Positions 1-64,000 of a stretch of 64,000 nt of DNA are shown one piece after another; the first letter of the stretch is position 1; each line of letters opens with the position of its first letter. The position numbers and the translations under genes are program-made. The DNA comes from Polyangia bacterium (GTDB lineage Bacteria > Myxococcota_A > Polyangia > Fen-1088): positions 1 to 64,000 of the forward strand of contig DATATI010000007.1 in the NCBI GenBank assembly GCA_036268875.1, in the 5' to 3' direction. The notes below the pieces were generated by a model. It did no database searches. It saw only the letters and a list, made by a program, of their open reading frames with translations, and was not told the origin of the DNA.

Positions 1-1
1 C

Positions 2-181
2 ACCTATCCGGATCGCGAGCGCAATTTTTTGAAAAACTTGTGTATCGGAGACCGCCGGGCGAATCTTAATCGACTCAGCAAATGGGCCAAGGGATGGCGT
101 GTGTCTGCGGTGGCCGAGATTTCCTGTAGGACAGCCTCTTATGAACGAAATCATTTGGCAAAGGCAGACATCTCACAATGA
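2..181 (+). CDS. 3' end of an unrecognised gene, running out of frame into the methyltransferase remnant
   Basis: One frame is open from the window edge for 59 codons and stops at 179-181. Its translation is rich in Arg, Asn and Leu and looks protein-like up to about position 135. After that it reads the methyltransferase sequence in the wrong frame. This fits the tail of a different gene joined by a deletion or recombination to the broken methyltransferase. I do not recognise the family, and the start lies outside the window. Confidence 0.25.
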   Translation, partial: TYPDRERNFLKNLCIGDRRANLNRLSKWAKGWRVSAVAEISCRTASYERNHLAKADISQ

Positions 182-1822
182 CCTTGCCCAGGGGGCACGG
201 CATTTGGGCCGCGTCCACGACACGATTCTCGTCTACGGCGGTTCAGATGCGCCCTTTGTTGCACCAGTGTACACACCGTACGACGGTAGCTACGTAAGTT
301 CCCACTACGGAGTCGTTGACGAGAAAGGACGGCGCTTTCAATACGGTGATCTGAGTGGGCCGGGCGGAGCCGCAAAAGGGAACCCTTATTACGAACTCTT
401 CGGGCACACAAGATATTGGCGATATAGCGAGGAGCGCGCGTACGTGAATTGGTCAAGGAAGGCCGTGTCGTCCAGCCATCACCTGGTGCATTGCCTCGAC
501 AGAAGCGACTGCTCGATGACATGCCGGGAATTCCACTGCAGGACGTCTGGTCCGACATCAGTCCTGTCAATTCGCAAGCCAAGGAAGCTCTCGGCTATCC
601 GACCCAGAAGGTCGTCACGCTATTGGAACGAATTATCGGCTTGTCGTGCCCACCCAACGGCCTTGTTCTGGACTGCTTCCTTGGCTCCGGCACCACCGCC
701 GAAGCCGCCGAGCGCCTCGGCCGCCGTTGGATCGGCATCGACAATGGCAAGTACGCCGTCCACCTGGCAAGAAAGCGACTGATCCAATTGCACGGCCAGC
801 CGCGCCCACCGGAAAAGTCGCAGCCTGAATACATAGAGTGCGACCACTGCAAGAACATCGAACGTAAAGAGAAGCCGCAACGCAGCCCCGGCACCTTCAA
901 CGTTCGCCCCTTCACCGTCGAGAACATGGGCGTCTACCAGCGCGCCGAAGCCTGGCAGGACTTTCAGACTCGTCGCTCGGTCTACCGCGACGAGATGATC
1001 CGCGTCTTTGGCGGCGAGCCGGTCGCGCACTCGCCGCTTCTGCACGGCCGCAAGGGCGCGTACTGGATTCACGTGGGACCGCTCGACGGCCCGATCTCGT
1101 CGGGTCAGGTCTGGAACATCGCCCGCGAGGCCCAGCACACCAACACCAAAGCCGTCACCATCCTGTCCGCCGATTTCGACACCCTATCGAGCAGCGAGAA
1201 GGAAGACGTGCAGGCCCGCACTGGCGTGACCGTCACCATCCGGGTGATCCCCGCCCAGGCCATCGACGAGGACCGGCGCCGCATGGAAATGCTGAACCGC
1301 CCGCCCGACGCCCCGATCGAATCGATGGCCATCCCCGCTTTCTACGCGCCGCTGTCGATCGTCCTGTCACCGCGCACCGCCGGGCGCACAGTCGCGCTGA
1401 CCCTGGAACGATGTGAGGTGGACATAGAATCATTCCTGGCCAGCCAGCGGCCGGTCTTGAAACCCACCACCGACGCCATGAGCACCACGGCCCGCCGCAA
1501 AGCCGAAGCCGAAGCCGAAAAGTGGAAAGACCGCGAAGCCGAGCTGCAAAAGTGGCTGCGCAAGGCCGACAGCTGGCAGAAGTTCGTCGATTTCTGGGCC
1601 GTCGACTGGAACTATGGCACCCGCGTCGGCCAGGACGACAAGCCCATCTTCGAGACCGACTGGCAAAGCTTCCGCCTGCGCAAATCCAAGGGTGAAACCG
1701 AACCGCTGGTCTTCATCGCCGAGTTCAAATACCCCGATCCCGGCCAGTACCGGATCGCCGCGCGTGTCACCGACGTCTTCGGCAACGACGGCATCGCCAC
1801 CGTCAACGTCGAGGTGCAGTGA
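141..1822 (+). pseudogene. DNA methyltransferase (type III Mod-like, N6-adenine) remnant, 5'-truncated and frameshifted
   Basis: Homology to site-specific DNA methyltransferases begins abruptly at the segment starting NEIIW (from 144) and runs through the region typical of these enzymes that ends in LLDDMPGIPLQDVW, QAKEALGYPTQK and the SAM-binding motif I, LDCFLGSGTTAEAA. Two lesions are visible. First, no methyltransferase sequence is found in any frame upstream of about 135, so the catalytic DPPY motif, which precedes the target-recognition region in this class, is missing. Second, the reading frame changes near 438-446: the part ending YSEERA and the part starting RELVKEGR lie in different frames, as expected for one lost base in the GCG/GTA context. 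About 300 further residues follow motif I with no recognised domain; a charged, coiled-coil-like stretch precedes the C-terminus. A TTG at 449 could start a shorter intact protein holding only motif I and the C-terminal part. Catalytic activity is unlikely as read. Confidence 0.75.
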
Positions 1823-1828
1823 GCCCAG

Positions 1829-1853
1829 ATTTCCGAGACCGTGTCTCGGAAAT
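1829..1853. repeat. Perfect 11-bp inverted repeat with 3-base loop
   Basis: The arms ATTTCCGAGAC (1829-1839) and GTCTCGGAAAT (1843-1853) are perfect reverse complements around CGT. The element starts 6 bases after the methyltransferase stop and lies 66 bases before the next start codon. No T-tract follows, so it is not a standard intrinsic terminator. It could be a dispersed REP-like palindrome, an mRNA-stabilising hairpin or an operator. Confidence 0.7.
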
Positions 1854-1918
1854 TGTGATGCCCGAAGCCCAGCGAAAAGCGCCGTTGTGAACATGATACT
1901 CTTCCCGGTGCAGCGACC

Positions 1919-2842
1919 ATGAAGCAGCACAGGTTTCGGCTAACCGGGCCCCGCGCCACTGGCGCCCGCCTGTCGGCCGTGGTGATGCGCGACCTGCTGG
2001 ATGCGCTGATCAACAGCGCCCGGCACGCCGTTCGCCTGCGCGTTGATGGACGCGACATGACCGGCGCGCTTCCGGCATGGCTGGATCGGATCAGCGATCT
2101 GACCGTCCTGCCCCTGGAAGCCGGATCGACACGGGTCGTGGTGGAGGCGCCGACTCTGGCAGAAGCCGCCCCCGACCGATTCGCCCAGGTGGACTACGTC
2201 AGCGCGCTGAGCCCTGACGAAACCAGCGTCGACGTTCTGGAAGAAAGCCTGGCCGACGCTCTTTCTGGCAATGACTCCGCCGACCGTTTCGACGCCGGAC
2301 TTCTCCGGACCTTCGGCCAATTCTCCCGGTTGTGGCGATATCAAATCGAAGCCATCGAGTTCGAAGGAGCGGCGCGCCTTCGTCTGGATCCAAGCGGCAC
2401 CGCTCGACTGGATGCTCTGCAGAAAAAAATGCCCGCCGAGCAGCGAACGATCGTCGTGGGCAAGCTGGATCAACTGCACCACTCGAAACGCATGTTCACC
2501 ATCCGCACCGACGACGGCCAGGACCTCCGAGGCGTGCTGGCGAACGACGATACAGCGGTCGATTCCCTGGCGCCGTTGTTCGGCCAGCGGGCCCAGGTGG
2601 CGGGGATCGCAAAATTTCGGGCGTCGGGAACGCTGTGGCTGATCGAGGCAGATGCCGTGGCTCCTGCCGCCCCGGGTGCTTCGCCTTTATCAAAGGCGCC
2701 GAAGCCGCTTTTTCCTGCTCTCGACGCCCGATCTCTGCACAAGTCCCAAGGCCCAAAGTCGGGGGTCGCGGCGGTCTTCGGTCGCTGGCCAGGTGACGAA
2801 ACCGACTCGGAAATCGAGGATCTTCTCGCAGAGAATTCATGA
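1919..2842 (+). CDS. Unrecognised 307-residue protein, putative partner of the PIN nuclease
   Basis: I cannot assign a family with confidence. The protein has no signal peptide or membrane segment, is acidic overall, and appears to have an alpha/beta N-terminal half and an OB- or barrel-like segment around residues 180-240 (VVGKLDQLHHS... to FRASGTLWLIEAD). A Pro/Lys linker leads to a conserved-looking acidic tail, GRWPGDETDSEIEDLLAE. Its stop overlaps the next start as ATGA, so it is translationally coupled to the PIN-domain gene. This arrangement, a larger protein with an acidic C-terminal tail followed by a PIN toxin, suggests an antitoxin or targeting role. That role is inferred from context only. 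The start is the ATG at 1919. Confidence 0.6.
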   Translation: MKQHRFRLTGPRATGARLSAVVMRDLLDALINSARHAVRLRVDGRDMTGALPAWLDRISDLTVLPLEAGSTRVVVEAPTLAEAAPDRFAQVDYVSALSPDETSVDVLEESLADALSGNDSADRFDAGLLRTFGQFSRLWRYQIEAIEFEGAARLRLDPSGTARLDALQKKMPAEQRTIVVGKLDQLHHSKRMFTIRTDDGQDLRGVLANDDTAVDSLAPLFGQRAQVAGIAKFRASGTLWLIEADAVAPAAPGASPLSKAPKPLFPALDARSLHKSQGPKSGVAAVFGRWPGDETDSEIEDLLAENS

Positions 2843-3285
2843 ACGCCGGCGGGCTGCTGCTACTGGACACAAGCGTCGTCGTTCACCTGTGTCGCGGCGA
2901 CGAGGTGGGGAGCCGGATCGATACTTCATACGGTTTGCGGACGCGCCCGGAGCGGCCGCTGATTTCGGTGGTGACGGTGGGAGAAACGCTGGGGTTCGGC
3001 AAACAACGGCGCTGGGGAGAAGAGAAAATGGCCATCCTGCGTGACGTGCTGACGGAGTTCGTGGTCGTGGACATCAACCACCGCGATATCCTGGAACGGT
3101 ACGCTGAGATCCGGGCACTGGATCGCGGCAGCGGCTGGAACCTGTCGCAGAATGACACCTGGATTGCGGCAACGGCGTCGGTGACCAGAGCCCTTCTTCT
3201 GACGACCGATCGCGATTTCAGCAGAGTTGACGCCGCGATCTTGAGCTGCTCGTACATCGAATCGCAAACCACGAAGGTGCAGTGA
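2839..3285 (+). CDS. PIN-domain ribonuclease, VapC-like
   Basis: This 148-residue protein has the PIN acidic residues in order: Asp in LLLLDTSVV near the N-terminus, Glu in SVVTVGETLG, Asp in SQNDTWIAATA and Asp in LLTTDRDF. PIN domains are Mg-dependent RNases, and most bacterial stand-alone copies are VapC toxins that cut tRNA or rRNA. The length matches VapC (about 130-150). The ATG overlaps the stop of the upstream gene (ATGA), and its own stop overlaps the start of the helicase gene (TGATG), so three genes are coupled. No small AbrB- or Phd-type antitoxin precedes it; the 307-residue upstream protein is the only candidate partner. Confidence 0.85.
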   Translation: MNAGGLLLLDTSVVVHLCRGDEVGSRIDTSYGLRTRPERPLISVVTVGETLGFGKQRRWGEEKMAILRDVLTEFVVVDINHRDILERYAEIRALDRGSGWNLSQNDTWIAATASVTRALLLTTDRDFSRVDAAILSCSYIESQTTKVQ

Positions 3286-6200
3286 TGCCGACCCCCTTTG
3301 ATCGATCGCCCGCGCTGGGCGAGCTGCACGGCCAGGCCCGCGTGATCGCCGAGGTGCAGCGGCGTGTCGATGCCTGGCGTGGATTCAACCTGGGGCGTGC
3401 CGCGGAGCCCTACCCCACCGCGGCGCCGCGCTACGTGCCCAGCGTCGACGGCGAACGGCCGATCAGCGACACCACGATGCACCTTTTGCAGCACTGGTTC
3501 CGTCACGAGCCGCATCAGCTTCGCAAAGGACAGGCGTTCAAATACTGGCCTCACCAGCGCCGGCTGGTCGAGACCTTCATTTACCTTTACGAGGTACGCG
3601 GCATCCGGCGAACCGAGGAGCTGTATCGGCTGGCGGGCGTCGGGGAGTTGGGTCCGCAACGTGACCCGTGGGCCAAGCTGGGCGGCCAGCTGGCCACCGG
3701 TTCTGGCAAGACCAAGATGATGAGCCTGCTCATCGCGTGGTCGTACCTGAACGCCGTCTGTGAAGGGGACGCCCGTTTGGGATTCGGACCGCACGCCATC
3801 TTGATCGCGCCGAACCTGTTCGTGAAGGATCGACTGCTGCAAGACTTTCGCCCGCCCTATGGCGAAACGTCGGTCTTCCTCGCCGATCCCGTGGTGCCAC
3901 CCGCCTTCGACCAGATGTGGAACCTGAAGGTTTACGATTCGGTGACCTGCCCGCGTCTCTTGGATCCGTCAGAGGGCGCGCTGGTGGTCACCAACTATCA
4001 CCAGCTGCTGCGAGAGAGCGAGGAGGCACCGACGCTGATGCAGTGGGAGCAGCACCAGATGGATCTGCTGTTCCATGCTGGCGAGCCTGATCGCCTGGAG
4101 GCTGTAACCACGCCGTTGCTAGAGCGGTTCGCTCGCTCGCGGGGGCTGCTGGTGCTGAACGATGAGGCCCACCACGTGTGGGACGAAGCCGGCCACGGCC
4201 AGTTTGAACAAAAGGCCCGCGACAAGGCGCGCGTCAGCCAGAGTGAAGACGAAGCCACGGCGATGGCCTGGATTCGATCGATTCGCCGATTGAATGGCGA
4301 CGGCCAGACGCCGGGACGGGTGGCGCTGCAGGTGGATCTATCGGCAACGCTGTTCGAGGAGACCGGGTCATCCGCGCGATCGGGCAAGGGCGGCAAGAAC
4401 AAGGCGGCCAAGGAATTCCGACCGACCGACCTCTTTCGGCACACCACGGTCTACTACCCGCTGGCCGATGCCATCCGTGACGGCATCGTCAAAAGGCCGA
4501 TCCTGGAGCGGGTGGAGGTTCGGAACCAGAAGACGGGACAGATCGAAGCGCCGGTGCGCGACGGGCAGCCGAACGCCTGGGAGAAGTACCGAAATCTGCT
4601 GGTGACCGGCATCGAGCGATGGAAGAAGGTCCGGGACCAGTTAATCGACGAAGGAGATCCGCGCAAGCCGATCCTGTTCATTCTGGCGAACGATCGGAAC
4701 GAGGCGCGCGAAGTCGCGAACTTCCTTCGCTACGGCGAGGCCCTGCGCGACGACGTGACGGGTCGGGCCGTCAGTGGTTATCGCAGCAAACCGGACGAGG
4801 CGCCCCTGTTCGTTGATCAAGAGGGCGGCGTCGCGCGATCGACGGTGGTCGAAATCCATATCGGCGAGAAGGAACAGAAAAACGACGCCGCCTGGGAAGA
4901 CGTCCGACGTTCAGTCAACGCCGTTGACCACGACCAGATCCCCAAGATCGACGATGAAGGCCGACCGGTGCTGGACGCCGAAGGCCGACCAGTCCTGGTG
5001 CCCAACCCTTACAACGTCGTGGTCAGCGTCATGATGTTGAAGGAGGGCTGGGACGTCCGCAACGTGAAGGTCATCGTTCCCCTGCGCCCCTGCGACTCAC
5101 GCACGCTGACCGAGCAGACCCTGGGTCGCGGCCTGCGCAAGATGCACCCGCCGATCCTCGACGAGGAGGGCGGCGCCTTCATGAAGACGGAGGAGCTGTA
5201 CGTCATCGAGCATCCTTCGTTCAAGGCGATCCTGGATCAGATCCAGGACATCATCGAAGAACGTTCCTCCGATGAAATCGAGCACGCCCGCGAGTACGTG
5301 CCGATTTTGCAGAAGGCCGACCTATCCGAGCGACAGGCGCACGGTGTGCGACTGGTTCGGTTCGAAGGATTGCGCGAGGTCGTTCCCGACTGGCGCAAGA
5401 CGTTCGACAGCGCCCGCATTCCCGCGCTCTCACCGCAACTGGCCTGGATGGAAGAGATCGCCGACACCGAGATCAAGACGTTCTTGAAAGAGGCCTTGGC
5501 GGCGACGGAAACCGAGGGCCAGGTGTTCATCGTCCCCGAGACACCCTCCTATCGCGATTTCGACCATTTGATCGAGATCGCCATGGCCGTACCGATCCTA
5601 CGAGAGATGCGCACCAGCTTTCACCACAAGACCGCGGTCAAAGGCATCGTGCGCGAGTTTCTGGAGCGCAAGACCTTCAGCCTTCCTGCTGGCTTGCCCC
5701 TGTCCTTCGACCGGATTCCCGAAGGTGACTATGCGCGAATAGCGCTGGGAAACCTGGCGCGGGCCGAGGTCATTGCAGCGGTCAAGCGAGCCTTGTTACC
5801 GCCCCTGCAAGAAGCCATCACCGCCGAACGCCGGGCGACCGAGGCGCACATGTCAGAGCGCCGGGCCGAAGAGCTGGAGGGATACCAGGCGCTGAAGAAA
5901 CACGTCTTCGATGCGCCCCAGAAAAGCCCGTTCGATCGAGCTGCGCTGGAGAACGCCGACGAAGAGGCCGTCGCGCATCTCCTGGACGCCGCGAAGGACG
6001 TCACCGGGTGGATCTACAACCACCGAAGCGGCGTCGGCTACTCCATCGAGTACGACTGGCAGGGAATGATTTCGCACTACTATCCCGACTTCATCGCGCG
6101 GGCGCGCATCGGCGAGGTGTTCCACAACTTCATCATCGAGGTAAAGGGCCGCTTCGACGATCGTGATCGCACCAAGGCCGAGCGCGGTCAGCGCTACTGC

Positions 6201-6878
6201 GACCTGCTGACCGAGCACGATCGCGAACCCTGGCATTATCTTTTGTTACTGGAAAACGAGCCGGTCGGCCGTCAAGACATCACATGGTGGGGCAAGCAAT
6301 CGCGGACAGAGATCGGCGACCTGTCGAGACATCTGGAAGGACTGCCGTTGCTGCCCAACATGGATTCGCAGCCGAGACGTGACCGTTCCAAGCTGGAGAT
6401 TCTGAAAACCGTGCCGGTCGACCAACAATTCCGCGAGGCGGTCCCGGTTCACGACCTGGCCGCCGCGGCCGGCGGATTCAGCTCTACCCAAACGCCCGAG
6501 ACCATCGGCTGGGTCAAGATCCACGCGCAACGAATCCTGGACCGCCGCATGTTCGTCGCCAAGGTGGTGGGCCGGTCGATGGAAACCGCGATCCCCGACG
6601 GAAGCTGGGCTCTTTTCCGATTGTTTCCCGACGGAGCCCCCCCCGCCGCCACAGCGCTCGATGGGCGCCGTGTGGTCGTCCAGCTGCGCGACGCCACCGA
6701 CCCCGAAACCGGAGGCCGCTACACGGTCAAGCGCTGGCGCGTGACCGCCACCGGCCCGGACGGCGGCGCCGCGGAGATTGAACTACGTCCGGACAACCCG
6801 GGGTTCAAGACAATGCGGATGCGAAGCGAAGACGGCGACATCCGGGTGATCGCGGAATTTCTCGAAGTGGTGGGCTGA
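3285..6878 (+). CDS. SF2 helicase, PD-(D/E)xK nuclease and LexA/S24-like domain fusion (type III restriction Res-like)
   Basis: The protein has 1197 residues. The helicase core has Walker A ATGSGKT (about 137-143), the DEAH box LNDEAHH (about 292-298), motif III LSATLF, and motif VI in LTEQTLGRGLRK, as in ResIII and type III restriction subunits. The region near residues 930-960 has YYPDFIA followed by IIEVKGRFDD, a PD-(D/E)xK nuclease core. The last 130 residues resemble the LexA/S24 family: VVGRSMETAIPDG carries the nucleophile Ser, and a Lys in YTVKRW about 50 residues on could complete a Ser/Lys dyad. An alternative GTG start lies one codon upstream. The gene is coupled to the PIN gene. 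The family predicts ATP-dependent DNA translocation and cleavage, while the C-terminal domain suggests self-cleavage or a protein-binding switch. Normally a Mod methyltransferase protects host DNA, but here the only candidate is broken. Confidence 0.85.
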   Translation: MPTPFDRSPALGELHGQARVIAEVQRRVDAWRGFNLGRAAEPYPTAAPRYVPSVDGERPISDTTMHLLQHWFRHEPHQLRKGQAFKYWPHQRRLVETFIYLYEVRGIRRTEELYRLAGVGELGPQRDPWAKLGGQLATGSGKTKMMSLLIAWSYLNAVCEGDARLGFGPHAILIAPNLFVKDRLLQDFRPPYGETSVFLADPVVPPAFDQMWNLKVYDSVTCPRLLDPSEGALVVTNYHQLLRESEEAPTLMQWEQHQMDLLFHAGEPDRLEAVTTPLLERFARSRGLLVLNDEAHHVWDEAGHGQFEQKARDKARVSQSEDEATAMAWIRSIRRLNGDGQTPGRVALQVDLSATLFEETGSSARSGKGGKNKAAKEFRPTDLFRHTTVYYPLADAIRDGIVKRPILERVEVRNQKTGQIEAPVRDGQPNAWEKYRNLLVTGIERWKKVRDQLIDEGDPRKPILFILANDRNEAREVANFLRYGEALRDDVTGRAVSGYRSKPDEAPLFVDQEGGVARSTVVEIHIGEKEQKNDAAWEDVRRSVNAVDHDQIPKIDDEGRPVLDAEGRPVLVPNPYNVVVSVMMLKEGWDVRNVKVIVPLRPCDSRTLTEQTLGRGLRKMHPPILDEEGGAFMKTEELYVIEHPSFKAILDQIQDIIEERSSDEIEHAREYVPILQKADLSERQAHGVRLVRFEGLREVVPDWRKTFDSARIPALSPQLAWMEEIADTEIKTFLKEALAATETEGQVFIVPETPSYRDFDHLIEIAMAVPILREMRTSFHHKTAVKGIVREFLERKTFSLPAGLPLSFDRIPEGDYARIALGNLARAEVIAAVKRALLPPLQEAITAERRATEAHMSERRAEELEGYQALKKHVFDAPQKSPFDRAALENADEEAVAHLLDAAKDVTGWIYNHRSGVGYSIEYDWQGMISHYYPDFIARARIGEVFHNFIIEVKGRFDDRDRTKAERGQRYCDLLTEHDREPWHYLLLLENEPVGRQDITWWGKQSRTEIGDLSRHLEGLPLLPNMDSQPRRDRSKLEILKTVPVDQQFREAVPVHDLAAAAGGFSSTQTPETIGWVKIHAQRILDRRMFVAKVVGRSMETAIPDGSWALFRLFPDGAPPAATALDGRRVVVQLRDATDPETGGRYTVKRWRVTATGPDGGAAEIELRPDNPGFKTMRMRSEDGDIRVIAEFLEVVG

Positions 6879-6934
6879 CGAATCCATCGGTCAGATCTTT
6901 CTTCCCGGTCGACGAAGAGTAACCTCCCGCCAGC

Positions 6935-7585
6935 ATGCCGGACTCCCATCCCACGCTGACCCCGGCCGAACTGGCCGCGGTCAGCTCCCGCACCGTCACC
7001 CACTACGACGCGTCCGCCACGTCCTTCTGGGAGGGCACGCGCGACCACGACGTCTCGCAGAACATCACGGCGTTGCTCGAACACATTGAAGGGACGCCTC
7101 CCTTCGCGATCCTGGATTTCGGCTGCGGACCGGGGCGCGATCTGCAGACGTTTCAGCGGCTGGGGCATCGAGCGGTCGGGCTGGAGGGCTCGGCGCGTTT
7201 TGTGGAGATGGCGCGGCAGTTGACCGGCTGCGAGGTGCTGCACCAGGATTTCCTGCGCCTGGAGCTGCCCAGCGCAACGTTCGAAGGCATCTTTGCCAAC
7301 GCTTCGCTGTTTCACGTGCCGACCCAGGAGCTGCCGCGGGTGCTGCGGCAGCTTCACGCGGCCCTGGCGCCAAGGGGTGTGCTGTTCAGCTCCAACCCAC
7401 GAGGCGACAACCGGGAGGGATGGTCCGGCGGCGATCGTTATGGCGTGTACCACGATCTGGCCGGGTGGCGGCGCTTCCTGGACGCCGCCGGCTTCGACGA
7501 GCTTCTTCACTATTTCAGGCCGCCGGGGCTCCCGCCCGAGCAGCAACCGTGGTTGGCCTCCGTCTGGCGTCGACGGGACTCGTGA
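6935..7585 (+). CDS. Class I SAM-dependent methyltransferase
   Basis: A cytosolic protein of 216 residues. The SAM-binding motif I is AILDFGCGPGRDL (about residues 53-65), followed by an acidic post-I position in VGLEGS, and then the Methyltransf_11/25-like core with FANASLFHVP and LAPRGVLFSSNPRG. The substrate cannot be told from the sequence. It may be a small-molecule methyltransferase of the TehB/UbiE type. It is separated by 56 bases from the helicase gene and convergent with the TlpA-like gene (7-base gap), so it is probably a separate transcription unit. Confidence 0.85.
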   Translation: MPDSHPTLTPAELAAVSSRTVTHYDASATSFWEGTRDHDVSQNITALLEHIEGTPPFAILDFGCGPGRDLQTFQRLGHRAVGLEGSARFVEMARQLTGCEVLHQDFLRLELPSATFEGIFANASLFHVPTQELPRVLRQLHAALAPRGVLFSSNPRGDNREGWSGGDRYGVYHDLAGWRRFLDAAGFDELLHYFRPPGLPPEQQPWLASVWRRRDS

Positions 7586-7592
7586 GCCGCGG

Positions 7593-8144
7593 TCACCGGA
7601 CTTCGGCGGCCAGGGCCACCAGACGGTCCTCGATCTTCCGGGCATCGGCGCGATCGAAGCCGGCGTTGACGTAGCGGAGAACGCCGCGCGCGTCGATCAA
7701 GTACGACGTGGGCATCTTCGGCGGCTGCATCAACGCGGGGACTATTCCTTTCGGGTCGTGCGCCACGGTCAGCGTCCATTGGTCGCGTGCGGCCAGGAAG
7801 GCCTGGGCGGCGTCTTTCTCCTCGTCGATCGACACCGCCACCACCACCACGCCCTTGCTCTTCAGGCGCGCGGCCATCTCGTCCAGCAGCGGCAGCTCCT
7901 CACGACAGGGCCCGCACCACGAGGCCCAGATATCCAGCAACACCACCTTGCCCTTCAGTTTGGCCAGGTCGACCGTCCGCTTTCCGTCGACGGTGCGGAC
8001 GGCGATCGCCGGCACCGGCGCGCCGACGGTGGCGCCGTCGCCTTCGCTGGCAGGTTCATCACTGCGTGCGGCGGGCGCGCCGGCGCAACCGATCACGACC
8101 AACGCCACCATCGCCAAACCGAACGATCGCTGAACTTGGGACAT
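7593..8144 (-). CDS. TlpA/ResA-like thioredoxin-fold lipoprotein
   Basis: The signal peptide ends in a lipobox (VVIGC), so the protein is probably a periplasmic lipoprotein. A thioredoxin-like domain follows with the active site WASWCGPCREELP and the cis-Pro loop KMPTSYLID. TlpA/ResA/CcmG proteins reduce periplasmic disulfides, often on apocytochromes c or copper proteins. I chose the ATG at 8144 because a GGAGG ribosome-binding site precedes it; an in-frame start 8 codons upstream has no such site. It is the last gene of the leftward group with dsbD and two haem-motif lipoproteins, whose likely role is to receive electrons from DsbD. Confidence 0.9.
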   Translation of the reverse strand: MSQVQRSFGLAMVALVVIGCAGAPAARSDEPASEGDGATVGAPVPAIAVRTVDGKRTVDLAKLKGKVVLLDIWASWCGPCREELPLLDEMAARLKSKGVVVVAVSIDEEKDAAQAFLAARDQWTLTVAHDPKGIVPALMQPPKMPTSYLIDARGVLRYVNAGFDRADARKIEDRLVALAAEVR

Positions 8145-8194
8145 GGAAAACCTCCGACGGTGAGCCAATGAACGATCAGGAGACGCTGCCGCGG

Positions 8195-9439
8195 TCAGTT
8201 CGCCACCGCGGCGGGGTGATGCCGACCTTCGGCCAGCCCGTTCAGGAACGTCGGAACGTCGACGACAGTATCGAAACGCCTGACGATCTGACCGTCGGGC
8301 GAGACGATGCGCACTGCGGGCAGCGTGCTGACGCCGTACTTGGCCTTCACGGCGCCCAAGGTTTCGTCCTCGTCCTCGCGGGTCAGGTCAACCCGGAGCA
8401 AGGTGAAGTCGCGAAGCTGCGCCCCGACGTCGGGATGGGAGAAGACCTGGACGTCCATCTCCTTGCAGGGCAAGCACCAGTCGGCCATGAAGTCGATCAC
8501 CAGCGGGCGCTGCCCGGCGCGTGCCACGCGCAAGGCTTCGGGCTCGCCGTGCAGCCAGGCCAGCTGGACCTTCGGGGTCAGCACATAATTGGTCAGGGCA
8601 AACAGACCCAACGCCGACAGGGCCACCCCCAACCCTTTGCGCAACCGCCGCCCGACGCTGTCGTGGAATGACAGATGAACGGCGCCCGCCAAGACGCCGG
8701 CGACGACGCTGGCGGCCGCCAGCGCCACGAACGTCGGCGTGTGCCCGGTCAGCCGCCCCAGCGCGGGCAGCACATTTTTCAGGTAGTAAAGCGCCGCCAC
8801 CACCAGCGCGATCCCGAACACGCTCTTGACCGCCTCCATCCACGGCCCCGAGCGTGGCATCTGCATGGAGAAACCGGCGATGGCCCAGAAGGGCACGCCG
8901 ATGCCCACCGCGTACGTGGCCAGCAAGAAAAATCCGCCGACCGCGTCGCGCGTGGTGGCGACGAAGGCCAGGATTCCGGCCAGCGGCGGGCCGGTGCAAG
9001 GCGCGGCGATCAAGCCGCCCACGAGGCCCATCAGAAAGACGCCCCCCGCGCCGCGTCCGCCGACGCGCGACAGCCGTTGTTGCAACCCCGACGGCAACGC
9101 CAGCTCGAAGGCGCCGAACATCGACAGGGCCATGGCGAAAAAGAACAGCGCCAACGGCACCACCACCCACGGGCTGGCCAGGTAAGTCCCGAAGGCGCGC
9201 CCCAGCAGCGCGAACACCGTCCCCAGCGTCCCGAACATGGTGGCGATGCCCGCCACGTACAACGTCGCCAGCAAGAACGATCGCCGGCGCGACACCCCGC
9301 GCCCGCCGAACACGCTGATGGTGATGGGAATCATCGGGTAAACACAGGGAGTCAGCGCGGTCAGAAGACCGGCGGTCAGCGCGAAGATGAAAGCGCTGCC
9401 CATTCCCCGCCCGGCCGCCTGCGCAAAGTTCTCGGTCAT
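8195..9439 (-). CDS. dsbD: DsbD-type thiol:disulfide interchange protein lacking the N-terminal alpha domain
   Basis: The protein has 414 residues. The membrane beta domain has about eight or nine helices and the redox Cys of TM1 (LTALTPCVYPMIP) and TM4 (GLIAAPCTGPPLAG). A C-terminal thioredoxin-like gamma domain has FMADWCLPCKEMD. This moves reducing equivalents from cytosolic thioredoxin to the periplasm. Classical DsbD is about 565 residues with an N-terminal immunoglobulin-like alpha domain. Here the first helix starts within 20 residues, so the alpha domain is absent and the separate TlpA-like lipoprotein just downstream could be the acceptor. A GGAG site precedes the ATG. Confidence 0.92.
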   Translation of the reverse strand: MTENFAQAAGRGMGSAFIFALTAGLLTALTPCVYPMIPITISVFGGRGVSRRRSFLLATLYVAGIATMFGTLGTVFALLGRAFGTYLASPWVVVPLALFFFAMALSMFGAFELALPSGLQQRLSRVGGRGAGGVFLMGLVGGLIAAPCTGPPLAGILAFVATTRDAVGGFFLLATYAVGIGVPFWAIAGFSMQMPRSGPWMEAVKSVFGIALVVAALYYLKNVLPALGRLTGHTPTFVALAAASVVAGVLAGAVHLSFHDSVGRRLRKGLGVALSALGLFALTNYVLTPKVQLAWLHGEPEALRVARAGQRPLVIDFMADWCLPCKEMDVQVFSHPDVGAQLRDFTLLRVDLTREDEDETLGAVKAKYGVSTLPAVRIVSPDGQIVRRFDTVVDVPTFLNGLAEGRHHPAAVAN

Positions 9440-9471
9440 CGTGGTGTCTCCTTGGTTGACGACTCAGGACT

Positions 9472-10017
9472 TCAAGGGGTCAGCGGTCCGCCGGGTGCGT
9501 CGAACATGGTCGCCGCCCGGCAGTTGGTGGTGGCGATCGTTCCGCTCAACCACGAGGTCAGGCAGCGATCCAGATCGTCGCCCATCTGCATCTGCGTGCC
9601 GCCTTTGTGTCTCTCATGCCCGCGGGCCTTGCGGATCAGGCTCAGGCGTTCGGGATTGGCGCCCTGGTCTCGCACGACGGCGGTCATGATCTCCGGCTCG
9701 AGACCGACCACTGCCCAGTAGGTGGCGTTGTATTCGGCGGGCGTGGTCGAGCCGTCGGCGGGATCGCCGGTCGGATCCAGACGCAGGCCGCGGGCGCCGA
9801 ACAGACGCATGTTGCGGCCCACCTGGCCGTGGCAGTCCAGCGTCCCGCAGTGCGGCTGCAGGGCGTCGGCCACCGCCTCGAAGCCGGTGGCGGGCGGCGC
9901 CAACAGTTGGAAGCTGACGGCCGCCGGACCACCCGGACCTTCGATCTGGCCCTCGCACGACAGCGCCGCGGTCGTGAGCACCGCGATCAAGGCCGCCCGG
10001 CCGCGCCCGCCGATCAA
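9472..10017 (-). CDS. Lipoprotein with an atypical CxxxxCH haem-like motif
   Basis: A protein of 181 residues. The signal peptide ends near LTTAALSC, which looks like a lipobox. The mature part has HCGTLDCHG, a spaced Cys-Cys-His motif with four residues between the Cys instead of two, and later Met residues (GGTQMQMGD) that could act as axial ligands. Such CxxxxCH proteins recur in myxobacterial secretomes. Covalent haem attachment is possible but not established. The start overlaps the upstream haem-motif gene (ATGA), and dsbD follows after 32 bases, so all four genes are probably one operon. Confidence 0.75.
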   Translation of the reverse strand: MIGGRGRAALIAVLTTAALSCEGQIEGPGGPAAVSFQLLAPPATGFEAVADALQPHCGTLDCHGQVGRNMRLFGARGLRLDPTGDPADGSTTPAEYNATYWAVVGLEPEIMTAVVRDQGANPERLSLIRKARGHERHKGGTQMQMGDDLDRCLTSWLSGTIATTNCRAATMFDAPGGPLTP

Positions 10018-10586
10018 AGGTGTCCCTCGTCGGGCCGACAGGCGCGCGTCGGAATGGTTGGCACCACCAGCTCGTCAGCGGTCAGATAAACGTGCCCCGC
10101 GGTGCGCGGCCCCAACGGATCAAAGTGACAACTGGCGCACGATCCGTCACGCTGGATCGGCGTCTCCATCGACGAGGCGTTGGGGCCTTGGCTGACGGCG
10201 ACCCAGAACGGAAAGACCGGCTGGTAGTCCCCTGGCCAGACGAAAAAGTTTCCTACACAGTTGGTGTGGGCGGTAAATCGCGTCTTGGCGGAATCAATCA
10301 TCACCACATCAGCGTCGGCCAGCGGTGTGCGGCCGAGGTCGTCGCGAAAGATCGTTCCCCCCACCGACATCTGGCGCGGGCCGCCCTCGCCGTCGTGGCA
10401 AAGGACGCACGGCTGTCCCGGTCGGTGCAGCGGGCCGGGCGGCGTTCCCGCCGCCTCCGAACCCAGCGCCGCGATCTGCGCCGAGCGCACCGGATCGGCC
10501 GGCGACAACACGGCGGGCGCGCAGGCGATCACGAACGGAACGACAATGACCAACCACCGCGACAAGAGTGTCTGCCAGCTTAGCAA
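10014..10586 (-). CDS. Di-CxxCH (c-type cytochrome-like) lipoprotein
   Basis: A protein of 190 residues with a hydrophobic N-terminus ending in VVPFVIACAP, probably lipidated. It has two canonical haem-binding motifs: CVLCHDG (about residue 60) and CASCHFD (about residue 150). It is probably a periplasmic, outer-membrane-anchored electron carrier or redox sensor. The start appears to be the TTG at 10586, as no ATG lies in a suitable place. It is the first gene of the leftward group. The divergent DUF2271 gene begins within about 75 bases, so the promoters must overlap. Confidence 0.75.
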   Translation of the reverse strand: MLSWQTLLSRWLVIVVPFVIACAPAVLSPADPVRSAQIAALGSEAAGTPPGPLHRPGQPCVLCHDGEGGPRQMSVGGTIFRDDLGRTPLADADVVMIDSAKTRFTAHTNCVGNFFVWPGDYQPVFPFWVAVSQGPNASSMETPIQRDGSCASCHFDPLGPRTAGHVYLTADELVVPTIPTRACRPDEGHL

Positions 10587-10658
10587 GGCGGCTCCGAGAG
10601 CGAATATCCCTCGGGAGATATGGCGGCCGACGGCATGATTCGAAAGACTGCAGAGACA

Positions 10659-11459
10659 ATGCGCGCGCCCAGCAGGTCGGAGGGACGGGCAATGATTTTC
10701 GTCGCGGCGATCTTTCTGGCCCCTGTGCTGCTGCTGGTCGGCTGCCAGGCGGCCCCCGTGGACGACTTGATCGGATGGGATGGACGCGGCATGTCGCTGC
10801 CGGTCGACACGGGATCGGGGGGCGGCGGTCCGTCGTCGGGAACCGGCGGCGGGGCGGCGGGAGACAATGGCGGTGCGGGCGGCATTTTCGGAACTGTCGA
10901 CGGCAGCGGCGGAACCGTCGGCGTAGCCTCAGGCGGCGCAGCCGGGTCCGACGTGGTGCCGACGGACAGCGGCGTGACGCCGCCGCCCGCGCCCGACGGC
11001 GGCGCGGTCACCAGCACCTGCCACCTGGACGTCACGGTCACCACGCACAGCACCGGACGCGGCGGTTACGACCCCCGCAACGTCGGCGCCATCTGGATCG
11101 AAAACAGCGCCCAGAAATTCATCAAGAGCCTGGATGTTTGGGCGTCCCGCCGCCTGGATCACCTCACCAGTTGGAACGCGGCGACGTCGGCGGCAGGCCT
11201 CAGCCGCAACCGGGTGGACGCCATCACCGCCGCGACGCTGTCCAACTATGGCACCCGAACCGGCAGCTGGAACTGCACCGACACCAACGAGAAACCGGTG
11301 GCTGCCGCCGACTATCAAGTTTGCTTTGATCTGAACGACACGAACAGCGCGTCCAAATCCAATTGCGTGACCGTCACCATCGGAAAATCGCCGACGACTG
11401 TGAAGGTCCCCGACGCACTCCCCTGTTTTACCGGGCGGACCTTCACCTTCACGCCCTAG
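10659..11459 (+). CDS. DUF2271 lipoprotein with Gly/Ser-rich linker
   Basis: A lipoprotein signal peptide (hydrophobic stretch ending VLLLVGC) is followed by about 90 residues of Gly/Ser/Thr linker and a C-terminal domain with NVGAIWIENSAQKFIKSL, TSWN and VDAITAATLSNYGT. These are hallmarks of DUF2271, a periplasmic domain often near flavin-transfer and thioredoxin genes. The start is uncertain: ATG 10659 gives an Arg-rich n-region, ATG 10692 has the better ribosome-binding site (GGAGGGAC), and ATG 10620 is also in frame. It is the first gene of a DUF2271-DUF4266-DUF3570 group. Confidence 0.85.
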   Translation: MRAPSRSEGRAMIFVAAIFLAPVLLLVGCQAAPVDDLIGWDGRGMSLPVDTGSGGGGPSSGTGGGAAGDNGGAGGIFGTVDGSGGTVGVASGGAAGSDVVPTDSGVTPPPAPDGGAVTSTCHLDVTVTTHSTGRGGYDPRNVGAIWIENSAQKFIKSLDVWASRRLDHLTSWNAATSAAGLSRNRVDAITAATLSNYGTRTGSWNCTDTNEKPVAAADYQVCFDLNDTNSASKSNCVTVTIGKSPTTVKVPDALPCFTGRTFTFTP

Positions 11460-11468
11460 CGTAGGCCC

Positions 11469-11705
11469 ATGAGAAAGCGCACGTTGCTTGACCGTCTTCA
11501 ATTGGCGGCTCTGATCGCCGCCATCGCCATGGCGGCGGCGAGCTTGGGCTGCGTGCGTTTGCAGCCCTACCAGCGCGGGCGCCTGGCCCACCCGACCATG
11601 CTTCTGGGAGAAACGGCCACGCCCGGCGAGGCCCATGTCTACGCGATCCAGGAGGGCGCGGTCGGAGGCGGGTCGGCGGTCGAGGGCGGCTGCGGTTGCA
11701 ACTGA
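11469..11705 (+). CDS. DUF4266 small lipoprotein
   Basis: A 78-residue protein with a signal peptide ending AAASLGC (lipobox), then VRLQPYQRGRLAHPTML and a C-terminal tail of Gly residues ending GGCGCN. These are diagnostic of the DUF4266 family, which is nearly always found directly before a DUF3570 barrel. The function is unknown. The C-terminal Cys pair may be a metal or redox site. It starts 9 bases after the DUF2271 gene and overlaps the start of the DUF3570 gene. Confidence 0.88.
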   Translation: MRKRTLLDRLQLAALIAAIAMAAASLGCVRLQPYQRGRLAHPTMLLGETATPGEAHVYAIQEGAVGGGSAVEGGCGCN

Positions 11706-13024
11706 GCCCGGGCCGCTGGTCTTGCCCGCGCAGCAAACGTGACCGCGCGATTCTTTGTGTCGTCGCGGTGCTGGTCATCATCGTCGGCGCGTCCACACCC
11801 ACCACCGCCCGGCCGCCCGCCGGTACCACGCCCGAGGCCGAGGGCGAGGTGACCAAACAGCCTCGCGACAGCGACACGGAAAAGGAAGCCGACCGCGAGG
11901 ACGACAGCCACCGAAGCAAACGCGGCGGACCGATCGTCACGGCGTCGTCGGCGGTCTCGGCTTACTCTGACACCGACGCGGTGCACGTCATCTCGCCCAC
12001 CGTCGCGGGCGGGCTCAGAGACGACATCGCCGGCTGGTCCGTCGACGGACGCTACCTGGTCGACGCTGTCTCCGCCGCGTCTGTCGACATCGTCTCGACC
12101 GCCTCCGGCCGCTGGAAGGAAATTCGTCATGTCGGGTCTCTGTCAGCCGAGATGAAATCCGGCGCCGCCGCTTTCTCCGTGGCGGGCGGCGTTTCGCGCG
12201 AGCCCGACTATCTTTCGCTGGGCGGCGGCGGAACGGTCTCCCTCGAGCTGCTGGACAAGAACGTCACCCCGTTCCTGGGCGGATCTTACGGGCACGATGA
12301 CGTCGGGCGCACCGGGCTGCCCAAGCAGTTCTGGCGCACCCAGCAGAAAGGAACGTTCCAGCTGGGCGTCACCTTCGTCGTCGATCGGTCGACCATCGCA
12401 GAGGTGGCCGTCGACGGAATCTTCGAACGCGGGTACCTGGCCAAGCCCTATCGTTACATCCCGCTGTTCGCGCCGGGCGTGGCCGCCAGCGTCCCGGCCG
12501 GCGCATCCGTCACCACGGTCAACGAACTGCGGCTGGATCTCCGCTCCGCCGACGCGCTCCCCGACAGCCGCGATCGCTATTCCTTGAGCGGCCGGATCGC
12601 CCACCGCTTCGACACCAGCACGGTGCGCGCCGACCAGCGGCTTTACACGGACAGCTGGGGAATGCTGGCCAGCACCACCGACGCGCGCCTGCTGGTCGAC
12701 GTCGGGCAACGATTTCTGCTGTGGCCGCACGGCCGCCTGCACGTCCAGCGCGGCATCGATTTCTGGGAACGGACCTACGAGGCCACCATCGACCCCGGCG
12801 GCGCGCTGGCCGTCCCGCGCTACCGCACCGGTGACCGCGAGCTTGGTCCGCTTTACACCGTCACGGTGGGCGGAGGCGTTCGGGTGCAGCTGACCTCCCA
12901 GCCTTTGCCCTGGGCGCTGACCTTCCAGATGGAGGGCATCTTCACCCGCTATCTGAACGATCTTTACATCACGCAAAGGCGTGCTCTTTTCGGCGATCTG
13001 GCGCTGGAGGCTTCCTTCCAGTGA
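11696..13024 (+). CDS. DUF3570 outer-membrane beta-barrel protein
   Basis: A protein of 442 residues. An N-terminal hydrophobic export signal is followed by a charged Lys/Arg/Glu/Asp linker and then a barrel with alternating aromatic/hydrophobic strands. It contains features of DUF3570 such as AVSAYSDTDAVHVISP, DYLSLGGGG and the terminal strand ending in F-Q. The start is the TTG at 11696, which overlaps the DUF4266 stop, so translation is probably coupled. DUF4266/DUF3570 pairs commonly sit with thioredoxin, DUF2271 and FMN-transferase genes, so a role in extracytoplasmic redox or metal handling is suspected but unproven. Confidence 0.85.
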   Translation: MQLSPGRWSCPRSKRDRAILCVVAVLVIIVGASTPTTARPPAGTTPEAEGEVTKQPRDSDTEKEADREDDSHRSKRGGPIVTASSAVSAYSDTDAVHVISPTVAGGLRDDIAGWSVDGRYLVDAVSAASVDIVSTASGRWKEIRHVGSLSAEMKSGAAAFSVAGGVSREPDYLSLGGGGTVSLELLDKNVTPFLGGSYGHDDVGRTGLPKQFWRTQQKGTFQLGVTFVVDRSTIAEVAVDGIFERGYLAKPYRYIPLFAPGVAASVPAGASVTTVNELRLDLRSADALPDSRDRYSLSGRIAHRFDTSTVRADQRLYTDSWGMLASTTDARLLVDVGQRFLLWPHGRLHVQRGIDFWERTYEATIDPGGALAVPRYRTGDRELGPLYTVTVGGGVRVQLTSQPLPWALTFQMEGIFTRYLNDLYITQRRALFGDLALEASFQ

Positions 13025-13105
13025 AAGGACACCGCCCATCGAGAAACACCTCGGCCGGCGCGAAGAAGCTGCCTGCTTTCCTGAGGGAGAAGGTACAGAC
13101 AACAC

Positions 13106-13786
13106 ATGGCGGCTAGTACCCTCAGTCCGGCGCTTCGGCTGTCACAGCCGAGCTTGACTGCCGCGGCGCCCCTGCGAGTCGTGGTGATCGACCCGCAACC
13201 GCTGTCTCGCATCGGGCTTTGCCACCTGCTGCGCGGGCAGCGAGACATCTCGGTGGTCGGGGAAACCGGTCACGTCCTGGCCGCGCTACAAAAAATCAAG
13301 CGCTGGTCGCCCGACGTGGTCCTGATCGATCCCGACGTGGCGGGCGACGACGGCCCGGCGTTGATCCGCGGGTTGCTGCAGCGGGTTCCGCACGCCCGGG
13401 TGATCGCCCTCGGACAGCACGACGGCGATGAAGAGATTCACCGCATCACCGAAGCGGGCGCCTGCGGGTACCAATTCAAGAATGCGCCGGAACAAAACAT
13501 CGTCGGTGCGGTTCGGGCGGCCATCGCCGGACAAACCTGCACGGCCGGATTGGCGCGGCAGCGCCTGCAAGAGCGCGACAAGCACCCGACGCTGACGCCG
13601 CGCGAGTGCGAGGTGCTGCGGCTTTTGGCCAAAGGATATCCGAACGCGACCATCGCCGCGCTCCTCGCCATCGCCCACGGCACGGTCAAGCTGCACGTCA
13701 AGTCCATCCTGGCCAAATTGGGGGTCGAGGATCGCGCGCAGGCGGCGTTGACGGCGCTGCGCCGGGGCTTCGCCCGCCTGACCTGA
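13106..13786 (+). CDS. NarL/FixJ-type response regulator (REC and LuxR HTH)
   Basis: The receiver domain spans about residues 22-140: acidic pocket in VVVIDPQPL, phospho-acceptor Asp in VVLIDPDVAG, and conserved Lys in YQFKNAPEQ. A LuxR helix-turn-helix follows (about 160-220) with LTPRECEVLRLLAKGY and GTVKLHVKSILAKLG. The protein is expected to be a phosphorylation-dependent DNA-binding transcription factor. No histidine kinase lies next to it; the nearest is at 18997. A purine-rich site (GAGGGAGAAGG) lies upstream of the ATG. It is convergent with the esterase gene (4-base gap). Confidence 0.9.
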   Translation: MAASTLSPALRLSQPSLTAAAPLRVVVIDPQPLSRIGLCHLLRGQRDISVVGETGHVLAALQKIKRWSPDVVLIDPDVAGDDGPALIRGLLQRVPHARVIALGQHDGDEEIHRITEAGACGYQFKNAPEQNIVGAVRAAIAGQTCTAGLARQRLQERDKHPTLTPRECEVLRLLAKGYPNATIAALLAIAHGTVKLHVKSILAKLGVEDRAQAALTALRRGFARLT

Positions 13787-13790
13787 CAGC

Positions 13791-14873
13791 TCAGAACTGC
13801 GACAGAAACCGCCAGAAAAGTTCCGGCGAGCGGCTCTGCTGGGGATCGTGGTTGATGCCGGAGGTCTGGCACCACACCACCGGATAGCCGGCCTTGCAGC
13901 CGTCGTATTGCACGCACAGGCCGGCGGTGTTGGCCGGGACGTTCGTGTACGGCTTGCTGGTCATGGCGCAGCCGTTTTCCTGCAACAGCACGTCGCGCGC
14001 CTGCATCCCGCCGGCGATCGAGTTTTGCGAGTCGTCTTTGTCGTGCAAGAAAATGCCGGCCACGTTGCCCTTGCAATCCACGGCCGGGGTGATGGCGCCG
14101 GTCAGCCCGCCGCTGACGTTCGCCTTGGCCCGAACGACATCGGCCCGCTGGCAGCCGATGATGTTCGTCATCCAGGACCCGCTGCTGAACCCCATCGAGA
14201 AGATGCGCGACTTGTCCACGCACAGGTTGTCTTCCGACCATTGGACCAACGCATCGAAGACCGGCAGGTCTTTCGACATCTTCGACTGATCGTCATAGCA
14301 GTTCCCCGAGATCTGTTCGGGCGCGATCAGAATGGCGTCAAACCCGCTGGCGCCCTGAATGTTGATCAAATTGTCATTGTGGGCGCCGCAGCCGTGAAAG
14401 GAAAAGATCGTGCGGTACGGCTTGTTGACGTCGTAGCCAGTCGGCAAGCGCAGGCTGTACTGGCGGGCGACGCCGCCGACCATGATCGTCTTGTTGAAGA
14501 CGTACTTCCCCGCGGGATCAGCGGCGGCCTTGCCACAACCGGCGCTGGCCACGGCGGCCGCGCCGTCGCCGCTGCCGTCACCATCACCGTTGCCCGCGCC
14601 GTCATTGTTGATGACCGTGTCGCCGCCGCCGGCGTCCGTCGGGTTCGTTCCGCCGCCGCCACCCGAGCCGGCGGCTTGGCCCCCGCTGCCGCCGGTAAGA
14701 CCTCCCTGCCCGCCGGTACCTGCCGCGCCTTCACCGCCGGTGCCGGTCGCGTCACCGCCGCCAGTTCCTCCCGTGACCGTGCCGCCGGTGCCAAGCTGCC
14801 CCCCACCGCCCGCGCTGTTGCAACCGCCCAACGCCGCGAACAAGACCAATGTCCCCAGGAAAATCGATTTCAC
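13791..14873 (-). CDS. Secreted PHB-depolymerase/feruloyl-esterase-like lipoprotein
   Basis: The signal peptide has the lipobox LFAALGGC, then about 100 residues of Gly/Thr-rich linker and an alpha/beta-hydrolase domain of the PHB depolymerase/LpqC type. The nucleophile elbow is MGFSSGSWM, the oxyanion region FSFHGCG, and a C-terminal SGINHDPQ could supply the His. It is a paralogue of the gene at 22257; both share the GxRADVV segment after the nucleophile. The substrate may be a polyester or feruloylated polysaccharide. The GTG at 14873 gives the tidiest signal peptide; ATG 14942 and TTG 14951 are in-frame alternatives. Confidence 0.85.
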   Translation of the reverse strand: MKSIFLGTLVLFAALGGCNSAGGGGQLGTGGTVTGGTGGGDATGTGGEGAAGTGGQGGLTGGSGGQAAGSGGGGGTNPTDAGGGDTVINNDGAGNGDGDGSGDGAAAVASAGCGKAAADPAGKYVFNKTIMVGGVARQYSLRLPTGYDVNKPYRTIFSFHGCGAHNDNLINIQGASGFDAILIAPEQISGNCYDDQSKMSKDLPVFDALVQWSEDNLCVDKSRIFSMGFSSGSWMTNIIGCQRADVVRAKANVSGGLTGAITPAVDCKGNVAGIFLHDKDDSQNSIAGGMQARDVLLQENGCAMTSKPYTNVPANTAGLCVQYDGCKAGYPVVWCQTSGINHDPQQSRSPELFWRFLSQF

Positions 14874-14962
14874 CTTGGAATAGACGGGAGGGCCGGGAAT
14901 GCCAGGCAGCAGCCCTTCGATCCGCTTGGATAAGTGAACCATTTCCGACAAGCTGCGCCGGC

Positions 14963-15481
14963 ATGGGTCTTCTTGACGAGCCCGGTCTGGATCGCCTGGT
15001 CGCCGTCGGCTGCCCGGCGTGTGGATCGGCCAAGCTGAGCTTTCGCACTTACGTCGATGGCGCCTTGCCAGTGATGGGGGGCGAACCGGTCGGACGCATC
15101 ACCTGGCTCTACGACGGCGAGAAATTCGTCGACGGGGTGTATGAGGTTCGGTGCGGCCAGTGCGACGTCGTTATTTTCAGCGCCGAGGTCTGCCACGCTG
15201 CCGGCGGGCTGGCGCGCGCCCTGGCCACGCCCAACGACTGGCCGGTGCCGCTGTCCTGTCCATCCTGCGACGAAGAGGAAGTGCGTTACGTGGCGTTCAT
15301 TCCGGCGCGCGTCGCCTACGAAGGCAGACGCGCCGAGAAGGCGCGCGACCTCAGCGAGCTTCATGAGAACGGTTTTCACGGCGCGCGGGTCGATTGTCGA
15401 GGCTGCGGAACCGTGGCGGCCCGAACCGACGTCTGCCCGTTGTGCCTGGAACCAGGACCGTTGCGCCCACGGCCTGGCTAG
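14963..15481 (+). CDS. Multiple zinc-ribbon protein of unknown function
   Basis: The 172-residue protein has five Cys pairs: CPACGSAK, CGQC, CPSCDEEE, CRGC and CPLC. These probably form two or three zinc ribbons. It has no signal peptide or membrane segment. A middle segment (ITWLYDGEKFVDGVYEVRC) is ordinary globular sequence. It may bind nucleic acid or protein; no family is recognised. I chose the ATG at 14963 (MGLLDEPG) because the upstream in-frame extension overlaps the start of the divergent esterase and looks non-coding. Confidence 0.65.
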   Translation: MGLLDEPGLDRLVAVGCPACGSAKLSFRTYVDGALPVMGGEPVGRITWLYDGEKFVDGVYEVRCGQCDVVIFSAEVCHAAGGLARALATPNDWPVPLSCPSCDEEEVRYVAFIPARVAYEGRRAEKARDLSELHENGFHGARVDCRGCGTVAARTDVCPLCLEPGPLRPRPG

Positions 15482-15502
15482 CTGACGGTGTGACCACGTC
15501 AA

Positions 15503-15531
15503 TTGTTGGCCTTCTAGATTCGTCGTAATAT
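15503..15531 (+). promoter_or_regulatory. Sigma-70-type promoter for the Cys/His-rich protein gene
   Basis: TTGTTG (15503-15508), a 17-base spacer and TAATAT (15526-15531) match the -35/-10 layout well in otherwise GC-rich DNA. The predicted transcription start is about 15538, only some 6 bases before the ATG at 15544, so the mRNA leader would be very short. The 8-base palindrome TTCGCGAA (15531-15538) overlaps the predicted start site and could be an operator half. Confidence 0.55.
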
Positions 15532-15543
15532 TCGCGAACTTCG

Positions 15544-15945
15544 ATGCTCGGGCGCAGGCGATCGATCATCAGCTTGGCGGTGGCGGTGGCGCTGCTGGGC
15601 GCCCACGCTTCGACCGCGCTGCACCTGTTGCTGATCGAGCACGAGATTTGTCCGGAGCACGGCGAGATCGTCGAGGGCAGCAGCCGCCAGCCAAGCCCAT
15701 CGCCTCTCCGTCCATCGTCAACGCCGCACCTCGCGCTTGAGAGCACCGCGCAGCCGGCACCGCACGCGCACGATCAATGTCTGGTCCGCCTCGAGCAACC
15801 CGACGGCACCTGGCCGGCCGGGGCGCACAGCGTCGGGGTCCAGCCCGATTGGGCGCTTCGTCTCAACCCGCTCGCCGACGGCGATGGCGCGCCCGAGGAT
15901 CTTCGCCTCTATCGCCTCGCCCCCAAGAACTCGCCTCCCGTCTGA
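15544..15945 (+). CDS. Small exported Cys/His-containing protein, upstream of an outer-membrane barrel
   Basis: A protein of 133 residues. The N-terminal hydrophobic segment (about residues 8-30) is a signal peptide or single membrane anchor. Right after it comes HLLLIEHEICPEHGEIVE, a cluster of three His, one Cys and acidic residues that could bind a metal, and later PAPHAHDQC. Such proteins commonly sit next to metal-related transport genes. The outer-membrane protein starts 90 bases downstream, so they probably share a promoter. A metal sensor or chaperone role is inference only. Confidence 0.6.
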   Translation: MLGRRRSIISLAVAVALLGAHASTALHLLLIEHEICPEHGEIVEGSSRQPSPSPLRPSSTPHLALESTAQPAPHAHDQCLVRLEQPDGTWPAGAHSVGVQPDWALRLNPLADGDGAPEDLRLYRLAPKNSPPV

Positions 15946-16035
15946 CCGGCCGACAGTCGTCCAGGTCTGATGGTCGAGGCGTGCGCTCCGCTCGGAGTCG
16001 CCTCGGCAATGCGTCCGTCATTGAGGAGGTCTCCG

Positions 16036-17250
16036 ATGGGTCGAGCTTTGCGTCTGTCTCATCTTTCGTTGATCGGGTTGCTGTTCGCCATCGAAGCCGC
16101 GTCGATCGAGCCGGCTTTCGCGCAGGACGCCGCCCAGCAAGGGGCATCCAACGCGACCACCTTCGACAGCGCCCAGGGCTCCGTCCGGCCGCCCAGCGCC
16201 GGCGTCCTCAACCCTGACACCTCCGTGATCGTCGACGGTAGCTTTGGCTATTACGGCCGCCACCGCTCTGACTTCGCCGGCATCGGGATCCCCGTCTCCG
16301 GCGACGACCCCAGCAATTCCAAGGAAGGCTTCACGCTGCAAGAAGTGGAGCTGGCGTTTCAGGCGGCGGTCGATCCCTACCTGGAAGCGGCGGTCTTTCT
16401 CACCATTCCCAACCTCGAGGGCATCGAGGTCGAGGAGGCGTACCTGCTGACCACTGCGTTGCCGGCCAACTTACAGATCAAGGCCGGCACGTTCCGCTCG
16501 CAGCTCGGTCGCAACAATGGACAGCATTTGCACCTGCAGCACTTCACCAGGCGGCCCCTGATGACGCCGCTCCTGTTCGGCGCTGACGGCTTCCGCGCGC
16601 CCGGCTTGCAGGTCTCGCTGCTGCTGCCGGGGCTGCCCTGGTTCGCCACCCTCTACGCAGAAGCGTTCAGCGTCGGCGCGCCCGATGCCGGCGTCGTCTC
16701 GACGTTCGGCGGCGGCAGCCGCGGGCCCACCAGCCTGGCGTACACCGGCGTTCTGGAACAATTCTGGTCGCCGTCGGACGCGACGTCGGTCTTCCTGGGC
16801 CTGAACTTCGCGACCGCCATCGCTTCCGAGTGCGCGGCGCCTCCCTGTGGCAGCGGCCGGCGGGACTATCTTTATGGTGGCGATCTGTACTTCAAGTGGA
16901 GGCCGCCCACCGTGGTCGGTGAAATGGGCAGCCTGATGTGGAGCACGGAATATTTCGCTCGCACCATCTCCGAAGGCGGACCAACCGAGGCGGCGCTTTA
17001 CACCGAACCCGTGGTCCAGCTGGCCAAGCGCTGGTACCTGGGCGCCCGTTTCGATCTGACCGGCGTGCCGGCCGGCCCCAACGTTCCGCGGCGGTACGGC
17101 GTGGCGGGATCCGTGACGTTCGCGCCGAGTGAGTTCTCGCGCTTCCGTCTTTACGCCCAGAACCTTTCAGGCCCCGAGGTGCCAAGCGCGCTGATCGGCT
17201 TCCTCCAGCTTGAACTTTCCATCGGTGCCCACGGAGCGCATCCGTTCTGA
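16036..17250 (+). CDS. Outer-membrane beta-barrel (porin-like) protein, possibly metal-linked
   Basis: A 404-residue protein with a signal peptide ending in AFAQD, then a barrel with alternating strands. It begins PDTSVIVDGSFGYYG and ends with a strand and the tail SIGAHGAHPF. Tails of this GAHGAHPF form are typical of a family of deltaproteobacterial outer-membrane proteins often annotated as zinc-regulated receptors, but no TonB box or plug domain is visible. I chose the ATG at 16036 because GAGGAGG lies 7 bases upstream; an in-frame ATG at 15970 lacks a site. Confidence 0.75.
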   Translation: MGRALRLSHLSLIGLLFAIEAASIEPAFAQDAAQQGASNATTFDSAQGSVRPPSAGVLNPDTSVIVDGSFGYYGRHRSDFAGIGIPVSGDDPSNSKEGFTLQEVELAFQAAVDPYLEAAVFLTIPNLEGIEVEEAYLLTTALPANLQIKAGTFRSQLGRNNGQHLHLQHFTRRPLMTPLLFGADGFRAPGLQVSLLLPGLPWFATLYAEAFSVGAPDAGVVSTFGGGSRGPTSLAYTGVLEQFWSPSDATSVFLGLNFATAIASECAAPPCGSGRRDYLYGGDLYFKWRPPTVVGEMGSLMWSTEYFARTISEGGPTEAALYTEPVVQLAKRWYLGARFDLTGVPAGPNVPRRYGVAGSVTFAPSEFSRFRLYAQNLSGPEVPSALIGFLQLELSIGAHGAHPF

Positions 17251-17295
17251 TTCGCCGGACTTAATGCGATTGCGCAATCTGCCGAACCTGCAGAT

Positions 17296-17547
17296 ATGCC
17301 CACTCTTCCTTGTGTCCACTGTGGCGCGATGTTGCTCGAGCCTGCTTACTTTCGAGTGGTCGACGCGCCCATCGCGCCCCGGGGATCCCTCATCAAGAAC
17401 GTCTGGTGGCTATGCCAGCCCTGCTACGAGGCCTTCTCGGAGGACGAGCGAAGCACCTGGTTGGCCCGTCAGGCGCCGCAGTCGGAGAGCAAGAGCAAGT
17501 GGCGGTCGGCTCTTTTCCCCTGGCTGCGCCGAAAGCAGGGTCAATAG
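17296..17547 (+). CDS. Small two-CxxC zinc-binding protein
   Basis: An 83-residue protein with CVHCG near the N-terminus and CQPCY about 35 residues later, a likely single treble-clef or ribbon zinc site. A basic, Trp-containing C-terminus (KSKWRSALFPWLRRKQ) follows. No ribosome-binding site is obvious. It overlaps the convergent EAL gene by 7 bases. It is kept as a gene because of the paired CxxC and normal codon bias; the function is unknown. Confidence 0.5.
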   Translation: MPTLPCVHCGAMLLEPAYFRVVDAPIAPRGSLIKNVWWLCQPCYEAFSEDERSTWLARQAPQSESKSKWRSALFPWLRRKQGQ

Positions 17548-18725
17548 GTCGGATCGGGAAAACCGCGGCCCGGGCGACAGAAGAGATATCCCTGGTAAAG
17601 GTCGCCGCCGAGCTCGGTCAGGCAGTCTCGCTCTTCTGGCACCTCGACGCCTTCGGCGACGATGGTGGTCTGCAGATCGCGGCAAAGCGTGGCGAAGGAG
17701 TGGAAGATTCTCTGTTTCGTCGGCGAATGATCAATCCCGCGCACCAGGAACATGTCCACTTTGACAATCTCGGGCTCGAGCAGGGCAAAGCTGGACAGGC
17801 CCGCGTAGCCCGCGCCCAGATCGTCCAGGGCGATTCGAAATCCGAGATGGCGCAAGCCGGCCACCTTGTCGACAACACCGGAAATCTGGTCCAGGGCGGC
17901 GCGCTCGGTTATCTCCAGGACGATCCGTGAAGCAAAAGGCGTCAGAGCTCCGTAGGTCGCGCAAAGTTCCGGATCCAGAAGATCCAGAGGATGGAGATTG
18001 ACGAACACGTTCACGTTGGGCGGGACGTCGGCGATCTGATCGGCGATCCGCCGGCGGACCCGGCGGCCCAGCTCGTCGGTGCGGACCAGGCGCTCGGCGG
18101 CGTCGACGAAATCGACCGGGCTGCGCAGCGTTGGCTCATCCGTGCGCAGCAGAGCCTCGTAAGCGACCACTTCCCGCTTCTTCCAGGAAAGAATCGGTTG
18201 CATGGCCATCCACATCCGATCCAGGGCGGCGTTGAACCGCGGTTCCAGGCCGGCCCGATCGGCCAGTGGCTTTTCAGCGATGTTGTTCGCGGCGTTCCGG
18301 CTGACAATGGCCAGTCGGTGCATCTGCGCCGCCCGCTCCACCAGATTGACCAGCTCCGCTCCGTTCACGGGCTTGGTGAGATACCGGAAGGCGCCGCCTT
18401 CCATCGCCTTGATGACCCCTTCCAAAGCCGGCCTGCCGGTCATGAACACGACCGGCACGTCCTGATCCCGTTCGCGAATCGCACGCAGCATGTGCAGGCC
18501 GCTCATTCCGGGCATTTCGACGTCGCTGACCACGACGTCGAAGGCGGTGTGCTCGACCAGTCCGATCGCCTGCTTGCCGTCGGCGGCGGTGGTCACGGTG
18601 TTCCCGGCCTTGGCCAGAAGCCGACTCATGGCGCGCGCAACGGTTGGCTCATCGTCAACCAGCAATACGTGGACCGGGGCGGACCCGTCGGTGGTGTCGG
18701 CAGACGCGCTCAGCGTCGATAGCAT
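17541..18725 (-). CDS. Response regulator with EAL (c-di-GMP phosphodiesterase) output
   Basis: The receiver domain (about residues 18-135) has LLVDDE, phospho-acceptor VVVSDVEMPG and the Lys in YLTKPVN. After a helical linker, the EAL domain has AYEALLR (the EAL signature), an Asn in VFVNLHPLD, EITER, LDDLGAG, VKVDM and EGVE. All metal and catalytic positions appear present, so hydrolysis of c-di-GMP is expected. GGAGG lies upstream of the ATG. It is divergent from a histidine kinase gene (18997), which is its probable partner. Such proteins tune motility, biofilm and development in myxobacteria. Confidence 0.92.
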   Translation of the reverse strand: MLSTLSASADTTDGSAPVHVLLVDDEPTVARAMSRLLAKAGNTVTTAADGKQAIGLVEHTAFDVVVSDVEMPGMSGLHMLRAIRERDQDVPVVFMTGRPALEGVIKAMEGGAFRYLTKPVNGAELVNLVERAAQMHRLAIVSRNAANNIAEKPLADRAGLEPRFNAALDRMWMAMQPILSWKKREVVAYEALLRTDEPTLRSPVDFVDAAERLVRTDELGRRVRRRIADQIADVPPNVNVFVNLHPLDLLDPELCATYGALTPFASRIVLEITERAALDQISGVVDKVAGLRHLGFRIALDDLGAGYAGLSSFALLEPEIVKVDMFLVRGIDHSPTKQRIFHSFATLCRDLQTTIVAEGVEVPEERDCLTELGGDLYQGYLFCRPGRGFPDPTY

Positions 18726-18996
18726 AATGATGGGCCTCCGATGTTGTTATCGGCGATGAGGCGATGCACCTTGAACGGCCCGAGCACCGGGGGCGCATCA
18801 TTCATCACATGTGTTCTCCCTCGCCGGACGATGGCGCTCCGACGTGAAAACGCGCCGGCGGTCCAGATGGCAGCCGTTCGTTGTCGGCGCCAGTCGGGTC
18901 GCGTAATATCCGCCCGTGCCGAGCGGCTTCCAACCTGTGGCTCACGCTCTTCCAATCCGCGAAGGTGCGGAGCGTCGCTGAAGGGGACCAGCGCAG
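18726..18996. promoter_or_regulatory. Shared upstream region of the EAL regulator and the histidine kinase
   Basis: These 271 bases separate two divergent genes and must hold both promoters. A TAATAT (18904-18909) could be a -10 for the rightward kinase, but no good -35 is seen. On the minus strand a 31-codon open frame (18805 to 18710) starts at an ATG and overlaps the EAL start. It might be a leader peptide coupled to EAL translation, though its coding nature is unproven. Confidence 0.4.
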
Positions 18997-20016
18997 GTGC
19001 GAGCCCGTCCGGCATGGCAGAAATACGGCGCTTCGGTCGCCCTCACCCTCATGGTGATGGCGGGGCGGATGGGGCTGGATCCCTGGTGGGGCCGCTCTCA
19101 TAACCGCCATCTGGTGTTTCTGCCGACTGTGCTGGTGGTCGCCTGGCTTTTCGGCCTCGGTCCGGGAATCGCCTCCGCGGCGCTCTTCACCGGCGCGCTC
19201 GGTCTTTACTGGCGAGAACCGGGAGAGGGTTTCCTGCGCGCCAACACCGATCTTCTGCTATTCGCGGCGGTGAGCGCGGCGATCTGCGCCCTCATTCACT
19301 CGTTGCACGCGGCCCAGCGACGGGCCAACGCCGAGACGACCGCCCGCGAACAACTGCTGGCGATCGTCGCCCACGATCTTCGCAACCCGCTGACGGCCAT
19401 CACCATCGCAGTGGCCGGACTTCAGATGATTCCGTCAGAAGAGCAATCGGGACGGCGCAATTTGAAGGTCATCGAGCGCGCCACCTTGCGCATGGACCGA
19501 CTCATCGGCGACCTGGTGGACGCCACCCATATCGAACAGGGCGACTTTGTCGTCGAACGCGCCCCAGAACGCGTCGATGGTTTGCTGCAAGAGGTGGTCG
19601 ATCTCTTCCTGCCTCAGGCACAAGAACAACAATTGACCGTCGATGTCACCGGCGGGGCCAGTGACAGGGTGGTCCTCTGCGACCGCAACCGAATCATCCA
19701 GGTGCTCGGCAACCTGATGGGAAACGCCATCAAGTTCACGCCGCCGGGCGGACGGATCACCGTGCGGACCATCGAGCGCGGCGAGACCGTCCGCTTTGAA
19801 ATCGAGGACACCGGCCCGGGCATCAAGGCGGAGCATCTCACCCATATCTTCGAACGTTATTGGAAAAGCGAACCGCGCGGAACCGGCCTGGGCCTGTTCA
19901 TTGCCAAGAGCATCGTCGCCGCGCACGGCGGCGATCTGCGCGTCCAGAGCGAGCCCGGACACGGCGCCCTGTTCTCATTCGAGATCGCCCGCACTGACAG
20001 ACAGCCAGCGCCTTGA
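18997..20016 (+). CDS. Membrane histidine kinase with DUF4118-like sensor region
   Basis: A 339-residue protein. About four hydrophobic segments in the first 105 residues, including WLFGLGPGIASAAL and LLLFAAVSAAICALIH, resemble the DUF4118/KdpD membrane module. The HisKA H-box is IVAHDLRNPLTAI (His about 128). The HATPase has an N-box (NLMGNAIKFTPPGG), a G1 box (EIEDTGPGI) and a G2 box (GTGLGLFIAKSIVAAHGG). It has no periplasmic sensor domain. It starts at a GTG with AAGGGGA upstream. Divergent from the REC-EAL gene, its probable phosphotransfer target. Confidence 0.9.
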   Translation: MRARPAWQKYGASVALTLMVMAGRMGLDPWWGRSHNRHLVFLPTVLVVAWLFGLGPGIASAALFTGALGLYWREPGEGFLRANTDLLLFAAVSAAICALIHSLHAAQRRANAETTAREQLLAIVAHDLRNPLTAITIAVAGLQMIPSEEQSGRRNLKVIERATLRMDRLIGDLVDATHIEQGDFVVERAPERVDGLLQEVVDLFLPQAQEQQLTVDVTGGASDRVVLCDRNRIIQVLGNLMGNAIKFTPPGGRITVRTIERGETVRFEIEDTGPGIKAEHLTHIFERYWKSEPRGTGLGLFIAKSIVAAHGGDLRVQSEPGHGALFSFEIARTDRQPAP

Positions 20017-20048
20017 CCGACGGAGCCGGCGTCTGGTTGGATGCCAGC

Positions 20049-20675
20049 ATGGTGCGCGCAATTGCCCCGATCCTCATCGCCGGCTGGTTGGCGCTGCCGT
20101 CTGCCGGGTGCTCGACCGCCCAGAGTCAGTCTGCCGATGGCGCCACCAGCGATGCAGGCCCCGCCGATAACGCCAGCACCACCGATGGCGCGGGCGAGGC
20201 CGGCTCAACTTGCTTACATGAGCCCGACCTCACGCGCGCCGCCCCGGTGTGTAACGCCGCGGTCAACAGCGCGCAGGCCGTGCCTTTCACGGCGCGCACC
20301 GGCGCGCCACCGCCGCCCAGCGGCGGAACGATCGTCGACGGCGTCTACGTGTCGACGGCGGCCGAAGGATTCGGCGCGATCACCCCGGCTGGCCGCCGCA
20401 TCACCCTCGTCGTCCTGGCGGGGGCGACCAAGATGCTGTGGAAAGGCGAGATCCTGGACGCCACCGGCGCCACTGTTTCCTTGTCGTTCACCGCCAACAC
20501 CAGCATCGCCACCTCGGGCAACCAGATCACCTTCACCGTCGATTGCGCCTCTGCCTCACCGTCACCCATTCCGCCTGCCCTGACGTACACCGCTGCCCCC
20601 GGGCTATTGCTGTTCTCCCTGACAAGCGGCGCCGACACCGCGGTGACGACCTATACGCGCACCGGCTGCCCTTAA
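20049..20675 (+). CDS. Hypothetical lipoprotein
   Basis: The signal peptide ends LPSAGC (lipobox), followed by an Ala/Ser/Asp/Gly-rich linker and a C-terminal beta-rich region of about 140 residues containing GGTIVDGVYVSTAAEGFG and two Cys-bearing ends. It is probably an outer-membrane lipoprotein. No family is recognised. I chose the ATG at 20049 because it gives a standard signal peptide; a longer frame starts inside the kinase gene. It is separated from the kinase by 32 bases. Confidence 0.65.
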   Translation: MVRAIAPILIAGWLALPSAGCSTAQSQSADGATSDAGPADNASTTDGAGEAGSTCLHEPDLTRAAPVCNAAVNSAQAVPFTARTGAPPPPSGGTIVDGVYVSTAAEGFGAITPAGRRITLVVLAGATKMLWKGEILDATGATVSLSFTANTSIATSGNQITFTVDCASASPSPIPPALTYTAAPGLLLFSLTSGADTAVTTYTRTGCP

Positions 20676-20689
20676 AGATCTGCTCGCCG

Positions 20690-21115
20690 ATGAAAATAAC
20701 CCCCGATGAACTGAAGGCGATTCCTTGCCCACGGTGTTGGCGCAAGCGTCTCGGCTTCCTCTGCGACGACAACAAAACGCCGCGGGCGATCCGGTGCAGC
20801 GGCGCGGACCAGGGAACTTGCGACTACCAAAGCGACGACCGCGACGATGCGTTGTTGAAGGCCAACGCCGCCGCCAAGGCGTTTCCTTTCTACGTCGATC
20901 TCAAAGCGAAGCCCGGTCGTGACTTGAACAAGGTCATCGACCGTGCGCGCGCCGACGGCGGGACGGTGATAGCTGCGCCACCGCCGACGGCGCCGGCGCG
21001 GGCCCGGGCGTACTTCGCGAAGAAAGAGACGACCGAGCGCTTCGCCCAGGTGGCCGATGAACACAAGGATGTTGATCAGGCCTTGCCGGGATGGACCATC
21101 CGCAAAAGACGCTAG
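20690..21115 (+). CDS. Hypothetical cytosolic protein with zinc-ribbon start
   Basis: A 141-residue protein. The N-terminus MKITPDELKAIPCPRCWRKR holds one CxxC, and further Cys lie in IRCSG and GTCDYQ, giving a plausible four-Cys zinc ribbon. The rest is charged, with a Pro/Ala spacer and a helical, Lys-rich C-terminus. No known domain. It starts 15 bases after the previous gene, but nothing links their functions. Confidence 0.6.
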   Translation: MKITPDELKAIPCPRCWRKRLGFLCDDNKTPRAIRCSGADQGTCDYQSDDRDDALLKANAAAKAFPFYVDLKAKPGRDLNKVIDRARADGGTVIAAPPPTAPARARAYFAKKETTERFAQVADEHKDVDQALPGWTIRKRR

Positions 21116-21153
21116 AGAGCCGGTTCGGTCAAGGCAAACTATTTTCTGAACCA

Positions 21154-21182
21154 TTGATCAGACTCAAGGCCACTCATATCCA
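21154..21182 (+). promoter_or_regulatory. Possible sigma-70-type promoter
   Basis: TTGATC (21154-21159), a 17-base spacer and TATCCA (21177-21182) lie in a stretch of lower GC about 30 bases before the ATG at 21212. The -10 is a moderate match only. Confidence 0.3.
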
Positions 21183-21211
21183 TGGCTAGAGCGAGAACGT
21201 TACAGGAATCG

Positions 21212-22249
21212 ATGACACCAAAAGTCATGTCCAAGCTGGGTTTGTTGACTCTTTGGCCGGTTGCGCTCATCGCCTGTTCGACGTCGCCGTCGGTCGGCCC
21301 CGCAGGAAACGTCGACGCCGCCGGCGGCAGCACGGATTTGTCGCCCGGCAGCGGTGGCGCGCCTGGTAGCGGCGGCGGCGAAGCCTCGGGTGGCCGCGGC
21401 GGCGCGGCAACCGTCACAGACGCTGGCGCGAGCGACAGCGGCGGCGCGATCGACGCCCCGCTCAGCGGCGACAGCGCGCCCAGCGACGGCGGCGCCGCGT
21501 GCGTCGGGGTCTTTTGCGAGGATTTCGAGCAAGGACAACTGGATCCCGCCGTATGGGACGTCCAGACCGGCTCGGGCGGCGTGGAGACCATTCAGCAGGA
21601 CATCGTCGCCCACGGCAAGTACGCGTTGCACATGCACGGCACCGGCGCCGGCGGCGACTTTGCGCTGATCGTCTCGAAGAACATGCCCAAGGCGCTTCAA
21701 GGCGCCGGTCCGATCTTCGGTCGGGCCTACCTTTACGCGACGGCGGTCTCTGGCGCGCACGTCGAGCTGGGATTCGCCGGAACCACCCATGACCCGGCGG
21801 TGGCTGCTTCGGTGACCACCAAGGGAATGAATTTCAATTACATGGAATTCGCCGACTTCTCCGGCTCCTGGCAGCTTGGCTTCGATCTGTTCGCCCCCGA
21901 TCCGTCCATCGCCAAGGGATTCGTCGAGGAGGCGTCGTACCCGCCGGCGCGCGACAAGGCACCGGTCATGAAGTGGAACTGCATCGAGTGGGAGTTCGGC
22001 GACGATCCCGAGATGATGGTCTTGTGGGTCGACGGAAAACAGATCGACCAGTTCGACGTTCAGCACATCGACTTCACCTCGGTCGCGCGTACACCGGGAA
22101 GCGTTCTGAACGGCAAGAGCAGCGGCATCATCGGCGGCTACAACGTCTTCGGCTTCGGCCTCCACTCGTACGGCGCCTCGCCGGGCGGCGTCGATCGGTA
22201 CTATGACGACATCGTGCTGGACACCAAGCGCGTGAACTGTCTGCCGTAG
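21212..22249 (+). CDS. Secreted lipoprotein with ConA-like (Cip1-like) polysaccharide-binding/lyase domain
   Basis: The signal peptide ends WPVALIAC (lipobox), followed by about 85 residues of Gly/Ser/Asp linker and a roughly 245-residue beta-sandwich-like domain starting CVGVFCEDFEQGQLDP and ending YYDDIVLDTKRVNC. The same layout (C-E-D-F-E start, DD-x-x-hydrophobic end) is seen in the gene at 56211, a paralogue. These resemble the Cip1-like/ConA lectin-like fold, implying glycan binding or cleavage. I chose the ATG at 21212 for the AGGA site just upstream. Convergent with an esterase gene. Confidence 0.7.
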   Translation: MTPKVMSKLGLLTLWPVALIACSTSPSVGPAGNVDAAGGSTDLSPGSGGAPGSGGGEASGGRGGAATVTDAGASDSGGAIDAPLSGDSAPSDGGAACVGVFCEDFEQGQLDPAVWDVQTGSGGVETIQQDIVAHGKYALHMHGTGAGGDFALIVSKNMPKALQGAGPIFGRAYLYATAVSGAHVELGFAGTTHDPAVAASVTTKGMNFNYMEFADFSGSWQLGFDLFAPDPSIAKGFVEEASYPPARDKAPVMKWNCIEWEFGDDPEMMVLWVDGKQIDQFDVQHIDFTSVARTPGSVLNGKSSGIIGGYNVFGFGLHSYGASPGGVDRYYDDIVLDTKRVNCLP

Positions 22250-22256
22250 GCGACGC

Positions 22257-23291
22257 CTAGAACTGCTGAAAGAAGTTTCCGATCACCGCGGTCATCTGCC
22301 CCCAGGGCGAGTGGCCAAGGCCGGGAATCTCGCAGTAGGCGACCGGGTATCCCGGCAGGCAGTTGTCGTATAGAACGCAGGGCGAAAAGTTCGGGTACGC
22401 CTTCGAGGTGTCGTCGCACTGGTTCGTCTTGAGCAGACGATCGCGATCCAATCGGCTGCCGTGGATGTGATTCTGATCGTCGGCGGTGCCGTGCTCGTAA
22501 AGAGCGGCCTCGGGTCCGCGACAGTCGGCGGCGAAACGCAGCGACATCGGCAGACCACCCGCGCCCTGCCCGTGCGCCTTGACCACGTCGGCGCGCCGAC
22601 AACCCAGCATATCGGCCATCCACGAGCCGCTGCTGAACCCGGTCGCGAAGACACGGTTCTTGTCGATGCAGAAGTTCGTCTCCATGAACTGCAGAAGCGC
22701 GTCGAAGACGGCATATTCGGGTGAATCGCGCGTCTGATCCTCATAACAGCCGCTGTCCTGGCCTTGCCACTGCACGTGGATATTCGGCGTCAGACCGGGC
22801 AAGAGCATCAGGTTGCCGTAGCCGCCGCAGCCGTGCAGCGTGAAGATCAGACGGTTGGGCATCGCCGCGTTGTATCCGGTCATGTTGATGATGAAGTTGA
22901 TGTTCTTTCCGTTGACGTTGATGGTCCTCGCCCCAGCGCCGGCGCCCGGTTGCATGCACCCCATGCTGGGCGCGGCGGGCGGTTTGACGTATGGGCCGGT
23001 GGTCGCGCCGCCCGTGCCCGCGTCTTGACCGCCGTCGGTGGTTCCGGGCGCGCCACCGGCCATGCCGCCGTCCATTCCTCCGCAGCCCGCCGGTGACGTG
23101 CCGCCGCTGCCAGTCGGCACGCTGCCGCCGCCGCTGCCGGTCGGAGCGCTGTTGCCGCCGCTGCCGATTGACCCGCCACCCGTGCCCGCGCCAGGACCCA
23201 ATCCCGTGTCGCTGCTGGCACACCCGAAGAAGAAGGCCGCGCTGCCCACAACCGCAATCAAACAAACAATCGGTGATCGCATTTTCATCAT
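22257..23291 (-). CDS. Secreted PHB-depolymerase/feruloyl-esterase-like lipoprotein (paralogue of 13791)
   Basis: The signal peptide ends AAFFFGC (lipobox), then about 90 residues of Gly/Ser/Thr linker and an alpha/beta-hydrolase domain with IFTLHGCGG (oxyanion region), GFSSGSWMADMLGCRRADVV (nucleophile elbow) and IPGLGHSPWG (His candidate). It is a clear paralogue of the lipoprotein at 13791. The start at 23291 has AGGAG upstream; an in-frame start 5 codons earlier overlaps the previous gene. It is co-directional with the thaumatin-like gene (11-base spacing), so probably one operon. Confidence 0.85.
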   Translation of the reverse strand: MMKMRSPIVCLIAVVGSAAFFFGCASSDTGLGPGAGTGGGSIGSGGNSAPTGSGGGSVPTGSGGTSPAGCGGMDGGMAGGAPGTTDGGQDAGTGGATTGPYVKPPAAPSMGCMQPGAGAGARTINVNGKNINFIINMTGYNAAMPNRLIFTLHGCGGYGNLMLLPGLTPNIHVQWQGQDSGCYEDQTRDSPEYAVFDALLQFMETNFCIDKNRVFATGFSSGSWMADMLGCRRADVVKAHGQGAGGLPMSLRFAADCRGPEAALYEHGTADDQNHIHGSRLDRDRLLKTNQCDDTSKAYPNFSPCVLYDNCLPGYPVAYCEIPGLGHSPWGQMTAVIGNFFQQF

Positions 23292-23302
23292 TTGTCTCCT
23301 GA

Positions 23303-24349
23303 TCACCCATTCGGACAGAACGTCACACTGGCGCTGCTGCCCTGACGGCAGGTGTGGTACGTGTCGTCAGCGGTGGACCCGTTGTAGTCGTCGTAAGGAA
23401 AGGCCCAGGTGTGACAGAACGAGTGGACCCAGGCCGCGAAGTTGTTGTAGGGCGGCTTCTGGTAAAACATCGTGGCGTCCATCGAATCGGGACTGTCCAG
23501 CATTCCGCGATTGATCGCCGCGCACCACTTATAGTTGGTGCCAAAAAACTTGTCGCAGTTATAGGCCTGCTTCGATGACAGTCCCGCCGCGGCCGCGCAC
23601 TCGGGCTTGGCGGCGCAGGCGGCCACTTGCGAATCCAGGGCGTGACAGACGGGTTTGGCCTGGTTGGCGGGATCGGCGCAATAAACGCCGGGGGCCACGC
23701 ACTTTAGCCCGACCAGAAGTCCGTCGGGGCAATCGGTCATGATCTGTTTTCGCGGCACGAAACACCCGGCTCGCTGGTTGCACTCTGGGCCGCCACCGAC
23801 GCCGTACACTTCGGTGGGCAGCGCGATGCCGTTCTGTTCTTCAACCTTGGACAAGACGTTGCCGCGAACGATGGTGATCTGAACCCGCTCGAGCAGATTC
23901 GAATCATCGATCGGCATCGCCGAGTGCGCCTCGAACCATCCGCCGGGCATGGTCGGGTTCGCGAGCCCATAACTTCGATTTTGCCCGGTGGCCAGCATGA
24001 AATCGGTGTTGGCGGCGCTGCCCCCGACCTGCACCCGGATGAACAGCGGGATGTCACAGTTGTTGGTGATCCGAACCGTGTTGCCGGGCACCGCGGCGGG
24101 TGGCGTCGTGGAGGGAGCGGGAATGTTCACCACGAAGCCGCCGTCGGCGCCTGGCGCGCCGCCGCCACCGCCGGACGCGCCGCCGGTCGAACATGCCGCC
24201 GCCAACGGTTGTGGAACCGCGTTCGATAGCCTCGCTGGCGGCGTACCGGCGGCCGGGTCCCGATCGCAGCCTTGCGCCAAAACCAGGCCAAGCGCCACCG
24301 CGCACGCGGACCCAACCGCCGTGAAACCAAGACTGACTGGCTTGCTCAT
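23303..24349 (-). CDS. Thaumatin-like (possible GH64/TLP family) secreted lipoprotein
   Basis: The signal peptide ends LVLAQGC (lipobox). A short linker leads to a Cys-rich domain of about 260 residues with TVRITNNCDIPLFIRV at the start and HTWAFPYDDYNGS and SSASVTFCPNG at the end. This is the pattern of thaumatin-like proteins, where the FPYDD-type segment lines the acidic cleft. Some bind or hydrolyse beta-1,3-glucans. AGGAG precedes the ATG. Followed by an esterase gene. Likely a fungal or algal wall-targeting protein. Confidence 0.75.
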   Translation of the reverse strand: MSKPVSLGFTAVGSACAVALGLVLAQGCDRDPAAGTPPARLSNAVPQPLAAACSTGGASGGGGGAPGADGGFVVNIPAPSTTPPAAVPGNTVRITNNCDIPLFIRVQVGGSAANTDFMLATGQNRSYGLANPTMPGGWFEAHSAMPIDDSNLLERVQITIVRGNVLSKVEEQNGIALPTEVYGVGGGPECNQRAGCFVPRKQIMTDCPDGLLVGLKCVAPGVYCADPANQAKPVCHALDSQVAACAAKPECAAAAGLSSKQAYNCDKFFGTNYKWCAAINRGMLDSPDSMDATMFYQKPPYNNFAAWVHSFCHTWAFPYDDYNGSTADDTYHTCRQGSSASVTFCPNG

Positions 24350-24395
24350 GTCACTCCTATTTCCAACCCGACGGAGCAGCAGCGCTCGACGTCGC

Positions 24396-24431
24396 TGAGG
24401 TGTTACCTCATCTTATGTTCCGCGACGGAAC
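24396..24431. promoter_or_regulatory. Two adjacent inverted repeats upstream of the thaumatin-like gene
   Basis: TGAGGT-GTT-ACCTCA (24396-24410) and GTTCCG-CGA-CGGAAC (24417-24431) are perfect 6-base-arm palindromes with 3-base centres, 47-82 bases upstream of the start at 24349. The DNA beyond them (24440-24475) is markedly AT-rich for this genome. They look like operators for dimeric regulators next to a promoter. Confidence 0.5.
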
Positions 24432-24554
24432 GCAAATAGGTCGTGAATTATTTAAAAATCGATTTCCAGCGCTTGCTGTTTGCTGGTCCGATGCATCAAT
24501 GCCTTGGCCCGACCGATTGGTGGCCGGAAGCCCGCGACGCCGAAGCGATCAGCG

Positions 24555-25202
24555 CTAGGAGGCGCGCAGCCGGCTGGCCAGTTCGGCCACGCCGCCCGCC
24601 ATGAACTCGATGGCGATCGCCGCCAGCAGCAGCCCCATGATCCGCTCCAGGATCTTCAAGGTCGTGCGCGAAAGAAATTTCTCTGCACCGGCGGCGGCGC
24701 GCAACAGAATCCACGACGCCACGCTGGTGAGCGCTATCGATACGAAGACGGCCAGCGTCGGCAACGGCCGCCACCCGGCCTGGCTCATCAGCACCGCCAC
24801 CGTGGCGATGGCGCCCGGCCCGGCCAGCATGGGAATAGCCAGCGGGACGATCGCCACGTCGTCTTTTTCGGTGCCCTCGGCCTGCTCGGCCGGCGTGGAC
24901 CGCGTGCGCGACGGCTGCGCCCGCATCATGTCCAGCGCCATCAACAAGATCATCAAGCCGCCAGCGACCTTGAAAGCGCCCAGCGAGATCCCCAACGCCT
25001 TGAACAACAGTCCCCCGGTCGCGGCGAACAGCGCCAGGGTGAGGCCGGTGGCCAGCGCCGCCCGGCGCGCCGTCGCCAGCCGCTTTTCCACCGGGTCACC
25101 CGCCGTGATGCTCAAGAAGATCGGGATCGCGGCCAGCGGATCGACGACAAAAAAAATCGCCGGGAAAGCGATCATCATGAAACCCAGCTCGTTCGAAAGC
25201 AT
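24555..25202 (-). CDS. MarC-family integral membrane protein
   Basis: A 215-residue protein with about six membrane helices. It shows the family signatures FFVVDPLAAIPIFLSIT near the N-terminus and VPLAIPMLAGPGAIATV in the middle, plus the final helix IMGLLLAAIAIEFMAGGV. MarC/YchE/YhgN proteins are inner-membrane proteins of unknown substrate; the original link to multiple antibiotic resistance was not upheld. I chose the ATG at 25202 (MLSNELGF); the open frame extends further upstream but is not MarC-like. Confidence 0.92.
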   Translation of the reverse strand: MLSNELGFMMIAFPAIFFVVDPLAAIPIFLSITAGDPVEKRLATARRAALATGLTLALFAATGGLLFKALGISLGAFKVAGGLMILLMALDMMRAQPSRTRSTPAEQAEGTEKDDVAIVPLAIPMLAGPGAIATVAVLMSQAGWRPLPTLAVFVSIALTSVASWILLRAAAGAEKFLSRTTLKILERIMGLLLAAIAIEFMAGGVAELASRLRAS

Positions 25203-25271
25203 CCGGCACCTGCATAGTGCGTCCAGGGCCTTCGCACAAGCGAACGGGATCCCGCGTGCTAGAACATCCCC

Positions 25272-26009
25272 ATGGCGTGGATAGCGAATCAGCAGCGTGG
25301 AACCGGTGCCAGTGTCGCCGCCACCGGCCTCAGCCTCGGCGCCGATGCCGTGCGCGTCTTCCTGGGACGCGTCTACCGATTGATGGCGCTCGGCTTGGCG
25401 GTCACCGGGTTCGTGGCCCTGCTGGTCGCCAGCAGCCCGGGCGCGTTGCAGTTCTTCGTTTTGAACCGCGGCGTCTTTTTTGCCGTGATCATCGCCCAGT
25501 TCTTGACGGTGCTGGCGTTCTCGTCGCTGGTCACGCGGGTCAGCGCCGGCGCAGCGAGCGCGATGTTCTTCGGTTACGCCGTTCTTTCGGGCATCACCTT
25601 CAGCACCATCTTTCTCATTTACACGGGCGCATCCATCGCCAGCACCTTCTTCGTGACGGCGGGAGCGTTCGCCGGCCTTTCGGCTTACGGCGCCATCACC
25701 AAACGCAACCTCGATGGGCTGGGCAGCTTTGCCATGATGGGCCTCTTCGGGCTGATCATCGCCTCGGTGGTGAACATGTTCCTCGGCAGCCCGGCCCTGA
25801 GCTGGCTGACCACGTTCATGGGCGTCCTGGTCTTCACCGGCCTGACGGCGTACGACACGGCAAAGTTGAAGAATCTGGCCGCGCAAACCGATCTGTCTGG
25901 CGCCGCCGGACAACGGGTCGCGCTGCAGGGCGCGTTGATGTTGTATCTCGACTTCATCAATCTGTTCCTGATGCTGCTGCGAATTTTCGGTGGCCGCCGC
26001 CGCGACTAA
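25272..26009 (+). CDS. Bax inhibitor-1/YccA family membrane protein
   Basis: A 245-residue protein with seven likely helices. Signature segments include FGYAVLSGITFSTIFLIY, GLFGLIIASVVNMFL and TGLTAYDTAKLK, the last holding the conserved Asp of the family, and a final helix ALMLYLDFINLFLMLLR. Relatives such as YccA and YetJ interact with the FtsH protease or leak calcium. Divergent from marC. Followed by the cobalamin genes, with no functional link evident. Confidence 0.93.
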   Translation: MAWIANQQRGTGASVAATGLSLGADAVRVFLGRVYRLMALGLAVTGFVALLVASSPGALQFFVLNRGVFFAVIIAQFLTVLAFSSLVTRVSAGAASAMFFGYAVLSGITFSTIFLIYTGASIASTFFVTAGAFAGLSAYGAITKRNLDGLGSFAMMGLFGLIIASVVNMFLGSPALSWLTTFMGVLVFTGLTAYDTAKLKNLAAQTDLSGAAGQRVALQGALMLYLDFINLFLMLLRIFGGRRRD

Positions 26010-26036
26010 CCAACGATTGAACTGTTCAAGACGATG

Positions 26037-26049
26037 GGCGATCGTCGCC
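26037..26049 (+). promoter_or_regulatory. Inverted repeat just before the cbiB start
   Basis: GGCGA-TCG-TCGCC (26037-26049) ends 4 bases before the GTG start codon, so as RNA it could form a small hairpin over the ribosome-binding region. No cobalamin-riboswitch consensus is visible in the 44 bases between genes. Confidence 0.25.
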
Positions 26050-26053
26050 TCTC

Positions 26054-27001
26054 GTGAACCTGACGGGCGTTCTCCACTCCGACGTCGCCTGGCTGATAGC
26101 GGCGATGTTGGTGGATCTTTTTCTCGGCGAGCCGGCGGCAGCGATTCATCCCGTGGTCTGGATGGGGCGGGTGACGAAGCAAGCCGAGCGTCGCGTTCGG
26201 AACGGCGGCCCCATCGTCCAGCTGGTGGCCGGTTCGTTCATCGCGCTGGGCGTCCCTTGTCTCTTCGCCGGCGGCAGCGTGCTGGCGCTGCGAGCGACGA
26301 CGCGTTGGCCGCTGGTCACCTTCGTGGTTGGCGTCTGGCTGCTCAAATCGACCGCCGCCTTCACCGCCCTCGGCGCGGCCGGAGCCAAAATGCGGCAGCA
26401 CCTCCCACGCGGCGAGCTCGACCAGGCGCGGAGATCGCTCGGCAGTCTTTGCAGCCGCGACGCGGCCGATCTCGATGACCAGGCGCTGATCGCCGGGACG
26501 ATCGAATCGCTGGCCGAGAACGCCTCCGACAGCATCGTCGCACCACTTTTTTACTTCGCGCTGTTCGGTCTGCCGGGGGCGATGTTCTATCGGGCGGTGA
26601 ACACGCTGGACGCGATGATCGGATACCGCGGCCGTTACGAGTACCTGGGCAAGGCGTCTGCGCGTCTCGACGATCTTCTCAACCTCGCACCCGCGCGCCT
26701 GACGGCGTTCCTTCTTCTCATCGCCGGCGCCGCCACCGGTCAGGACGCGCGCCGCGGCTGGCGGATCCTCTGGCGCGATGGTGGAAAAACGGCCAGTCCC
26801 AACGCCGGCCGACCGATGGCGGTGATGGCCGGCCTGCTGGGCGTCGCGCTCGAAAAGCGCGGCGCCTACCGGCTGGGCGATCCCACCCTTTCTCTCGCCC
26901 CGGCGACCATCGACGCCGCCTGGCGCCTGGTGACGGTGGCGGCCAGCTTGGCGTTCGTCGCGGCCACGGCCATGCTGGTCACCCATGGCCACGCCTTCTG
27001 A
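26054..27001 (+). CDS. cbiB: Adenosylcobinamide-phosphate synthase CbiB
   Basis: A 315-residue membrane protein. The N-terminus LVDLFLGEP...HPVVWMGR and the core ESLAENASDSIVAPLFYF followed by AMFYRAVNTLDAMIGYR are diagnostic of CbiB (CobD of the aerobic pathway). It joins the aminopropanol phosphate arm to adenosylcobyric acid in B12 synthesis. It starts at a GTG. It overlaps the next gene by 17 bases, which encodes the enzyme making that aminopropanol phosphate, so the two steps are coupled. No other cobalamin genes are in the window. Confidence 0.95.
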   Translation: MNLTGVLHSDVAWLIAAMLVDLFLGEPAAAIHPVVWMGRVTKQAERRVRNGGPIVQLVAGSFIALGVPCLFAGGSVLALRATTRWPLVTFVVGVWLLKSTAAFTALGAAGAKMRQHLPRGELDQARRSLGSLCSRDAADLDDQALIAGTIESLAENASDSIVAPLFYFALFGLPGAMFYRAVNTLDAMIGYRGRYEYLGKASARLDDLLNLAPARLTAFLLLIAGAATGQDARRGWRILWRDGGKTASPNAGRPMAVMAGLLGVALEKRGAYRLGDPTLSLAPATIDAAWRLVTVAASLAFVAATAMLVTHGHAF

Positions 27002-28070
27002 TCGGGACGCCAATATCCAGCGGGTGCACGGCGGGCCAAAGCTCGACGAGCTTCACGCGCTTGGCATCGCCAGCGCCGCCGACTTGATCGATTTCAGCGT
27101 CAACCTGAACCCGTACGGCCCCGCGCCGGCCATGGTGCAGGCGATCCGATCGGCCACCGTCGACGTCTATCCCGACCCGACGGCTCTGCCAGCGCGGGAA
27201 GCGCTGGCGCGAAGCTGCGCCGTCAGTCCCGACCAGATCGTCCTGGGAAACGGCGCCGCCGAGCTGCTGTGGACGTTGGCGCGGGTGTTGGCGGGCCCGG
27301 GACGAACCGTCGTCATCGTCGAGCCAACGTTCTCGGAATTTCGCGCCGCTGCGAAAATGGCCGGCGCGACGGTCGTCGAGTGGAGAGCCCCACCAGAAAC
27401 CGGCTTCGCTTTCGACGTCGACGCCATCGCCCAGAGTGTCCGGGCCTGCGCAGCGCGCGCACTTTATCTCTGTTCGCCGAACAACCCGACCGGATCGATC
27501 GCGCGCGCGTCCGAGGTGAGCGCACTGGCCGCCGCGCTTCCTGACCGCCACCTGATCTTGGACCAGGCGTTTCTTTCCCTCAGCGAACACTACAGCGACG
27601 GCGCGGTCAGGTTGCCGGCGAATGTCGTCAGGGTGCGGTCTTTAACCAAGGAACATACGATCCCGGGCGTCCGCGTCGGCTACCTGCTGGCGACGCCGGC
27701 GCTGGCCGCCGCCGTCGAGGCGTCGCGTCCCCCCTGGACGACCAGCGCCGCCGCTCAAGCCGCTGCGCTGGCCAGTGTGAGCCTGACATCGTTCGTTGAC
27801 GACAGTCGTCGCCGACTACTCAACGATCGACGAGAGCTGGTCGTCGATCTCGATGCGGCCGGTCTTTCTTCCGCCCCCACCGCGACCACCTTTTGCCTGG
27901 TCTCGGTGCCGAGCGGCGCGCGCCTTCGAGAATCGCTGCTGGTCCGTCATCGCATCCTTGTCCGCGATTGTGCGTCTTTCGGGATGCCAAGCTATATCCG
28001 CCTGGCGGCCCGTCCGGCGGCAGAACGCGCTCGCCTCGTGGCCGCCCTGAAAGACGAACTCGGCCGTTGA
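26985..28070 (+). CDS. cobD: Threonine-phosphate decarboxylase (CobD/CobC), PLP-dependent
   Basis: A 361-residue fold-type I PLP enzyme related to histidinol-phosphate aminotransferase. It shows VHGGPKLDEL and IDFSVNLNPYGP near the N-terminus, typical of CobD, the cofactor-region Asn in YLCSPNNPTGSI, the Asp in LILDQAFLS, the Schiff-base Lys in VRSLTKEHTIPGVRVGY and an Arg near the C-terminus (YIRLAARP). It makes aminopropanol phosphate from threonine phosphate for the nucleotide loop of B12. Translated right after cbiB. Confidence 0.93.
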   Translation: MATPSDRDANIQRVHGGPKLDELHALGIASAADLIDFSVNLNPYGPAPAMVQAIRSATVDVYPDPTALPAREALARSCAVSPDQIVLGNGAAELLWTLARVLAGPGRTVVIVEPTFSEFRAAAKMAGATVVEWRAPPETGFAFDVDAIAQSVRACAARALYLCSPNNPTGSIARASEVSALAAALPDRHLILDQAFLSLSEHYSDGAVRLPANVVRVRSLTKEHTIPGVRVGYLLATPALAAAVEASRPPWTTSAAAQAAALASVSLTSFVDDSRRRLLNDRRELVVDLDAAGLSSAPTATTFCLVSVPSGARLRESLLVRHRILVRDCASFGMPSYIRLAARPAAERARLVAALKDELGR

Positions 28071-28393
28071 CCCGAACGCTTCCCTTCACGATCAGTTGCG
28101 AGACCACGGCCGGCGCCAGCAACTCGTCCTCGGTGCCGATGGCGCAGGTCTTGCCGGCCAGCGGTCCCCGGTGAAGGCCCATGCGCGCCGGACCCCGCTC
28201 GCCCGTCTCGACTTCGACCTGCAAGGCAGAACCATCCGCGACCATTCCGTCCACGATCAGATAGGCCGCTGGCGAACGTCGCTGCACGGATCGACCAGAG
28301 CCAACATCGGCGACGATGGTAGCCCGCCGCAACTTCCATTGCCGCGATAGCAAAGCCGGCGCGCCACCCCACGAACCACGCGCGGCCACCGAA
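28071..28393. other. Intergenic region between cobD and amt, with possible gene relic
   Basis: These 323 bases lie between convergent genes. On the minus strand about 28090-28350 reads as a protein-like segment (AYLIVDGMVADGSALQVEVE ... PLAGKTCAIGTEDELLAPAV), but that frame runs deep into cobD antisense before stopping. It could be a decayed gene or a chance reading. No terminator-like hairpin with a T-tract and no RNA gene were seen. Confidence 0.3.
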
Positions 28394-30364
28394 CTAGCGA
28401 ACCAGATCGGTCGTGCCTTCGTTGCCGTGGAAGCTGGTTTTGTCGGGGGCATAGCCCTGGCAGCCAAGCTCGGGAACGTCCAGGCCCGCCAGCTCGTCCT
28501 GCGACGAGGGGCGGTTGCCGACCAACTTGTCGATCAGCCGGAAGGCGACGAAGGTGACACCAGCGACCCAGGCGAAGCAGACCAGGATGCCGATGATCGA
28601 AGCGACGAGCTGCGAGGGATCGCCGTAGAACAAGCCACGCACCGGGCCGGGCACGCCGTTCCACCCCTCGCCATAACGTCCATCGGCGAACAATCCCAAT
28701 CCCAAAATGCCCCAGGCGCCGCACGTGCCGTGGACCGAAATGGCGCCCGCCGGATCGTCGATCTTCAACGTCTTCTCGATGAAAATCACGGAAAGAATCA
28801 CCAGCACACCGGCCACCGCGCCGATGAACATCGCGGCCGCGGAGGTCACGAAGGCGCACGGCGCGGTGATGGCCACCAGACCCGCCAACATTCCGTTGCA
28901 CATCATTCCGATCTCGGGCGTTCCAAAACGGAGCTTCATGAACAGGAACGCGCTGAACGCGCCCGCCGCCGAGGCCAGCATGGTGTTGACGGCGATGACG
29001 GCGATGTGGGTATCGCTTCCGGCCAGCGTCGAGCCGGCGTTGAAGCCGAACCAGCCGAACGCCAGGATGAACGTTCCCAGCACGGCCATCGCCATGTTGT
29101 GCCCTGCAATGGGACGCGGGTTGCCGGCGGCGTCGTACTTGCCGATGCGCGGGCCCAGCATCTTGGCGCCCACCAGCGCGGCGACTCCACCGGCCATGTG
29201 GACGACGGAGCTGCCGGCGAAATCGACGTGGCCATGGCCAAGATGAAAGTTGTGGCCAAGCTGCGACAGCCAGCCGCCGCCCCACACCCAGTTGCCGAAG
29301 ATCGGATAAGTGAACGACGCCAGCACCAGAGTGAAAAGCACGAACGAGCTGAACTTCCACCGTTCGGCCATCGCTCCGGTGGGAATGATGGCCATGGTGT
29401 CCATGAAGACGATCTGGAACAGGAACAAAGCGGCCACCGGTGCGGTGTACACCTCGGGCGACAGAAAAAATCCGCGCATGCCGACGAGGCCAAAGTCTTT
29501 ACCAAAGACAGTCAGTACGAATTCGCTGCTGAGACTGGCATCGTTACCGAATGTCGACAACGCGCCCACGCCGCCCATCTGCAGGGCAAACCCGATCGCC
29601 CAATATCCAACCGCGCCAATCGAGTAGACGAGAAAGTTGATGCCCATGGTGTGAGCCATGTTCTTGGCCCGAGTGAAACCACTTTCGACCAAGGCAAACC
29701 CCGCCTGCATGAACATCACCAGGAAGCCCGTGATCAAGGTCCAGACGATGTTGAGGGCGGTCTGGCTGCTCAGCTGCAACTTGTGATCGTCAGCGATCTG
29801 ATTGTTGAGAGTGAGCAGCGAGCGATCGGGCGGACGAGCCCCCTCGTTGGCGAGCGCGGCCGCCAAAGGCGCGGGCTCTTTCTCCGACGGCAGTGGTGGC
29901 GGCGGCGGTGGCTCCGCAGCGGCCAGCGCCGGGCCAAGATTTTTCAAGAAGCCACGCGCGACAACGCCGGGCAGGCGCCGCGGCGGTGCGCTGGCCGACC
30001 AACCGCCCAGCTTCGAACCGGTGGCGCCGTTCCAGACCACGAAGGTGATGGTCTGCCGAGCGGGCGCGCGCCCGTGCCGGCTCTGCGCCAGGTAGGCGGT
30101 GAGAAAAGCGGCCAGATGCTTCTGCCGCGCCAGCGGCACGTACTGGCCGGGATCGTCGACACGCGGGAGGGAGGTCACCACCTCGACGCCGCGCCCATGG
30201 ACCAACCCGGCAACCTGGCGCCGCCATTTGTCGCCCTGGTCGCCGTCGAACGGCTGGACGGATACCGCGCCGTTGGCCGCGGCCGCGCGCGGCTGGGCAA
30301 GCAGCGCCGACCCTGCCACCAAGATGGCCAATCCCGCGCTGTGAGCCTTCACAGTCATTTGCAT
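28394..30364 (-). CDS. amt: Ammonium transporter fused to an N-terminal extracytoplasmic domain
   Basis: The last 440 residues are a complete Amt: ITGFLVMFMQAGFALVESGF, the twin-His residues in HVDFAGSSVVHMAGG and AISVHGTCGAWG, and 11 helices. Upstream lie a signal-peptide-like segment (AGLAILVAGSALLA), a roughly 130-residue alpha/beta region (FDGDQGDKWRRQVAGLV ... ITFVVWNGATGSKLGGW) and a Pro-rich linker. Typical Amt proteins have no such extension. Since the Amt N-terminus is outside, this domain should be periplasmic and may sense or bind something. I chose the ATG at 30364; a TTG at 30388 overlaps the upstream amt gene. No glnK gene is adjacent. Confidence 0.88.
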   Translation of the reverse strand: MQMTVKAHSAGLAILVAGSALLAQPRAAAANGAVSVQPFDGDQGDKWRRQVAGLVHGRGVEVVTSLPRVDDPGQYVPLARQKHLAAFLTAYLAQSRHGRAPARQTITFVVWNGATGSKLGGWSASAPPRRLPGVVARGFLKNLGPALAAAEPPPPPPLPSEKEPAPLAAALANEGARPPDRSLLTLNNQIADDHKLQLSSQTALNIVWTLITGFLVMFMQAGFALVESGFTRAKNMAHTMGINFLVYSIGAVGYWAIGFALQMGGVGALSTFGNDASLSSEFVLTVFGKDFGLVGMRGFFLSPEVYTAPVAALFLFQIVFMDTMAIIPTGAMAERWKFSSFVLFTLVLASFTYPIFGNWVWGGGWLSQLGHNFHLGHGHVDFAGSSVVHMAGGVAALVGAKMLGPRIGKYDAAGNPRPIAGHNMAMAVLGTFILAFGWFGFNAGSTLAGSDTHIAVIAVNTMLASAAGAFSAFLFMKLRFGTPEIGMMCNGMLAGLVAITAPCAFVTSAAAMFIGAVAGVLVILSVIFIEKTLKIDDPAGAISVHGTCGAWGILGLGLFADGRYGEGWNGVPGPVRGLFYGDPSQLVASIIGILVCFAWVAGVTFVAFRLIDKLVGNRPSSQDELAGLDVPELGCQGYAPDKTSFHGNEGTTDLVR

Positions 30365-30384
30365 CGTCCGAGTGCGTCCTTTAC

Positions 30385-31725
30385 TCAACCGGGCGGATAG
30401 GCCTGGGCGCCCATCTCAGTCGAGTCCAGACCGGCCGCCTCTGTTTCGGCCGACACACGGTTACCGAACACGCGACCGACCAGACGAAAAAAGAAAAACG
30501 CCGCCGGAAAGACGAACGCCAGATTCGCCACGATGCCTACCGTCTGCGCCAATAACTGTCTCGGATCTCCGAAGATGAGGCCACGAACATTGCCGGCCAC
30601 GCCGTTCCACTCTGCGCCGTAGGTTCCGTCGGCGAACAATCCAACCGTCAAGGCGCCCCACAGGCCGCAAACGCCGTGCACGGCGATGGCGCCCACCGGA
30701 TCGTCGATGCGAAGTCGGCGTTCCAAAAGCTCGACCGACCAGGGCACCAAGACGCCGGCCACCGCCCCGATCAACACCGCGGATTCCGGGCCCACGAAAG
30801 CACAGGAGGCCGTGATTGCCACCAGGCCGCCCAGCAGCCCGTTGCACACCATCCCCACGTCCGGTTTGCGATGCAAGAGCCACACATAAATCAGCGCGGA
30901 AAACGCTCCCGCGCTGGACGACAGCATGGTGTTGACCGCAATGCCGGCAATCTGTGGATCCGACGCCGACAGGGTGGAGCCGGTGTTGAACCCGAACCAG
31001 CCGAACGCCAGCACCAGGGTGCCAACGATGGCCATTGGTAGATTGTGGCCGGGCATCGCCGCGATGGTGCCGTCGCGGCGAAACTTTTCGGCGCGCGGAC
31101 CCAGCACCAGCGTGCCGGCCAGAGCAATGATCCCGCCGGTCATGTGTACCACCGTCGACCCGGCAAAGTCGACGTGTCCATGTCCGAGGCCAAACGTCAC
31201 GCCCAGACCGGCCAACCAACCCGCGCCCCACACCCAGTTTCCATAGATCGGGTAGAGCAACGTGGACACGAACACCGAATAAATTAGGAACGCCGAGAAC
31301 CGCCATCTTTCAGCCAAGGCGCCGGTGGGGATGGTGGCGGAGGTGATCATGAAGACGACCGAGAAGAAGAACATCGCCAGGCTGGAAGCGTTGTGTGCGA
31401 CGCCGATCAGCGCGAACCGCGACGCGCCGAAGAGGCCGAACGAACGACCAGCGAGGGTCAAACCCACTTCATGAATTTCGGGAAAGGTCGGCCCCAACGT
31501 AGGCCATCCCCCAACCCCGCCCATCATCAATCCGAACCCCACCAGCCAGAATCCCAGCACGCCCACCGGATAGACGGCCAGGTTCATGGCCATGGTGTTG
31601 ACGGCGTTTTTGCCGCGGGTGAATCCGGTCTCCACCATGGCGAAACCGACCTGCATGAACATCACCAGAAAGCCGCCGAGCAGAACCCAGAGCAGGTTCA
31701 GCGATTGGGTGAAAGAGGCCGACAT
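30385..31725 (-). CDS. amt: Ammonium transporter
   Basis: A 446-residue Amt/Rh-family channel of normal length. It begins LLGGFLVMFMQVGFAMVETGF. Twin-His pore residues are in HVDFAGSTVVHMTGG and AIAVHGVCGLWG, with VVAI-type helices throughout. AAGGA lies upstream of the ATG. It is transcribed ahead of the second, extended amt gene with overlapping ends, so the two may form mixed trimers or respond to different ammonium levels. The PII gene usually linked to amt is absent. Confidence 0.95.
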   Translation of the reverse strand: MSASFTQSLNLLWVLLGGFLVMFMQVGFAMVETGFTRGKNAVNTMAMNLAVYPVGVLGFWLVGFGLMMGGVGGWPTLGPTFPEIHEVGLTLAGRSFGLFGASRFALIGVAHNASSLAMFFFSVVFMITSATIPTGALAERWRFSAFLIYSVFVSTLLYPIYGNWVWGAGWLAGLGVTFGLGHGHVDFAGSTVVHMTGGIIALAGTLVLGPRAEKFRRDGTIAAMPGHNLPMAIVGTLVLAFGWFGFNTGSTLSASDPQIAGIAVNTMLSSSAGAFSALIYVWLLHRKPDVGMVCNGLLGGLVAITASCAFVGPESAVLIGAVAGVLVPWSVELLERRLRIDDPVGAIAVHGVCGLWGALTVGLFADGTYGAEWNGVAGNVRGLIFGDPRQLLAQTVGIVANLAFVFPAAFFFFRLVGRVFGNRVSAETEAAGLDSTEMGAQAYPPG

Positions 31726-31763
31726 TTCAGTTTCCTTGGTCTGCGCCGCCGTCCAACACCGCG

Positions 31764-31979
31764 GTGACGGTCAGCGATCTGTCCTCATGTCGGCCGAACG
31801 ATCAGGACCCTTTAGAAAAATCGCCGGCCATTCCCGACGGGAGGGGCACGGCCACGCACGATCACATGGTCACGATCACCCCCGCCGAGTTCGCGACCCT
31901 GAAAGACCCGATGGCGATCATGATGACGTCTACGACAACCAACGGACACGACCACGTGGTGATCGTCATGTGCGCATGA
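31764..31979 (+). CDS. Possible small His-rich protein
   Basis: A 71-codon frame starting at a GTG. The second half, HDHMVTITPAEFATLKDP and TSTTTNGHDHVVIVMCA, has the paired His-Asp-His and alternating Thr/Val pattern seen in short bacterial proteins of the HxHxVTV...GHxHxV type, which may bind metal. The first half looks non-coding, so the real start may be ATG 31866, giving 37 residues. No good ribosome-binding site is seen. It is the only gene-like element between amt and the anti-sigma gene. Confidence 0.35.
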   Translation: MTVSDLSSCRPNDQDPLEKSPAIPDGRGTATHDHMVTITPAEFATLKDPMAIMMTSTTTNGHDHVVIVMCA

Positions 31980-32033
31980 TGACTGCAGCGAGCTTGTAGA
32001 AGTTTTCCGGCGGCCAGCGACAGTCCGACGCTC

Positions 32034-32846
32034 TTACGGCCGCCGCAAAAGCAACGACGTTTGATCGACGTCGATGTCCAAGGCCACCACACGCGCGACG
32101 TCGGCGCCGACCACCATCGCCTGCGTCACCGCGACCTGGACCCTCTTCGCGTCGATCGGTTGGGCGGCCCACAGGGCGAAGATTCTTTCCCGGCCGTGGC
32201 CGTGGTGATCACCAAGCTCGATCGATCCCGGCAGCAGCGCCATGGATCCGGCCCCCACGGGAACACTGCTCAGGCTGCCTTCGCCGTAGTAAGGGAAAAT
32301 CTGCCCGCGGTCATCGACGCCGAAGATCATCAGGTGCCCGGCCGCCGGCGCGCTGTAGCCGAAACGAAGGCGATCGCCGCTGACCAGCGCGGCGCCATCG
32401 CCGACGGGCAGGACGGTGTCGCCGCGTTTGCAGAAAGCTTTCAGCACCAGCTGGCCCTTGTTTCGCGCGCCGGCCTGAGCCGCCACGGCCTCGGCTGACA
32501 AACCGGCCCGTGTTGGCGCGTTCATCTTGCGCGACAGCAGGGCAGCCGCAGTCAGAACGACCAGCACCTGAATCCCGGCCAGCAGCCGAAACCGCCGCCA
32601 ACGTCCGGAGCGCTGCGCCCGCTGCTGCGCGGCCGCGGCGATCACGGTCTGCGCGGCGGCGGCGATGTCGACCGCTGATTCGCGCGGAAACAATTCCCGA
32701 CGGGCGGCGACGATCTCGGCGATCAGCGCCGAGCAGCGCGAACAGCCGCGCGAATGCTCGATCAACCACTCGCGCTTTTGTTCGGTGACGGCGGCCCCGG
32801 CTTCCCAGCGGGCTATCTGCAGCACGGACGGACAGATCGTCATCAT
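32034..32846 (-). CDS. Anti-sigma factor, zinc-finger type, with DUF4384-like periplasmic domain
   Basis: A 270-residue protein. The N-terminus has the zf-HC2-like His-x3-Cys-x2-Cys cluster in EHSRGCSRCSALI, a typical anti-sigma domain. One membrane helix (about residues 86-104, LLAGIQVLVVLTAAALL) follows. The periplasmic part, KGQLVLKAFCKRG to GHLMIFGVDDRGQIFPYYG, resembles DUF4384. Its start overlaps the stop of the sigma factor gene, so the pair is translationally coupled. It probably holds the sigma factor at the membrane until an envelope signal is sensed. Confidence 0.85.
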   Translation of the reverse strand: MMTICPSVLQIARWEAGAAVTEQKREWLIEHSRGCSRCSALIAEIVAARRELFPRESAVDIAAAAQTVIAAAAQQRAQRSGRWRRFRLLAGIQVLVVLTAAALLSRKMNAPTRAGLSAEAVAAQAGARNKGQLVLKAFCKRGDTVLPVGDGAALVSGDRLRFGYSAPAAGHLMIFGVDDRGQIFPYYGEGSLSSVPVGAGSMALLPGSIELGDHHGHGRERIFALWAAQPIDAKRVQVAVTQAMVVGADVARVVALDIDVDQTSLLLRRP

Positions 32847-33421
32847 GGCTGGCCTTGCCCGTCGCCCTTGGCGGATCGAAGCAGCTCGTTGGCCAGTGAT
32901 TCCAATTTTCGCAGGCGATTGAAGACCGTTCGCCGGGTGATGCCGAGGACGTCCGCCACCTCCACCTGAGTCATTCCGTCGATGTAATGCATGACCGCGA
33001 TGGCCGCCCCGGTCTCGTCGCAGCGAGCGAGAATCGCGACGGCGAATTGACGGTCGGCGTGTCCGCGATCGGGCGACGCCGCGGTCGATGCCAGCGAGAC
33101 CAGCTCGGGCGCGGCGCGCTCGCGCACGCGTTGCTCGCGCAGCAGGTTGAAACAGACGTTGGTGGAGACCCGGTAGAGATAGTGCAGGCCTTCGTCGCCG
33201 GTCAGGACGATGCGGTTGTGGCCCAGCAAGCGGCCAAAGGTCTCTTGTGTGGCATCGCGCGCGGCGGCCTCCGAGTGCAACAGCCGGTAGCACCGCGCGT
33301 AAATCGCCGGCGCATATCTCTTGTACAAGGTCCCCAGCGCGACCCTGTCCGGTCCCGCTGGACTCTCAGCGTCGCCAGACGACGTCGTCGGCGCATTCGC
33401 GGAGCCACGAAGGACGGCCAT
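32843..33421 (-). CDS. ECF RNA polymerase sigma factor
   Basis: A 192-residue protein with region 2 (LYKRYAPAIYARCYRLL, ATQETFGRLL, LYRVSTNVCFNLLREQR) and region 4 (GMTQVEVADVLGITRRTVFNRLRKLE), the pattern of sigma-70 family ECF factors. It is followed by its own anti-sigma gene. Other in-frame starts up to 33442 exist; ATG 33421 is the first ATG. I cannot assign an ECF group by eye. No regulon is visible here, although the gene is likely autoregulated. Confidence 0.9.
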   Translation of the reverse strand: MAVLRGSANAPTTSSGDAESPAGPDRVALGTLYKRYAPAIYARCYRLLHSEAAARDATQETFGRLLGHNRIVLTGDEGLHYLYRVSTNVCFNLLREQRVRERAAPELVSLASTAASPDRGHADRQFAVAILARCDETGAAIAVMHYIDGMTQVEVADVLGITRRTVFNRLRKLESLANELLRSAKGDGQGQP

Positions 33422-33509
33422 GCCGTCAATCAATACCGCCAAGGCGCGCGGATTGGGAAATCAATTCGAAGCTGCCTAAAACGGAAGGAAAGCGCCTCGA
33501 CTCACGACT

Positions 33510-34427
33510 TCAAAGAGCGCGCGCGGACAGCGCCATGCGATAGCGATGGGCGTCGCCCGGTTCCAAAGTGCGTGTCCCCGGACGGTTGAGGGCATTCGGC
33601 GCGTCCGTCCACGGCTCCAGGCAAACGTACGGTGCGTCCGGCGAGGCGCTCCAGATAACCCAGACCGGAAAGCTCTGCTCGCTGCCTTCGACCGACACGC
33701 GCGCGGCCAACCCGGCGGTCTGGTCCTCGACCTCCAGCGCGGCGGCGCCCGTCTTTTCCATCAGCACAGATCCCGGGAGCTCAGGCGAATGGACGGCCAG
33801 CGTTCGCGCCGGTGTCGCCTCGCGCGCGACAGTGCGCCAGCCATCCGGCGACTGAAGGCGGGTTCCGGCCGGAACGCGCACCACACAGCGCCCGCGTGAG
33901 CCGCCAGCCAGGATGGGCGCGCGCAGGTACGGGTGGAGACCGTAGGCGTAAGGGAACGCGGATGACCCGGTGTTCCGCAGCGTCGACTCGAGCACCAGCG
34001 CTCCTGCTTGCAGGCGATAGGTCAGCCGGAGCTCGAACTCGAAGGGGAAGCCGAGACGGAACCCGGGGTGCGGCACCAGCAGCGCGGTCAGGCTGGTCGC
34101 TTCGACGCGCTCCAGTTGCCAGTACACGTTGCGCGCCCACCCGTGCGACGGCATGGGCAACGCGTGGCCGTCGTGATCCCAGCTGTCGGGACGCGAGCCA
34201 TTGCTGACGCCGACGGCGGGAAAGAGCACCGGGTTGCCATAACGACGGTCGGCCGCCTCACGATCCACCAGCGGCGCGTGCAAAAGTTCGATCCGCTGGC
34301 CAGCGACGGTGGTCTCGAAGCCGTAAAGCTGGAACCCGCGCTCGGGATAGACCAGCGCGCGGGACTGGCCATCGGCGAGCGTGATCAAGCGCGAAGCGAT
34401 GGCGCTGGCGTCTTGGGCGTTGTTCAT
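33510..34427 (-). CDS. Aldose 1-epimerase (galactose mutarotase-like)
   Basis: A 305-residue beta-supersandwich protein. It shows the active-site His candidates in PSHGWARNVYW and YGLHPYLRAP, and the catalytic Glu region VCLEPWTDAPNALN near the C-terminus, all typical of GalM/YeaD-type enzymes. It interconverts sugar anomers in the cytosol; no signal peptide. ATG 34427 starts at MNNAQDAS; longer in-frame starts reach 34520. It lies upstream of the ECF gene in the same direction with a short gap, but a functional link is unclear. Confidence 0.9.
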   Translation of the reverse strand: MNNAQDASAIASRLITLADGQSRALVYPERGFQLYGFETTVAGQRIELLHAPLVDREAADRRYGNPVLFPAVGVSNGSRPDSWDHDGHALPMPSHGWARNVYWQLERVEATSLTALLVPHPGFRLGFPFEFELRLTYRLQAGALVLESTLRNTGSSAFPYAYGLHPYLRAPILAGGSRGRCVVRVPAGTRLQSPDGWRTVAREATPARTLAVHSPELPGSVLMEKTGAAALEVEDQTAGLAARVSVEGSEQSFPVWVIWSASPDAPYVCLEPWTDAPNALNRPGTRTLEPGDAHRYRMALSARAL

Positions 34428-34579
34428 CAGGAGGCGAGCCTGCCCGAACAACAGACGGGCGATCAAGCGGTCTGCGCCTGATCGCCGTGCCCCACGGTAG
34501 GCGGCGGCACCGGGGAACAAATGGACGGATGGTCCGTTTCATGGGAAGGCGTGGGCTCCGCCATGCCAGGGACGAGACG

Positions 34580-37500
34580 ATGAAGAACGCTCTTGCAGGC
34601 ACGCTGGTCGCGATTCTGGTCGCGGGTCACCTCGGCTGCTCCAGCGGCTCGCCGCCGGCTGAGCAAAACGCGATAACCCGTCAGGCGCTGTCGGCCATCC
34701 CACTGGTGCGCCTCACCGAGCTGCACTATGACAACGCGGGCACCGACGTCGGCGAGGCGATCGAGCTCTCCGGAGCAGCCGGGACCGACGTCACCGGCTG
34801 GCAGGTGATCCTTTACAACGGAACCGGCGGGGCTTCGTACAGCACGCGTCCGCTGAGCGGCTCCATCCCCGCCACCTGCGGCGGGCGCGGCGTGCTGGTG
34901 CTGAACTATCCGTCGAACGGCGTCCAGAATGGCGGCACCACGACCACCGGCACCGCGGATCCCGACGGTGTGGCGCTGGTGGACGGCACCGGCGCGGTGG
35001 TGGAATTTCTGTCGTACGAAGGAAGCTTCACCGCCGCCAACGGCCCGGCATTCGGCTTGCTGTCCGTCGATATCGGCGTGCGGGAGCTGGGCACCGAAGC
35101 GCCGGGGCAATCGCTGCAACGAAGCGCCACCGGCGCCTGGAACGGCCCGGCGCCGAGTACGTTCGGCGCCTGCAACGACGCCGACGGGCCGCCACCGCCT
35201 GACGTGGCCAGCGTCAGCGTCGCGCCGGCCGCCGCCACGCTGGCCGTCGCCGCCACCCAGGCATTCGTGGCGACTGCCTTCGACGCCGCCAACCAGCCCA
35301 TCGCCGGCACGTCGTTCACGTGGACCAGCAGCGCGCCGTCGGTGGCCACCGTCGACGGCAGCGGCATGGTCTCCGCGCTCGCCGCCGGCGACGCGACGAT
35401 CACCGCCACCGCGGACAACGGCATCGCTGCCAGCGCCGCGGCGCACGTCGCTGCGCCACCGCCGCCCCCGCCCAGCGACACACGCGTCAGCGAAGTGCAC
35501 TATGACAACCTGGGCACCGACGTCGGCGAGGAGGTCGAGATCGAGGGGCCGGCCGGCGCCGACCTCAGTGGCTTTTCGGTGGTCCTTTACGACGGCAACG
35601 GCGGCACGGTCTACAACACGCAAACCCTCAGCGGACCGATCCCCGCCAGCTGCGACCAGCGCGGCGTCGTGGTCATCAACTATCCAACCAACGGCATTCA
35701 GAACGGCAGCCCCGATGGCCTGGCCCTGGTCGACGCCGGCGGCGCGGTGATCGAATTTCTCTCCTACGAGGGCACCTTCACGGCGACCAACGGCCCGGCG
35801 GCGGGGATGCTGTCCGTCGACATCGGCGTCGCCGAATCGCCGTCAGAACCGCTCGGCCAGTCGCTGTCGCGCGACGCCACCGGCGTCTGGCAGGTGACCA
35901 TCGCCAGCTTCGGCGCCTGCAACGGGACCGGCGCGCCGCCGCCACCGGCCAATCACATCAGCTTCACCGGCCGCTTGCCCAGCGATCCGCCGCTTCCGGT
36001 CGGCTTTCAGGATCAGCTTTTCGCCACCGTGCACGACGCCAACAACGTCGTGGTCGGGAGCGTGATCACCTGGTCGTCCGACACGCCGGCCATCGCCAGC
36101 ATCGACGCCGACGGCGTGATGACCGCGCTCGGCGAAGGGACCGCCACCTTGCGCGCCACCGCCGCCGACGGCATCACCACCGCGGCGCTGTCCTTGCCCA
36201 TGCGCATCGCCGCGGCCAGCACCACCGCGCAATACGTGGGCAACGCCGCGTTCGGCGAGCCCACCGACGGCGATCCCAGCGACGACTTCATCGTTCGCCA
36301 CCCGGAGTACACGGCGTCGTTCAACCCGACGCGCGGCACGCCCAACTGGGTCAGCTACGACCTTGACGCTTCGGACTTCGGCACCGAAGACCGCTGCGAT
36401 TGCTTCACCTTCGATCCGGCGCTGCCGGCCACCTTCACCCACTACACCACCGCCGATTACACCGGCGCCGCCGCCTTCCACGGCTACGGCATCGATCGCG
36501 GCCACCTCACTCGTTCGTTCGATCGCACGTCGGCCAGCCTGGACAACGCCTTCACGTTTTACTTCACCAACGTGGTGCCGCAGGCGTCGGATCTGAACCA
36601 GGGGCCGTGGGCCGCCTTCGAAGACGACCTCGGCGATCTGGCCCGCCTCAGCGACAAAGAGGTCACCATCATCGCCGGCGTGGCCGGCAGCAAGGGCACG
36701 CTGAAGAACCAGGGCAAGATCGTGATTCCGGCGCGCACCTGGAAGGTGGCGGTCATCCTGCCGCGCGATCACGGCCTGGCGGACATCGTCGACTATCGTG
36801 ATCTGTCGGTGATCGCGGTGGACATGCCGAACGATCCCGGCATTCGCAACGTGCCCTGGCAGACGTACCAGACGACGGTGGCCGCCATCGAAGCGTTGAG
36901 CGGCTACGACCTGCTGGCGCTGCTGCCCGACAAGATCGAGAGCATCGTGTCGCAGGGGATCCAGCCGCCCATCGCCGCAATCGACGGGCCGTACGCCCTC
37001 GCCGAGGGCGGCACGATCACCATCAGCGCCGCCGGCTCGGTCGATCCCAACGGCACCGTGGTCAGCTACGCCTGGACCTTCGGCGACGGGACAACGACCA
37101 CGACCAGCGGCCCCTCGGTGAGCCACGCCTTTGTTCGGTACGGCGTGTACGACGTGCGCGTGGTCGTCACCGACAACGACGGCCTCACTGATTCGATCGC
37201 CACCAGCGCCACGGTTTCCAACGTCGCGCCGGTCGTCGGCGCGCTGCCGGCGGCCACGCTGGTGGCGGGTCAAACGTACGCAGCCGCTGGCTCGTTCGTC
37301 GATCCGGGCACCGACGTCTGGACCGGGGCCGTCGACTTTGGCGACGGCAGCGGTGAAACGCCGCAGGCGCTTGCAGGGATGGGATTTTCTCTGTCGCACG
37401 TCTACCGAGCGCCCGGAACGTTCACGGTCACGGTCCGCATCTCCGACGGTGACGCCGCCTCCACCGGCACCGCCACCATCACCGTCACGCCAGCGGTCAA

Positions 37501-37765
37501 GACTGTCAACGACGCCATCGCCTTGGTCGACCAGTTGCTGGACGCGCACCAGCTGACCCGCGGCGTGGCCGCCCTGGTCGATGCCGAGCTGGCTCTGGCC
37601 AGCGCCGCGGTGAACCGCAACAATGCCTTCCTCGCGGTGTTCACCCTGGCCAGCGTCGAGGGCGAGCTGAAGACGCTGGTGGCATTGCGCCTGTTGTCGT
37701 CGACCGACGCCGGCCCGCTGACGGCGCTGATCGCTGATTTGATCCACGGCCTCACCGGCGGCTGA
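34580..37765 (+). CDS. Large secreted lipoprotein nuclease: lamin-tail and Ig-like repeats, NUC endonuclease, PKD
   Basis: A 1061-residue protein whose signal peptide ends VAGHLGC. Domains in order: lamin-tail-like (LTD) repeat 1 (starting VRLTELHYDNAGTDVGE), BIG2-like Ig domain (FTWTSSAPSVATVDGSG), LTD repeat 2 (VSEVHYDNLGTDVGE), second BIG2 (ITWSSDTPAIASIDADG), a DNA/RNA non-specific endonuclease domain (about residues 550-775) with the catalytic motif IDRGHLTRSFDRT and Asn in FYFTNVVPQ, two PKD-like repeats (SYAWTFGDGTT; GAVDFGDGS) and a helical tail. NUC enzymes cut DNA and RNA with one metal. It probably scavenges nucleic acid or acts in predation. The ATG at 34580 gives the signal peptide. 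Confidence 0.9.
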   Translation: MKNALAGTLVAILVAGHLGCSSGSPPAEQNAITRQALSAIPLVRLTELHYDNAGTDVGEAIELSGAAGTDVTGWQVILYNGTGGASYSTRPLSGSIPATCGGRGVLVLNYPSNGVQNGGTTTTGTADPDGVALVDGTGAVVEFLSYEGSFTAANGPAFGLLSVDIGVRELGTEAPGQSLQRSATGAWNGPAPSTFGACNDADGPPPPDVASVSVAPAAATLAVAATQAFVATAFDAANQPIAGTSFTWTSSAPSVATVDGSGMVSALAAGDATITATADNGIAASAAAHVAAPPPPPPSDTRVSEVHYDNLGTDVGEEVEIEGPAGADLSGFSVVLYDGNGGTVYNTQTLSGPIPASCDQRGVVVINYPTNGIQNGSPDGLALVDAGGAVIEFLSYEGTFTATNGPAAGMLSVDIGVAESPSEPLGQSLSRDATGVWQVTIASFGACNGTGAPPPPANHISFTGRLPSDPPLPVGFQDQLFATVHDANNVVVGSVITWSSDTPAIASIDADGVMTALGEGTATLRATAADGITTAALSLPMRIAAASTTAQYVGNAAFGEPTDGDPSDDFIVRHPEYTASFNPTRGTPNWVSYDLDASDFGTEDRCDCFTFDPALPATFTHYTTADYTGAAAFHGYGIDRGHLTRSFDRTSASLDNAFTFYFTNVVPQASDLNQGPWAAFEDDLGDLARLSDKEVTIIAGVAGSKGTLKNQGKIVIPARTWKVAVILPRDHGLADIVDYRDLSVIAVDMPNDPGIRNVPWQTYQTTVAAIEALSGYDLLALLPDKIESIVSQGIQPPIAAIDGPYALAEGGTITISAAGSVDPNGTVVSYAWTFGDGTTTTTSGPSVSHAFVRYGVYDVRVVVTDNDGLTDSIATSATVSNVAPVVGALPAATLVAGQTYAAAGSFVDPGTDVWTGAVDFGDGSGETPQALAGMGFSLSHVYRAPGTFTVTVRISDGDAASTGTATITVTPAVKTVNDAIALVDQLLDAHQLTRGVAALVDAELALASAAVNRNNAFLAVFTLASVEGELKTLVALRLLSSTDAGPLTALIADLIHGLTGG

Positions 37766-38553
37766 TGGCCACCCTGCGCCCCGCGATGGCCGACGACTAT
37801 GCCGCCTTCGTGCGGCTGTTCCCGGAGCTGCGCACCGACGATCCGATTCCGACCGCCGACGTCTGGGTAGCGGGCATCGCACCCGCGACCTGGGTCGCGA
37901 CGATCGAGGACCGGGTGGTGGCGTACTGCTACTTTCAAGAATACGCCGACAGTGGTTACGTCCGGCACGTGGCCGTCGACCGGGCGGCGCGCCGACAGGG
38001 ATTGGGCCGTGCGCTGCTGACCACCGTCGCTGAGCGACTGCGCCGGCAGGACAAGAAATTCTGGCGCCTCAACGTCAAGCCCGACAACGTGGCGGCCATC
38101 GCGCTCTATACCAGCCTGGGCCTGAAAGCGAAGTATCTGGCCAAGAGTTTCCGATTGCCCTGGGCGGCCTTCGAAGCCATGCCGTCCCTTGGTGCGGTCG
38201 TCAACCTGCTGGCGCCCGACCGGGACGCGGCCGTGGAAGACTTTTTTTCTCTGCCGCGCGGACAGCTGACTGAATCGCGGCGCATCGGCCGGACGCTGTT
38301 CGAAGCGGTGACGGCGGACGGCGGGGCGATCTTGGGGCTGGCGGTCTTCAACCCCAGTTTTCCCGGCGCCTTTCCCTTTCGCGTGGTCGATCCGCGCGCG
38401 GCCCGCGATCTGCTGGCGGCCATGCGGCGGATGGTGCCGAAGGACGACAACGTGAACCTGGTGGCCGAGGATGACGAACCCCTGGCAACGACGCTGTTGC
38501 AAGTCGGCGCCCTCTGCAAGATGGAGATCGTTCACATGGAAGGCGCGCTGTAA
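37765..38553 (+). CDS. GNAT-family N-acetyltransferase
   Basis: A 262-residue protein. The first 140 residues are a GNAT domain with the acetyl-CoA motif VRHVAVDRAARRQGLGRALL and LNVKPDNVAAIALYTSLGL. A second segment of about 110 residues lacks the motif A pattern but may be a degenerate second GNAT half. The ATG overlaps the stop of the secreted nuclease gene (TGATGG). No substrate is evident. Confidence 0.9.
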   Translation: MATLRPAMADDYAAFVRLFPELRTDDPIPTADVWVAGIAPATWVATIEDRVVAYCYFQEYADSGYVRHVAVDRAARRQGLGRALLTTVAERLRRQDKKFWRLNVKPDNVAAIALYTSLGLKAKYLAKSFRLPWAAFEAMPSLGAVVNLLAPDRDAAVEDFFSLPRGQLTESRRIGRTLFEAVTADGGAILGLAVFNPSFPGAFPFRVVDPRAARDLLAAMRRMVPKDDNVNLVAEDDEPLATTLLQVGALCKMEIVHMEGAL

Positions 38554-38742
38554 CGAAGCTTTGCGGAAAGACGATCTCATGGCGTTCTCCTGCCCTGGCA
38601 GCGCCGACAACGCAACGCCGTCCAGACGATCGCCGTGCCGCAACGAGTTCACGAAGATCCTGCATGGCGTCTTCGGTCCGCGTGTTCTAGCGCAGCAGCG
38701 AATGTTGTCGCCCGCCGGCCGCGGGCGTAACAATCGCGCATC

Positions 38743-39756
38743 ATGCGTGCTTGTTCTCGTCGTCGGAAGCCCGGTATCCGCTTGTTTTCTGTCGCCGCAG
38801 CGGTGGCCATCGCGCTGATCCTCGGCGCTGCGGCCGAGGGTCGCGCCGACGTCATCTTATGGGCTGCCGCCAACAACGGCGCCTTCGGAACGGTGGACGT
38901 TCAGACCGGCGCGTTCACTCAGACCGGAACGTTGACCGGCGTTGCCGCCGGCCAGCTGGGAGGCATGGCGCTCAGCCCCAGGGGGACCCTGTACACCCAG
39001 CTTTCCGACCAGAATCTGGCCACGGTGGATCCGGGCACCGCCACGGTGACCACCGTCGGTAGCACCGGCGCCAACAACATCTTCGGGATCAGGTTTCGCA
39101 GCGACGGCGTCCTCTTCGGCGCGTCGCACACGGACCTGTTCACCATCGACCCGACGACGGGGACCGCCACGCACGTCGGGGCGTTGGGCGTCGGGATCAG
39201 CTCGTACTTCGATCTAGTGTTTGACGATCACGACAACCTGTTCATGACCCAAAGCACCGACACGGTTTACCGGCTCGACACCACGACCGGCGCGGCGACC
39301 GCCGTCGGGTCTGTCGGCTTCTTCATCGTCGGCGCCGCCTTCGCCGATGGCACACTGTACGCAACGACCACCGATTCGAAAATCATCACCGTTGACACCA
39401 CCACCGGAGCGGGCGCAGCGCTTTCCACCCAGACACCGAGCGGCACATTTATTTTCACCATCGCCAACGGCCCGGCGCCCGTCGACGGCGGCGACGGCGA
39501 CGCCGGTGAATCGGGCCATGCGGACGCGTCCGCCGGTGACGGCGAAACGGACGCCGAGGTCAGCGCCGACGCTGGCGCGCCCCGCACGTCCTCGTCAGGT
39601 GGATGCAGTTGTGGCCTGGCGTCGCGCTCGCTGTCCCACCCGGGCATCAGCGTGTTGATCGTTGCCGCCGCCTTCGTCTTCCGACGCCGCCGCGATGGCG
39701 TAGCGGCGCACGCCACGCCAGCCGCTCAATGTCCGCGCCTGATCTCGGGCGGGTGA
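38743..39756 (+). CDS. Secreted beta-propeller-like protein with MYXO-CTERM-like tail
   Basis: A 337-residue protein with a signal peptide (VAAAVAIALILGAAAEGRAD). Repeats such as TVDVQTGAFTQTGTLTG, TIDPTTGTATHVGALG and RLDTTTGAATAVGSVG are propeller blades. An acidic Gly/Asp/Ser linker leads to SSGGCSCGLASR, a hydrophobic helix (GISVLIVAAAFVF) and RRRRDG. The Cys-Ser-Cys, helix and Arg cluster is the MYXO-CTERM sorting signal layout, expected to be cut and lipid-anchored at the cell surface by a rhombosortase-type or myxosortase system. It ends 31 bases inside the convergent kinase gene. Confidence 0.8.
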   Translation: MRACSRRRKPGIRLFSVAAAVAIALILGAAAEGRADVILWAAANNGAFGTVDVQTGAFTQTGTLTGVAAGQLGGMALSPRGTLYTQLSDQNLATVDPGTATVTTVGSTGANNIFGIRFRSDGVLFGASHTDLFTIDPTTGTATHVGALGVGISSYFDLVFDDHDNLFMTQSTDTVYRLDTTTGAATAVGSVGFFIVGAAFADGTLYATTTDSKIITVDTTTGAGAALSTQTPSGTFIFTIANGPAPVDGGDGDAGESGHADASAGDGETDAEVSADAGAPRTSSSGGCSCGLASRSLSHPGISVLIVAAAFVFRRRRDGVAAHATPAAQCPRLISGG

Positions 39757-40955
39757 AACCGGATCTCGAAGCTGTGCAGCGTCCGATCCTGGCAAGTGAT
39801 GACGCCCGTCTTCTGGTCGAACATCCGGGGCACCGGAATGCGCTGTTCTTCGTAAACCGCGTGGTAGCCACGTTCGGCCAGCGTGTCCAGCACCATGTCG
39901 ATGGCCGTCGCGTCTTCGAACAAAGCGTCTTCCGTCTTGACCAGACACCGTCCCGCCAGGGCGTGCCGCACGATCGCCGGCACCACCTCGGCGTCGATGA
40001 AGGCGGCGACCCGCTTGAACAGCGACGCCGCCGCGTGTTCGTAAGAATCCAGGCGGCGCACCAGCTCTTGGCGGGCATGCAACGTCACCTCGGAGACGAC
40101 GGGGATGCGGTGAATGATGTCGTGGGTCGCCTGTCCCAGCTCCAGCGAGCTTTGATACTGGAACTCGGCGTTGATGCTCTTTTCGACCTCGGACAGCGGC
40201 GCGTCGGCGTTCACGAAGTGATAGTGGAAATGCCTTCGCAGGCTGGTCAACGCTTCGTAGGTCAGCTCTTTGAACGTCCGGTAGCGGTTCCTGGCCAGGG
40301 TTTCGTCCACGTCGGTGGGACGCAATTCGATCAGTGAGCCGACGCCAGTCCCGCGCACGCGCTGGTTGTGTTCGGCGATCTGGCGGCCGCGCCGCAGTTG
40401 CCGCTCCAGCGAGGTCTGCTCGCCGACGAACAGCACGGTGATCCGGAAGATGGGACGACGAAACCGTTTGCCGGTGGGCGTGCCCCAGTGCACGGCGCGC
40501 AGCTGCATGATCTTGTCGTGCAGCAGCTTGACCGCGTCGGCCTGGACCTTGGTGCGAGGAAATCCGTCGACCACCACGCCGGTCTGATAGATCGGATCCA
40601 GCAATTTTCGCAGCAGCGCTTCGATCACCTCGCGATCACCGACAAACTGCCCGCGATCTTTCAGCGCCCGCATCTCGGGGGTATCCAGCAAATCGCTGAT
40701 CACGATGGGGGCAGCGGTCAGGCCACGCTCGCGCAAGATGAACGGCGTGTTCGTTCCTTTGCCCGATCCGGGCGCCCCCCCCAGCCACATGATCTCTTTT
40801 GGAAAGACCATGTTCTCGGTGCCAAGCTCGTCAGCCAGGCGGTTCCAGACTTGCCCGAAGATCAGCGGCGCGTCTTTGATCTCCAGCTCGGGACTGGTGA
40901 TGCGACCCGTGCCAGGCTCGGCAGGGATTTTTTGCGGGGGCTTGGGTTCGGACAT
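39726..40955 (-). CDS. Adenylate-kinase-like nucleoside monophosphate kinase with long C-terminal extension
   Basis: A 409-residue protein. The P-loop WLGGAPGSGKGTN sits at about residue 58. AMP-site-like elements follow (VISDLLDTPEMRALKDRG, VVVDGFPRTKVQ) and a lid with Arg (QLRRGRQIAEHN). The final 165 residues are unlike normal adenylate kinase (about 215 residues total) and form a separate, mostly helical region. Cytosolic. Comparable long forms occur in some myxobacteria and planctomycetes. The ATG at 40955 gives MSEPKPPQ; a longer frame extends upstream into the divergent gene. Confidence 0.82.
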   Translation of the reverse strand: MSEPKPPQKIPAEPGTGRITSPELEIKDAPLIFGQVWNRLADELGTENMVFPKEIMWLGGAPGSGKGTNTPFILRERGLTAAPIVISDLLDTPEMRALKDRGQFVGDREVIEALLRKLLDPIYQTGVVVDGFPRTKVQADAVKLLHDKIMQLRAVHWGTPTGKRFRRPIFRITVLFVGEQTSLERQLRRGRQIAEHNQRVRGTGVGSLIELRPTDVDETLARNRYRTFKELTYEALTSLRRHFHYHFVNADAPLSEVEKSINAEFQYQSSLELGQATHDIIHRIPVVSEVTLHARQELVRRLDSYEHAAASLFKRVAAFIDAEVVPAIVRHALAGRCLVKTEDALFEDATAIDMVLDTLAERGYHAVYEEQRIPVPRMFDQKTGVITCQDRTLHSFEIRFHPPEIRRGH

Positions 40956-41083
40956 GGACGGGCGCCAGCAGGAACAAGATGTACCCCTGCGCAACAAAAA
41001 AATCAGCTTGGAACAAACAAGCCCGTCGCGCCGCGAGTCTCTTGCTAGGCTAGGCTCCGTCCTTGCCGAAGGGCGCGTGCGGC

Positions 41084-42145
41084 ATGCCGGACTTCTTCGA
41101 CACGATCGATGGCACCAGCGTCTGCGCAATGTGCGAGGGCGCGCTCCACACCGGACGCTACGTTCCGATGCGCCTGTCGATCCCAAAGGTGTTCTGTTCG
41201 CCGGCCTGCCTGCGAGCGGCGGTCCGCAAGCAGCGCGCCCGCCGCTGGGCCGCCCGGTATCGCATCCTCCGGCGCCTGAGCATCGGCCTGGTCCTGGTCG
41301 GGGCGTGCGTGATGCCCTATCAATGGGCCTTGCGCCGGGCGCCGCAATCGGTGGGTCTGGCGATGATGGTGGGCTCCGACGATCGGCCGGCGCCTCCGTC
41401 GCTGCCGGCCGGATGGTTCGGACCCGAGTGGCCGCCCACGGAGACCAGCGTGCTGGCGCTGCTGGGGCGGGACGCGTGGATTCACCCGCTGGCGGGCCCG
41501 ACCCGCCGCATGCCTCGCAGCGACAGCCGGGTTTTTGGGGCGGGCCGTCCGGGAAATCGCGCCGTCGAGTGCCGCAACGGCCACTGCGGCGTCGACCTGG
41601 GCGGCGAGATCTGGGGCGAGCACGTCCGCGCCGTTCACGACGGCGTCATCGACTTTGTTCAACGAGGGCCGAACCCGGATCGCGGGGGCCGGTTCGTGCG
41701 CATCTCCCATCACAACGGAACGGTTTTCACCCAGTACTTTCATCTGGCGGCGATCCCGCGAAACATCGAACGCGGCGTGGTGGTCAAAGCCGGCGACCTG
41801 ATCGGCCTGCTGGGCGACAGCGGCGTCAAGGAATCCCAGCCGCACCTGCATTTCAGCGTTTCGATTCGTCTCTGGGAAAAAGGCCCCGAAAAGTACATCG
41901 ACCCCGAACCTTTGATCGCGCTGTGGCCCTTGCGCGTCCCGATCGACGAGGGCAACGCCGGCCTGGTGACGCTGGTGGCGCCGCCCGGCGTGCCGCGGGG
42001 CTCGGCGCCGAGGCGCGCCGGGCGGGGACGAAAGGCGTCGACGCAAGTCGGACCACCTGCCGACACTGATGCGCCCAGTGCCGGCGCGAACTCGGACGAG
42101 CCGGCCGCCGACACTGACGCGCCCGAGCCATCGGTGGAGGAGTAA
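41084..42145 (+). CDS. Membrane-anchored M23/LytM metallopeptidase with N-terminal zinc finger
   Basis: A 353-residue protein. The N-terminus has Cys pairs (SVCAMCEGA, FCSPAC) typical of a cytosolic treble-clef zinc finger, then one membrane helix near residues 66-85, and a periplasmic M23 domain. Metal ligands are in HCGVDLGGEIWGEH (first His and Asp) and PHLHFSV (HxH). M23 enzymes cleave peptidoglycan cross-bridges. A Pro/Asp-rich C-terminus follows. It starts at ATG 41084 (MPDFFD); an upstream in-frame TTG is possible. The next gene is a degenerate paralogue, 10 bases downstream. Confidence 0.88.
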   Translation: MPDFFDTIDGTSVCAMCEGALHTGRYVPMRLSIPKVFCSPACLRAAVRKQRARRWAARYRILRRLSIGLVLVGACVMPYQWALRRAPQSVGLAMMVGSDDRPAPPSLPAGWFGPEWPPTETSVLALLGRDAWIHPLAGPTRRMPRSDSRVFGAGRPGNRAVECRNGHCGVDLGGEIWGEHVRAVHDGVIDFVQRGPNPDRGGRFVRISHHNGTVFTQYFHLAAIPRNIERGVVVKAGDLIGLLGDSGVKESQPHLHFSVSIRLWEKGPEKYIDPEPLIALWPLRVPIDEGNAGLVTLVAPPGVPRGSAPRRAGRGRKASTQVGPPADTDAPSAGANSDEPAADTDAPEPSVEE

Positions 42146-42155
42146 AGCGTGACCC

Positions 42156-43055
42156 ATGGCTGAAAGCTGCTTCGTTTGCGGAAACGCCGCCGACGAGAAC
42201 GATCGCCTGGTGCTGGTGCACAGCAAGCGCCGCGAGATCTACTGTTCCAGCGTCTGTCTGCGGCACATCGTTCGCAAGCAGCGCGCAGCCCGGACGGCGG
42301 CACAGCTGCGCTGGACCTTGCGCGTGTCGCTGTCGGTCCTGGCTTTGATCGGCGTGGGGACTTTGTGGCAGCGTCACCGAACGCCGAGGCCACAATCGAT
42401 CTCGTACCCCTGGCCGGAAGTTCTTGGCGACGCCGCGCCAGCCGCCGGAGCCAGCTCTTTCGGACCGCCGTGGCCGCCGACGGATGAACAATGGATGGCG
42501 CTTTTCAACACGGCAAGCTGGGTCTATCCCTTGCCGGGGCCGAACCGTCGCTCGCCGACGATCGACGGGCAGATGTTGGGCCTGGTCGATCCCCGAGAGC
42601 CGCCGGCGCGTTGTCGCAAGGACGACCAATGCGGTGTGAACCTGGGCGGCGAGCTGTGGGGCGAGCACGTGTATGCTGCGCAGGACGGCGTGGTCGAGCG
42701 CGTGCGCGAAGGCGGACACGATCAGCCCGGGGGCATCTATGTCCGGCTATCTCATTCTGGCGGGACGGTGTTCACGCAGTACTTCCATCTGGCCGGCACC
42801 CCGCGCGGCCTGGTGCGCGGCGCCCGGGTCAGGGCCGGCGACGTCATCGGCCTGGTCGGCGACACCGGGCTTGAAGGAGGCCACCCGCACCTGCACTTCA
42901 CCCTCTCGGTTCGGCCTTCGAAGGGGTTCGCCGAGGTGTACTGGGATCCCACGCCCTGGATGGCGCGATCGCAGCTGCGCGTGCCGCCGCATGGTTCGGT
43001 CGCTGGACTTATCAGCGAAAAGGAACGAACCGAGCTGCCGCGCCCGCCGCGATAG
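42156..43055 (+). CDS. Degenerate M23/LytM paralogue, probable pseudo-peptidase
   Basis: A 299-residue protein with the same layout as its neighbour: zinc finger (CFVCGNAADE, YCSSVC), one membrane helix, then an M23 fold. The first metal-binding motif is QCGVNLGGELWGEH, with Gln and Asn where the neighbour has His and Asp. The final PHLHFTL motif is intact. Without those two ligands catalytic zinc binding is unlikely. In EnvC and NlpD, degenerate LytM domains activate amidases, so an activator or partner role is a reasonable inference. It is co-transcribed with the active paralogue and a sulfatase-type gene. Confidence 0.85.
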   Translation: MAESCFVCGNAADENDRLVLVHSKRREIYCSSVCLRHIVRKQRAARTAAQLRWTLRVSLSVLALIGVGTLWQRHRTPRPQSISYPWPEVLGDAAPAAGASSFGPPWPPTDEQWMALFNTASWVYPLPGPNRRSPTIDGQMLGLVDPREPPARCRKDDQCGVNLGGELWGEHVYAAQDGVVERVREGGHDQPGGIYVRLSHSGGTVFTQYFHLAGTPRGLVRGARVRAGDVIGLVGDTGLEGGHPHLHFTLSVRPSKGFAEVYWDPTPWMARSQLRVPPHGSVAGLISEKERTELPRPPR

Positions 43056-43078
43056 CTCATCGTGCCTACGTGCCCGCC

Positions 43079-44677
43079 ATGACCCTGGTCGTTGCCTGGA
43101 CGATCCTCAACCTTTTGTTCAACGTTCGGTACCCGGCGCTGCACACCCCGGGGCTGTACTTTCTGCCGTCGGTCGACGCCACGCTGTTGCTGGCGGGGAT
43201 CGCGGTCCTGGTCTGGCGCGGCCGCCGGTTGCCGCGCGCGATGGTGGTGGCGCTGGCGCTGATGGTGGTGACGGTGCGCGCCTTTCGGATCGGAGACGGC
43301 GTGGTCTGGCGCTATTTCAACCGGCCCATCGACCTGGGACTGGATCTGCCCACCACCGGCGAGATCGGGCGGCTGATGCGCGCGACGGTGACGCTGCCGG
43401 TGTTGATTCCAGGCGTCCTGATCGTGGTCGGCTGCGCGGTGGCGTTCGGCCTGCTGGCCGCCTGGTCGGTGCGCGCGGCCGAGCGCTCGTTCGCCTCGGC
43501 TCGGGTGAGGACGATCTTCGTGGCGGCGGCGGCCACCACCCTGCTGGTGTCGTCGTTCTTCCCGCTGGACAGCGCGCGCGGGTTGCGCCGCGGCGGATTC
43601 GCTCCCAGCGTGCTGCCGCGCCTTTTCGCTGAAGGCAAGCGCATGCTGGCGCTGGGCGCCTATCGCCGCGCCGAGACCACCCGCGTCCAGGCGGACGCCG
43701 CCCGCGTGGCTGCCCTGCCCCATGATCTGCAAAAGCTGGGACGCCCCAACGTGCTGCTGTTCTTCGTCGAATCGTACGGGGCCACGGTCCTTGAACATCC
43801 CCAGATGGTCGGCCCCATCGACCAGCTTTATCGCGAGCTCGAGCATCAGCTGGGGCACCACGGTTTTCAGATCGCTTCGCGGCTGCTTGATTCGCCGACC
43901 TACGGCGGCCGTTCGCAGCTTGCCCATCAGGCGATGGCCACCGGGGTGCGCGCGGACGATCGCATCAGCGACGCCGCCGTTCAGTCGCTGCGCCCAAAGA
44001 CCATGGCCGACTTTTTCAAGGACGCCGGCTATCGCACGGTCCTGGTCATGCCCGGCAACACCCACCGCAACCTTTTTCGCTGGAGCTATGACGTCGACAA
44101 GCTGTACGCGTCGTGGGACCTCGACTATCGCGGACCGGTCTACGCCTTCGGATCGATCCCCGACCAGTTCGTCATCGACGCCATCCACCGACGAGAGGTG
44201 GCCGTCGCGGCGCAGCCGCTGCTGATCACCTACGCCCTGGTCTCGAGCCATGCCCTTTGGGACCGCCAGCCCCCGTTCATCGCCGACTGGTCGCAGGTTG
44301 GCGACGGCCACATCTTCGGCGAGGTCGCCGCCACGCGCTTTGACGTGAACTGGAACAGCATCGACCGGGGCGCGCCGGCCTACGTTCACGCCATCGCTTA
44401 CAGCCTGCAGACGATCGCCAGCTATCTGACGAGGTTCGATCTCGGCGACACGCTGGTGATCGTGCTGGGTGATCACCAGCCAGTGGCGGACATGACGCGC
44501 GCCAGCCCGTCGCACGCGGTGCCGGTCCACATCATCAGCCGGGCCGGCGCGCTGGTCGACGCCTTCCGCGCCCGCGGCTATCACGCCGGCATGCGCCCGG
44601 CTTCTGATCCCGCGCCGCCGGGCATGGAGACGTTCCTGCCGGATCTACTGGTGGACTTCTCGACGATCCGGCGGTGA
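43079..44677 (+). CDS. Sulfatase-family membrane enzyme, LTA-synthase/phosphoglycerol-transferase-like
   Basis: A 532-residue protein with four or five N-terminal membrane helices in the first 170 residues and a large periplasmic alkaline-phosphatase-type domain. It begins PNVLLFFVESYGATV, with the metal-site Glu and candidate Thr nucleophile, contains HRNLFRWSYDVDKLYASWD, and ends with the metal motif LGDHQP. This is the LtaS/MdoB/sulfatase pattern. The natural substrate may be a lipid-phosphoglycerol or envelope polymer. It starts 23 bases after the LytM genes, suggesting an envelope-building unit. A GTG at 43070 is an alternative start. Confidence 0.85.
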   Translation: MTLVVAWTILNLLFNVRYPALHTPGLYFLPSVDATLLLAGIAVLVWRGRRLPRAMVVALALMVVTVRAFRIGDGVVWRYFNRPIDLGLDLPTTGEIGRLMRATVTLPVLIPGVLIVVGCAVAFGLLAAWSVRAAERSFASARVRTIFVAAAATTLLVSSFFPLDSARGLRRGGFAPSVLPRLFAEGKRMLALGAYRRAETTRVQADAARVAALPHDLQKLGRPNVLLFFVESYGATVLEHPQMVGPIDQLYRELEHQLGHHGFQIASRLLDSPTYGGRSQLAHQAMATGVRADDRISDAAVQSLRPKTMADFFKDAGYRTVLVMPGNTHRNLFRWSYDVDKLYASWDLDYRGPVYAFGSIPDQFVIDAIHRREVAVAAQPLLITYALVSSHALWDRQPPFIADWSQVGDGHIFGEVAATRFDVNWNSIDRGAPAYVHAIAYSLQTIASYLTRFDLGDTLVIVLGDHQPVADMTRASPSHAVPVHIISRAGALVDAFRARGYHAGMRPASDPAPPGMETFLPDLLVDFSTIRR

Positions 44678-44780
44678 TCGAGGCGCCGCTGCCGGCCGGC
44701 CATTGTCCCCGCCGGTACGAGCCCTGTCCCGAAGCGTACACAGGCCGCCGGCAAGCCGCCGAAAATGAGCGGCGGCGCGC

Positions 44781-44796
44781 TGGCACGTCGCTGGCA
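44781..44796 (+). promoter_or_regulatory. Possible sigma-54 (-24/-12) promoter
   Basis: TGGCACG-TCGC-TGGCA (44781-44796) matches the sigma-54 consensus with perfect -24 and one change in the -12 part (TTGC to TGGC). It lies about 50 bases before the ATG at 44844. Sigma-54 promoters are frequent in myxobacteria. No enhancer-binding protein gene is adjacent. Confidence 0.4.
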
Positions 44797-44843
44797 ACAG
44801 GAAGGTCGCACACATCGTCATTGATGTTCACCACGGAGGACAC

Positions 44844-45299
44844 ATGAGCCGGATTTCGCACGTTTCGATCGCGTTGGCTTTGGCCGGGTTCCTGGGCATT
44901 GGTTTTGGCGCCGGTTGCGGCACCGGGACCGACGATGCGACGACGGCACAACGCGAGGCGGTGATGGCGGCGTGCCACCTGGACGATGGAACGGTCGAGG
45001 CTGACGCCGACGTTCACGCGTGCGATCCGCACGACACCAAGAAGACGACCATCTGTCATATCCCTCCGGGCAATCCCGCCAACGAGCACACGTTGTGCGT
45101 CGGCAATCCGGCCGTTCCGGCGCACATTCGCAACCACGGCGACTACGTTGGACCGTGCAAGCACGAGGTCGCGTGTCCGGCGCCGACCGGATCAGGCGGA
45201 GCGTCCGGTACGGGCGGCGCGGGCGACAACAACGGAACCGGCGGCGCGCCTGGAACCGGCGGCACGCCGGGCACCGGCGGCGCAATCGTCATCCCGTAA
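44844..45299 (+). CDS. Secreted Cys-rich lipoprotein with CHIPPGNP-type motif
   Basis: A 151-residue protein with a signal peptide ending GFGAGC (lipobox). It carries Cys in MAACHLDD, HACDPHD, a striking ICHIPPGNPANEHTLCVG and NHGDYVGPCKHEVAC, then a Gly/Thr-rich tail. The CHIPPGNP segment recurs in secreted proteins of soil bacteria, with six or more Cys probably making disulfides. The function is unknown. GGAGG lies 6 bases before the ATG. A possible sigma-54 promoter lies upstream, and a strong hairpin follows. Confidence 0.75.
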   Translation: MSRISHVSIALALAGFLGIGFGAGCGTGTDDATTAQREAVMAACHLDDGTVEADADVHACDPHDTKKTTICHIPPGNPANEHTLCVGNPAVPAHIRNHGDYVGPCKHEVACPAPTGSGGASGTGGAGDNNGTGGAPGTGGTPGTGGAIVIP

Positions 45300-45328
45300 C
45301 GCCCGTCAGTTGTTTGGGGGGACGCAAC

Positions 45329-45358
45329 GGCGCAACTGGCGATGGCGCCGGTTGCGCC
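45329..45358 (+). terminator. Strong GC hairpin after the CHIPPGNP gene
   Basis: GGCGCAACTGGCG (45329-45341) pairs with CGCCGGTTGCGCC (45346-45358) around a 4-base loop, with 12 Watson-Crick pairs and one T-G wobble. It starts 30 bases after the stop codon at 45299. No run of T follows, so it may be a factor-assisted terminator or an mRNA-protecting stem rather than a classical intrinsic terminator. Confidence 0.6.
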
Positions 45359-45563
45359 GTCTTGCGCATCGGCCCGGGCGCGTCAGCGGCGGTCGTTCCG
45401 ATCGTCTCCAGGGCGGACAATCCGGCGCCTTCCGCGAAACAAGCGGTCGCTTTCTTTGCCTGGCCGGTCGCCTGGCGCCGTCCACCACTGAAAGGACGTG
45501 TGCCACGAGCGCGGGACCCCCGTTCGCTGCGCCGGCCCCAAACCGCTTCGGAGAAAATTTCTC

Positions 45564-46430
45564 ATGCCGATTTCTGTTCGTTCGGGCTTGTCCGCCCTGT
45601 GTTTGCTGGCGATCGGATGCTCACAGAGCCCGGGAACCGGCTCTCCGCCGATGTCCGGCACCGGCGGGTCGGGCGGCAGCACGGTCAATGGGTCGGGTGG
45701 CAGTGCCAGTGAGGACGCGGGAAGCGGTGGCAGCCAGGCTTCGAGCGGCGGCGCGGGCGGAACAACCGTCTCTGGTTCGGGCGGCGACGCCGTCGCTGAC
45801 TCCGGACCGCCGCCCGCCGACGTCGCCAGTGACGGCGCCGGGGGAAACGACGCCGGACAGATCGTGGCAGAAGATTTCACCTGCACGCTGATTCTGGGCA
45901 CCGGGCAAAGCCTGCAGTGGTTCAACGGCGGGTTCGAAACCGCCGTCGGCAGCGCCAAGTGGGAAATCAAGGCGACCGATAACACGTACACGGAGGCGTG
46001 GGCGGTGCCCACCAGCGCTTTCTGGAACGTTCAGGTGCAATCTCCCTGCACGAGCAACGCAACGACGCCGGACCGCGTCCTGTTCATTGTCTACAGCAAG
46101 ACCCTCACTGCCGAAGCGGACTGGGAGACGCAGATCAACAAGGTCATGGCCAACATCAAGACCAAGTTTCCCAGCGTCAAGAAGATCGATCTGTTGACCA
46201 TGGTGCGTGGCCCCGACGACAAGATGTGCGGCACCGCCGTGGCCACCGTCGTCAGCCCGGCGCAGGATCAGGCGATGAAATCCGTGGCTGACGCCTCGGC
46301 TGGAATGATCACGGTGGGACCGCAATACTTCGCTCCCACCTGCGGAGCTTTCTCCGACCAAGGCAACACCAACCTGACCTCCGCAGGAGCGGCGGCGGTC
46401 GGGCAGATGCTGGCGGCTACCTACAAATAG
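45564..46430 (+). CDS. Hypothetical lipoprotein with possible SGNH-hydrolase-like domain
   Basis: The signal peptide ends LLAIGC (lipobox), followed by about 70 residues of Gly/Ser linker and a roughly 190-residue alpha/beta domain containing FTCTLILGTGQSLQWFNGG, LLTMVRGPDD and a final DQGNTNLTSAGAAAVGQ. The C-terminal motif resembles the last block of GDSL/SGNH esterases, although the first catalytic block is atypical. The function is therefore tentative. Separated from the upstream gene by about 265 bases that hold the hairpin but no gene. Confidence 0.6.
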   Translation: MPISVRSGLSALCLLAIGCSQSPGTGSPPMSGTGGSGGSTVNGSGGSASEDAGSGGSQASSGGAGGTTVSGSGGDAVADSGPPPADVASDGAGGNDAGQIVAEDFTCTLILGTGQSLQWFNGGFETAVGSAKWEIKATDNTYTEAWAVPTSAFWNVQVQSPCTSNATTPDRVLFIVYSKTLTAEADWETQINKVMANIKTKFPSVKKIDLLTMVRGPDDKMCGTAVATVVSPAQDQAMKSVADASAGMITVGPQYFAPTCGAFSDQGNTNLTSAGAAAVGQMLAATYK

Positions 46431-46445
46431 CGTCCGCGCCAGCGG

Positions 46446-47735
46446 TCAGGGAAAGGCACCGGTGGCCAGCAGCAGATCCAGGCGCGCCTGACGGGCGGCG
46501 TCCTCGGCCAGCGCCACCTGCGATTCGGCGTCGCGGGCCTGACGTTCGGCATCGATGACCTCGATGTTGGTGCTGGCGCCGGCACGATACGATTTGTCGG
46601 CCAGCGCGGCCGCGGTGATGGCCGCCGCGGCCGCCGCCCGCGACGACAGCAAGCTGTCATCGGCATTGCGCACGACCGCAAAGGAGGTGCGCACCTCGAC
46701 GCTGACCTGGCGCAAAAGACCGTCCAGCTGGGCGCGCGCCTCTTCGTCGCTGGCCTGCCGCTCGCGCTGCACGCCATAGCGGAAACCACCGTCGAAGAAG
46801 GGGATCGACAGCACCAGGCTGGCTTGCCAACCGGTGCCCGGTTGCAGCGGCGTCACCGTCTGCCGGAAGGCCTCCGCCTGCGCCAGCAGCGACGGTGCGT
46901 AGTACACCCAGTCGTCGCGGCGCAAATGTTCGCTGGCCACGCGCCGCGACTGCAAGGCCCGCACGTCCGGGCGCCGCGCCCGCGCGTCCGCCACCGCCGC
47001 GTCGACGGCGGGCGCGCCCGGCAGCACCACCTCGTCGGCGGCGTCGACCAGATCTTCTTCCGACAGGAGCACGGCCAGGGCGCTTTGCGCGCGCACCAGG
47101 GCGGTCTGGGCGTTCTTCACCTGCGCTTCGTCCGTGCGCAGCTGCTGCTCGGCGCGGGCGTCATCGACGCCGTTGCCCAGGCCAAGGTTCAAACGGGTGT
47201 GCGCGTAATCGTAGTGAGCGAAGGCGGTCTCGCGGGCGCGCACCGCCACTTCCAGTTGGCGGTGCTGCAACAGCACCGTCAGGTACGTGCGCCCGACGGC
47301 CACGCCCAGCTGGCGGCGCACGTCGGTGGCGTTGACGGCGGCGATGTCACGGTTGTCCTGCGCGTGGGCGTCGTTGGCCCAGGCAGTCGGCGACACGATC
47401 GGCACCGTCAGGGCCAGGTTGGCGCCCCATATGTTGACGGCCGGGCCTTCAAAGTAGTGCGGCGTATTCAACCGCACATAGTTACCGTTGCCGGTCAGCG
47501 TGGGCAGCCAAGCGGCGCGCGCCTCCCGCACCAGCGCCGACGCGCGCGAGATCTCCTGGCCAGCGACGATCACCGACGCGTTCTGCTTGAAGGCGCGCTC
47601 CAGCGCCTGTTGCCAGGTGACTCTGACCAGCGGCGGTCCGCTGACGGCCGGTGGCGCTTCTTGCGCCCGTACGCCGGTTGCCGTGAACAACGCCAGGACC
47701 AGCGCCCCCGCTCCTGCTCGATGTCGGCGCCGCAT
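46446..47735 (-). CDS. TolC-like outer-membrane efflux protein
   Basis: A 429-residue protein with a signal peptide ending TGVRAQE. Two coiled-coil-rich OEP repeats follow, with helical motifs such as LQHRQLEVAVRARETAFAHY and LVRAQSALAVLL in the first and ADKSYRAGASTNIEVIDAER in the second. The length is near the TolC/OprM family's 430-480 residues. It is the last gene of the efflux operon and overlaps the pump gene as ATGA. It completes the channel across the outer membrane. Confidence 0.9.
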   Translation of the reverse strand: MRRRHRAGAGALVLALFTATGVRAQEAPPAVSGPPLVRVTWQQALERAFKQNASVIVAGQEISRASALVREARAAWLPTLTGNGNYVRLNTPHYFEGPAVNIWGANLALTVPIVSPTAWANDAHAQDNRDIAAVNATDVRRQLGVAVGRTYLTVLLQHRQLEVAVRARETAFAHYDYAHTRLNLGLGNGVDDARAEQQLRTDEAQVKNAQTALVRAQSALAVLLSEEDLVDAADEVVLPGAPAVDAAVADARARRPDVRALQSRRVASEHLRRDDWVYYAPSLLAQAEAFRQTVTPLQPGTGWQASLVLSIPFFDGGFRYGVQRERQASDEEARAQLDGLLRQVSVEVRTSFAVVRNADDSLLSSRAAAAAAITAAALADKSYRAGASTNIEVIDAERQARDAESQVALAEDAARQARLDLLLATGAFP

Positions 47736-50700
47736 CAGTCCACCGACGTCAGGCGGGCGCGATGGGTCTCGCCGTCGTTGACGACCTCCACCGACGGTGC
47801 GGGTGCGGCCGGCACTTCCGACGGGTGCACCGCTCGGCCGCGGCCGGCCAGCCGTTCGGTGAACACGAACAGCGCCGGCACGAAGAAGATCCCCAGCATC
47901 GTCGCCGCCAGCATCCCGGTCACCACGGTGGTGCCCAGCATCCGCCGCGCCGCCGCGCCGGCGCCCGACGCCGTCCATAGCGGCAAGCAACCAAAGATGA
48001 AAGCGAACGACGTCATCAGAATCGGCCGCAAGCGCAGCCGCGCCCCTTCCAGCGCGGCGTCGATCAGCGGCCGCCCGCTTTCCAGTTTGTCCTTGGCGAA
48101 TTCGACGATGAGGATGGCGTTCTTGGCGGTCAAACCGACCAGCATGACCAGACCGATCTGGGCGTAGATGTTGCTGTCGAAATGGCGCGACCACAGTCCC
48201 AGGAAAGCGCCCAGCACCGCCACCGGCGTGCTGAGCAAAACGCTGAACGGCAGTGACCAGCTTTCGTACAGCGCCGCCAAGATCAGAAACACGAAGATCA
48301 GCGACAGCCCCAGCACTTTCGTGGTGCCGCCCTGGGCGACCTTCTCCTGGTACGAAAGCGCGTTCCAGGCGTATCCCATCTCCGGCGGCAGCGTCTGTGC
48401 GGCGACCTCTTCCAGCGCCGCCAGCGCTTGCCCGGAGCTGTAGCCGGGCGCGGCGGCGCCGATGATCTCCGCCGAACGGAACAGGTTGAAGCGCACCGTG
48501 TACTCCGGACCGGTGGTGTTGCGGACGGTGACGAACGCCGCCAGCGGGACCATCTCGCCCTTGGCGTTGCGCACGTAGAAGTCTTTCAGGTTCTCCGGTC
48601 CCTGCCGGTACGCCGGCTCGGCTTGCACGAACACCTTCCACTGTCGGGAGAAACGGGTGAAGTCGTTGACGTAGGCGCCACCCATGAAGGCCTGCAAGGC
48701 GGCATAGACGTCGGCGATCGGCACGCCCTGCTTCATCACCTTCTCTTTGTCCACCTCGGCGAAGATCTGCGGCACCGAGGGCGAGAAATTCGGGTTGATG
48801 TTTTGTAGCTCGGGCCGCTTGCGGGCCGCATCGACAAACCGTTTGACGTTGTCGGCCAGGAACTTCACCGTGCCGCCGCTGCGGTCCTGCAAGAACATGC
48901 TGAAGCCGCCGGCCGAGCTGATCCCGGGGATGGCCGGCGGCAGCAGCGCGAAGACGCGGGCCTCGGGGATCTTGCCGAAGGCGGCGTTCAGCTTGCCGAC
49001 GATGGCCTTGGCGGTCAGATCCGGACGCCCGCGCTCGTCCCAGGGCTTAAAGCCGATGAAGCCGGTGCCGGCGTAGCTGGCCGCCGAGCGCGTGAAGAAG
49101 CTGTAGCCGGCGATGGTGTTGAAGGTCCGGATGCCTTCGGTGTGTCCCAGAATGGCTTCGACCTTTTTGAAGACCGCTTTGGTCCGCTGCAGCGACGCCG
49201 CGTCGGGCAGCTGCACGCCGATGAGGGCATAGCCGTTGTCCTCGTCGGGCAAGAACCCCGACGGCAGCTTGCGCCCGATGGCCGCCGAGGCGCCCGCCAC
49301 CGCCGCCAGCAGCACCAGCGGGATGGCCAGCTTGCGCACCAGCCGGGCGTTGACGCTGATATAGCCGTTGGTGGCGCGTTCGAAGAGGCGATTGAAGGCG
49401 ACGCCCATTCGCCCCAGCAAGCCCTTGGGCTGGCCGCGCGGGCGCAACAACATCGCCGCCAGGGCCGGGCTCAGCGTCAGGGCGTTGAAGGCCGAGATCA
49501 GCACCGAGATCGCGATGGTCAGGGCGAACTGCTGATACAGGCGTCCGGTGATGCCGGCCATGAACGCCACCGGAATGAACACCGCCGCCAGGATGAGAGC
49601 GATGCCGATGACCGGCGCCTGTACCTCGGACAGGGCCTTGAACGTCGCGTCCCGCGGCGACATTCCTTCTTCGATGTGGTGCTCGACCGCCTCCACCACC
49701 ACGATGGCGTCGTCGACCACCAGGCCGATGGCCAGCACCAGCGCGAACAGCGACAGCGTGTTGATGGAAAAACCGAGGAACGGGAACACCGCGAACACGC
49801 CCACCAACGACACCGGGACAGTCAGCAGAGGGATCAGCGTCGCCCGCCAGCTTTGCAAGAAGATGAACACCACCAGCACCACCAGCCCGATCGCCTCGGC
49901 CAGGGTAATCAAGATCTCCTCGATGCCCGCCTTCACCGGCGCGGTGGTGTCCAGCGAGATCTCATAGTCCATGCCGGGTGGAAAATGCTTTTTCAGATCT
50001 GCCATCGTCGCCCGTACGCTGGAAGCGACGTCGAGGGCGTTCGAACCGGGGAGCTGGAAAGCCGCCACCACGCCGGCCGGGCGGCCGTTGAACGCCCCCT
50101 CCTGCGCGTAGTTCAGCGACCCCATCTCGATGCGGGCGACGTCGCGCACGCGGACCAGTGAGCCGTCGGTGTTGGCGCGCACGACGACGTCGCCGAATTC
50201 TTCCGGCGTCACCAGCCGTCCCTGGGCGCGCACGGTGTATGTGAATTGCTGGCCGGGAGCGGCCGGTTCGGCGCCCACCTGGCCGGCCGGGTTGACCACG
50301 TTCTGGGCGCGAATGGCGTTCTGCACGTCGCTGACCGTCAAGCCCAGGCGCGCCAGCACGTCCGGTTTCAACCACACCCGCATGGCGTAGTCCGACGCGC
50401 CCAGGTTGCGGATGTCGCCCACGCCGCGAATACGCAGAAGCGCGTCGTTGATGTTGATGGTGGCGTAGTTGGTCAGAAACGAGGCGTCGTAACGCCCATC
50501 GGGCGAATACAGCGAGATGACGATGAGCGGGAAGGCCAGCGACTTTTTGATGGTGACGCCGAAGTTCTTCACGTCCTGGGGCAGGAACGTCTGCGCCTGC
50601 GAGAAGCGGTTTTGCACCAGCACGTTGTCGATGTCGATGTTGGTCCCGACGTCGAACGTCACCGCCTGGGTCATGGTGCCGTCGTTGGCGTTGGTCGACT

Positions 50701-50938
50701 GGATGTACAGCATGTTGTCGACGCCGTTGACCTGCTGTTCGATGGGCGTGGCCACCGACTGTTCGATGGTGGTGGCGTCGGCGCCGGTGAACGTGGTGGT
50801 GAGGATGATCTGCGGCGGGATGATCTGGGGAAACTGCGCGATGGGAAGGCCGATCAGCGACACCGCGCCCAACATGACAGTGACGATGGCGATGACGATG
50901 GCCACGATCGGGCGGCGAATGAAGAAAGAAGAAATCAT
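47735..50938 (-). CDS. RND multidrug efflux pump, HAE-1 (AcrB/MexB type)
   Basis: A 1067-residue inner-membrane pump. The N-terminus is FFIRRPIVAIVIAIVTVMLG, with 12 predicted helices and two large periplasmic loops. The proton-relay Asp pair is in AIGLVVDDAIVVVE (TM4) and the Lys in LVGLTAKNAILIVEF (TM10). AcrB-type transporters export dyes, solvents, detergents and antibiotics by a proton antiport cycle. It is the middle gene of a leftward adaptor-pump-channel operon; the adaptor ends 8 bases upstream. The likely regulator is the divergent MarR gene. Confidence 0.95.
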   Translation of the reverse strand: MISSFFIRRPIVAIVIAIVTVMLGAVSLIGLPIAQFPQIIPPQIILTTTFTGADATTIEQSVATPIEQQVNGVDNMLYIQSTNANDGTMTQAVTFDVGTNIDIDNVLVQNRFSQAQTFLPQDVKNFGVTIKKSLAFPLIVISLYSPDGRYDASFLTNYATININDALLRIRGVGDIRNLGASDYAMRVWLKPDVLARLGLTVSDVQNAIRAQNVVNPAGQVGAEPAAPGQQFTYTVRAQGRLVTPEEFGDVVVRANTDGSLVRVRDVARIEMGSLNYAQEGAFNGRPAGVVAAFQLPGSNALDVASSVRATMADLKKHFPPGMDYEISLDTTAPVKAGIEEILITLAEAIGLVVLVVFIFLQSWRATLIPLLTVPVSLVGVFAVFPFLGFSINTLSLFALVLAIGLVVDDAIVVVEAVEHHIEEGMSPRDATFKALSEVQAPVIGIALILAAVFIPVAFMAGITGRLYQQFALTIAISVLISAFNALTLSPALAAMLLRPRGQPKGLLGRMGVAFNRLFERATNGYISVNARLVRKLAIPLVLLAAVAGASAAIGRKLPSGFLPDEDNGYALIGVQLPDAASLQRTKAVFKKVEAILGHTEGIRTFNTIAGYSFFTRSAASYAGTGFIGFKPWDERGRPDLTAKAIVGKLNAAFGKIPEARVFALLPPAIPGISSAGGFSMFLQDRSGGTVKFLADNVKRFVDAARKRPELQNINPNFSPSVPQIFAEVDKEKVMKQGVPIADVYAALQAFMGGAYVNDFTRFSRQWKVFVQAEPAYRQGPENLKDFYVRNAKGEMVPLAAFVTVRNTTGPEYTVRFNLFRSAEIIGAAAPGYSSGQALAALEEVAAQTLPPEMGYAWNALSYQEKVAQGGTTKVLGLSLIFVFLILAALYESWSLPFSVLLSTPVAVLGAFLGLWSRHFDSNIYAQIGLVMLVGLTAKNAILIVEFAKDKLESGRPLIDAALEGARLRLRPILMTSFAFIFGCLPLWTASGAGAAARRMLGTTVVTGMLAATMLGIFFVPALFVFTERLAGRGRAVHPSEVPAAPAPSVEVVNDGETHRARLTSVD

Positions 50939-50945
50939 GACGACC

Positions 50946-52229
50946 TCACTTCGGCGCCTGCGCCGCGCGGGCGCCGATGGACGGTGCCGCCTGCGCCGCG
51001 CGGGCGCCGATGGACGGTGCCGCCTGCGCCGCGCGGGCGCCGATGGACGGTGCCGCCTGCGCCGGTGCCGCTGCGGCTTCTGCCACCACCATCGTGCCGT
51101 CGCTGACTTTTTGCAGGCCGTCGACCACCACCCGTTCGCCCGCCTGCACGCCGGAGTCGATGATGCGCAACGGACCCGCCGACGGACCGACCTCGACGCG
51201 CCGGAGATTGACCTTGCTGTCCGCGCCCACCACCGCCAGCGAGTACGTGCCTTGCACTTGAATCAGGGCGTTTTCAGGCACCACCAGCGCCTGCGCGCCC
51301 ACGTCGCGGCGGGGCAGGCGCACGCGGCCGAACTGCCCCGGCCGCAGGGCATTGCCCGGATTGGGAAACAACGCCTGCAGCTGAATGGTGCCGGTGGTGG
51401 CGTCCACCTGGCGGTTGACGGCGACGATGACGCCCCGGTGCGGGTAGATGCTGCCGTCGGCCAGCAGCAGCTCCAGCCCGTCGGCCACGCCTTCGCCCCG
51501 ATCCATCTTGGTGAACTGAGCCTCGGCCCAGGCGCGATCGCGGGTGTCCAGCCTCTTCAAGCGATCGGCCGACCGGACATAGTCAACCTCGCTCATGGGG
51601 AAGTTCACGCGGATGGGATCGACCTGCGAAACCGTGGTCAGCAGCGTCGGCCCGTCTTGCCCGACCAGGTTCCCCACCCGCACCATCGCCAGGCCGGCAA
51701 CGCCGGTGACCGGCGCGTGGATCTCGGTGTACGAAAGATTCAGCGCGGCCTGACGAAGCTGAGCGTTTGCCACCCGCACCTGATCTTCGGCGTCGCGCGC
51801 CGCCGCCTCGGCGTCTTCCAGCTCTTGCCGGCTGACCACCCGGGAGGCGCCCAGATCTTTTCGCCGCTCGAGCTGCGCGCGGTTGTGAGCGGCGGCGGTC
51901 TCGGCCCGGGCCACACTGGCCTTGGCCGACTCCAGCGCCGTCTGATACTCGGCGCTGTCGATGGTGAACAAGACCTGGCCTTGTTTGACGGTGGCACCGT
52001 CCTTGTATTTCTGCGCCTGGAGGATTCCCCGCACGCGGGCCCGGATCTCGGCGTTGATATAGCCGTCCAGCGCTCCGACCGCGTCCAGGAACAGGTTCAC
52101 GTCCTTCCGGACGACGACGGCCACGGTGACCCGCGGCGGGGGCGGCGCCATTTTGGCCTTGCTCTCTTCGCAAGCAGCAGCCAACAGCGGCAGCAAGGCC
52201 AGCGCCAGCAGCTTCAGACTGAGAGTCAT
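50946..52229 (-). CDS. Efflux periplasmic adaptor (AcrA/MexA type) lipoprotein
   Basis: A 427-residue protein whose signal peptide ends LLPLLAAAC (lipobox). It has barrel-sandwich hybrid, hairpin and membrane-proximal domains as in AcrA; for example RVRGILQAQKYKDGATVKQGQVLFTID in the lipoyl half and the return strand GVAGLAMVRVGNLVGQDG. It links the RND pump to the TolC channel. The C-terminus is unusual: it consists of near-identical 11-residue repeats (APSIGARAAQA) from a 33-base DNA repeat. I chose ATG 52229; longer in-frame starts exist. Confidence 0.93.
   Translation of the reverse strand: MTLSLKLLALALLPLLAAACEESKAKMAPPPPRVTVAVVVRKDVNLFLDAVGALDGYINAEIRARVRGILQAQKYKDGATVKQGQVLFTIDSAEYQTALESAKASVARAETAAAHNRAQLERRKDLGASRVVSRQELEDAEAAARDAEDQVRVANAQLRQAALNLSYTEIHAPVTGVAGLAMVRVGNLVGQDGPTLLTTVSQVDPIRVNFPMSEVDYVRSADRLKRLDTRDRAWAEAQFTKMDRGEGVADGLELLLADGSIYPHRGVIVAVNRQVDATTGTIQLQALFPNPGNALRPGQFGRVRLPRRDVGAQALVVPENALIQVQGTYSLAVVGADSKVNLRRVEVGPSAGPLRIIDSGVQAGERVVVDGLQKVSDGTMVVAEAAAAPAQAAPSIGARAAQAAPSIGARAAQAAPSIGARAAQAPK
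50956..51063. repeat. Tandem 33-bp repeat in the adaptor gene
   Basis: Three exact copies of a 33-base unit (50956-50988, 50989-51021, 51022-51054) and 9 bases of a fourth. Each equals 11 codons, so copy-number changes keep the reading frame. It encodes an Ala/Ser/Pro-rich tail. Confidence 0.9.
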
Positions 52230-52249
52230 TCCGTTACCGTGCCTATCCG

Positions 52250-52277
52250 TTGACATTACAATCGTTGCTTTTATCAT
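52250..52277 (+). promoter_or_regulatory. Sigma-70-type promoter of the marR gene
   Basis: TTGACA (52250-52255), perfect, a 16-base spacer and TATCAT (52272-52277), the best -35/-10 pair in the window. The predicted start is about 52284, which is the GTG start codon of the MarR gene, so the mRNA would be leaderless. The same 54-base gap must also hold the leftward efflux promoter. Confidence 0.65.
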
Positions 52278-52283
52278 GTTTCA

Positions 52284-52811
52284 GTGGCGCCGCGCGAACG
52301 ATCGCCCCTTCCTGCTTACCGCCTGGCGCACCTGATCAAAAGAGTGCGGCGGCAGTTACACAGCCGGATCCGGGAATATCTTGAACCGACCGGAACCTCG
52401 CTGCCAACCGTGCAGATCATCAAGCGGATGGCCGCCGGCGGCTCGCCCAGCCAGCTTGAGCTGGCCCAGGACATCGAGCTTGAACCGGCCGCCCTCTGTC
52501 GCCTGGTCACCGAGCTCGAGGAGCAGCGGCTGGTGGTCAGGCGGCGCGATCCCGACGACAAACGCCGGGTCCTGGTCTCGCCCACCCGTGACGGCTTGGC
52601 CCTGCTGACGCGCGCCCAGCCGCTGGTCCTGGCCGGGATCAAGGCCACGGTGTCGCGCCTGACCGCGGCCGAACAACTCCAGCTTTGCCGCCTGCTGGAA
52701 AAAATGGCCGACGGCGACGCCGCCACCGAGTTGCGTCCGTCGGAAACAGCCAATGACGAGGTCCGTTCACACCTTCACGCCCGCGCGCCCAGCCGCGCTG
52801 GGCGAAGGTGA
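52284..52811 (+). CDS. MarR-family transcriptional regulator
   Basis: A 175-residue winged-helix protein. Helix-turn-helix SPSQLELAQDIELEPAALCRLVTELEEQ and the wing LVVRRRDPDDKRRVLVSPTRDG, with the DxR/DKR signature typical of the family. It lies divergent from an RND efflux operon, the classic arrangement in which a MarR protein represses both units and is released by a ligand. It begins at GTG 52284; the promoter spacing suggests no leader. The C-terminal 30 residues are low-complexity. Confidence 0.9.
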   Translation: MAPRERSPLPAYRLAHLIKRVRRQLHSRIREYLEPTGTSLPTVQIIKRMAAGGSPSQLELAQDIELEPAALCRLVTELEEQRLVVRRRDPDDKRRVLVSPTRDGLALLTRAQPLVLAGIKATVSRLTAAEQLQLCRLLEKMADGDAATELRPSETANDEVRSHLHARAPSRAGRR

Positions 52812-52842
52812 CTCCGCCGTCCGGCGCCGGTTCAGACGATGG

Positions 52843-54783
52843 TCACGCCGGCAGGCCGACCCGGCGGAGGGCGTCGGCGACGATGTCGAACGGCTTCTCG
52901 ACGTGCGTATCGACTCTCTCGTCAAGAAATGCCCGCGCCTCGGCGGTGAAGGCTCCGCCGGTCATGAAGACGACTTTGGACAATCGCTCGGGCGCCTTGC
53001 GCCGCAGGGCTTCGTGAAAGTCGATGCCGGTGAAGTCCTTCATCATCACGTCGCAATAGACGAGATCGAGGCGATCGTCGGCCAGCAGGATCTCTAGCCC
53101 CTGCCGGGCGTCGAGGACCGTCCGCACCTCGAAGCGATCCCCGGCCAGACGGACGGCAAGCGCCTTGGCCACCAACGCGTCATCGTCGATGATCAGCACG
53201 CGCCGGCTTTGTTCTGTCCGTCCGACGGCCGATGCCTCCGACGGCGCCGGCACCGCCGGGTGACCTTCACCGGTGGCCGCCGGCAGAACCACGCGGAACA
53301 GCGCTCCTCCCCCCGGCACGTCGTGAACGCTGATCTGGCCTTGCAAGGCGTTGACGACGTTTCGGCTCACGAACAGCCCCAACCCGGTCCCCGAGCCGAT
53401 GTCCTTGGTCGTGAAGAAGGGCTCGAAGATCTTCTCGCGCAGGGCCGCGGGAACGCCGCCGCCGCTGTCCCAGATCTCGATGAACGCCTCGCCGCCCCGA
53501 GATCCGGTGCGCACGCCGATCACGTGGCGGGTCGGATCCGGCGCCGGGAGAGCCTGCCAGGCGTTCATCAGAAGGTTGGTCATCACCTGGACCAACCGCG
53601 CCTCGTTCGCGCGCACGGGCGGGCTGGGCGCGAGGTCCTCGACCAGACGGGCGCGGGCTTCGATCTCCTTGCGCAGCAGGCTCAGCACCGAGCGAACCAC
53701 CCCACCAAGGTCGATCGACAGCAAACGCTCATCGTCGGGCCGGGCGAACGTCCGCAGTTCGCGCGTCACATCCCGAATCCGCTTGGTGCCCACCAGCACC
53801 GGATTGAGGAACTCCTTTAGTCGGGTGATCCCCCGCAGCGTCGCCGCCGACGCCGCCGCGTCGTACCCGAAGCGCACCAGCGTCTCGACGTCAGTCGACA
53901 GACTCTCCAGTTTGCGCGCGGTTTCTTCCAGACCGCCGAGGACGTAGGTCAGCGGATTGTTGATCTCGTGCGCGACACTGGCGGCCACCGTGCCCATGGC
54001 CCGGATGCGATCGTCCTGCATGATCCCCATCTGCAAACGCCGCGTTTCCGTGACGTCGGTGCAGATGCCGATGGCGCCCGTTTGCACGCCGCCGGCGTCT
54101 CGCAACGGCCCGATCCACACGTCCAGGGTGTGGTTTTGCACGTCGACCGAATAGGTGACGATCTCGCCCGCCAGCGCGCGGCGAACGTTGTCGATGACCA
54201 CCGGCACGTCCTTGTAGTCGTCGAGCAGTGAGCGGCCGATCATCTCGCCATTTACCGGGGTCAAGGTCTTTCGCAGAGCACCGTCGGCCACGGTCACCAC
54301 CCCCGCCAGATCCATCATGAACAAAAGAACCGGCGCATGGTGGATGGCGACCTCGAGGCGCTTTTCGATCTCGGCGCGCTCGGACACGACCTGGACCTCC
54401 GCGGTGATGTCGACGAAGGCGATCACGACGTGGCTGACCGCACCTTGATCGTCCCGGATCGGATTGGCGAATGCCCGCACACAGATCCGCCTGCCGTCGC
54501 CGCGGTGAATGACGAGATCATCGACCATCACCGGCGCGCCGCTGGTGAGGGCGCGGCTGAACGGGAGCTTCTCGACCGGATACAGATTGCCTTGCCGGTC
54601 GAAGATTCCGTAAGCGGCGGGAGCCGCCGCGATGCCAGCTCCCTTGACCGCCGCCATCCCCATGATGGACTGGAAGGACTGGTTCGCGTAAAGGACCTCG
54701 CCCGTCGGCGCCTTCGCCACCCAGATGCCGAACGGAATCTCGTCGAGAACACGCTCACCCGTCTGGCGACCGTATTCGCTCAC
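52843..54783 (-). CDS. Hybrid histidine kinase: PAS sensor domains, HisKA/HATPase, receiver
   Basis: About 646 residues. Two PAS domains lead (the first beginning IPFGIWVAKAPTGEVLYANQ; the second VVTVADGALRKTLTPVNG), then a HisKA domain with SVAHEINNPLTYV, an HATPase with N-box NLLMNAWQALP, G1 IWDSGGGVP and G2 GSGTGLGLFVS, and a C-terminal receiver with LIIDDDA and phospho-acceptor VYCDVMM. No membrane segment, so probably cytosolic. The GTG at 54783 is a guess: a TAATAT lies 8 bases upstream, and the longer frame from 54903 crosses AT-rich non-coding-like DNA. Confidence 0.85.
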   Translation of the reverse strand: MSEYGRQTGERVLDEIPFGIWVAKAPTGEVLYANQSFQSIMGMAAVKGAGIAAAPAAYGIFDRQGNLYPVEKLPFSRALTSGAPVMVDDLVIHRGDGRRICVRAFANPIRDDQGAVSHVVIAFVDITAEVQVVSERAEIEKRLEVAIHHAPVLLFMMDLAGVVTVADGALRKTLTPVNGEMIGRSLLDDYKDVPVVIDNVRRALAGEIVTYSVDVQNHTLDVWIGPLRDAGGVQTGAIGICTDVTETRRLQMGIMQDDRIRAMGTVAASVAHEINNPLTYVLGGLEETARKLESLSTDVETLVRFGYDAAASAATLRGITRLKEFLNPVLVGTKRIRDVTRELRTFARPDDERLLSIDLGGVVRSVLSLLRKEIEARARLVEDLAPSPPVRANEARLVQVMTNLLMNAWQALPAPDPTRHVIGVRTGSRGGEAFIEIWDSGGGVPAALREKIFEPFFTTKDIGSGTGLGLFVSRNVVNALQGQISVHDVPGGGALFRVVLPAATGEGHPAVPAPSEASAVGRTEQSRRVLIIDDDALVAKALAVRLAGDRFEVRTVLDARQGLEILLADDRLDLVYCDVMMKDFTGIDFHEALRRKAPERLSKVVFMTGGAFTAEARAFLDERVDTHVEKPFDIVADALRRVGLPA

Positions 54784-55041
54784 GCGGCGGCATATTAACC
54801 CAGAACTCCGATCAATCCCCCAATAAACCGTCGGACGGTCCGACCGGGCCTGGTTGACCAAAACCGACAACGCGTCATTGCCGGACAGATCGCTTGCCTG
54901 CACCGGGGCGGACCCATGCGATTGGTCTCGGGGTACCTACTCTGGTGGACAGCGCGGCGCAGGAAACAAGGTTGCCATCGCAACAGAGGCCCCCAGGCCG
55001 TTCGCGCAGAGTGGTCTCTTTTAGAAAAACAGGAGCGGATC

Positions 55042-56214
55042 ATGGCCCGAATGTCTCTTGGTTCTGTTCTCGGTTTGGCGCTGGGCGTTCTCGCGACTTT
55101 GGGCGGCGCGGCGTGCAGCAGCGATTTGCCGGCCGGCAGTGGCAACAATGGTTCGGGCGGTTCGTCGGCGCCGACGGGAAGCGGAGGCGCGTCCGGCACC
55201 GGCGGCGCCAACCAAGGCTCGGGCGGCACGGCCGTCGTTGACGCGGCCACCCCCGGCCCAGACGTCGCCGTGGCTGGGACCGGCGGCGCACCCGCGGGGG
55301 CCGACGGCGCCGCCGACGGAACCAGCGACGTCGGTTCGGACACCGGGGTGACCGATCCCGGCACCGACGGTGATGGAATCGTGATGATCGCCGCCCCGTT
55401 CAAAGCCTCCCCCGACATGACCGACAAGCCGGGCGTCGCCAAGGGCCGAACCATTCAGTGGCAGATGGGCAATTCGAAGACCTTCGGCGATGGCGGCCGC
55501 GGCGCCGCCGTGTACCTGCCGGCCGGATATACCTCCGGGACCGAAGTTCCATTCATGGTCGCCCAGGACGGCCTTGGCTTTTCGGGCGGCGTGCGTCCGT
55601 TGCTGGACAACATGATCGCCGACGGGCGACTGCCGGCGATGGCTTTCATCTTTGCCGATCCGGCCGGCAATCGCAGCGGCGAGTACGACACCCCCTCCGA
55701 CAAATACTATCAATTCGTCGAGACCGAGCTGCTTCCGGCGGCCATCGCCCAGGTGATGACCCAGGCCAACCTGGTCCTGAACCTGACCAAGAATCCGGAA
55801 GGGCGCGGCACTTACGGTGGCAGCTCGGGCGGCGCGGCGGCGTTCACCATGGGATGGTTTCATCCCGAATCGTATCGGCGCCTCTTGACCATCTCGGGCA
55901 GCTTCGTGGCCTTGCAACACACGACCGATTTTCCGGGTGGCTGCGCCGATTATTTCAACGCCTCTGTTCAGAACACTGTGCCCACCACGATGCCCAACAA
56001 ACCGCTGCGCGTCTTCATTGAGGCCGGATCAAACGACCTGCTCAGCCCGACGTGGAGAAACGCCAATGATTCGATGGGCAAGGCCTTGGCCGCCAAAGGC
56101 TATCACTATCGTTATGTCCAGGCCCAAGGCGCCGTCCACGAAGACACCGGAGCGCAACGCCAGTATTTGCCCGACGCCATGTTATGGTTATGGAGGGGTT
56201 ATACGAAGCCATGA
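55042..56214 (+). CDS. Secreted esterase-family (Fes/PF00756-like) lipoprotein
   Basis: A 390-residue protein with a signal peptide ending LGGAAC (lipobox), about 100 residues of Gly/Ser linker, then an alpha/beta-hydrolase domain: GAAVYLPAGYTSGT, nucleophile elbow YGGSSGGAAAF, acid candidate FIEAGSNDLL and His in AVHEDTGA. This is the putative-esterase family that includes feruloyl esterases and siderophore esterases. AGGAG precedes the ATG. The stop overlaps the next start (ATGA), linking it to a ConA-like lipoprotein, as also seen near 21-23 kb. Confidence 0.85.
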   Translation: MARMSLGSVLGLALGVLATLGGAACSSDLPAGSGNNGSGGSSAPTGSGGASGTGGANQGSGGTAVVDAATPGPDVAVAGTGGAPAGADGAADGTSDVGSDTGVTDPGTDGDGIVMIAAPFKASPDMTDKPGVAKGRTIQWQMGNSKTFGDGGRGAAVYLPAGYTSGTEVPFMVAQDGLGFSGGVRPLLDNMIADGRLPAMAFIFADPAGNRSGEYDTPSDKYYQFVETELLPAAIAQVMTQANLVLNLTKNPEGRGTYGGSSGGAAAFTMGWFHPESYRRLLTISGSFVALQHTTDFPGGCADYFNASVQNTVPTTMPNKPLRVFIEAGSNDLLSPTWRNANDSMGKALAAKGYHYRYVQAQGAVHEDTGAQRQYLPDAMLWLWRGYTKP

Positions 56215-57212
56215 AAGACGCCCCGCCGGGCAATAATGGGCGAGCGAAACGAACGGCATTTTTTCTGACAGTCAGCGCCGTCGGAAGTTTGTTGGCGGCC
56301 AACTCGATCGGCTGCACAGCGACGTCAGAAAGCGGCCCCGGCGGATCTGGCGGAAGCATGAGCACGGGCGGCGCAACCGCGACGGGCACAGGCGGAACGG
56401 GCGGCGCGCCCAGCACGGGAGCCGGCGGTGCTGGCGGTTCGATCAACAGCGGAGGCGGCGGTGCCGGCGTCGGGGGCGGCGGCGGTGCAGGTGGTTCGAA
56501 CGCCATCGACGGCGGTAGCGCCGACGGGCTGGCGGCAGGCGTCGGTTGCGCAGGGAAAACCTACAAGCTCTGCGAAGATTTCGAGACGGGCGCGGTGGGA
56601 GCCATCCCCATCGGCTGGACGGCGCTGCGCGGGTTCTCCGGCCAGCGCGGAGGGATCGGTCTAGCCAACGATCAGTTCCACTCGGGCAGCATGGCCGTCA
56701 AAGGCGAGTCGATGAGCACCGGCCAGGATCGCATTCAAAAAAGCCTCACCGCGCTGGGGGCGACGGCCGCCAAGCATTGGGGCCGAATCTTTTACAAGGT
56801 GCAGTCTCCCGCGCCCAAACCAAAGAGCGGCGTCATTCACATCACTTTCACCGCGCTGGAAGGAGCCACCGAGAACCGCGTGGTCGATACCGTCGTCTCC
56901 ACCAGCGGCACGCACCAGTGGCTGTTCAACATTCCCGACGATTCGTGCTGCACCAGCTCGCCTTACAACTGGACCTTCGACGAGGCCTGGCACTGCGCCG
57001 AATGGAACGTCGACGTCGCGGCACAGAGCTTCCGGTTCTTCAGCGACGGCAAGGAAGTGACCCAGCTGGCGTTCACCGGAAAGACCAACTCGAAGATGTC
57101 GAACTACACCTCGATCGGCGTGGGCACGATCTTCTATCAGACGCCGCTCACCCCGGTGGTTGTGTGGTTCGATGATCTCGCCATCGACGACAACCAGATC
57201 GGCTGTCAGTGA
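56211..57212 (+). CDS. Secreted ConA-like (Cip1-like) lipoprotein, paralogue of 21212
   Basis: A 333-residue protein. The signal peptide (FFLTVSAVGSLLAANSIGC) has a lipobox, then a Gly/Thr linker and a domain beginning CAGKTYKLCEDFETGAVG and ending VWFDDLAIDDNQIGC. The start and end patterns match the gene at 21212. Inner segments such as WHCAEWNVD and FFSDGKEVTQLAF resemble glycan-binding beta-sandwich proteins. It is translationally coupled to the esterase and close to a chitinase gene on the opposite strand. Confidence 0.7.
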   Translation: MKDAPPGNNGRAKRTAFFLTVSAVGSLLAANSIGCTATSESGPGGSGGSMSTGGATATGTGGTGGAPSTGAGGAGGSINSGGGGAGVGGGGGAGGSNAIDGGSADGLAAGVGCAGKTYKLCEDFETGAVGAIPIGWTALRGFSGQRGGIGLANDQFHSGSMAVKGESMSTGQDRIQKSLTALGATAAKHWGRIFYKVQSPAPKPKSGVIHITFTALEGATENRVVDTVVSTSGTHQWLFNIPDDSCCTSSPYNWTFDEAWHCAEWNVDVAAQSFRFFSDGKEVTQLAFTGKTNSKMSNYTSIGVGTIFYQTPLTPVVVWFDDLAIDDNQIGCQ

Positions 57213-57213
57213 T

Positions 57214-58272
57214 TCAGATGCTGCCTTGAACCGCCGGCCAAAGTTGGGCCTCGGTGCCTTGTGAATACTCCCACAGCATGACCCCGCCGTAGGCTTCCGA
57301 CGCCGTGGTCAGCTGCTTGGCTATATCCACCGTCAGCTTGCTGCTGAACTCGACGCCCCAGGTGAGGTTGGCCTTGGGGACCATCTTGGTCGTCGTCCAC
57401 CAGGTCAGCTCTTTGGTGTAAGTGGTCATGTTGGTGCTGTAAATCATCAGGTTGATGAAATCGTAAGAATTGAGCCAGGCGGTGATGGTGGCGTCGGAAC
57501 CCGCGTCCTCGACGATGTATTGCGCCAGCGCCGACGTGATCAACTTGCCTTCCGGCCTGAGCTTGGCGATCAGCGCCTTCAGGAAGGCCGGAAAATTGCC
57601 GCTGGATTTCATCATGGCGCCGCGCTCGAGGTCGACGTCAACACCGTCGAGGTCAAGACGGGTGACAAACGCGTCCAGGCTCGTCACCAGCGGATCGATG
57701 TTGGCCGCGGTCGCATAGCTGTTGATGATCCCGATGTCGTCGTCGGCGCCGCCGATCGACACCAGGACTTTGACCTTTGCTGCGTGTGCCGCGTCCACCA
57801 AGGTCTTCACGTCCGCGTCCGCGGCGCCCAGACTCCAGACGTTGGACTTGACGGTGCCGAACGACAGGTTCAGGTGCGTCATCTTCTTGAAGTCCATCTT
57901 GGTGGCCCAAGACGCAAAGCTGCCGCTCCAGTTCGGCAGGTACATGACCACTTTCGTGCCGCCGGTCGTCGCCGGAGGACCACTGTCTACCGAACCATCC
58001 GGGTTGCTAGCTGGCGCGCCGCCACTGCCAGGCGCACCGCCGCTGGCAGCGCCGCCCACCCCGACGTCGTCACCGCCCGCCCCACCCTGATTGATGGCGC
58101 CGCCACTGCCCGACGCTCCGCCGGTGGATGTGACGCCGCCGGCGCCGTTGGATCCGTTGGACCCGCCCGTCGCGTTCGTGACGGCGGGACCGCCCACCGT
58201 ACCGCCACAACCGGGAAGCACAGCCACCATGGCCAGAGCAGAAACCGAAACCGAAACCAGTCGGGTCCTCAT
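57214..58272 (-). CDS. GH18 chitinase-like lipoprotein
   Basis: A 352-residue protein with a signal peptide ending MVAVLPGC (lipobox), about 80 residues of Gly/Ser/Ala linker, then a TIM-barrel glycoside hydrolase family 18 domain. It shows KVLVSIGG in strand 3 and the catalytic DGxDxDxE motif as LDGVDVDLERG, with Glu as the acid, and a substrate-side region INLMIYSTNM. Likely a surface-tethered chitinase or related endo-beta-N-acetylglucosaminidase. I chose the ATG at 58272 for the signal peptide. Convergent with the ConA-like gene (2-base gap). Confidence 0.9.
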   Translation of the reverse strand: MRTRLVSVSVSALAMVAVLPGCGGTVGGPAVTNATGGSNGSNGAGGVTSTGGASGSGGAINQGGAGGDDVGVGGAASGGAPGSGGAPASNPDGSVDSGPPATTGGTKVVMYLPNWSGSFASWATKMDFKKMTHLNLSFGTVKSNVWSLGAADADVKTLVDAAHAAKVKVLVSIGGADDDIGIINSYATAANIDPLVTSLDAFVTRLDLDGVDVDLERGAMMKSSGNFPAFLKALIAKLRPEGKLITSALAQYIVEDAGSDATITAWLNSYDFINLMIYSTNMTTYTKELTWWTTTKMVPKANLTWGVEFSSKLTVDIAKQLTTASEAYGGVMLWEYSQGTEAQLWPAVQGSI

Positions 58273-58341
58273 GGTTAACACCGTCCGCATTTCCTGATGG
58301 CAATTCCCGCCCAACAGAACATCCGGTCCGGGCCGCCCCAT

Positions 58342-58355
58342 ACCTATTAGTAGGT
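58342..58355. promoter_or_regulatory. Inverted repeat upstream of the chitinase gene
   Basis: ACCTA-TTAG-TAGGT (58342-58355) lies 70 bases before the chitinase start, in AT-richer DNA. A candidate operator. Confidence 0.35.
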
Positions 58356-58483
58356 TGTAAGGCGCCGGCGAATTCGATCACAAAATGCGGCGAAGGGCGT
58401 CGTACCCGCCCCCTGCCACCAGCAATTCCGCGATTGGCGGTGACCCCGGCCGCCGTTCGGGCACAGATCTTCCCGCGCCGAAC

Positions 58484-58497
58484 GATACACTCGTATC
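58484..58497. promoter_or_regulatory. Inverted repeat upstream of the beta-propeller gene
   Basis: GATAC-ACTC-GTATC (58484-58497) sits about 100 bases before the ATG at 58599 and about 210 bases from the chitinase start. It could serve either divergent gene. Confidence 0.3.
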
Positions 58498-58598
58498 ATG
58501 GGATTGCCTCAAGCTGCGCCCGTCGGCCAGGTTAGCAATAACAACGCCGCCATCCAGACTCGCATCAACCGCTCAAACTATTAGACCCGAGGAGCACC

Positions 58599-59558
58599 AT
58601 GTCGATCTTTCTCGGATTGCTTTTGCTGGCCACGGCCACATTGGATCTTCCCGACGGAAAACCGGGCATCGGGTTCGACGATCTTCGTTTTGACGCCGCT
58701 TCAAGCCGCTTGCTGATCCCGGCCGGCCGCACCGGGAGCGTCGATCTGATCGATCCCGCCAGCCAGGAGGTTTCGGCCATCGGTGGCTTCTCCCGGACAG
58801 CAACGTACGCCGCCGGCCACGGGCAAGGCGTCACTTCGGTGGACGCGGGCGACGGCCTGCTCTTCGCCACGGATCGTACGGCGCGTAAGCTCTTCGTCGT
58901 CGAACCCAGCCAGAAGAAGATCCTGGCCGAAGCGCCTCTGGCCGGCACGCCCGACTATGTCCGCTATGTCGCCAGTAGCAAGGAAGTCTGGGTCACCGAA
59001 CCCGGCAAGAGCCGCATCGAAATTTTCGCCTTGAACAACGTTCGACCGGCTCACGTTCGGTTCGTTGACGTTCCGGGCGGCCCGGAATCACTGACCATCG
59101 ACGAAAAACGCGGGCGCGCCTTCACCCATCTGTGGAAAGACAAGACCGTGGCCATCGATCTGCGCAGCCACGCCATCGTCGCCACCTGGCCGGCGGGCTG
59201 TGGTGAGCCGCGCGGGATCTGGGTCGACTCGACGCGCGGCTTTCTACTGGTCGGCTGCGACGACGGTACGGCGACCGCGCTGGGACTTGATCAGGACGGC
59301 CGTGTTCTTTCGCACGTGAAAAGCGGCAAAGGCGTGGACATCATCGCCTACGACCCAAAACGGGCGCACCTTTATTTGCCGGGCGACGAAAGCGCGACCA
59401 TGGCCATCATCGCCGTCTCGGACAAAGGGCTGCTTTCGGTGCTGGGGACGACGCCCACCACGGTGGGTGCGCACTGCGCGACCACGGACCAGCGGGGCCA
59501 CGTCTACGTCTGCGATCCCAGCCGCGGACGATTGCTGGTCATCGCAGACCCGTATTGA
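58599..59558 (+). CDS. YVTN-type beta-propeller protein, exported
   Basis: A 319-residue protein with a short hydrophobic N-terminus ([12 protein letters not shown]) that may be a signal peptide. Blade-like repeats include [37 protein letters not shown] and [19 protein letters not shown]. These proteins bind ligands or other proteins in the periplasm or at the surface. GGAGCACC gives a good ribosome-binding site. It overlaps the convergent LLM oxidoreductase gene by 20 bases. Confidence 0.75.
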
Positions 59559-60531
59559 CCTCCGCCAGCAGTTGATACGAACGCAGGCGCGCCTGGTGAT
59601 CGAAGATGTGAGCGCCCACGATCAGTTCGTCGGCGCCGGTGCGGGCGATGAAAGCCTGCAGCGCCGCCGCGATGGTGGGCGGTGCGCCGATGAAGGTGCA
59701 CGAGAGCGCTTCATCCAGCATGGCGCGCTCGTGCGGCAGCAGCCGGTCATAGAAATCAGGTAGCGGCGGAAGCAGCCGCGTGGGCCGACCGCGGCGCAGC
59801 TGGATGAACGCTTGCTGAAGCGAGGTGGCCAGCAGCGCAGCTTCCTGATCGCTATCGGCCGCGAAGACGTTGATCCCCAGCATGACGTACGGGCGATTCA
59901 GCCGCGGCGACGGCCGGAACTGCGCGCGATAAAGGTGAACGGCGTCTGCCAACGCGGCCGGCGCGAAATGCGAGGCGAAGGCGAAGGGCAGCCCCAAAAT
60001 GGCGGCCACCTGGGCGCCAAAAAGGCTGGAGCCCAAGATCCAGATCGGCACGTTGGTTCCCACGCCAGGAAATGCCGTGACCGGTTGGTCAGGAGCGGCG
60101 TCACCGAGATAGTTCAAGAGCTCGCTGACATCGTCGGGAAAGCTGTCGACGTCGCCGGCCAGGTTGCGGCGCAACGCACGCATGGTGCGCTGGTCGGTGC
60201 CCGGCGCCCGCCCCAGCCCAAGATCGATCCGGTCGGGAAAAAGCGACGCCAGGGTGCCGAACTGTTCGGCGATCGTCAGCGGCGCATGGTTCGGCAGCAT
60301 GATGCCGCCGGCGCCCACCCGGATGGTCCTGGTGCCGCCGGCGACGTGCGCGATGACCACCGCCGTGGCGGCGCTGGCAACCCCCGGCATGTTGTGATGC
60401 TCGGCGAACCAGATGCGCCGGTAACCCCAGGTCTCAGCGTGCTGGGCCAGATCCACGGAATTGCGCAGCGTCTGGCTGGCGTTGCCGCCTTGAACGACCG
60501 GGGCCAGGTCCAAAATCGAAAGCGGCACCAT
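59539..60531 (-). CDS. LLM-class flavin-dependent oxidoreductase
   Basis: A 330-residue bacterial luciferase-like TIM barrel. It shows [39 protein letters not shown] and [11 protein letters not shown], all signatures of the MsnO8/LLM subfamily that uses FMNH2 or F420. Cytosolic. Substrate unknown; family members often act in alkane, sulfonate or natural-product chemistry. It lies between a beta-propeller gene and a VWA lipoprotein gene on the other strand. Confidence 0.93.
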
Positions 60532-60648
60532 CTTGCCAAGATAGATGCCGGAAAAACGCCGCCACCGATCGATTTTTTGATGAACGAAGACGTCGGTCGG
60601 GCACTCACAGGCCGCGAACGAATGTTTTCATCGATTCGGAGGCCAACC

Positions 60649-61773
60649 ATGCGGCGCGGTGCGATTCTCCCCGGGATTCTGGCGGCGGCGGTTTTCGGCT
60701 GTAACGCGGCAAGTACTCGTTCCATTGATGATGGCGGCACGCCGCCCAGCAGTGGCAGCGGCGGCACGCACCCGACCGGTTCCGGCGGCAGCACCGGCGC
60801 CGGCAACGGGGGCACCAGCGGCGGTACCGGCAGCGGCGGGGTGGGAGTCGCGACCGATGGCCCGTCCTGCGGCGTCAAAACTTTCGGGCTGACCAAAGTC
60901 CCACCCGATCTGCTGATTGTCCAGGACCGGTCAGGGTCAATGGCTATGCTGCCCGATGGCAGCAACTGCAGCCGCCGAGACGCTACCTGCACGGCGATGA
61001 CCAAATGGCCGCAGATCACCGCCGCCATCAATCAGGTGGTCATGCAGACAGAAGACACGATCCGCTGGGGGTTGAAGTTCTTCGCCGATGACGACCTTTG
61101 CGGCGTCAATGACGGGGCGGCGGTGCCCATCGCGGACAAGAACGCGGCTGCCATCGCCGCGGCGATCGCCGGCGCGATGCCCTTGAGCAGCACGCCAACC
61201 CGCGCGGGTCTCGTCTCGGCGGGAGCGTATCTGGCAACATTGACCGATCCCAACCCGAAGTACGTTCTCCTGGCCACCGACGGCCTGCCGAACTGCGGGG
61301 GCCAGATGGGCATATTTGGCTCCCAGGGGGACGACTCGGCCGCCACTATCCAGGCCGTCACCGACATCGCCGCGAAAGGCATTCCGGTCTTTGTCGTCGG
61401 CATCGGAAGCATTCCCGACGCCCAGACGACCTTGACGGCGATGGCGGTGGCCGGCGGCGAAGCACAGACGGCCGACCCGAAATACTATCCGGTGGCCAAC
61501 ACGGCCGACCTGGTGACAGTCCTTGGCACGATCGGCGGCATGATCGGGTCGTGTTCATTCGGATTGGGAACGGTGCCGCCCGATCCCACCAACATCGCCG
61601 TTACCGCTAACGGCAGCAAGATTCCCAAGGACACCACCCACACCAACGGCTGGGATTACGGCACCGGCCAGACGTCCATTCAGCTCTTCGGCCAGACCTG
61701 TGAGGACGCCAAGGCGGGCAAGTTGATGGACGTGCAAGCCATCTTTGGGTGTCCGGGAAAAATCATTCCCTGA
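60649..61773 (+). CDS. Secreted von Willebrand factor A (VWA) lipoprotein
   Basis: A 374-residue protein with a signal peptide ending LAAAVFGC (lipobox), a Gly/Ser/Thr linker, then a VWA domain with the MIDAS motif VQDRSGSMAML, a Thr/Ser in SSTPTRAGL and the Asp in LLATDGLPN. Metal-dependent protein binding is expected. Cys-rich insertions (CSRRDATC) and a C-terminal tail with several Cys follow. I chose the ATG at 60649 because GGAGG is 7 bases upstream; ATG 60622 is in frame. Confidence 0.85.
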   Translation: MRRGAILPGILAAAVFGCNAASTRSIDDGGTPPSSGSGGTHPTGSGGSTGAGNGGTSGGTGSGGVGVATDGPSCGVKTFGLTKVPPDLLIVQDRSGSMAMLPDGSNCSRRDATCTAMTKWPQITAAINQVVMQTEDTIRWGLKFFADDDLCGVNDGAAVPIADKNAAAIAAAIAGAMPLSSTPTRAGLVSAGAYLATLTDPNPKYVLLATDGLPNCGGQMGIFGSQGDDSAATIQAVTDIAAKGIPVFVVGIGSIPDAQTTLTAMAVAGGEAQTADPKYYPVANTADLVTVLGTIGGMIGSCSFGLGTVPPDPTNIAVTANGSKIPKDTTHTNGWDYGTGQTSIQLFGQTCEDAKAGKLMDVQAIFGCPGKIIP

Positions 61774-61818
61774 TTTCAGTGCTTTCCTTGAGCACCTGCG
61801 CAGCGGGATAATGCCGGC

Positions 61819-62736
61819 ATGCGCATGCGCATGCGTGAACCGTGGCCCAGCGCGCGTACGCGGCAGCGGCGACGCGAGTTTGCCTCCGCGTTTTCAGGCG
61901 TGCCCGCCCGCGGTCTAGGCGACGGCCTGGAAATCGGCGGCGGCGACGGTTTCCTGGCCTCGCTGCTGGTTCCGCTTTGCCGATCGTTCGTCACCACCGA
62001 TTCCTTTCGCCCCCGCCTGGTCGACGGCGACCAACGAAAGGTGCGGCGGCTGGTCTGCGACGGCACGGCGGTCCCCTTCAAGGACCAGTCCTTCGACTTC
62101 ATTTTTTCTTCCAGCGTTCTCGAACACGTGCGCGATCGCGCCGCCGTCTATCAGGAGATGCGCCGTTGCCTGCGTCCCGGCGGGTTGATGTTGCACATCA
62201 TGCCCTCGCGCACGTGGAAGCTGCTGCAGCTGATCTTCTACTATCCGCACCTGCTGATCGGCGGCGGCGATCTGCTACTGGATCGTCTGAGCCGGTTGTC
62301 CGTCAGCGCCAGTGGCGCGGGCGCGGCGGCTCTGCCAGCGCTGGCCGCCCCCACCGCGGCGCCGCCGGCCGCCCTGTCGTTCGATCGCTGGAGCGATCAG
62401 CGGCGCTGGCGCGTTTCGCTGCGCACGGTGTTGCAAGGAATGGTGCCGCGGGTTCACGGCGAATACCCTGACCACGTGCGAGAATGGGTCGGCTTCGGCG
62501 CCGAGGCGTGGAAGAGCGAATTTCAGGCCGCCGGCTTGCACGTCTGCCGGATCGCGCGCCTGCCCCTTTATTCGGGTTATGGCTTCGGCCTTGAACGCCT
62601 GCGCCACTTCGGCGAACGGATGGGACTGTCGGCGCACAACGCCTTTCTGATCTCGACCGAAGCGCAAGCGCCCGCGTCGGCCGCCTGGTTTGATTCGCCG
62701 CCTCTGCCGCAGTTGAAGGCCGCGCCGCCGGCCTAG
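61819..62736 (+). CDS. Class I SAM-dependent methyltransferase
   Basis: A 305-residue protein. The N-terminal half has LEIGGGDGFLASLL (SAM motif I), VCDGTAVPFKDQSFDFIFSSS and RCLRPGGLMLHIMPS, typical of Methyltransf_11. The C-terminal half has a low-complexity Ala/Pro insertion and an uncharacterised helical region. Substrate unknown. The start lies in a run of three in-frame ATG codons made by CATGCG repeats, so the exact initiation site is uncertain. Confidence 0.82.
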   Translation: MRMRMREPWPSARTRQRRREFASAFSGVPARGLGDGLEIGGGDGFLASLLVPLCRSFVTTDSFRPRLVDGDQRKVRRLVCDGTAVPFKDQSFDFIFSSSVLEHVRDRAAVYQEMRRCLRPGGLMLHIMPSRTWKLLQLIFYYPHLLIGGGDLLLDRLSRLSVSASGAGAAALPALAAPTAAPPAALSFDRWSDQRRWRVSLRTVLQGMVPRVHGEYPDHVREWVGFGAEAWKSEFQAAGLHVCRIARLPLYSGYGFGLERLRHFGERMGLSAHNAFLISTEAQAPASAAWFDSPPLPQLKAAPPA

Positions 62737-62746
62737 GCGATTGGCC

Positions 62747-63913
62747 CTAGGCGGCCCGCAAGGTGATCACCGCGATCTCTGGCGGCACGCCCAAACGAAT
62801 GGGCGGTCCGGTGGTGCCGAGGCCCCGGTTCACGTAAAGCGTGGATTCACCAATCTTGTAGAGATCGGTGGTGAACGACGTCATCAGCCGGGCCAAGTTC
62901 CAGCGCCGACCAAAGATCGGCATGGCCAGCTGGCCGCCGTGCGTGTGTCCGGAGAGCGTCAGGTCCACGCCCCGTTGCGCCGCCTGGGAGAACAGCGCGG
63001 GATCGTGGGCCAGTAGGACCGCCCTTGTCCCGGGTGGCCTCTTGGCCAAGGCCCGGTCCAGGTCGTGACGCTGGGACCAGGTGTCGTCGACGCCCGCGAG
63101 GTGAATCGTCGCCTCGCCACGCTGAATGTCGACGCCCCGATTTCGCAGCACCGACAGGCCGGCACCTTCCAGCGCCTGCACCATCGCTTCGCCGTCAGTG
63201 AAGTAGTCGTGATTGCCCATGCAGACGAAGACCCCGTCGCGGGCGCGCAGACGTCCCAGCTCATTCGCAACCACGGAGACAAACGCCGGCCCGCTGGCGA
63301 TCAGATCGCCGGTGACGGCGACCATGTCACCCTTGAGCTGATTGGCCGCGGTCACCCACCCCGCCACCCGCGGGCGGCGGGCGTACGGTCCGCAGTGCAG
63401 GTCGGAGATCTGCACGATGCGATAGCCATCAAACGCCTGCGGAAGTCCAGCGATGACCACCTCCCGCGCGCGGATCCACGGACGCTGGCGAAAGGCGATC
63501 ATCACGCCAACGACCGTGATCGCCAGCGCAAACACGAGACTGACGTTGGTCCGCAGGTGAATCAGCCACCCGACGCCCAGCGCGAGCGGCGCCGCGAACA
63601 GAAAGACCAGCCCCGCCGTCCACCAGATGAAAAACGGCCACGTCACCAGGTACAAACGCACCGGAGCGGTCGCGCCCCACAGCGCCCGCCGGTTTCGCAG
63701 GCCGAAGAGAAAAGCTGCGCTCAGCGCTGCCGGCACGATCAAGACGGGCGTGACGTGCCCGCAGAGCCGCACCAGTGCCAGAAATAGCGGAACCGGAACG
63801 CCCGCCACGGCGAAAAGCGCGATCAAGATGAACCGCGCTGGCCGGCTCCGACGCACGGGCTGACGTTCAGACGCTGGCGACACCCTGCAACCATGAAACG
63901 TCCGTCTCGTCAC
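62747..63913 (-). CDS. Membrane-linked metallophosphoesterase (YkuE-like)
   Basis: A 388-residue protein with four or five hydrophobic helices in the first 140 residues, then a calcineurin-like phosphoesterase domain. Its metal ligands are in VQISDLHCGPYA, VAVTGDLIASG, CMGNHDYF, LLAHDPALF and LSGHTHGGQ. This is the YkuE/YaeI group, probably phospholipid- or sugar-nucleotide-directed, facing the periplasm or the membrane surface. It starts at the GTG at 63913. Convergent with the methyltransferase gene (10-base gap). Confidence 0.92.
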   Translation of the reverse strand: MTRRTFHGCRVSPASERQPVRRSRPARFILIALFAVAGVPVPLFLALVRLCGHVTPVLIVPAALSAAFLFGLRNRRALWGATAPVRLYLVTWPFFIWWTAGLVFLFAAPLALGVGWLIHLRTNVSLVFALAITVVGVMIAFRQRPWIRAREVVIAGLPQAFDGYRIVQISDLHCGPYARRPRVAGWVTAANQLKGDMVAVTGDLIASGPAFVSVVANELGRLRARDGVFVCMGNHDYFTDGEAMVQALEGAGLSVLRNRGVDIQRGEATIHLAGVDDTWSQRHDLDRALAKRPPGTRAVLLAHDPALFSQAAQRGVDLTLSGHTHGGQLAMPIFGRRWNLARLMTSFTTDLYKIGESTLYVNRGLGTTGPPIRLGVPPEIAVITLRAA

Positions 63914-64000
63914 CGCAACCGGTTCGTCCGTTCGACGATCGGTGCCCGGTCAGCCCTCGCCGTCCTTTCGTAAGGTGGCCCGAAATTGATCGGGCGTCGT
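63914..64000. other. Window edge without a recognised feature
   Basis: The last 87 bases lie upstream of the metallophosphoesterase start. I see no promoter pair or RNA gene in them. Confidence 0.4.

Follow-up and report, generated by a model that had tools for sequence, protein, structure and literature searches.

Why should the helicase-nuclease subunit of a restriction system end in a domain that resembles LexA, and what would such a domain do for the enzyme? The question arose from a window of 64,000 nucleotides, the whole stretch of DNA that was analysed, from a Polyangia bacterium. The initial annotation had proposed that helicase motifs, a nuclease core and a LexA/S24-like domain lie together in one protein, and this reading was borne out by Pfam matches and by the motifs retained in 11 homologues. 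The gene is a single open frame on the forward strand at 3282-6878, giving 1198 residues from the GTG at 3282 or 1197 from the ATG at 3285. The parts of the protein are as follows, with the helicase motifs and the nuclease core invariant or nearly so in the alignment of 11 homologues.

3282-6878, forward strand: Res-like restriction subunit with SF2 helicase, PD-(D/E)xK nuclease and C-terminal LexA-like S24 tail (1198 aa; orthologues at loci L035-L038 and L048)
3690-3713, forward strand: helicase motif I, LATGSGKT, residues 137-144
4161-4172, forward strand: helicase motif II, DEAH, residues 294-297
5115-5138, forward strand: helicase motif VI, Q612 and GRGLR 615-619
6084-6146, forward strand: PD-(D/E)xK nuclease core, P935 D936 ... 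E953 x K955
6390-6875, forward strand: S24/LexA-like tail module, residues 1037-1198 approximately (PF00717 above cut-off, profile match, AlphaFold2 model, PDB fold match to LexA)

The Pfam ResIII match covers residues 136-303, and Peptidase_S24 (PF00717) matches residues 1065-1191 with 24.6 bits, above its curated gathering cut-off of 23.3. The SAT at residues 354-356, PD at 935-936 with ExK at 953-955, S1099 and K1150 are likewise invariant or nearly so among the 11 homologues. The conserved motifs meet the requirement for an SF2 motor and PD-(D/E)xK nuclease in a type III restriction-modification (R-M) Res subunit, although Pfam found no RE_endonuc domain (PF19778) in the window protein, a domain that the tailed type III Res at L097 does have. 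The NCBIfam BPTD_3080 restriction family (NF046055) matches residues 20-988 with 253.4 bits, below its curated cut-off of 800, so that the protein falls outside the family as a distant relative. It shares with that family the helicase-nuclease architecture over this region and a methyltransferase neighbour, whereas the NF046055 model of 970 positions does not extend into the S24 tail. An SF2 motor and PD-(D/E)xK nuclease beside a methyltransferase are likewise found in type III Res (EcoP15I) and type I HsdR, but to our knowledge no characterised enzyme of either kind has an S24 tail. As one part of the best explanation, which taken as a whole we consider about evenly balanced between right and wrong, we assign the window protein to a type III-like R-M system as its motor-nuclease subunit; ATP-dependent cleavage of unmodified paired sites is inferred.

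The partner expected of such a subunit is encoded upstream.

132-1822, forward strand: C-terminal part of a partner N6/N4 DNA methyltransferase, Mod-like (PF01555; 70% identity by tblastn with the L048 methyltransferase)

An adjacent Mod methyltransferase, as required of a type III Res, is thus present but damaged in the window: compared with the intact 785-aa homologue at L048, which abuts its Res gene, the start is lost at the contig edge and there is a frameshift near 437. Since the partner methyltransferase is damaged in the assembly, the window copy may be non-functional. The Res gene is part of the methyltransferase operon, the start of which lies off the contig. Between methyltransferase and Res, and in this genome only, there are genes for a 307-aa protein and a PIN-domain protein (1919-3285); they were rejected as part of the system, being missing from all other loci with this Res, and the pair was found elsewhere only near one tailed HsdR, at L068. 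The downstream genes, thioredoxin-like and DsbD-like by eye, are not defence-like.

We then asked whether the fusion is genuine. The S24-tailed Res has orthologues at L035-L038 and L048, and the tail is present on full-length homologues at 63-84% identity. Measured against five homologues, the tail has a dN/dS of 0.14-0.25, about equal to the values for the helicase and nuclease. The occurrence of the tail on these homologues, its dN/dS and its structural match to LexA argue against a chance fusion; the tail is under purifying selection, and the fusion is real and maintained.

The catalytic features expected of a LexA-type protease could be placed on the tail.

6468-6473, forward strand: predicted self-cleavage site Ala1063^Gly1064, with L-x-A-A-A just before (Ala in 84/84 tails, Gly in 81/84)
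6576-6578, forward strand: predicted catalytic Ser1099 in a GxSM motif (85/85 tails)
6729-6731, forward strand: predicted catalytic Lys1150 in a T-V-K motif (85/85 tails)

The proposal that the C-terminal Ser and its downstream Lys would be conserved held without exception, both residues being invariant in the tail alignment. Next to the cleavage-site Ala and Gly, Phe stands at +3 from the Ala in 83 of 84 tails, and the leading Pro and Leu are more than 95% conserved. The residues P3-P1/P1' read AAA/G, VAA/G or IAA/G in 76 of 83 tails. The spacing from the cleavage-site Ala to the Ser is mostly 35-39 residues, and is 36 in the LexA of the same genome. We take the A-G-x-F-S/G pattern to resemble the lambda CI and UmuD sites too. 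An AlphaFold2 model of the tail, built on 44 tails, reached a pLDDT of 88.6 and passed the check for an S24 fold that had been set in advance. In Foldseek searches of the PDB, all matches at E <= 0.001 were LexA or hyper-cleavable lambda repressor (probability 1.00, best E 3e-6), among them the RecA-bound LexA structures 8trg, 8s7g and 8gms. Profile searches with the tail also found LexA, and UmuD at weaker E-values.

By its Ser-Lys dyad, LexA C-terminal domain fold and Ala-Gly site at the LexA distance, the tail therefore qualifies as an S24 domain. Proximity of Ser and Lys is implied by the modelled fold match, with no measured distance. AlphaFold2 placed AAAG in a short helix (model residues 35-41), with confidence dropping just after, so the model does not display the extended-loop conformation in which the site would be cleavable. 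A full-length AlphaFold model (pLDDT 50.7, only 11 sequences) was too poor to show contact between tail and enzyme. Fold, dyad and site support assignment of the tail as a LexA-type autoprotease; that RecA would stimulate its cleavage is inferred. LexA, lambda CI and UmuD share these features, with the Ala-Gly site about 36 residues before the Ser, but in LexA and CI the domain is joined to a DNA-binding domain and in UmuD to a short arm. The N-terminal DNA-binding HTH of LexA/CI repressors is absent from the window protein, the head being a helicase-nuclease, and in the tailed proteins the substrate of the S24 domain is a defence enzyme.

How widely is this tail used? In a one-per-species genome collection, the tail profile identified 144 loci in bacterial genomes of more than a dozen phyla, including Myxococcota, Acidobacteriota, Pseudomonadota, Nitrospirota, Planctomycetota, Gemmatimonadota, Chloroflexota, Spirochaetota, Elusimicrobiota, Omnitrophota, Verrucomicrobiota, Actinomycetota and others; 80 of the 144 loci, from 72 genomes, were retrieved. 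The tail is usually C-terminal on its partner enzyme. The heads (n=78) were clustered and the clusters identified with Pfam and PADLOC. About half (41/78) are type I HsdR, 14 are BPTD_3080-like Res including the window protein, 12 are Druantia DruE and four are type ISP/IIG R-M enzymes. Single heads are a HIT-PLD-SF2 type IV-like enzyme (L076) and a canonical type III Res (L097), and SLFN-g3 (Schlafen-group-3) helicases carry the tail at L121 and L148-L150. The same module, also with AAG and the Ser-Lys dyad, occurs in XRE-HTH repressors (L027, L075, L141, L144 and L146), which are transcription factors whereas the tailed heads are enzymes. Antiviral enzymes of six or more unrelated classes carry the tail, which is a portable module. 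By eye the L152 head looked Shedu-like, but it had no family match and the identity is not claimed; L147 and L151, with a divergent internal S24 domain lacking the AAG.F motif, were left out of the counts. One S24 protein overlaps a Gabija-like gajA-gajB pair.

The tail tree requires 24 changes of head class against a minimum of 12, indicating that the tail crosses enzyme classes, and one HsdR tail groups with three Res tails at 99%. HsdR gained the tail separately in three or more lineages of heads. HsdR relatives include tailed and untailed members: an untailed HsdR on a Ketogulonicigenium vulgare plasmid is 78-81% identical to tailed HsdR over about 1000 aa, sits within the main tailed HsdR clade and is complete without a tail. 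Type ISP and type III relatives align only as far as the tail start. Two tails occur in 8 of the 72 genomes, and genome G018 has three tailed enzymes plus one repressor with the module. Concerted spread, in which tails within one genome would be more alike, is not general, as the rank of the partner among all tails ranged from 2nd to 84th. A phage origin was also rejected; the tail profile had no match in 50,697 phage records, with one uncultivated viral contig and one plasmid record noted, and the module lies mainly on chromosomal or unassigned contigs.

The initial annotation had further suggested that the domain could make the nuclease self-processing or responsive to DNA damage. Self-processing is well supported by the Ala-Gly site at its LexA-like spacing, by tails that recur on enzymes unrelated to one another and by near-relatives without a tail, with cleavage itself inferred; a response to DNA damage is an inference from the family to which the tail belongs.

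LexA-type domains self-cleave at an Ala-Gly bond on binding RecA filaments. What we observe is the order of the domains, the fold of the tail, its conserved dyad and cleavage site, the selection on it and its modular spread. From these we propose, with no more than even confidence, that RecA-triggered self-cleavage of the tail switches the tailed restriction enzyme off, so that restriction alleviation would be built into the protein. That the tail is cut, that this depends on RecA, that ClpX degradation follows and that the outcome is off are all inferred. On this view a type III-like motor-nuclease subunit would have gained, as a tail that can be detached, a complete self-cleaving domain of the LexA/UmuD type. 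In an undamaged cell the tailed enzyme would restrict foreign DNA. On damage to host DNA, RecA filaments on single-stranded DNA would engage the tail and prompt Ser1099/Lys1150 to cleave the Ala1063-Gly1064 bond. The enzyme left behind would have ...LAAAA-COOH as its C-terminus, which is LexA-like, of a type that ClpX recognises, and a plausible degron. In the other tailed enzymes the cut would expose ..AAA or ..VAA, again a LexA-like ...(A/V)AA end. The enzyme with the exposed end would be degraded or inactivated, and host DNA with unmodified or single-stranded sites would be spared during repair. HsdR, Res, DruE, type ISP and other enzymes may have gained the transferable module for the same purpose.

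Two considerations favour switching off: R-M subunits make up most of the heads and should act on entering DNA before the SOS response, and host DNA under repair has unmodified or single-stranded sites. Support is also drawn from the host genome, in which lexA is present and three recA-family genes and two clpX genes score over family cut-offs. The AA/G sequence is only weak evidence for a degron, since the protease itself needs it and the XRE repressors with the module have it too. LexA, once cleaved, displays ClpX signals that were latent before (PMC10584840). Treatment with UV, 2-aminopurine or nalidixic acid is followed by suppression of type I restriction (PMC3874165), and HsdR is degraded by ClpXP (PMC3874165, PMC4231737). 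ClpXP-dependent alleviation of EcoKI resembles our proposal in that the R subunit is proteolytically removed after DNA damage, but EcoKI HsdR is recognised while translocating (PMC4231737), whereas the trigger of a tailed enzyme would be built into the protein.

The same cleavage apparatus would serve the opposite outcome, in which the uncut tail restrains the nuclease and RecA activated by phage attack releases an active, possibly suicidal enzyme in abortive infection. Some heads, DruE and the SLFN-g3 helicases, are effectors likely to be toxic if unchecked, but about half of the heads are HsdR, R-M acts on entering DNA before SOS so that a damage-dependent enzyme would be late, and the untailed K. 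vulgare HsdR is a complete type I subunit; we regard activation as possible but unlikely. The matches to RecA-bound LexA, together with heads that are mostly DNA-acting enzymes or motors, would also suit a tail that serves chiefly as a RecA-filament adaptor, bringing the nuclease to single-stranded or recombining DNA, with cleavage merely ending the contact. If the tail were only an adaptor, there would be no need for an invariant Ser-Lys dyad and cleavage site, which leaves this reading doubtful. More doubtful still is self-cleavage on another cue, such as a phage antirepressor, nucleotides or redox state, without RecA, as every structural match at E <= 0.001 is to LexA or lambda CI, both of which are RecA-responsive. 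RecA-independent LexA-like regulators do exist, IrvR being a LexA-fold example (PMC7101444). A fusion that is inert or in decay, or two genes falsely joined during assembly, might be suspected from the position at the contig start and the frameshifted methyltransferase, but is very improbable given the same junction in independent genomes, the purifying selection on the tail and the invariant catalytic residues.

A long-standing question is how defence nucleases spare the host when its own DNA is damaged. In E. coli, restriction alleviation relies on ClpXP of the host; for type IC enzymes the route is another one, based on assembly. In the open-access papers that were searched we came upon no account of S24 tails on defence enzymes (subscription literature was outside the search), and S24 is not mentioned in recent reports on R-M biology (PMC12707154), YprA/Druantia helicases (PMC12458937), Druantia III (PMC13192584) or BREX (PMC12839542). 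The parts are known; their combination and spread appear to be new. The proposal makes clear predictions for S-to-A, G-to-D, recA and clpX mutants, and pairs of tailed and untailed HsdR about 80% identical offer a natural comparison. If correct, the tail would also give biotechnology an off-the-shelf tag for proteolysis controlled by damage. It is an open call, which we judge as apt to hold as to fail, whether one mobile LexA-like module serves as a general DNA-damage switch for bacterial immunity, swapped among type I, III and ISP R-M, Druantia and Schlafen-type helicases and tying activity directly to RecA filaments without transcription. If so, this damage-sensing tail would be a direct post-translational link between SOS and immunity across otherwise unrelated systems, and bacteria may possess a plug-in switch by which damage to their own DNA turns antiviral enzymes off (or on).

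Between the partner methyltransferase and the S24-tailed Res-like restriction subunit of the window lie two further genes, with start/stop overlaps.

132-1822, partner methyltransferase, truncated by the contig start and frameshifted near 437
1919-3285, 307-aa protein and PIN-domain protein, between the methyltransferase and restriction subunit genes

The frameshift may reflect an assembly error or decay of the gene, neither of which can be distinguished from the other. The inserted genes, possibly a toxin-antitoxin pair, were also found adjoining a tailed HsdR in another bacterial locus (L068, 6085-7181, minus strand).

In some type I systems, Septu PtuA/PtuB-like genes are embedded between hsdS and hsdR, as in the three loci listed here, and HsdR is tailed in many of these systems. 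The ATPase of these embedded genes was found at 20 loci.

L062, 3970-5223, Septu PtuA/PtuB-like genes between hsdS and hsdR
L122, 5267-5917, the same genes in the same position
L157, 5048-6992, the same genes in the same position

On a Halomonas plasmid (L153, 8971-9450) the S24 module was seen as a separate ORF, which overlaps a 686-aa ORF at its end, the two being in different frames. In L096 (8719-12598), a Gabija-like gajA-gajB pair shares the 4 bases at its start with a gene for a 254-aa S24 protein. Uncharacterised proteins of L147 (1-2718, minus strand) and L151 (1-2364, minus strand) carry a divergent S24 domain in their N-terminal half, without the usual AAG.F predicted self-cleavage site; the L147 protein gave no match in Pfam or PADLOC. 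A single protein of L076 (5737-9522) combines a ThsC2-like HIT domain, PLD, SF2 helicase, HNH repeat and S24. Two type ISP enzymes (L109, 1661-6145; L110, 4926-9527) extend ~198 aa beyond the tail. The tails of these two enzymes are identical despite the labelling of their MAGs as different phyla, which may point to a binning mix-up or recent transfer.
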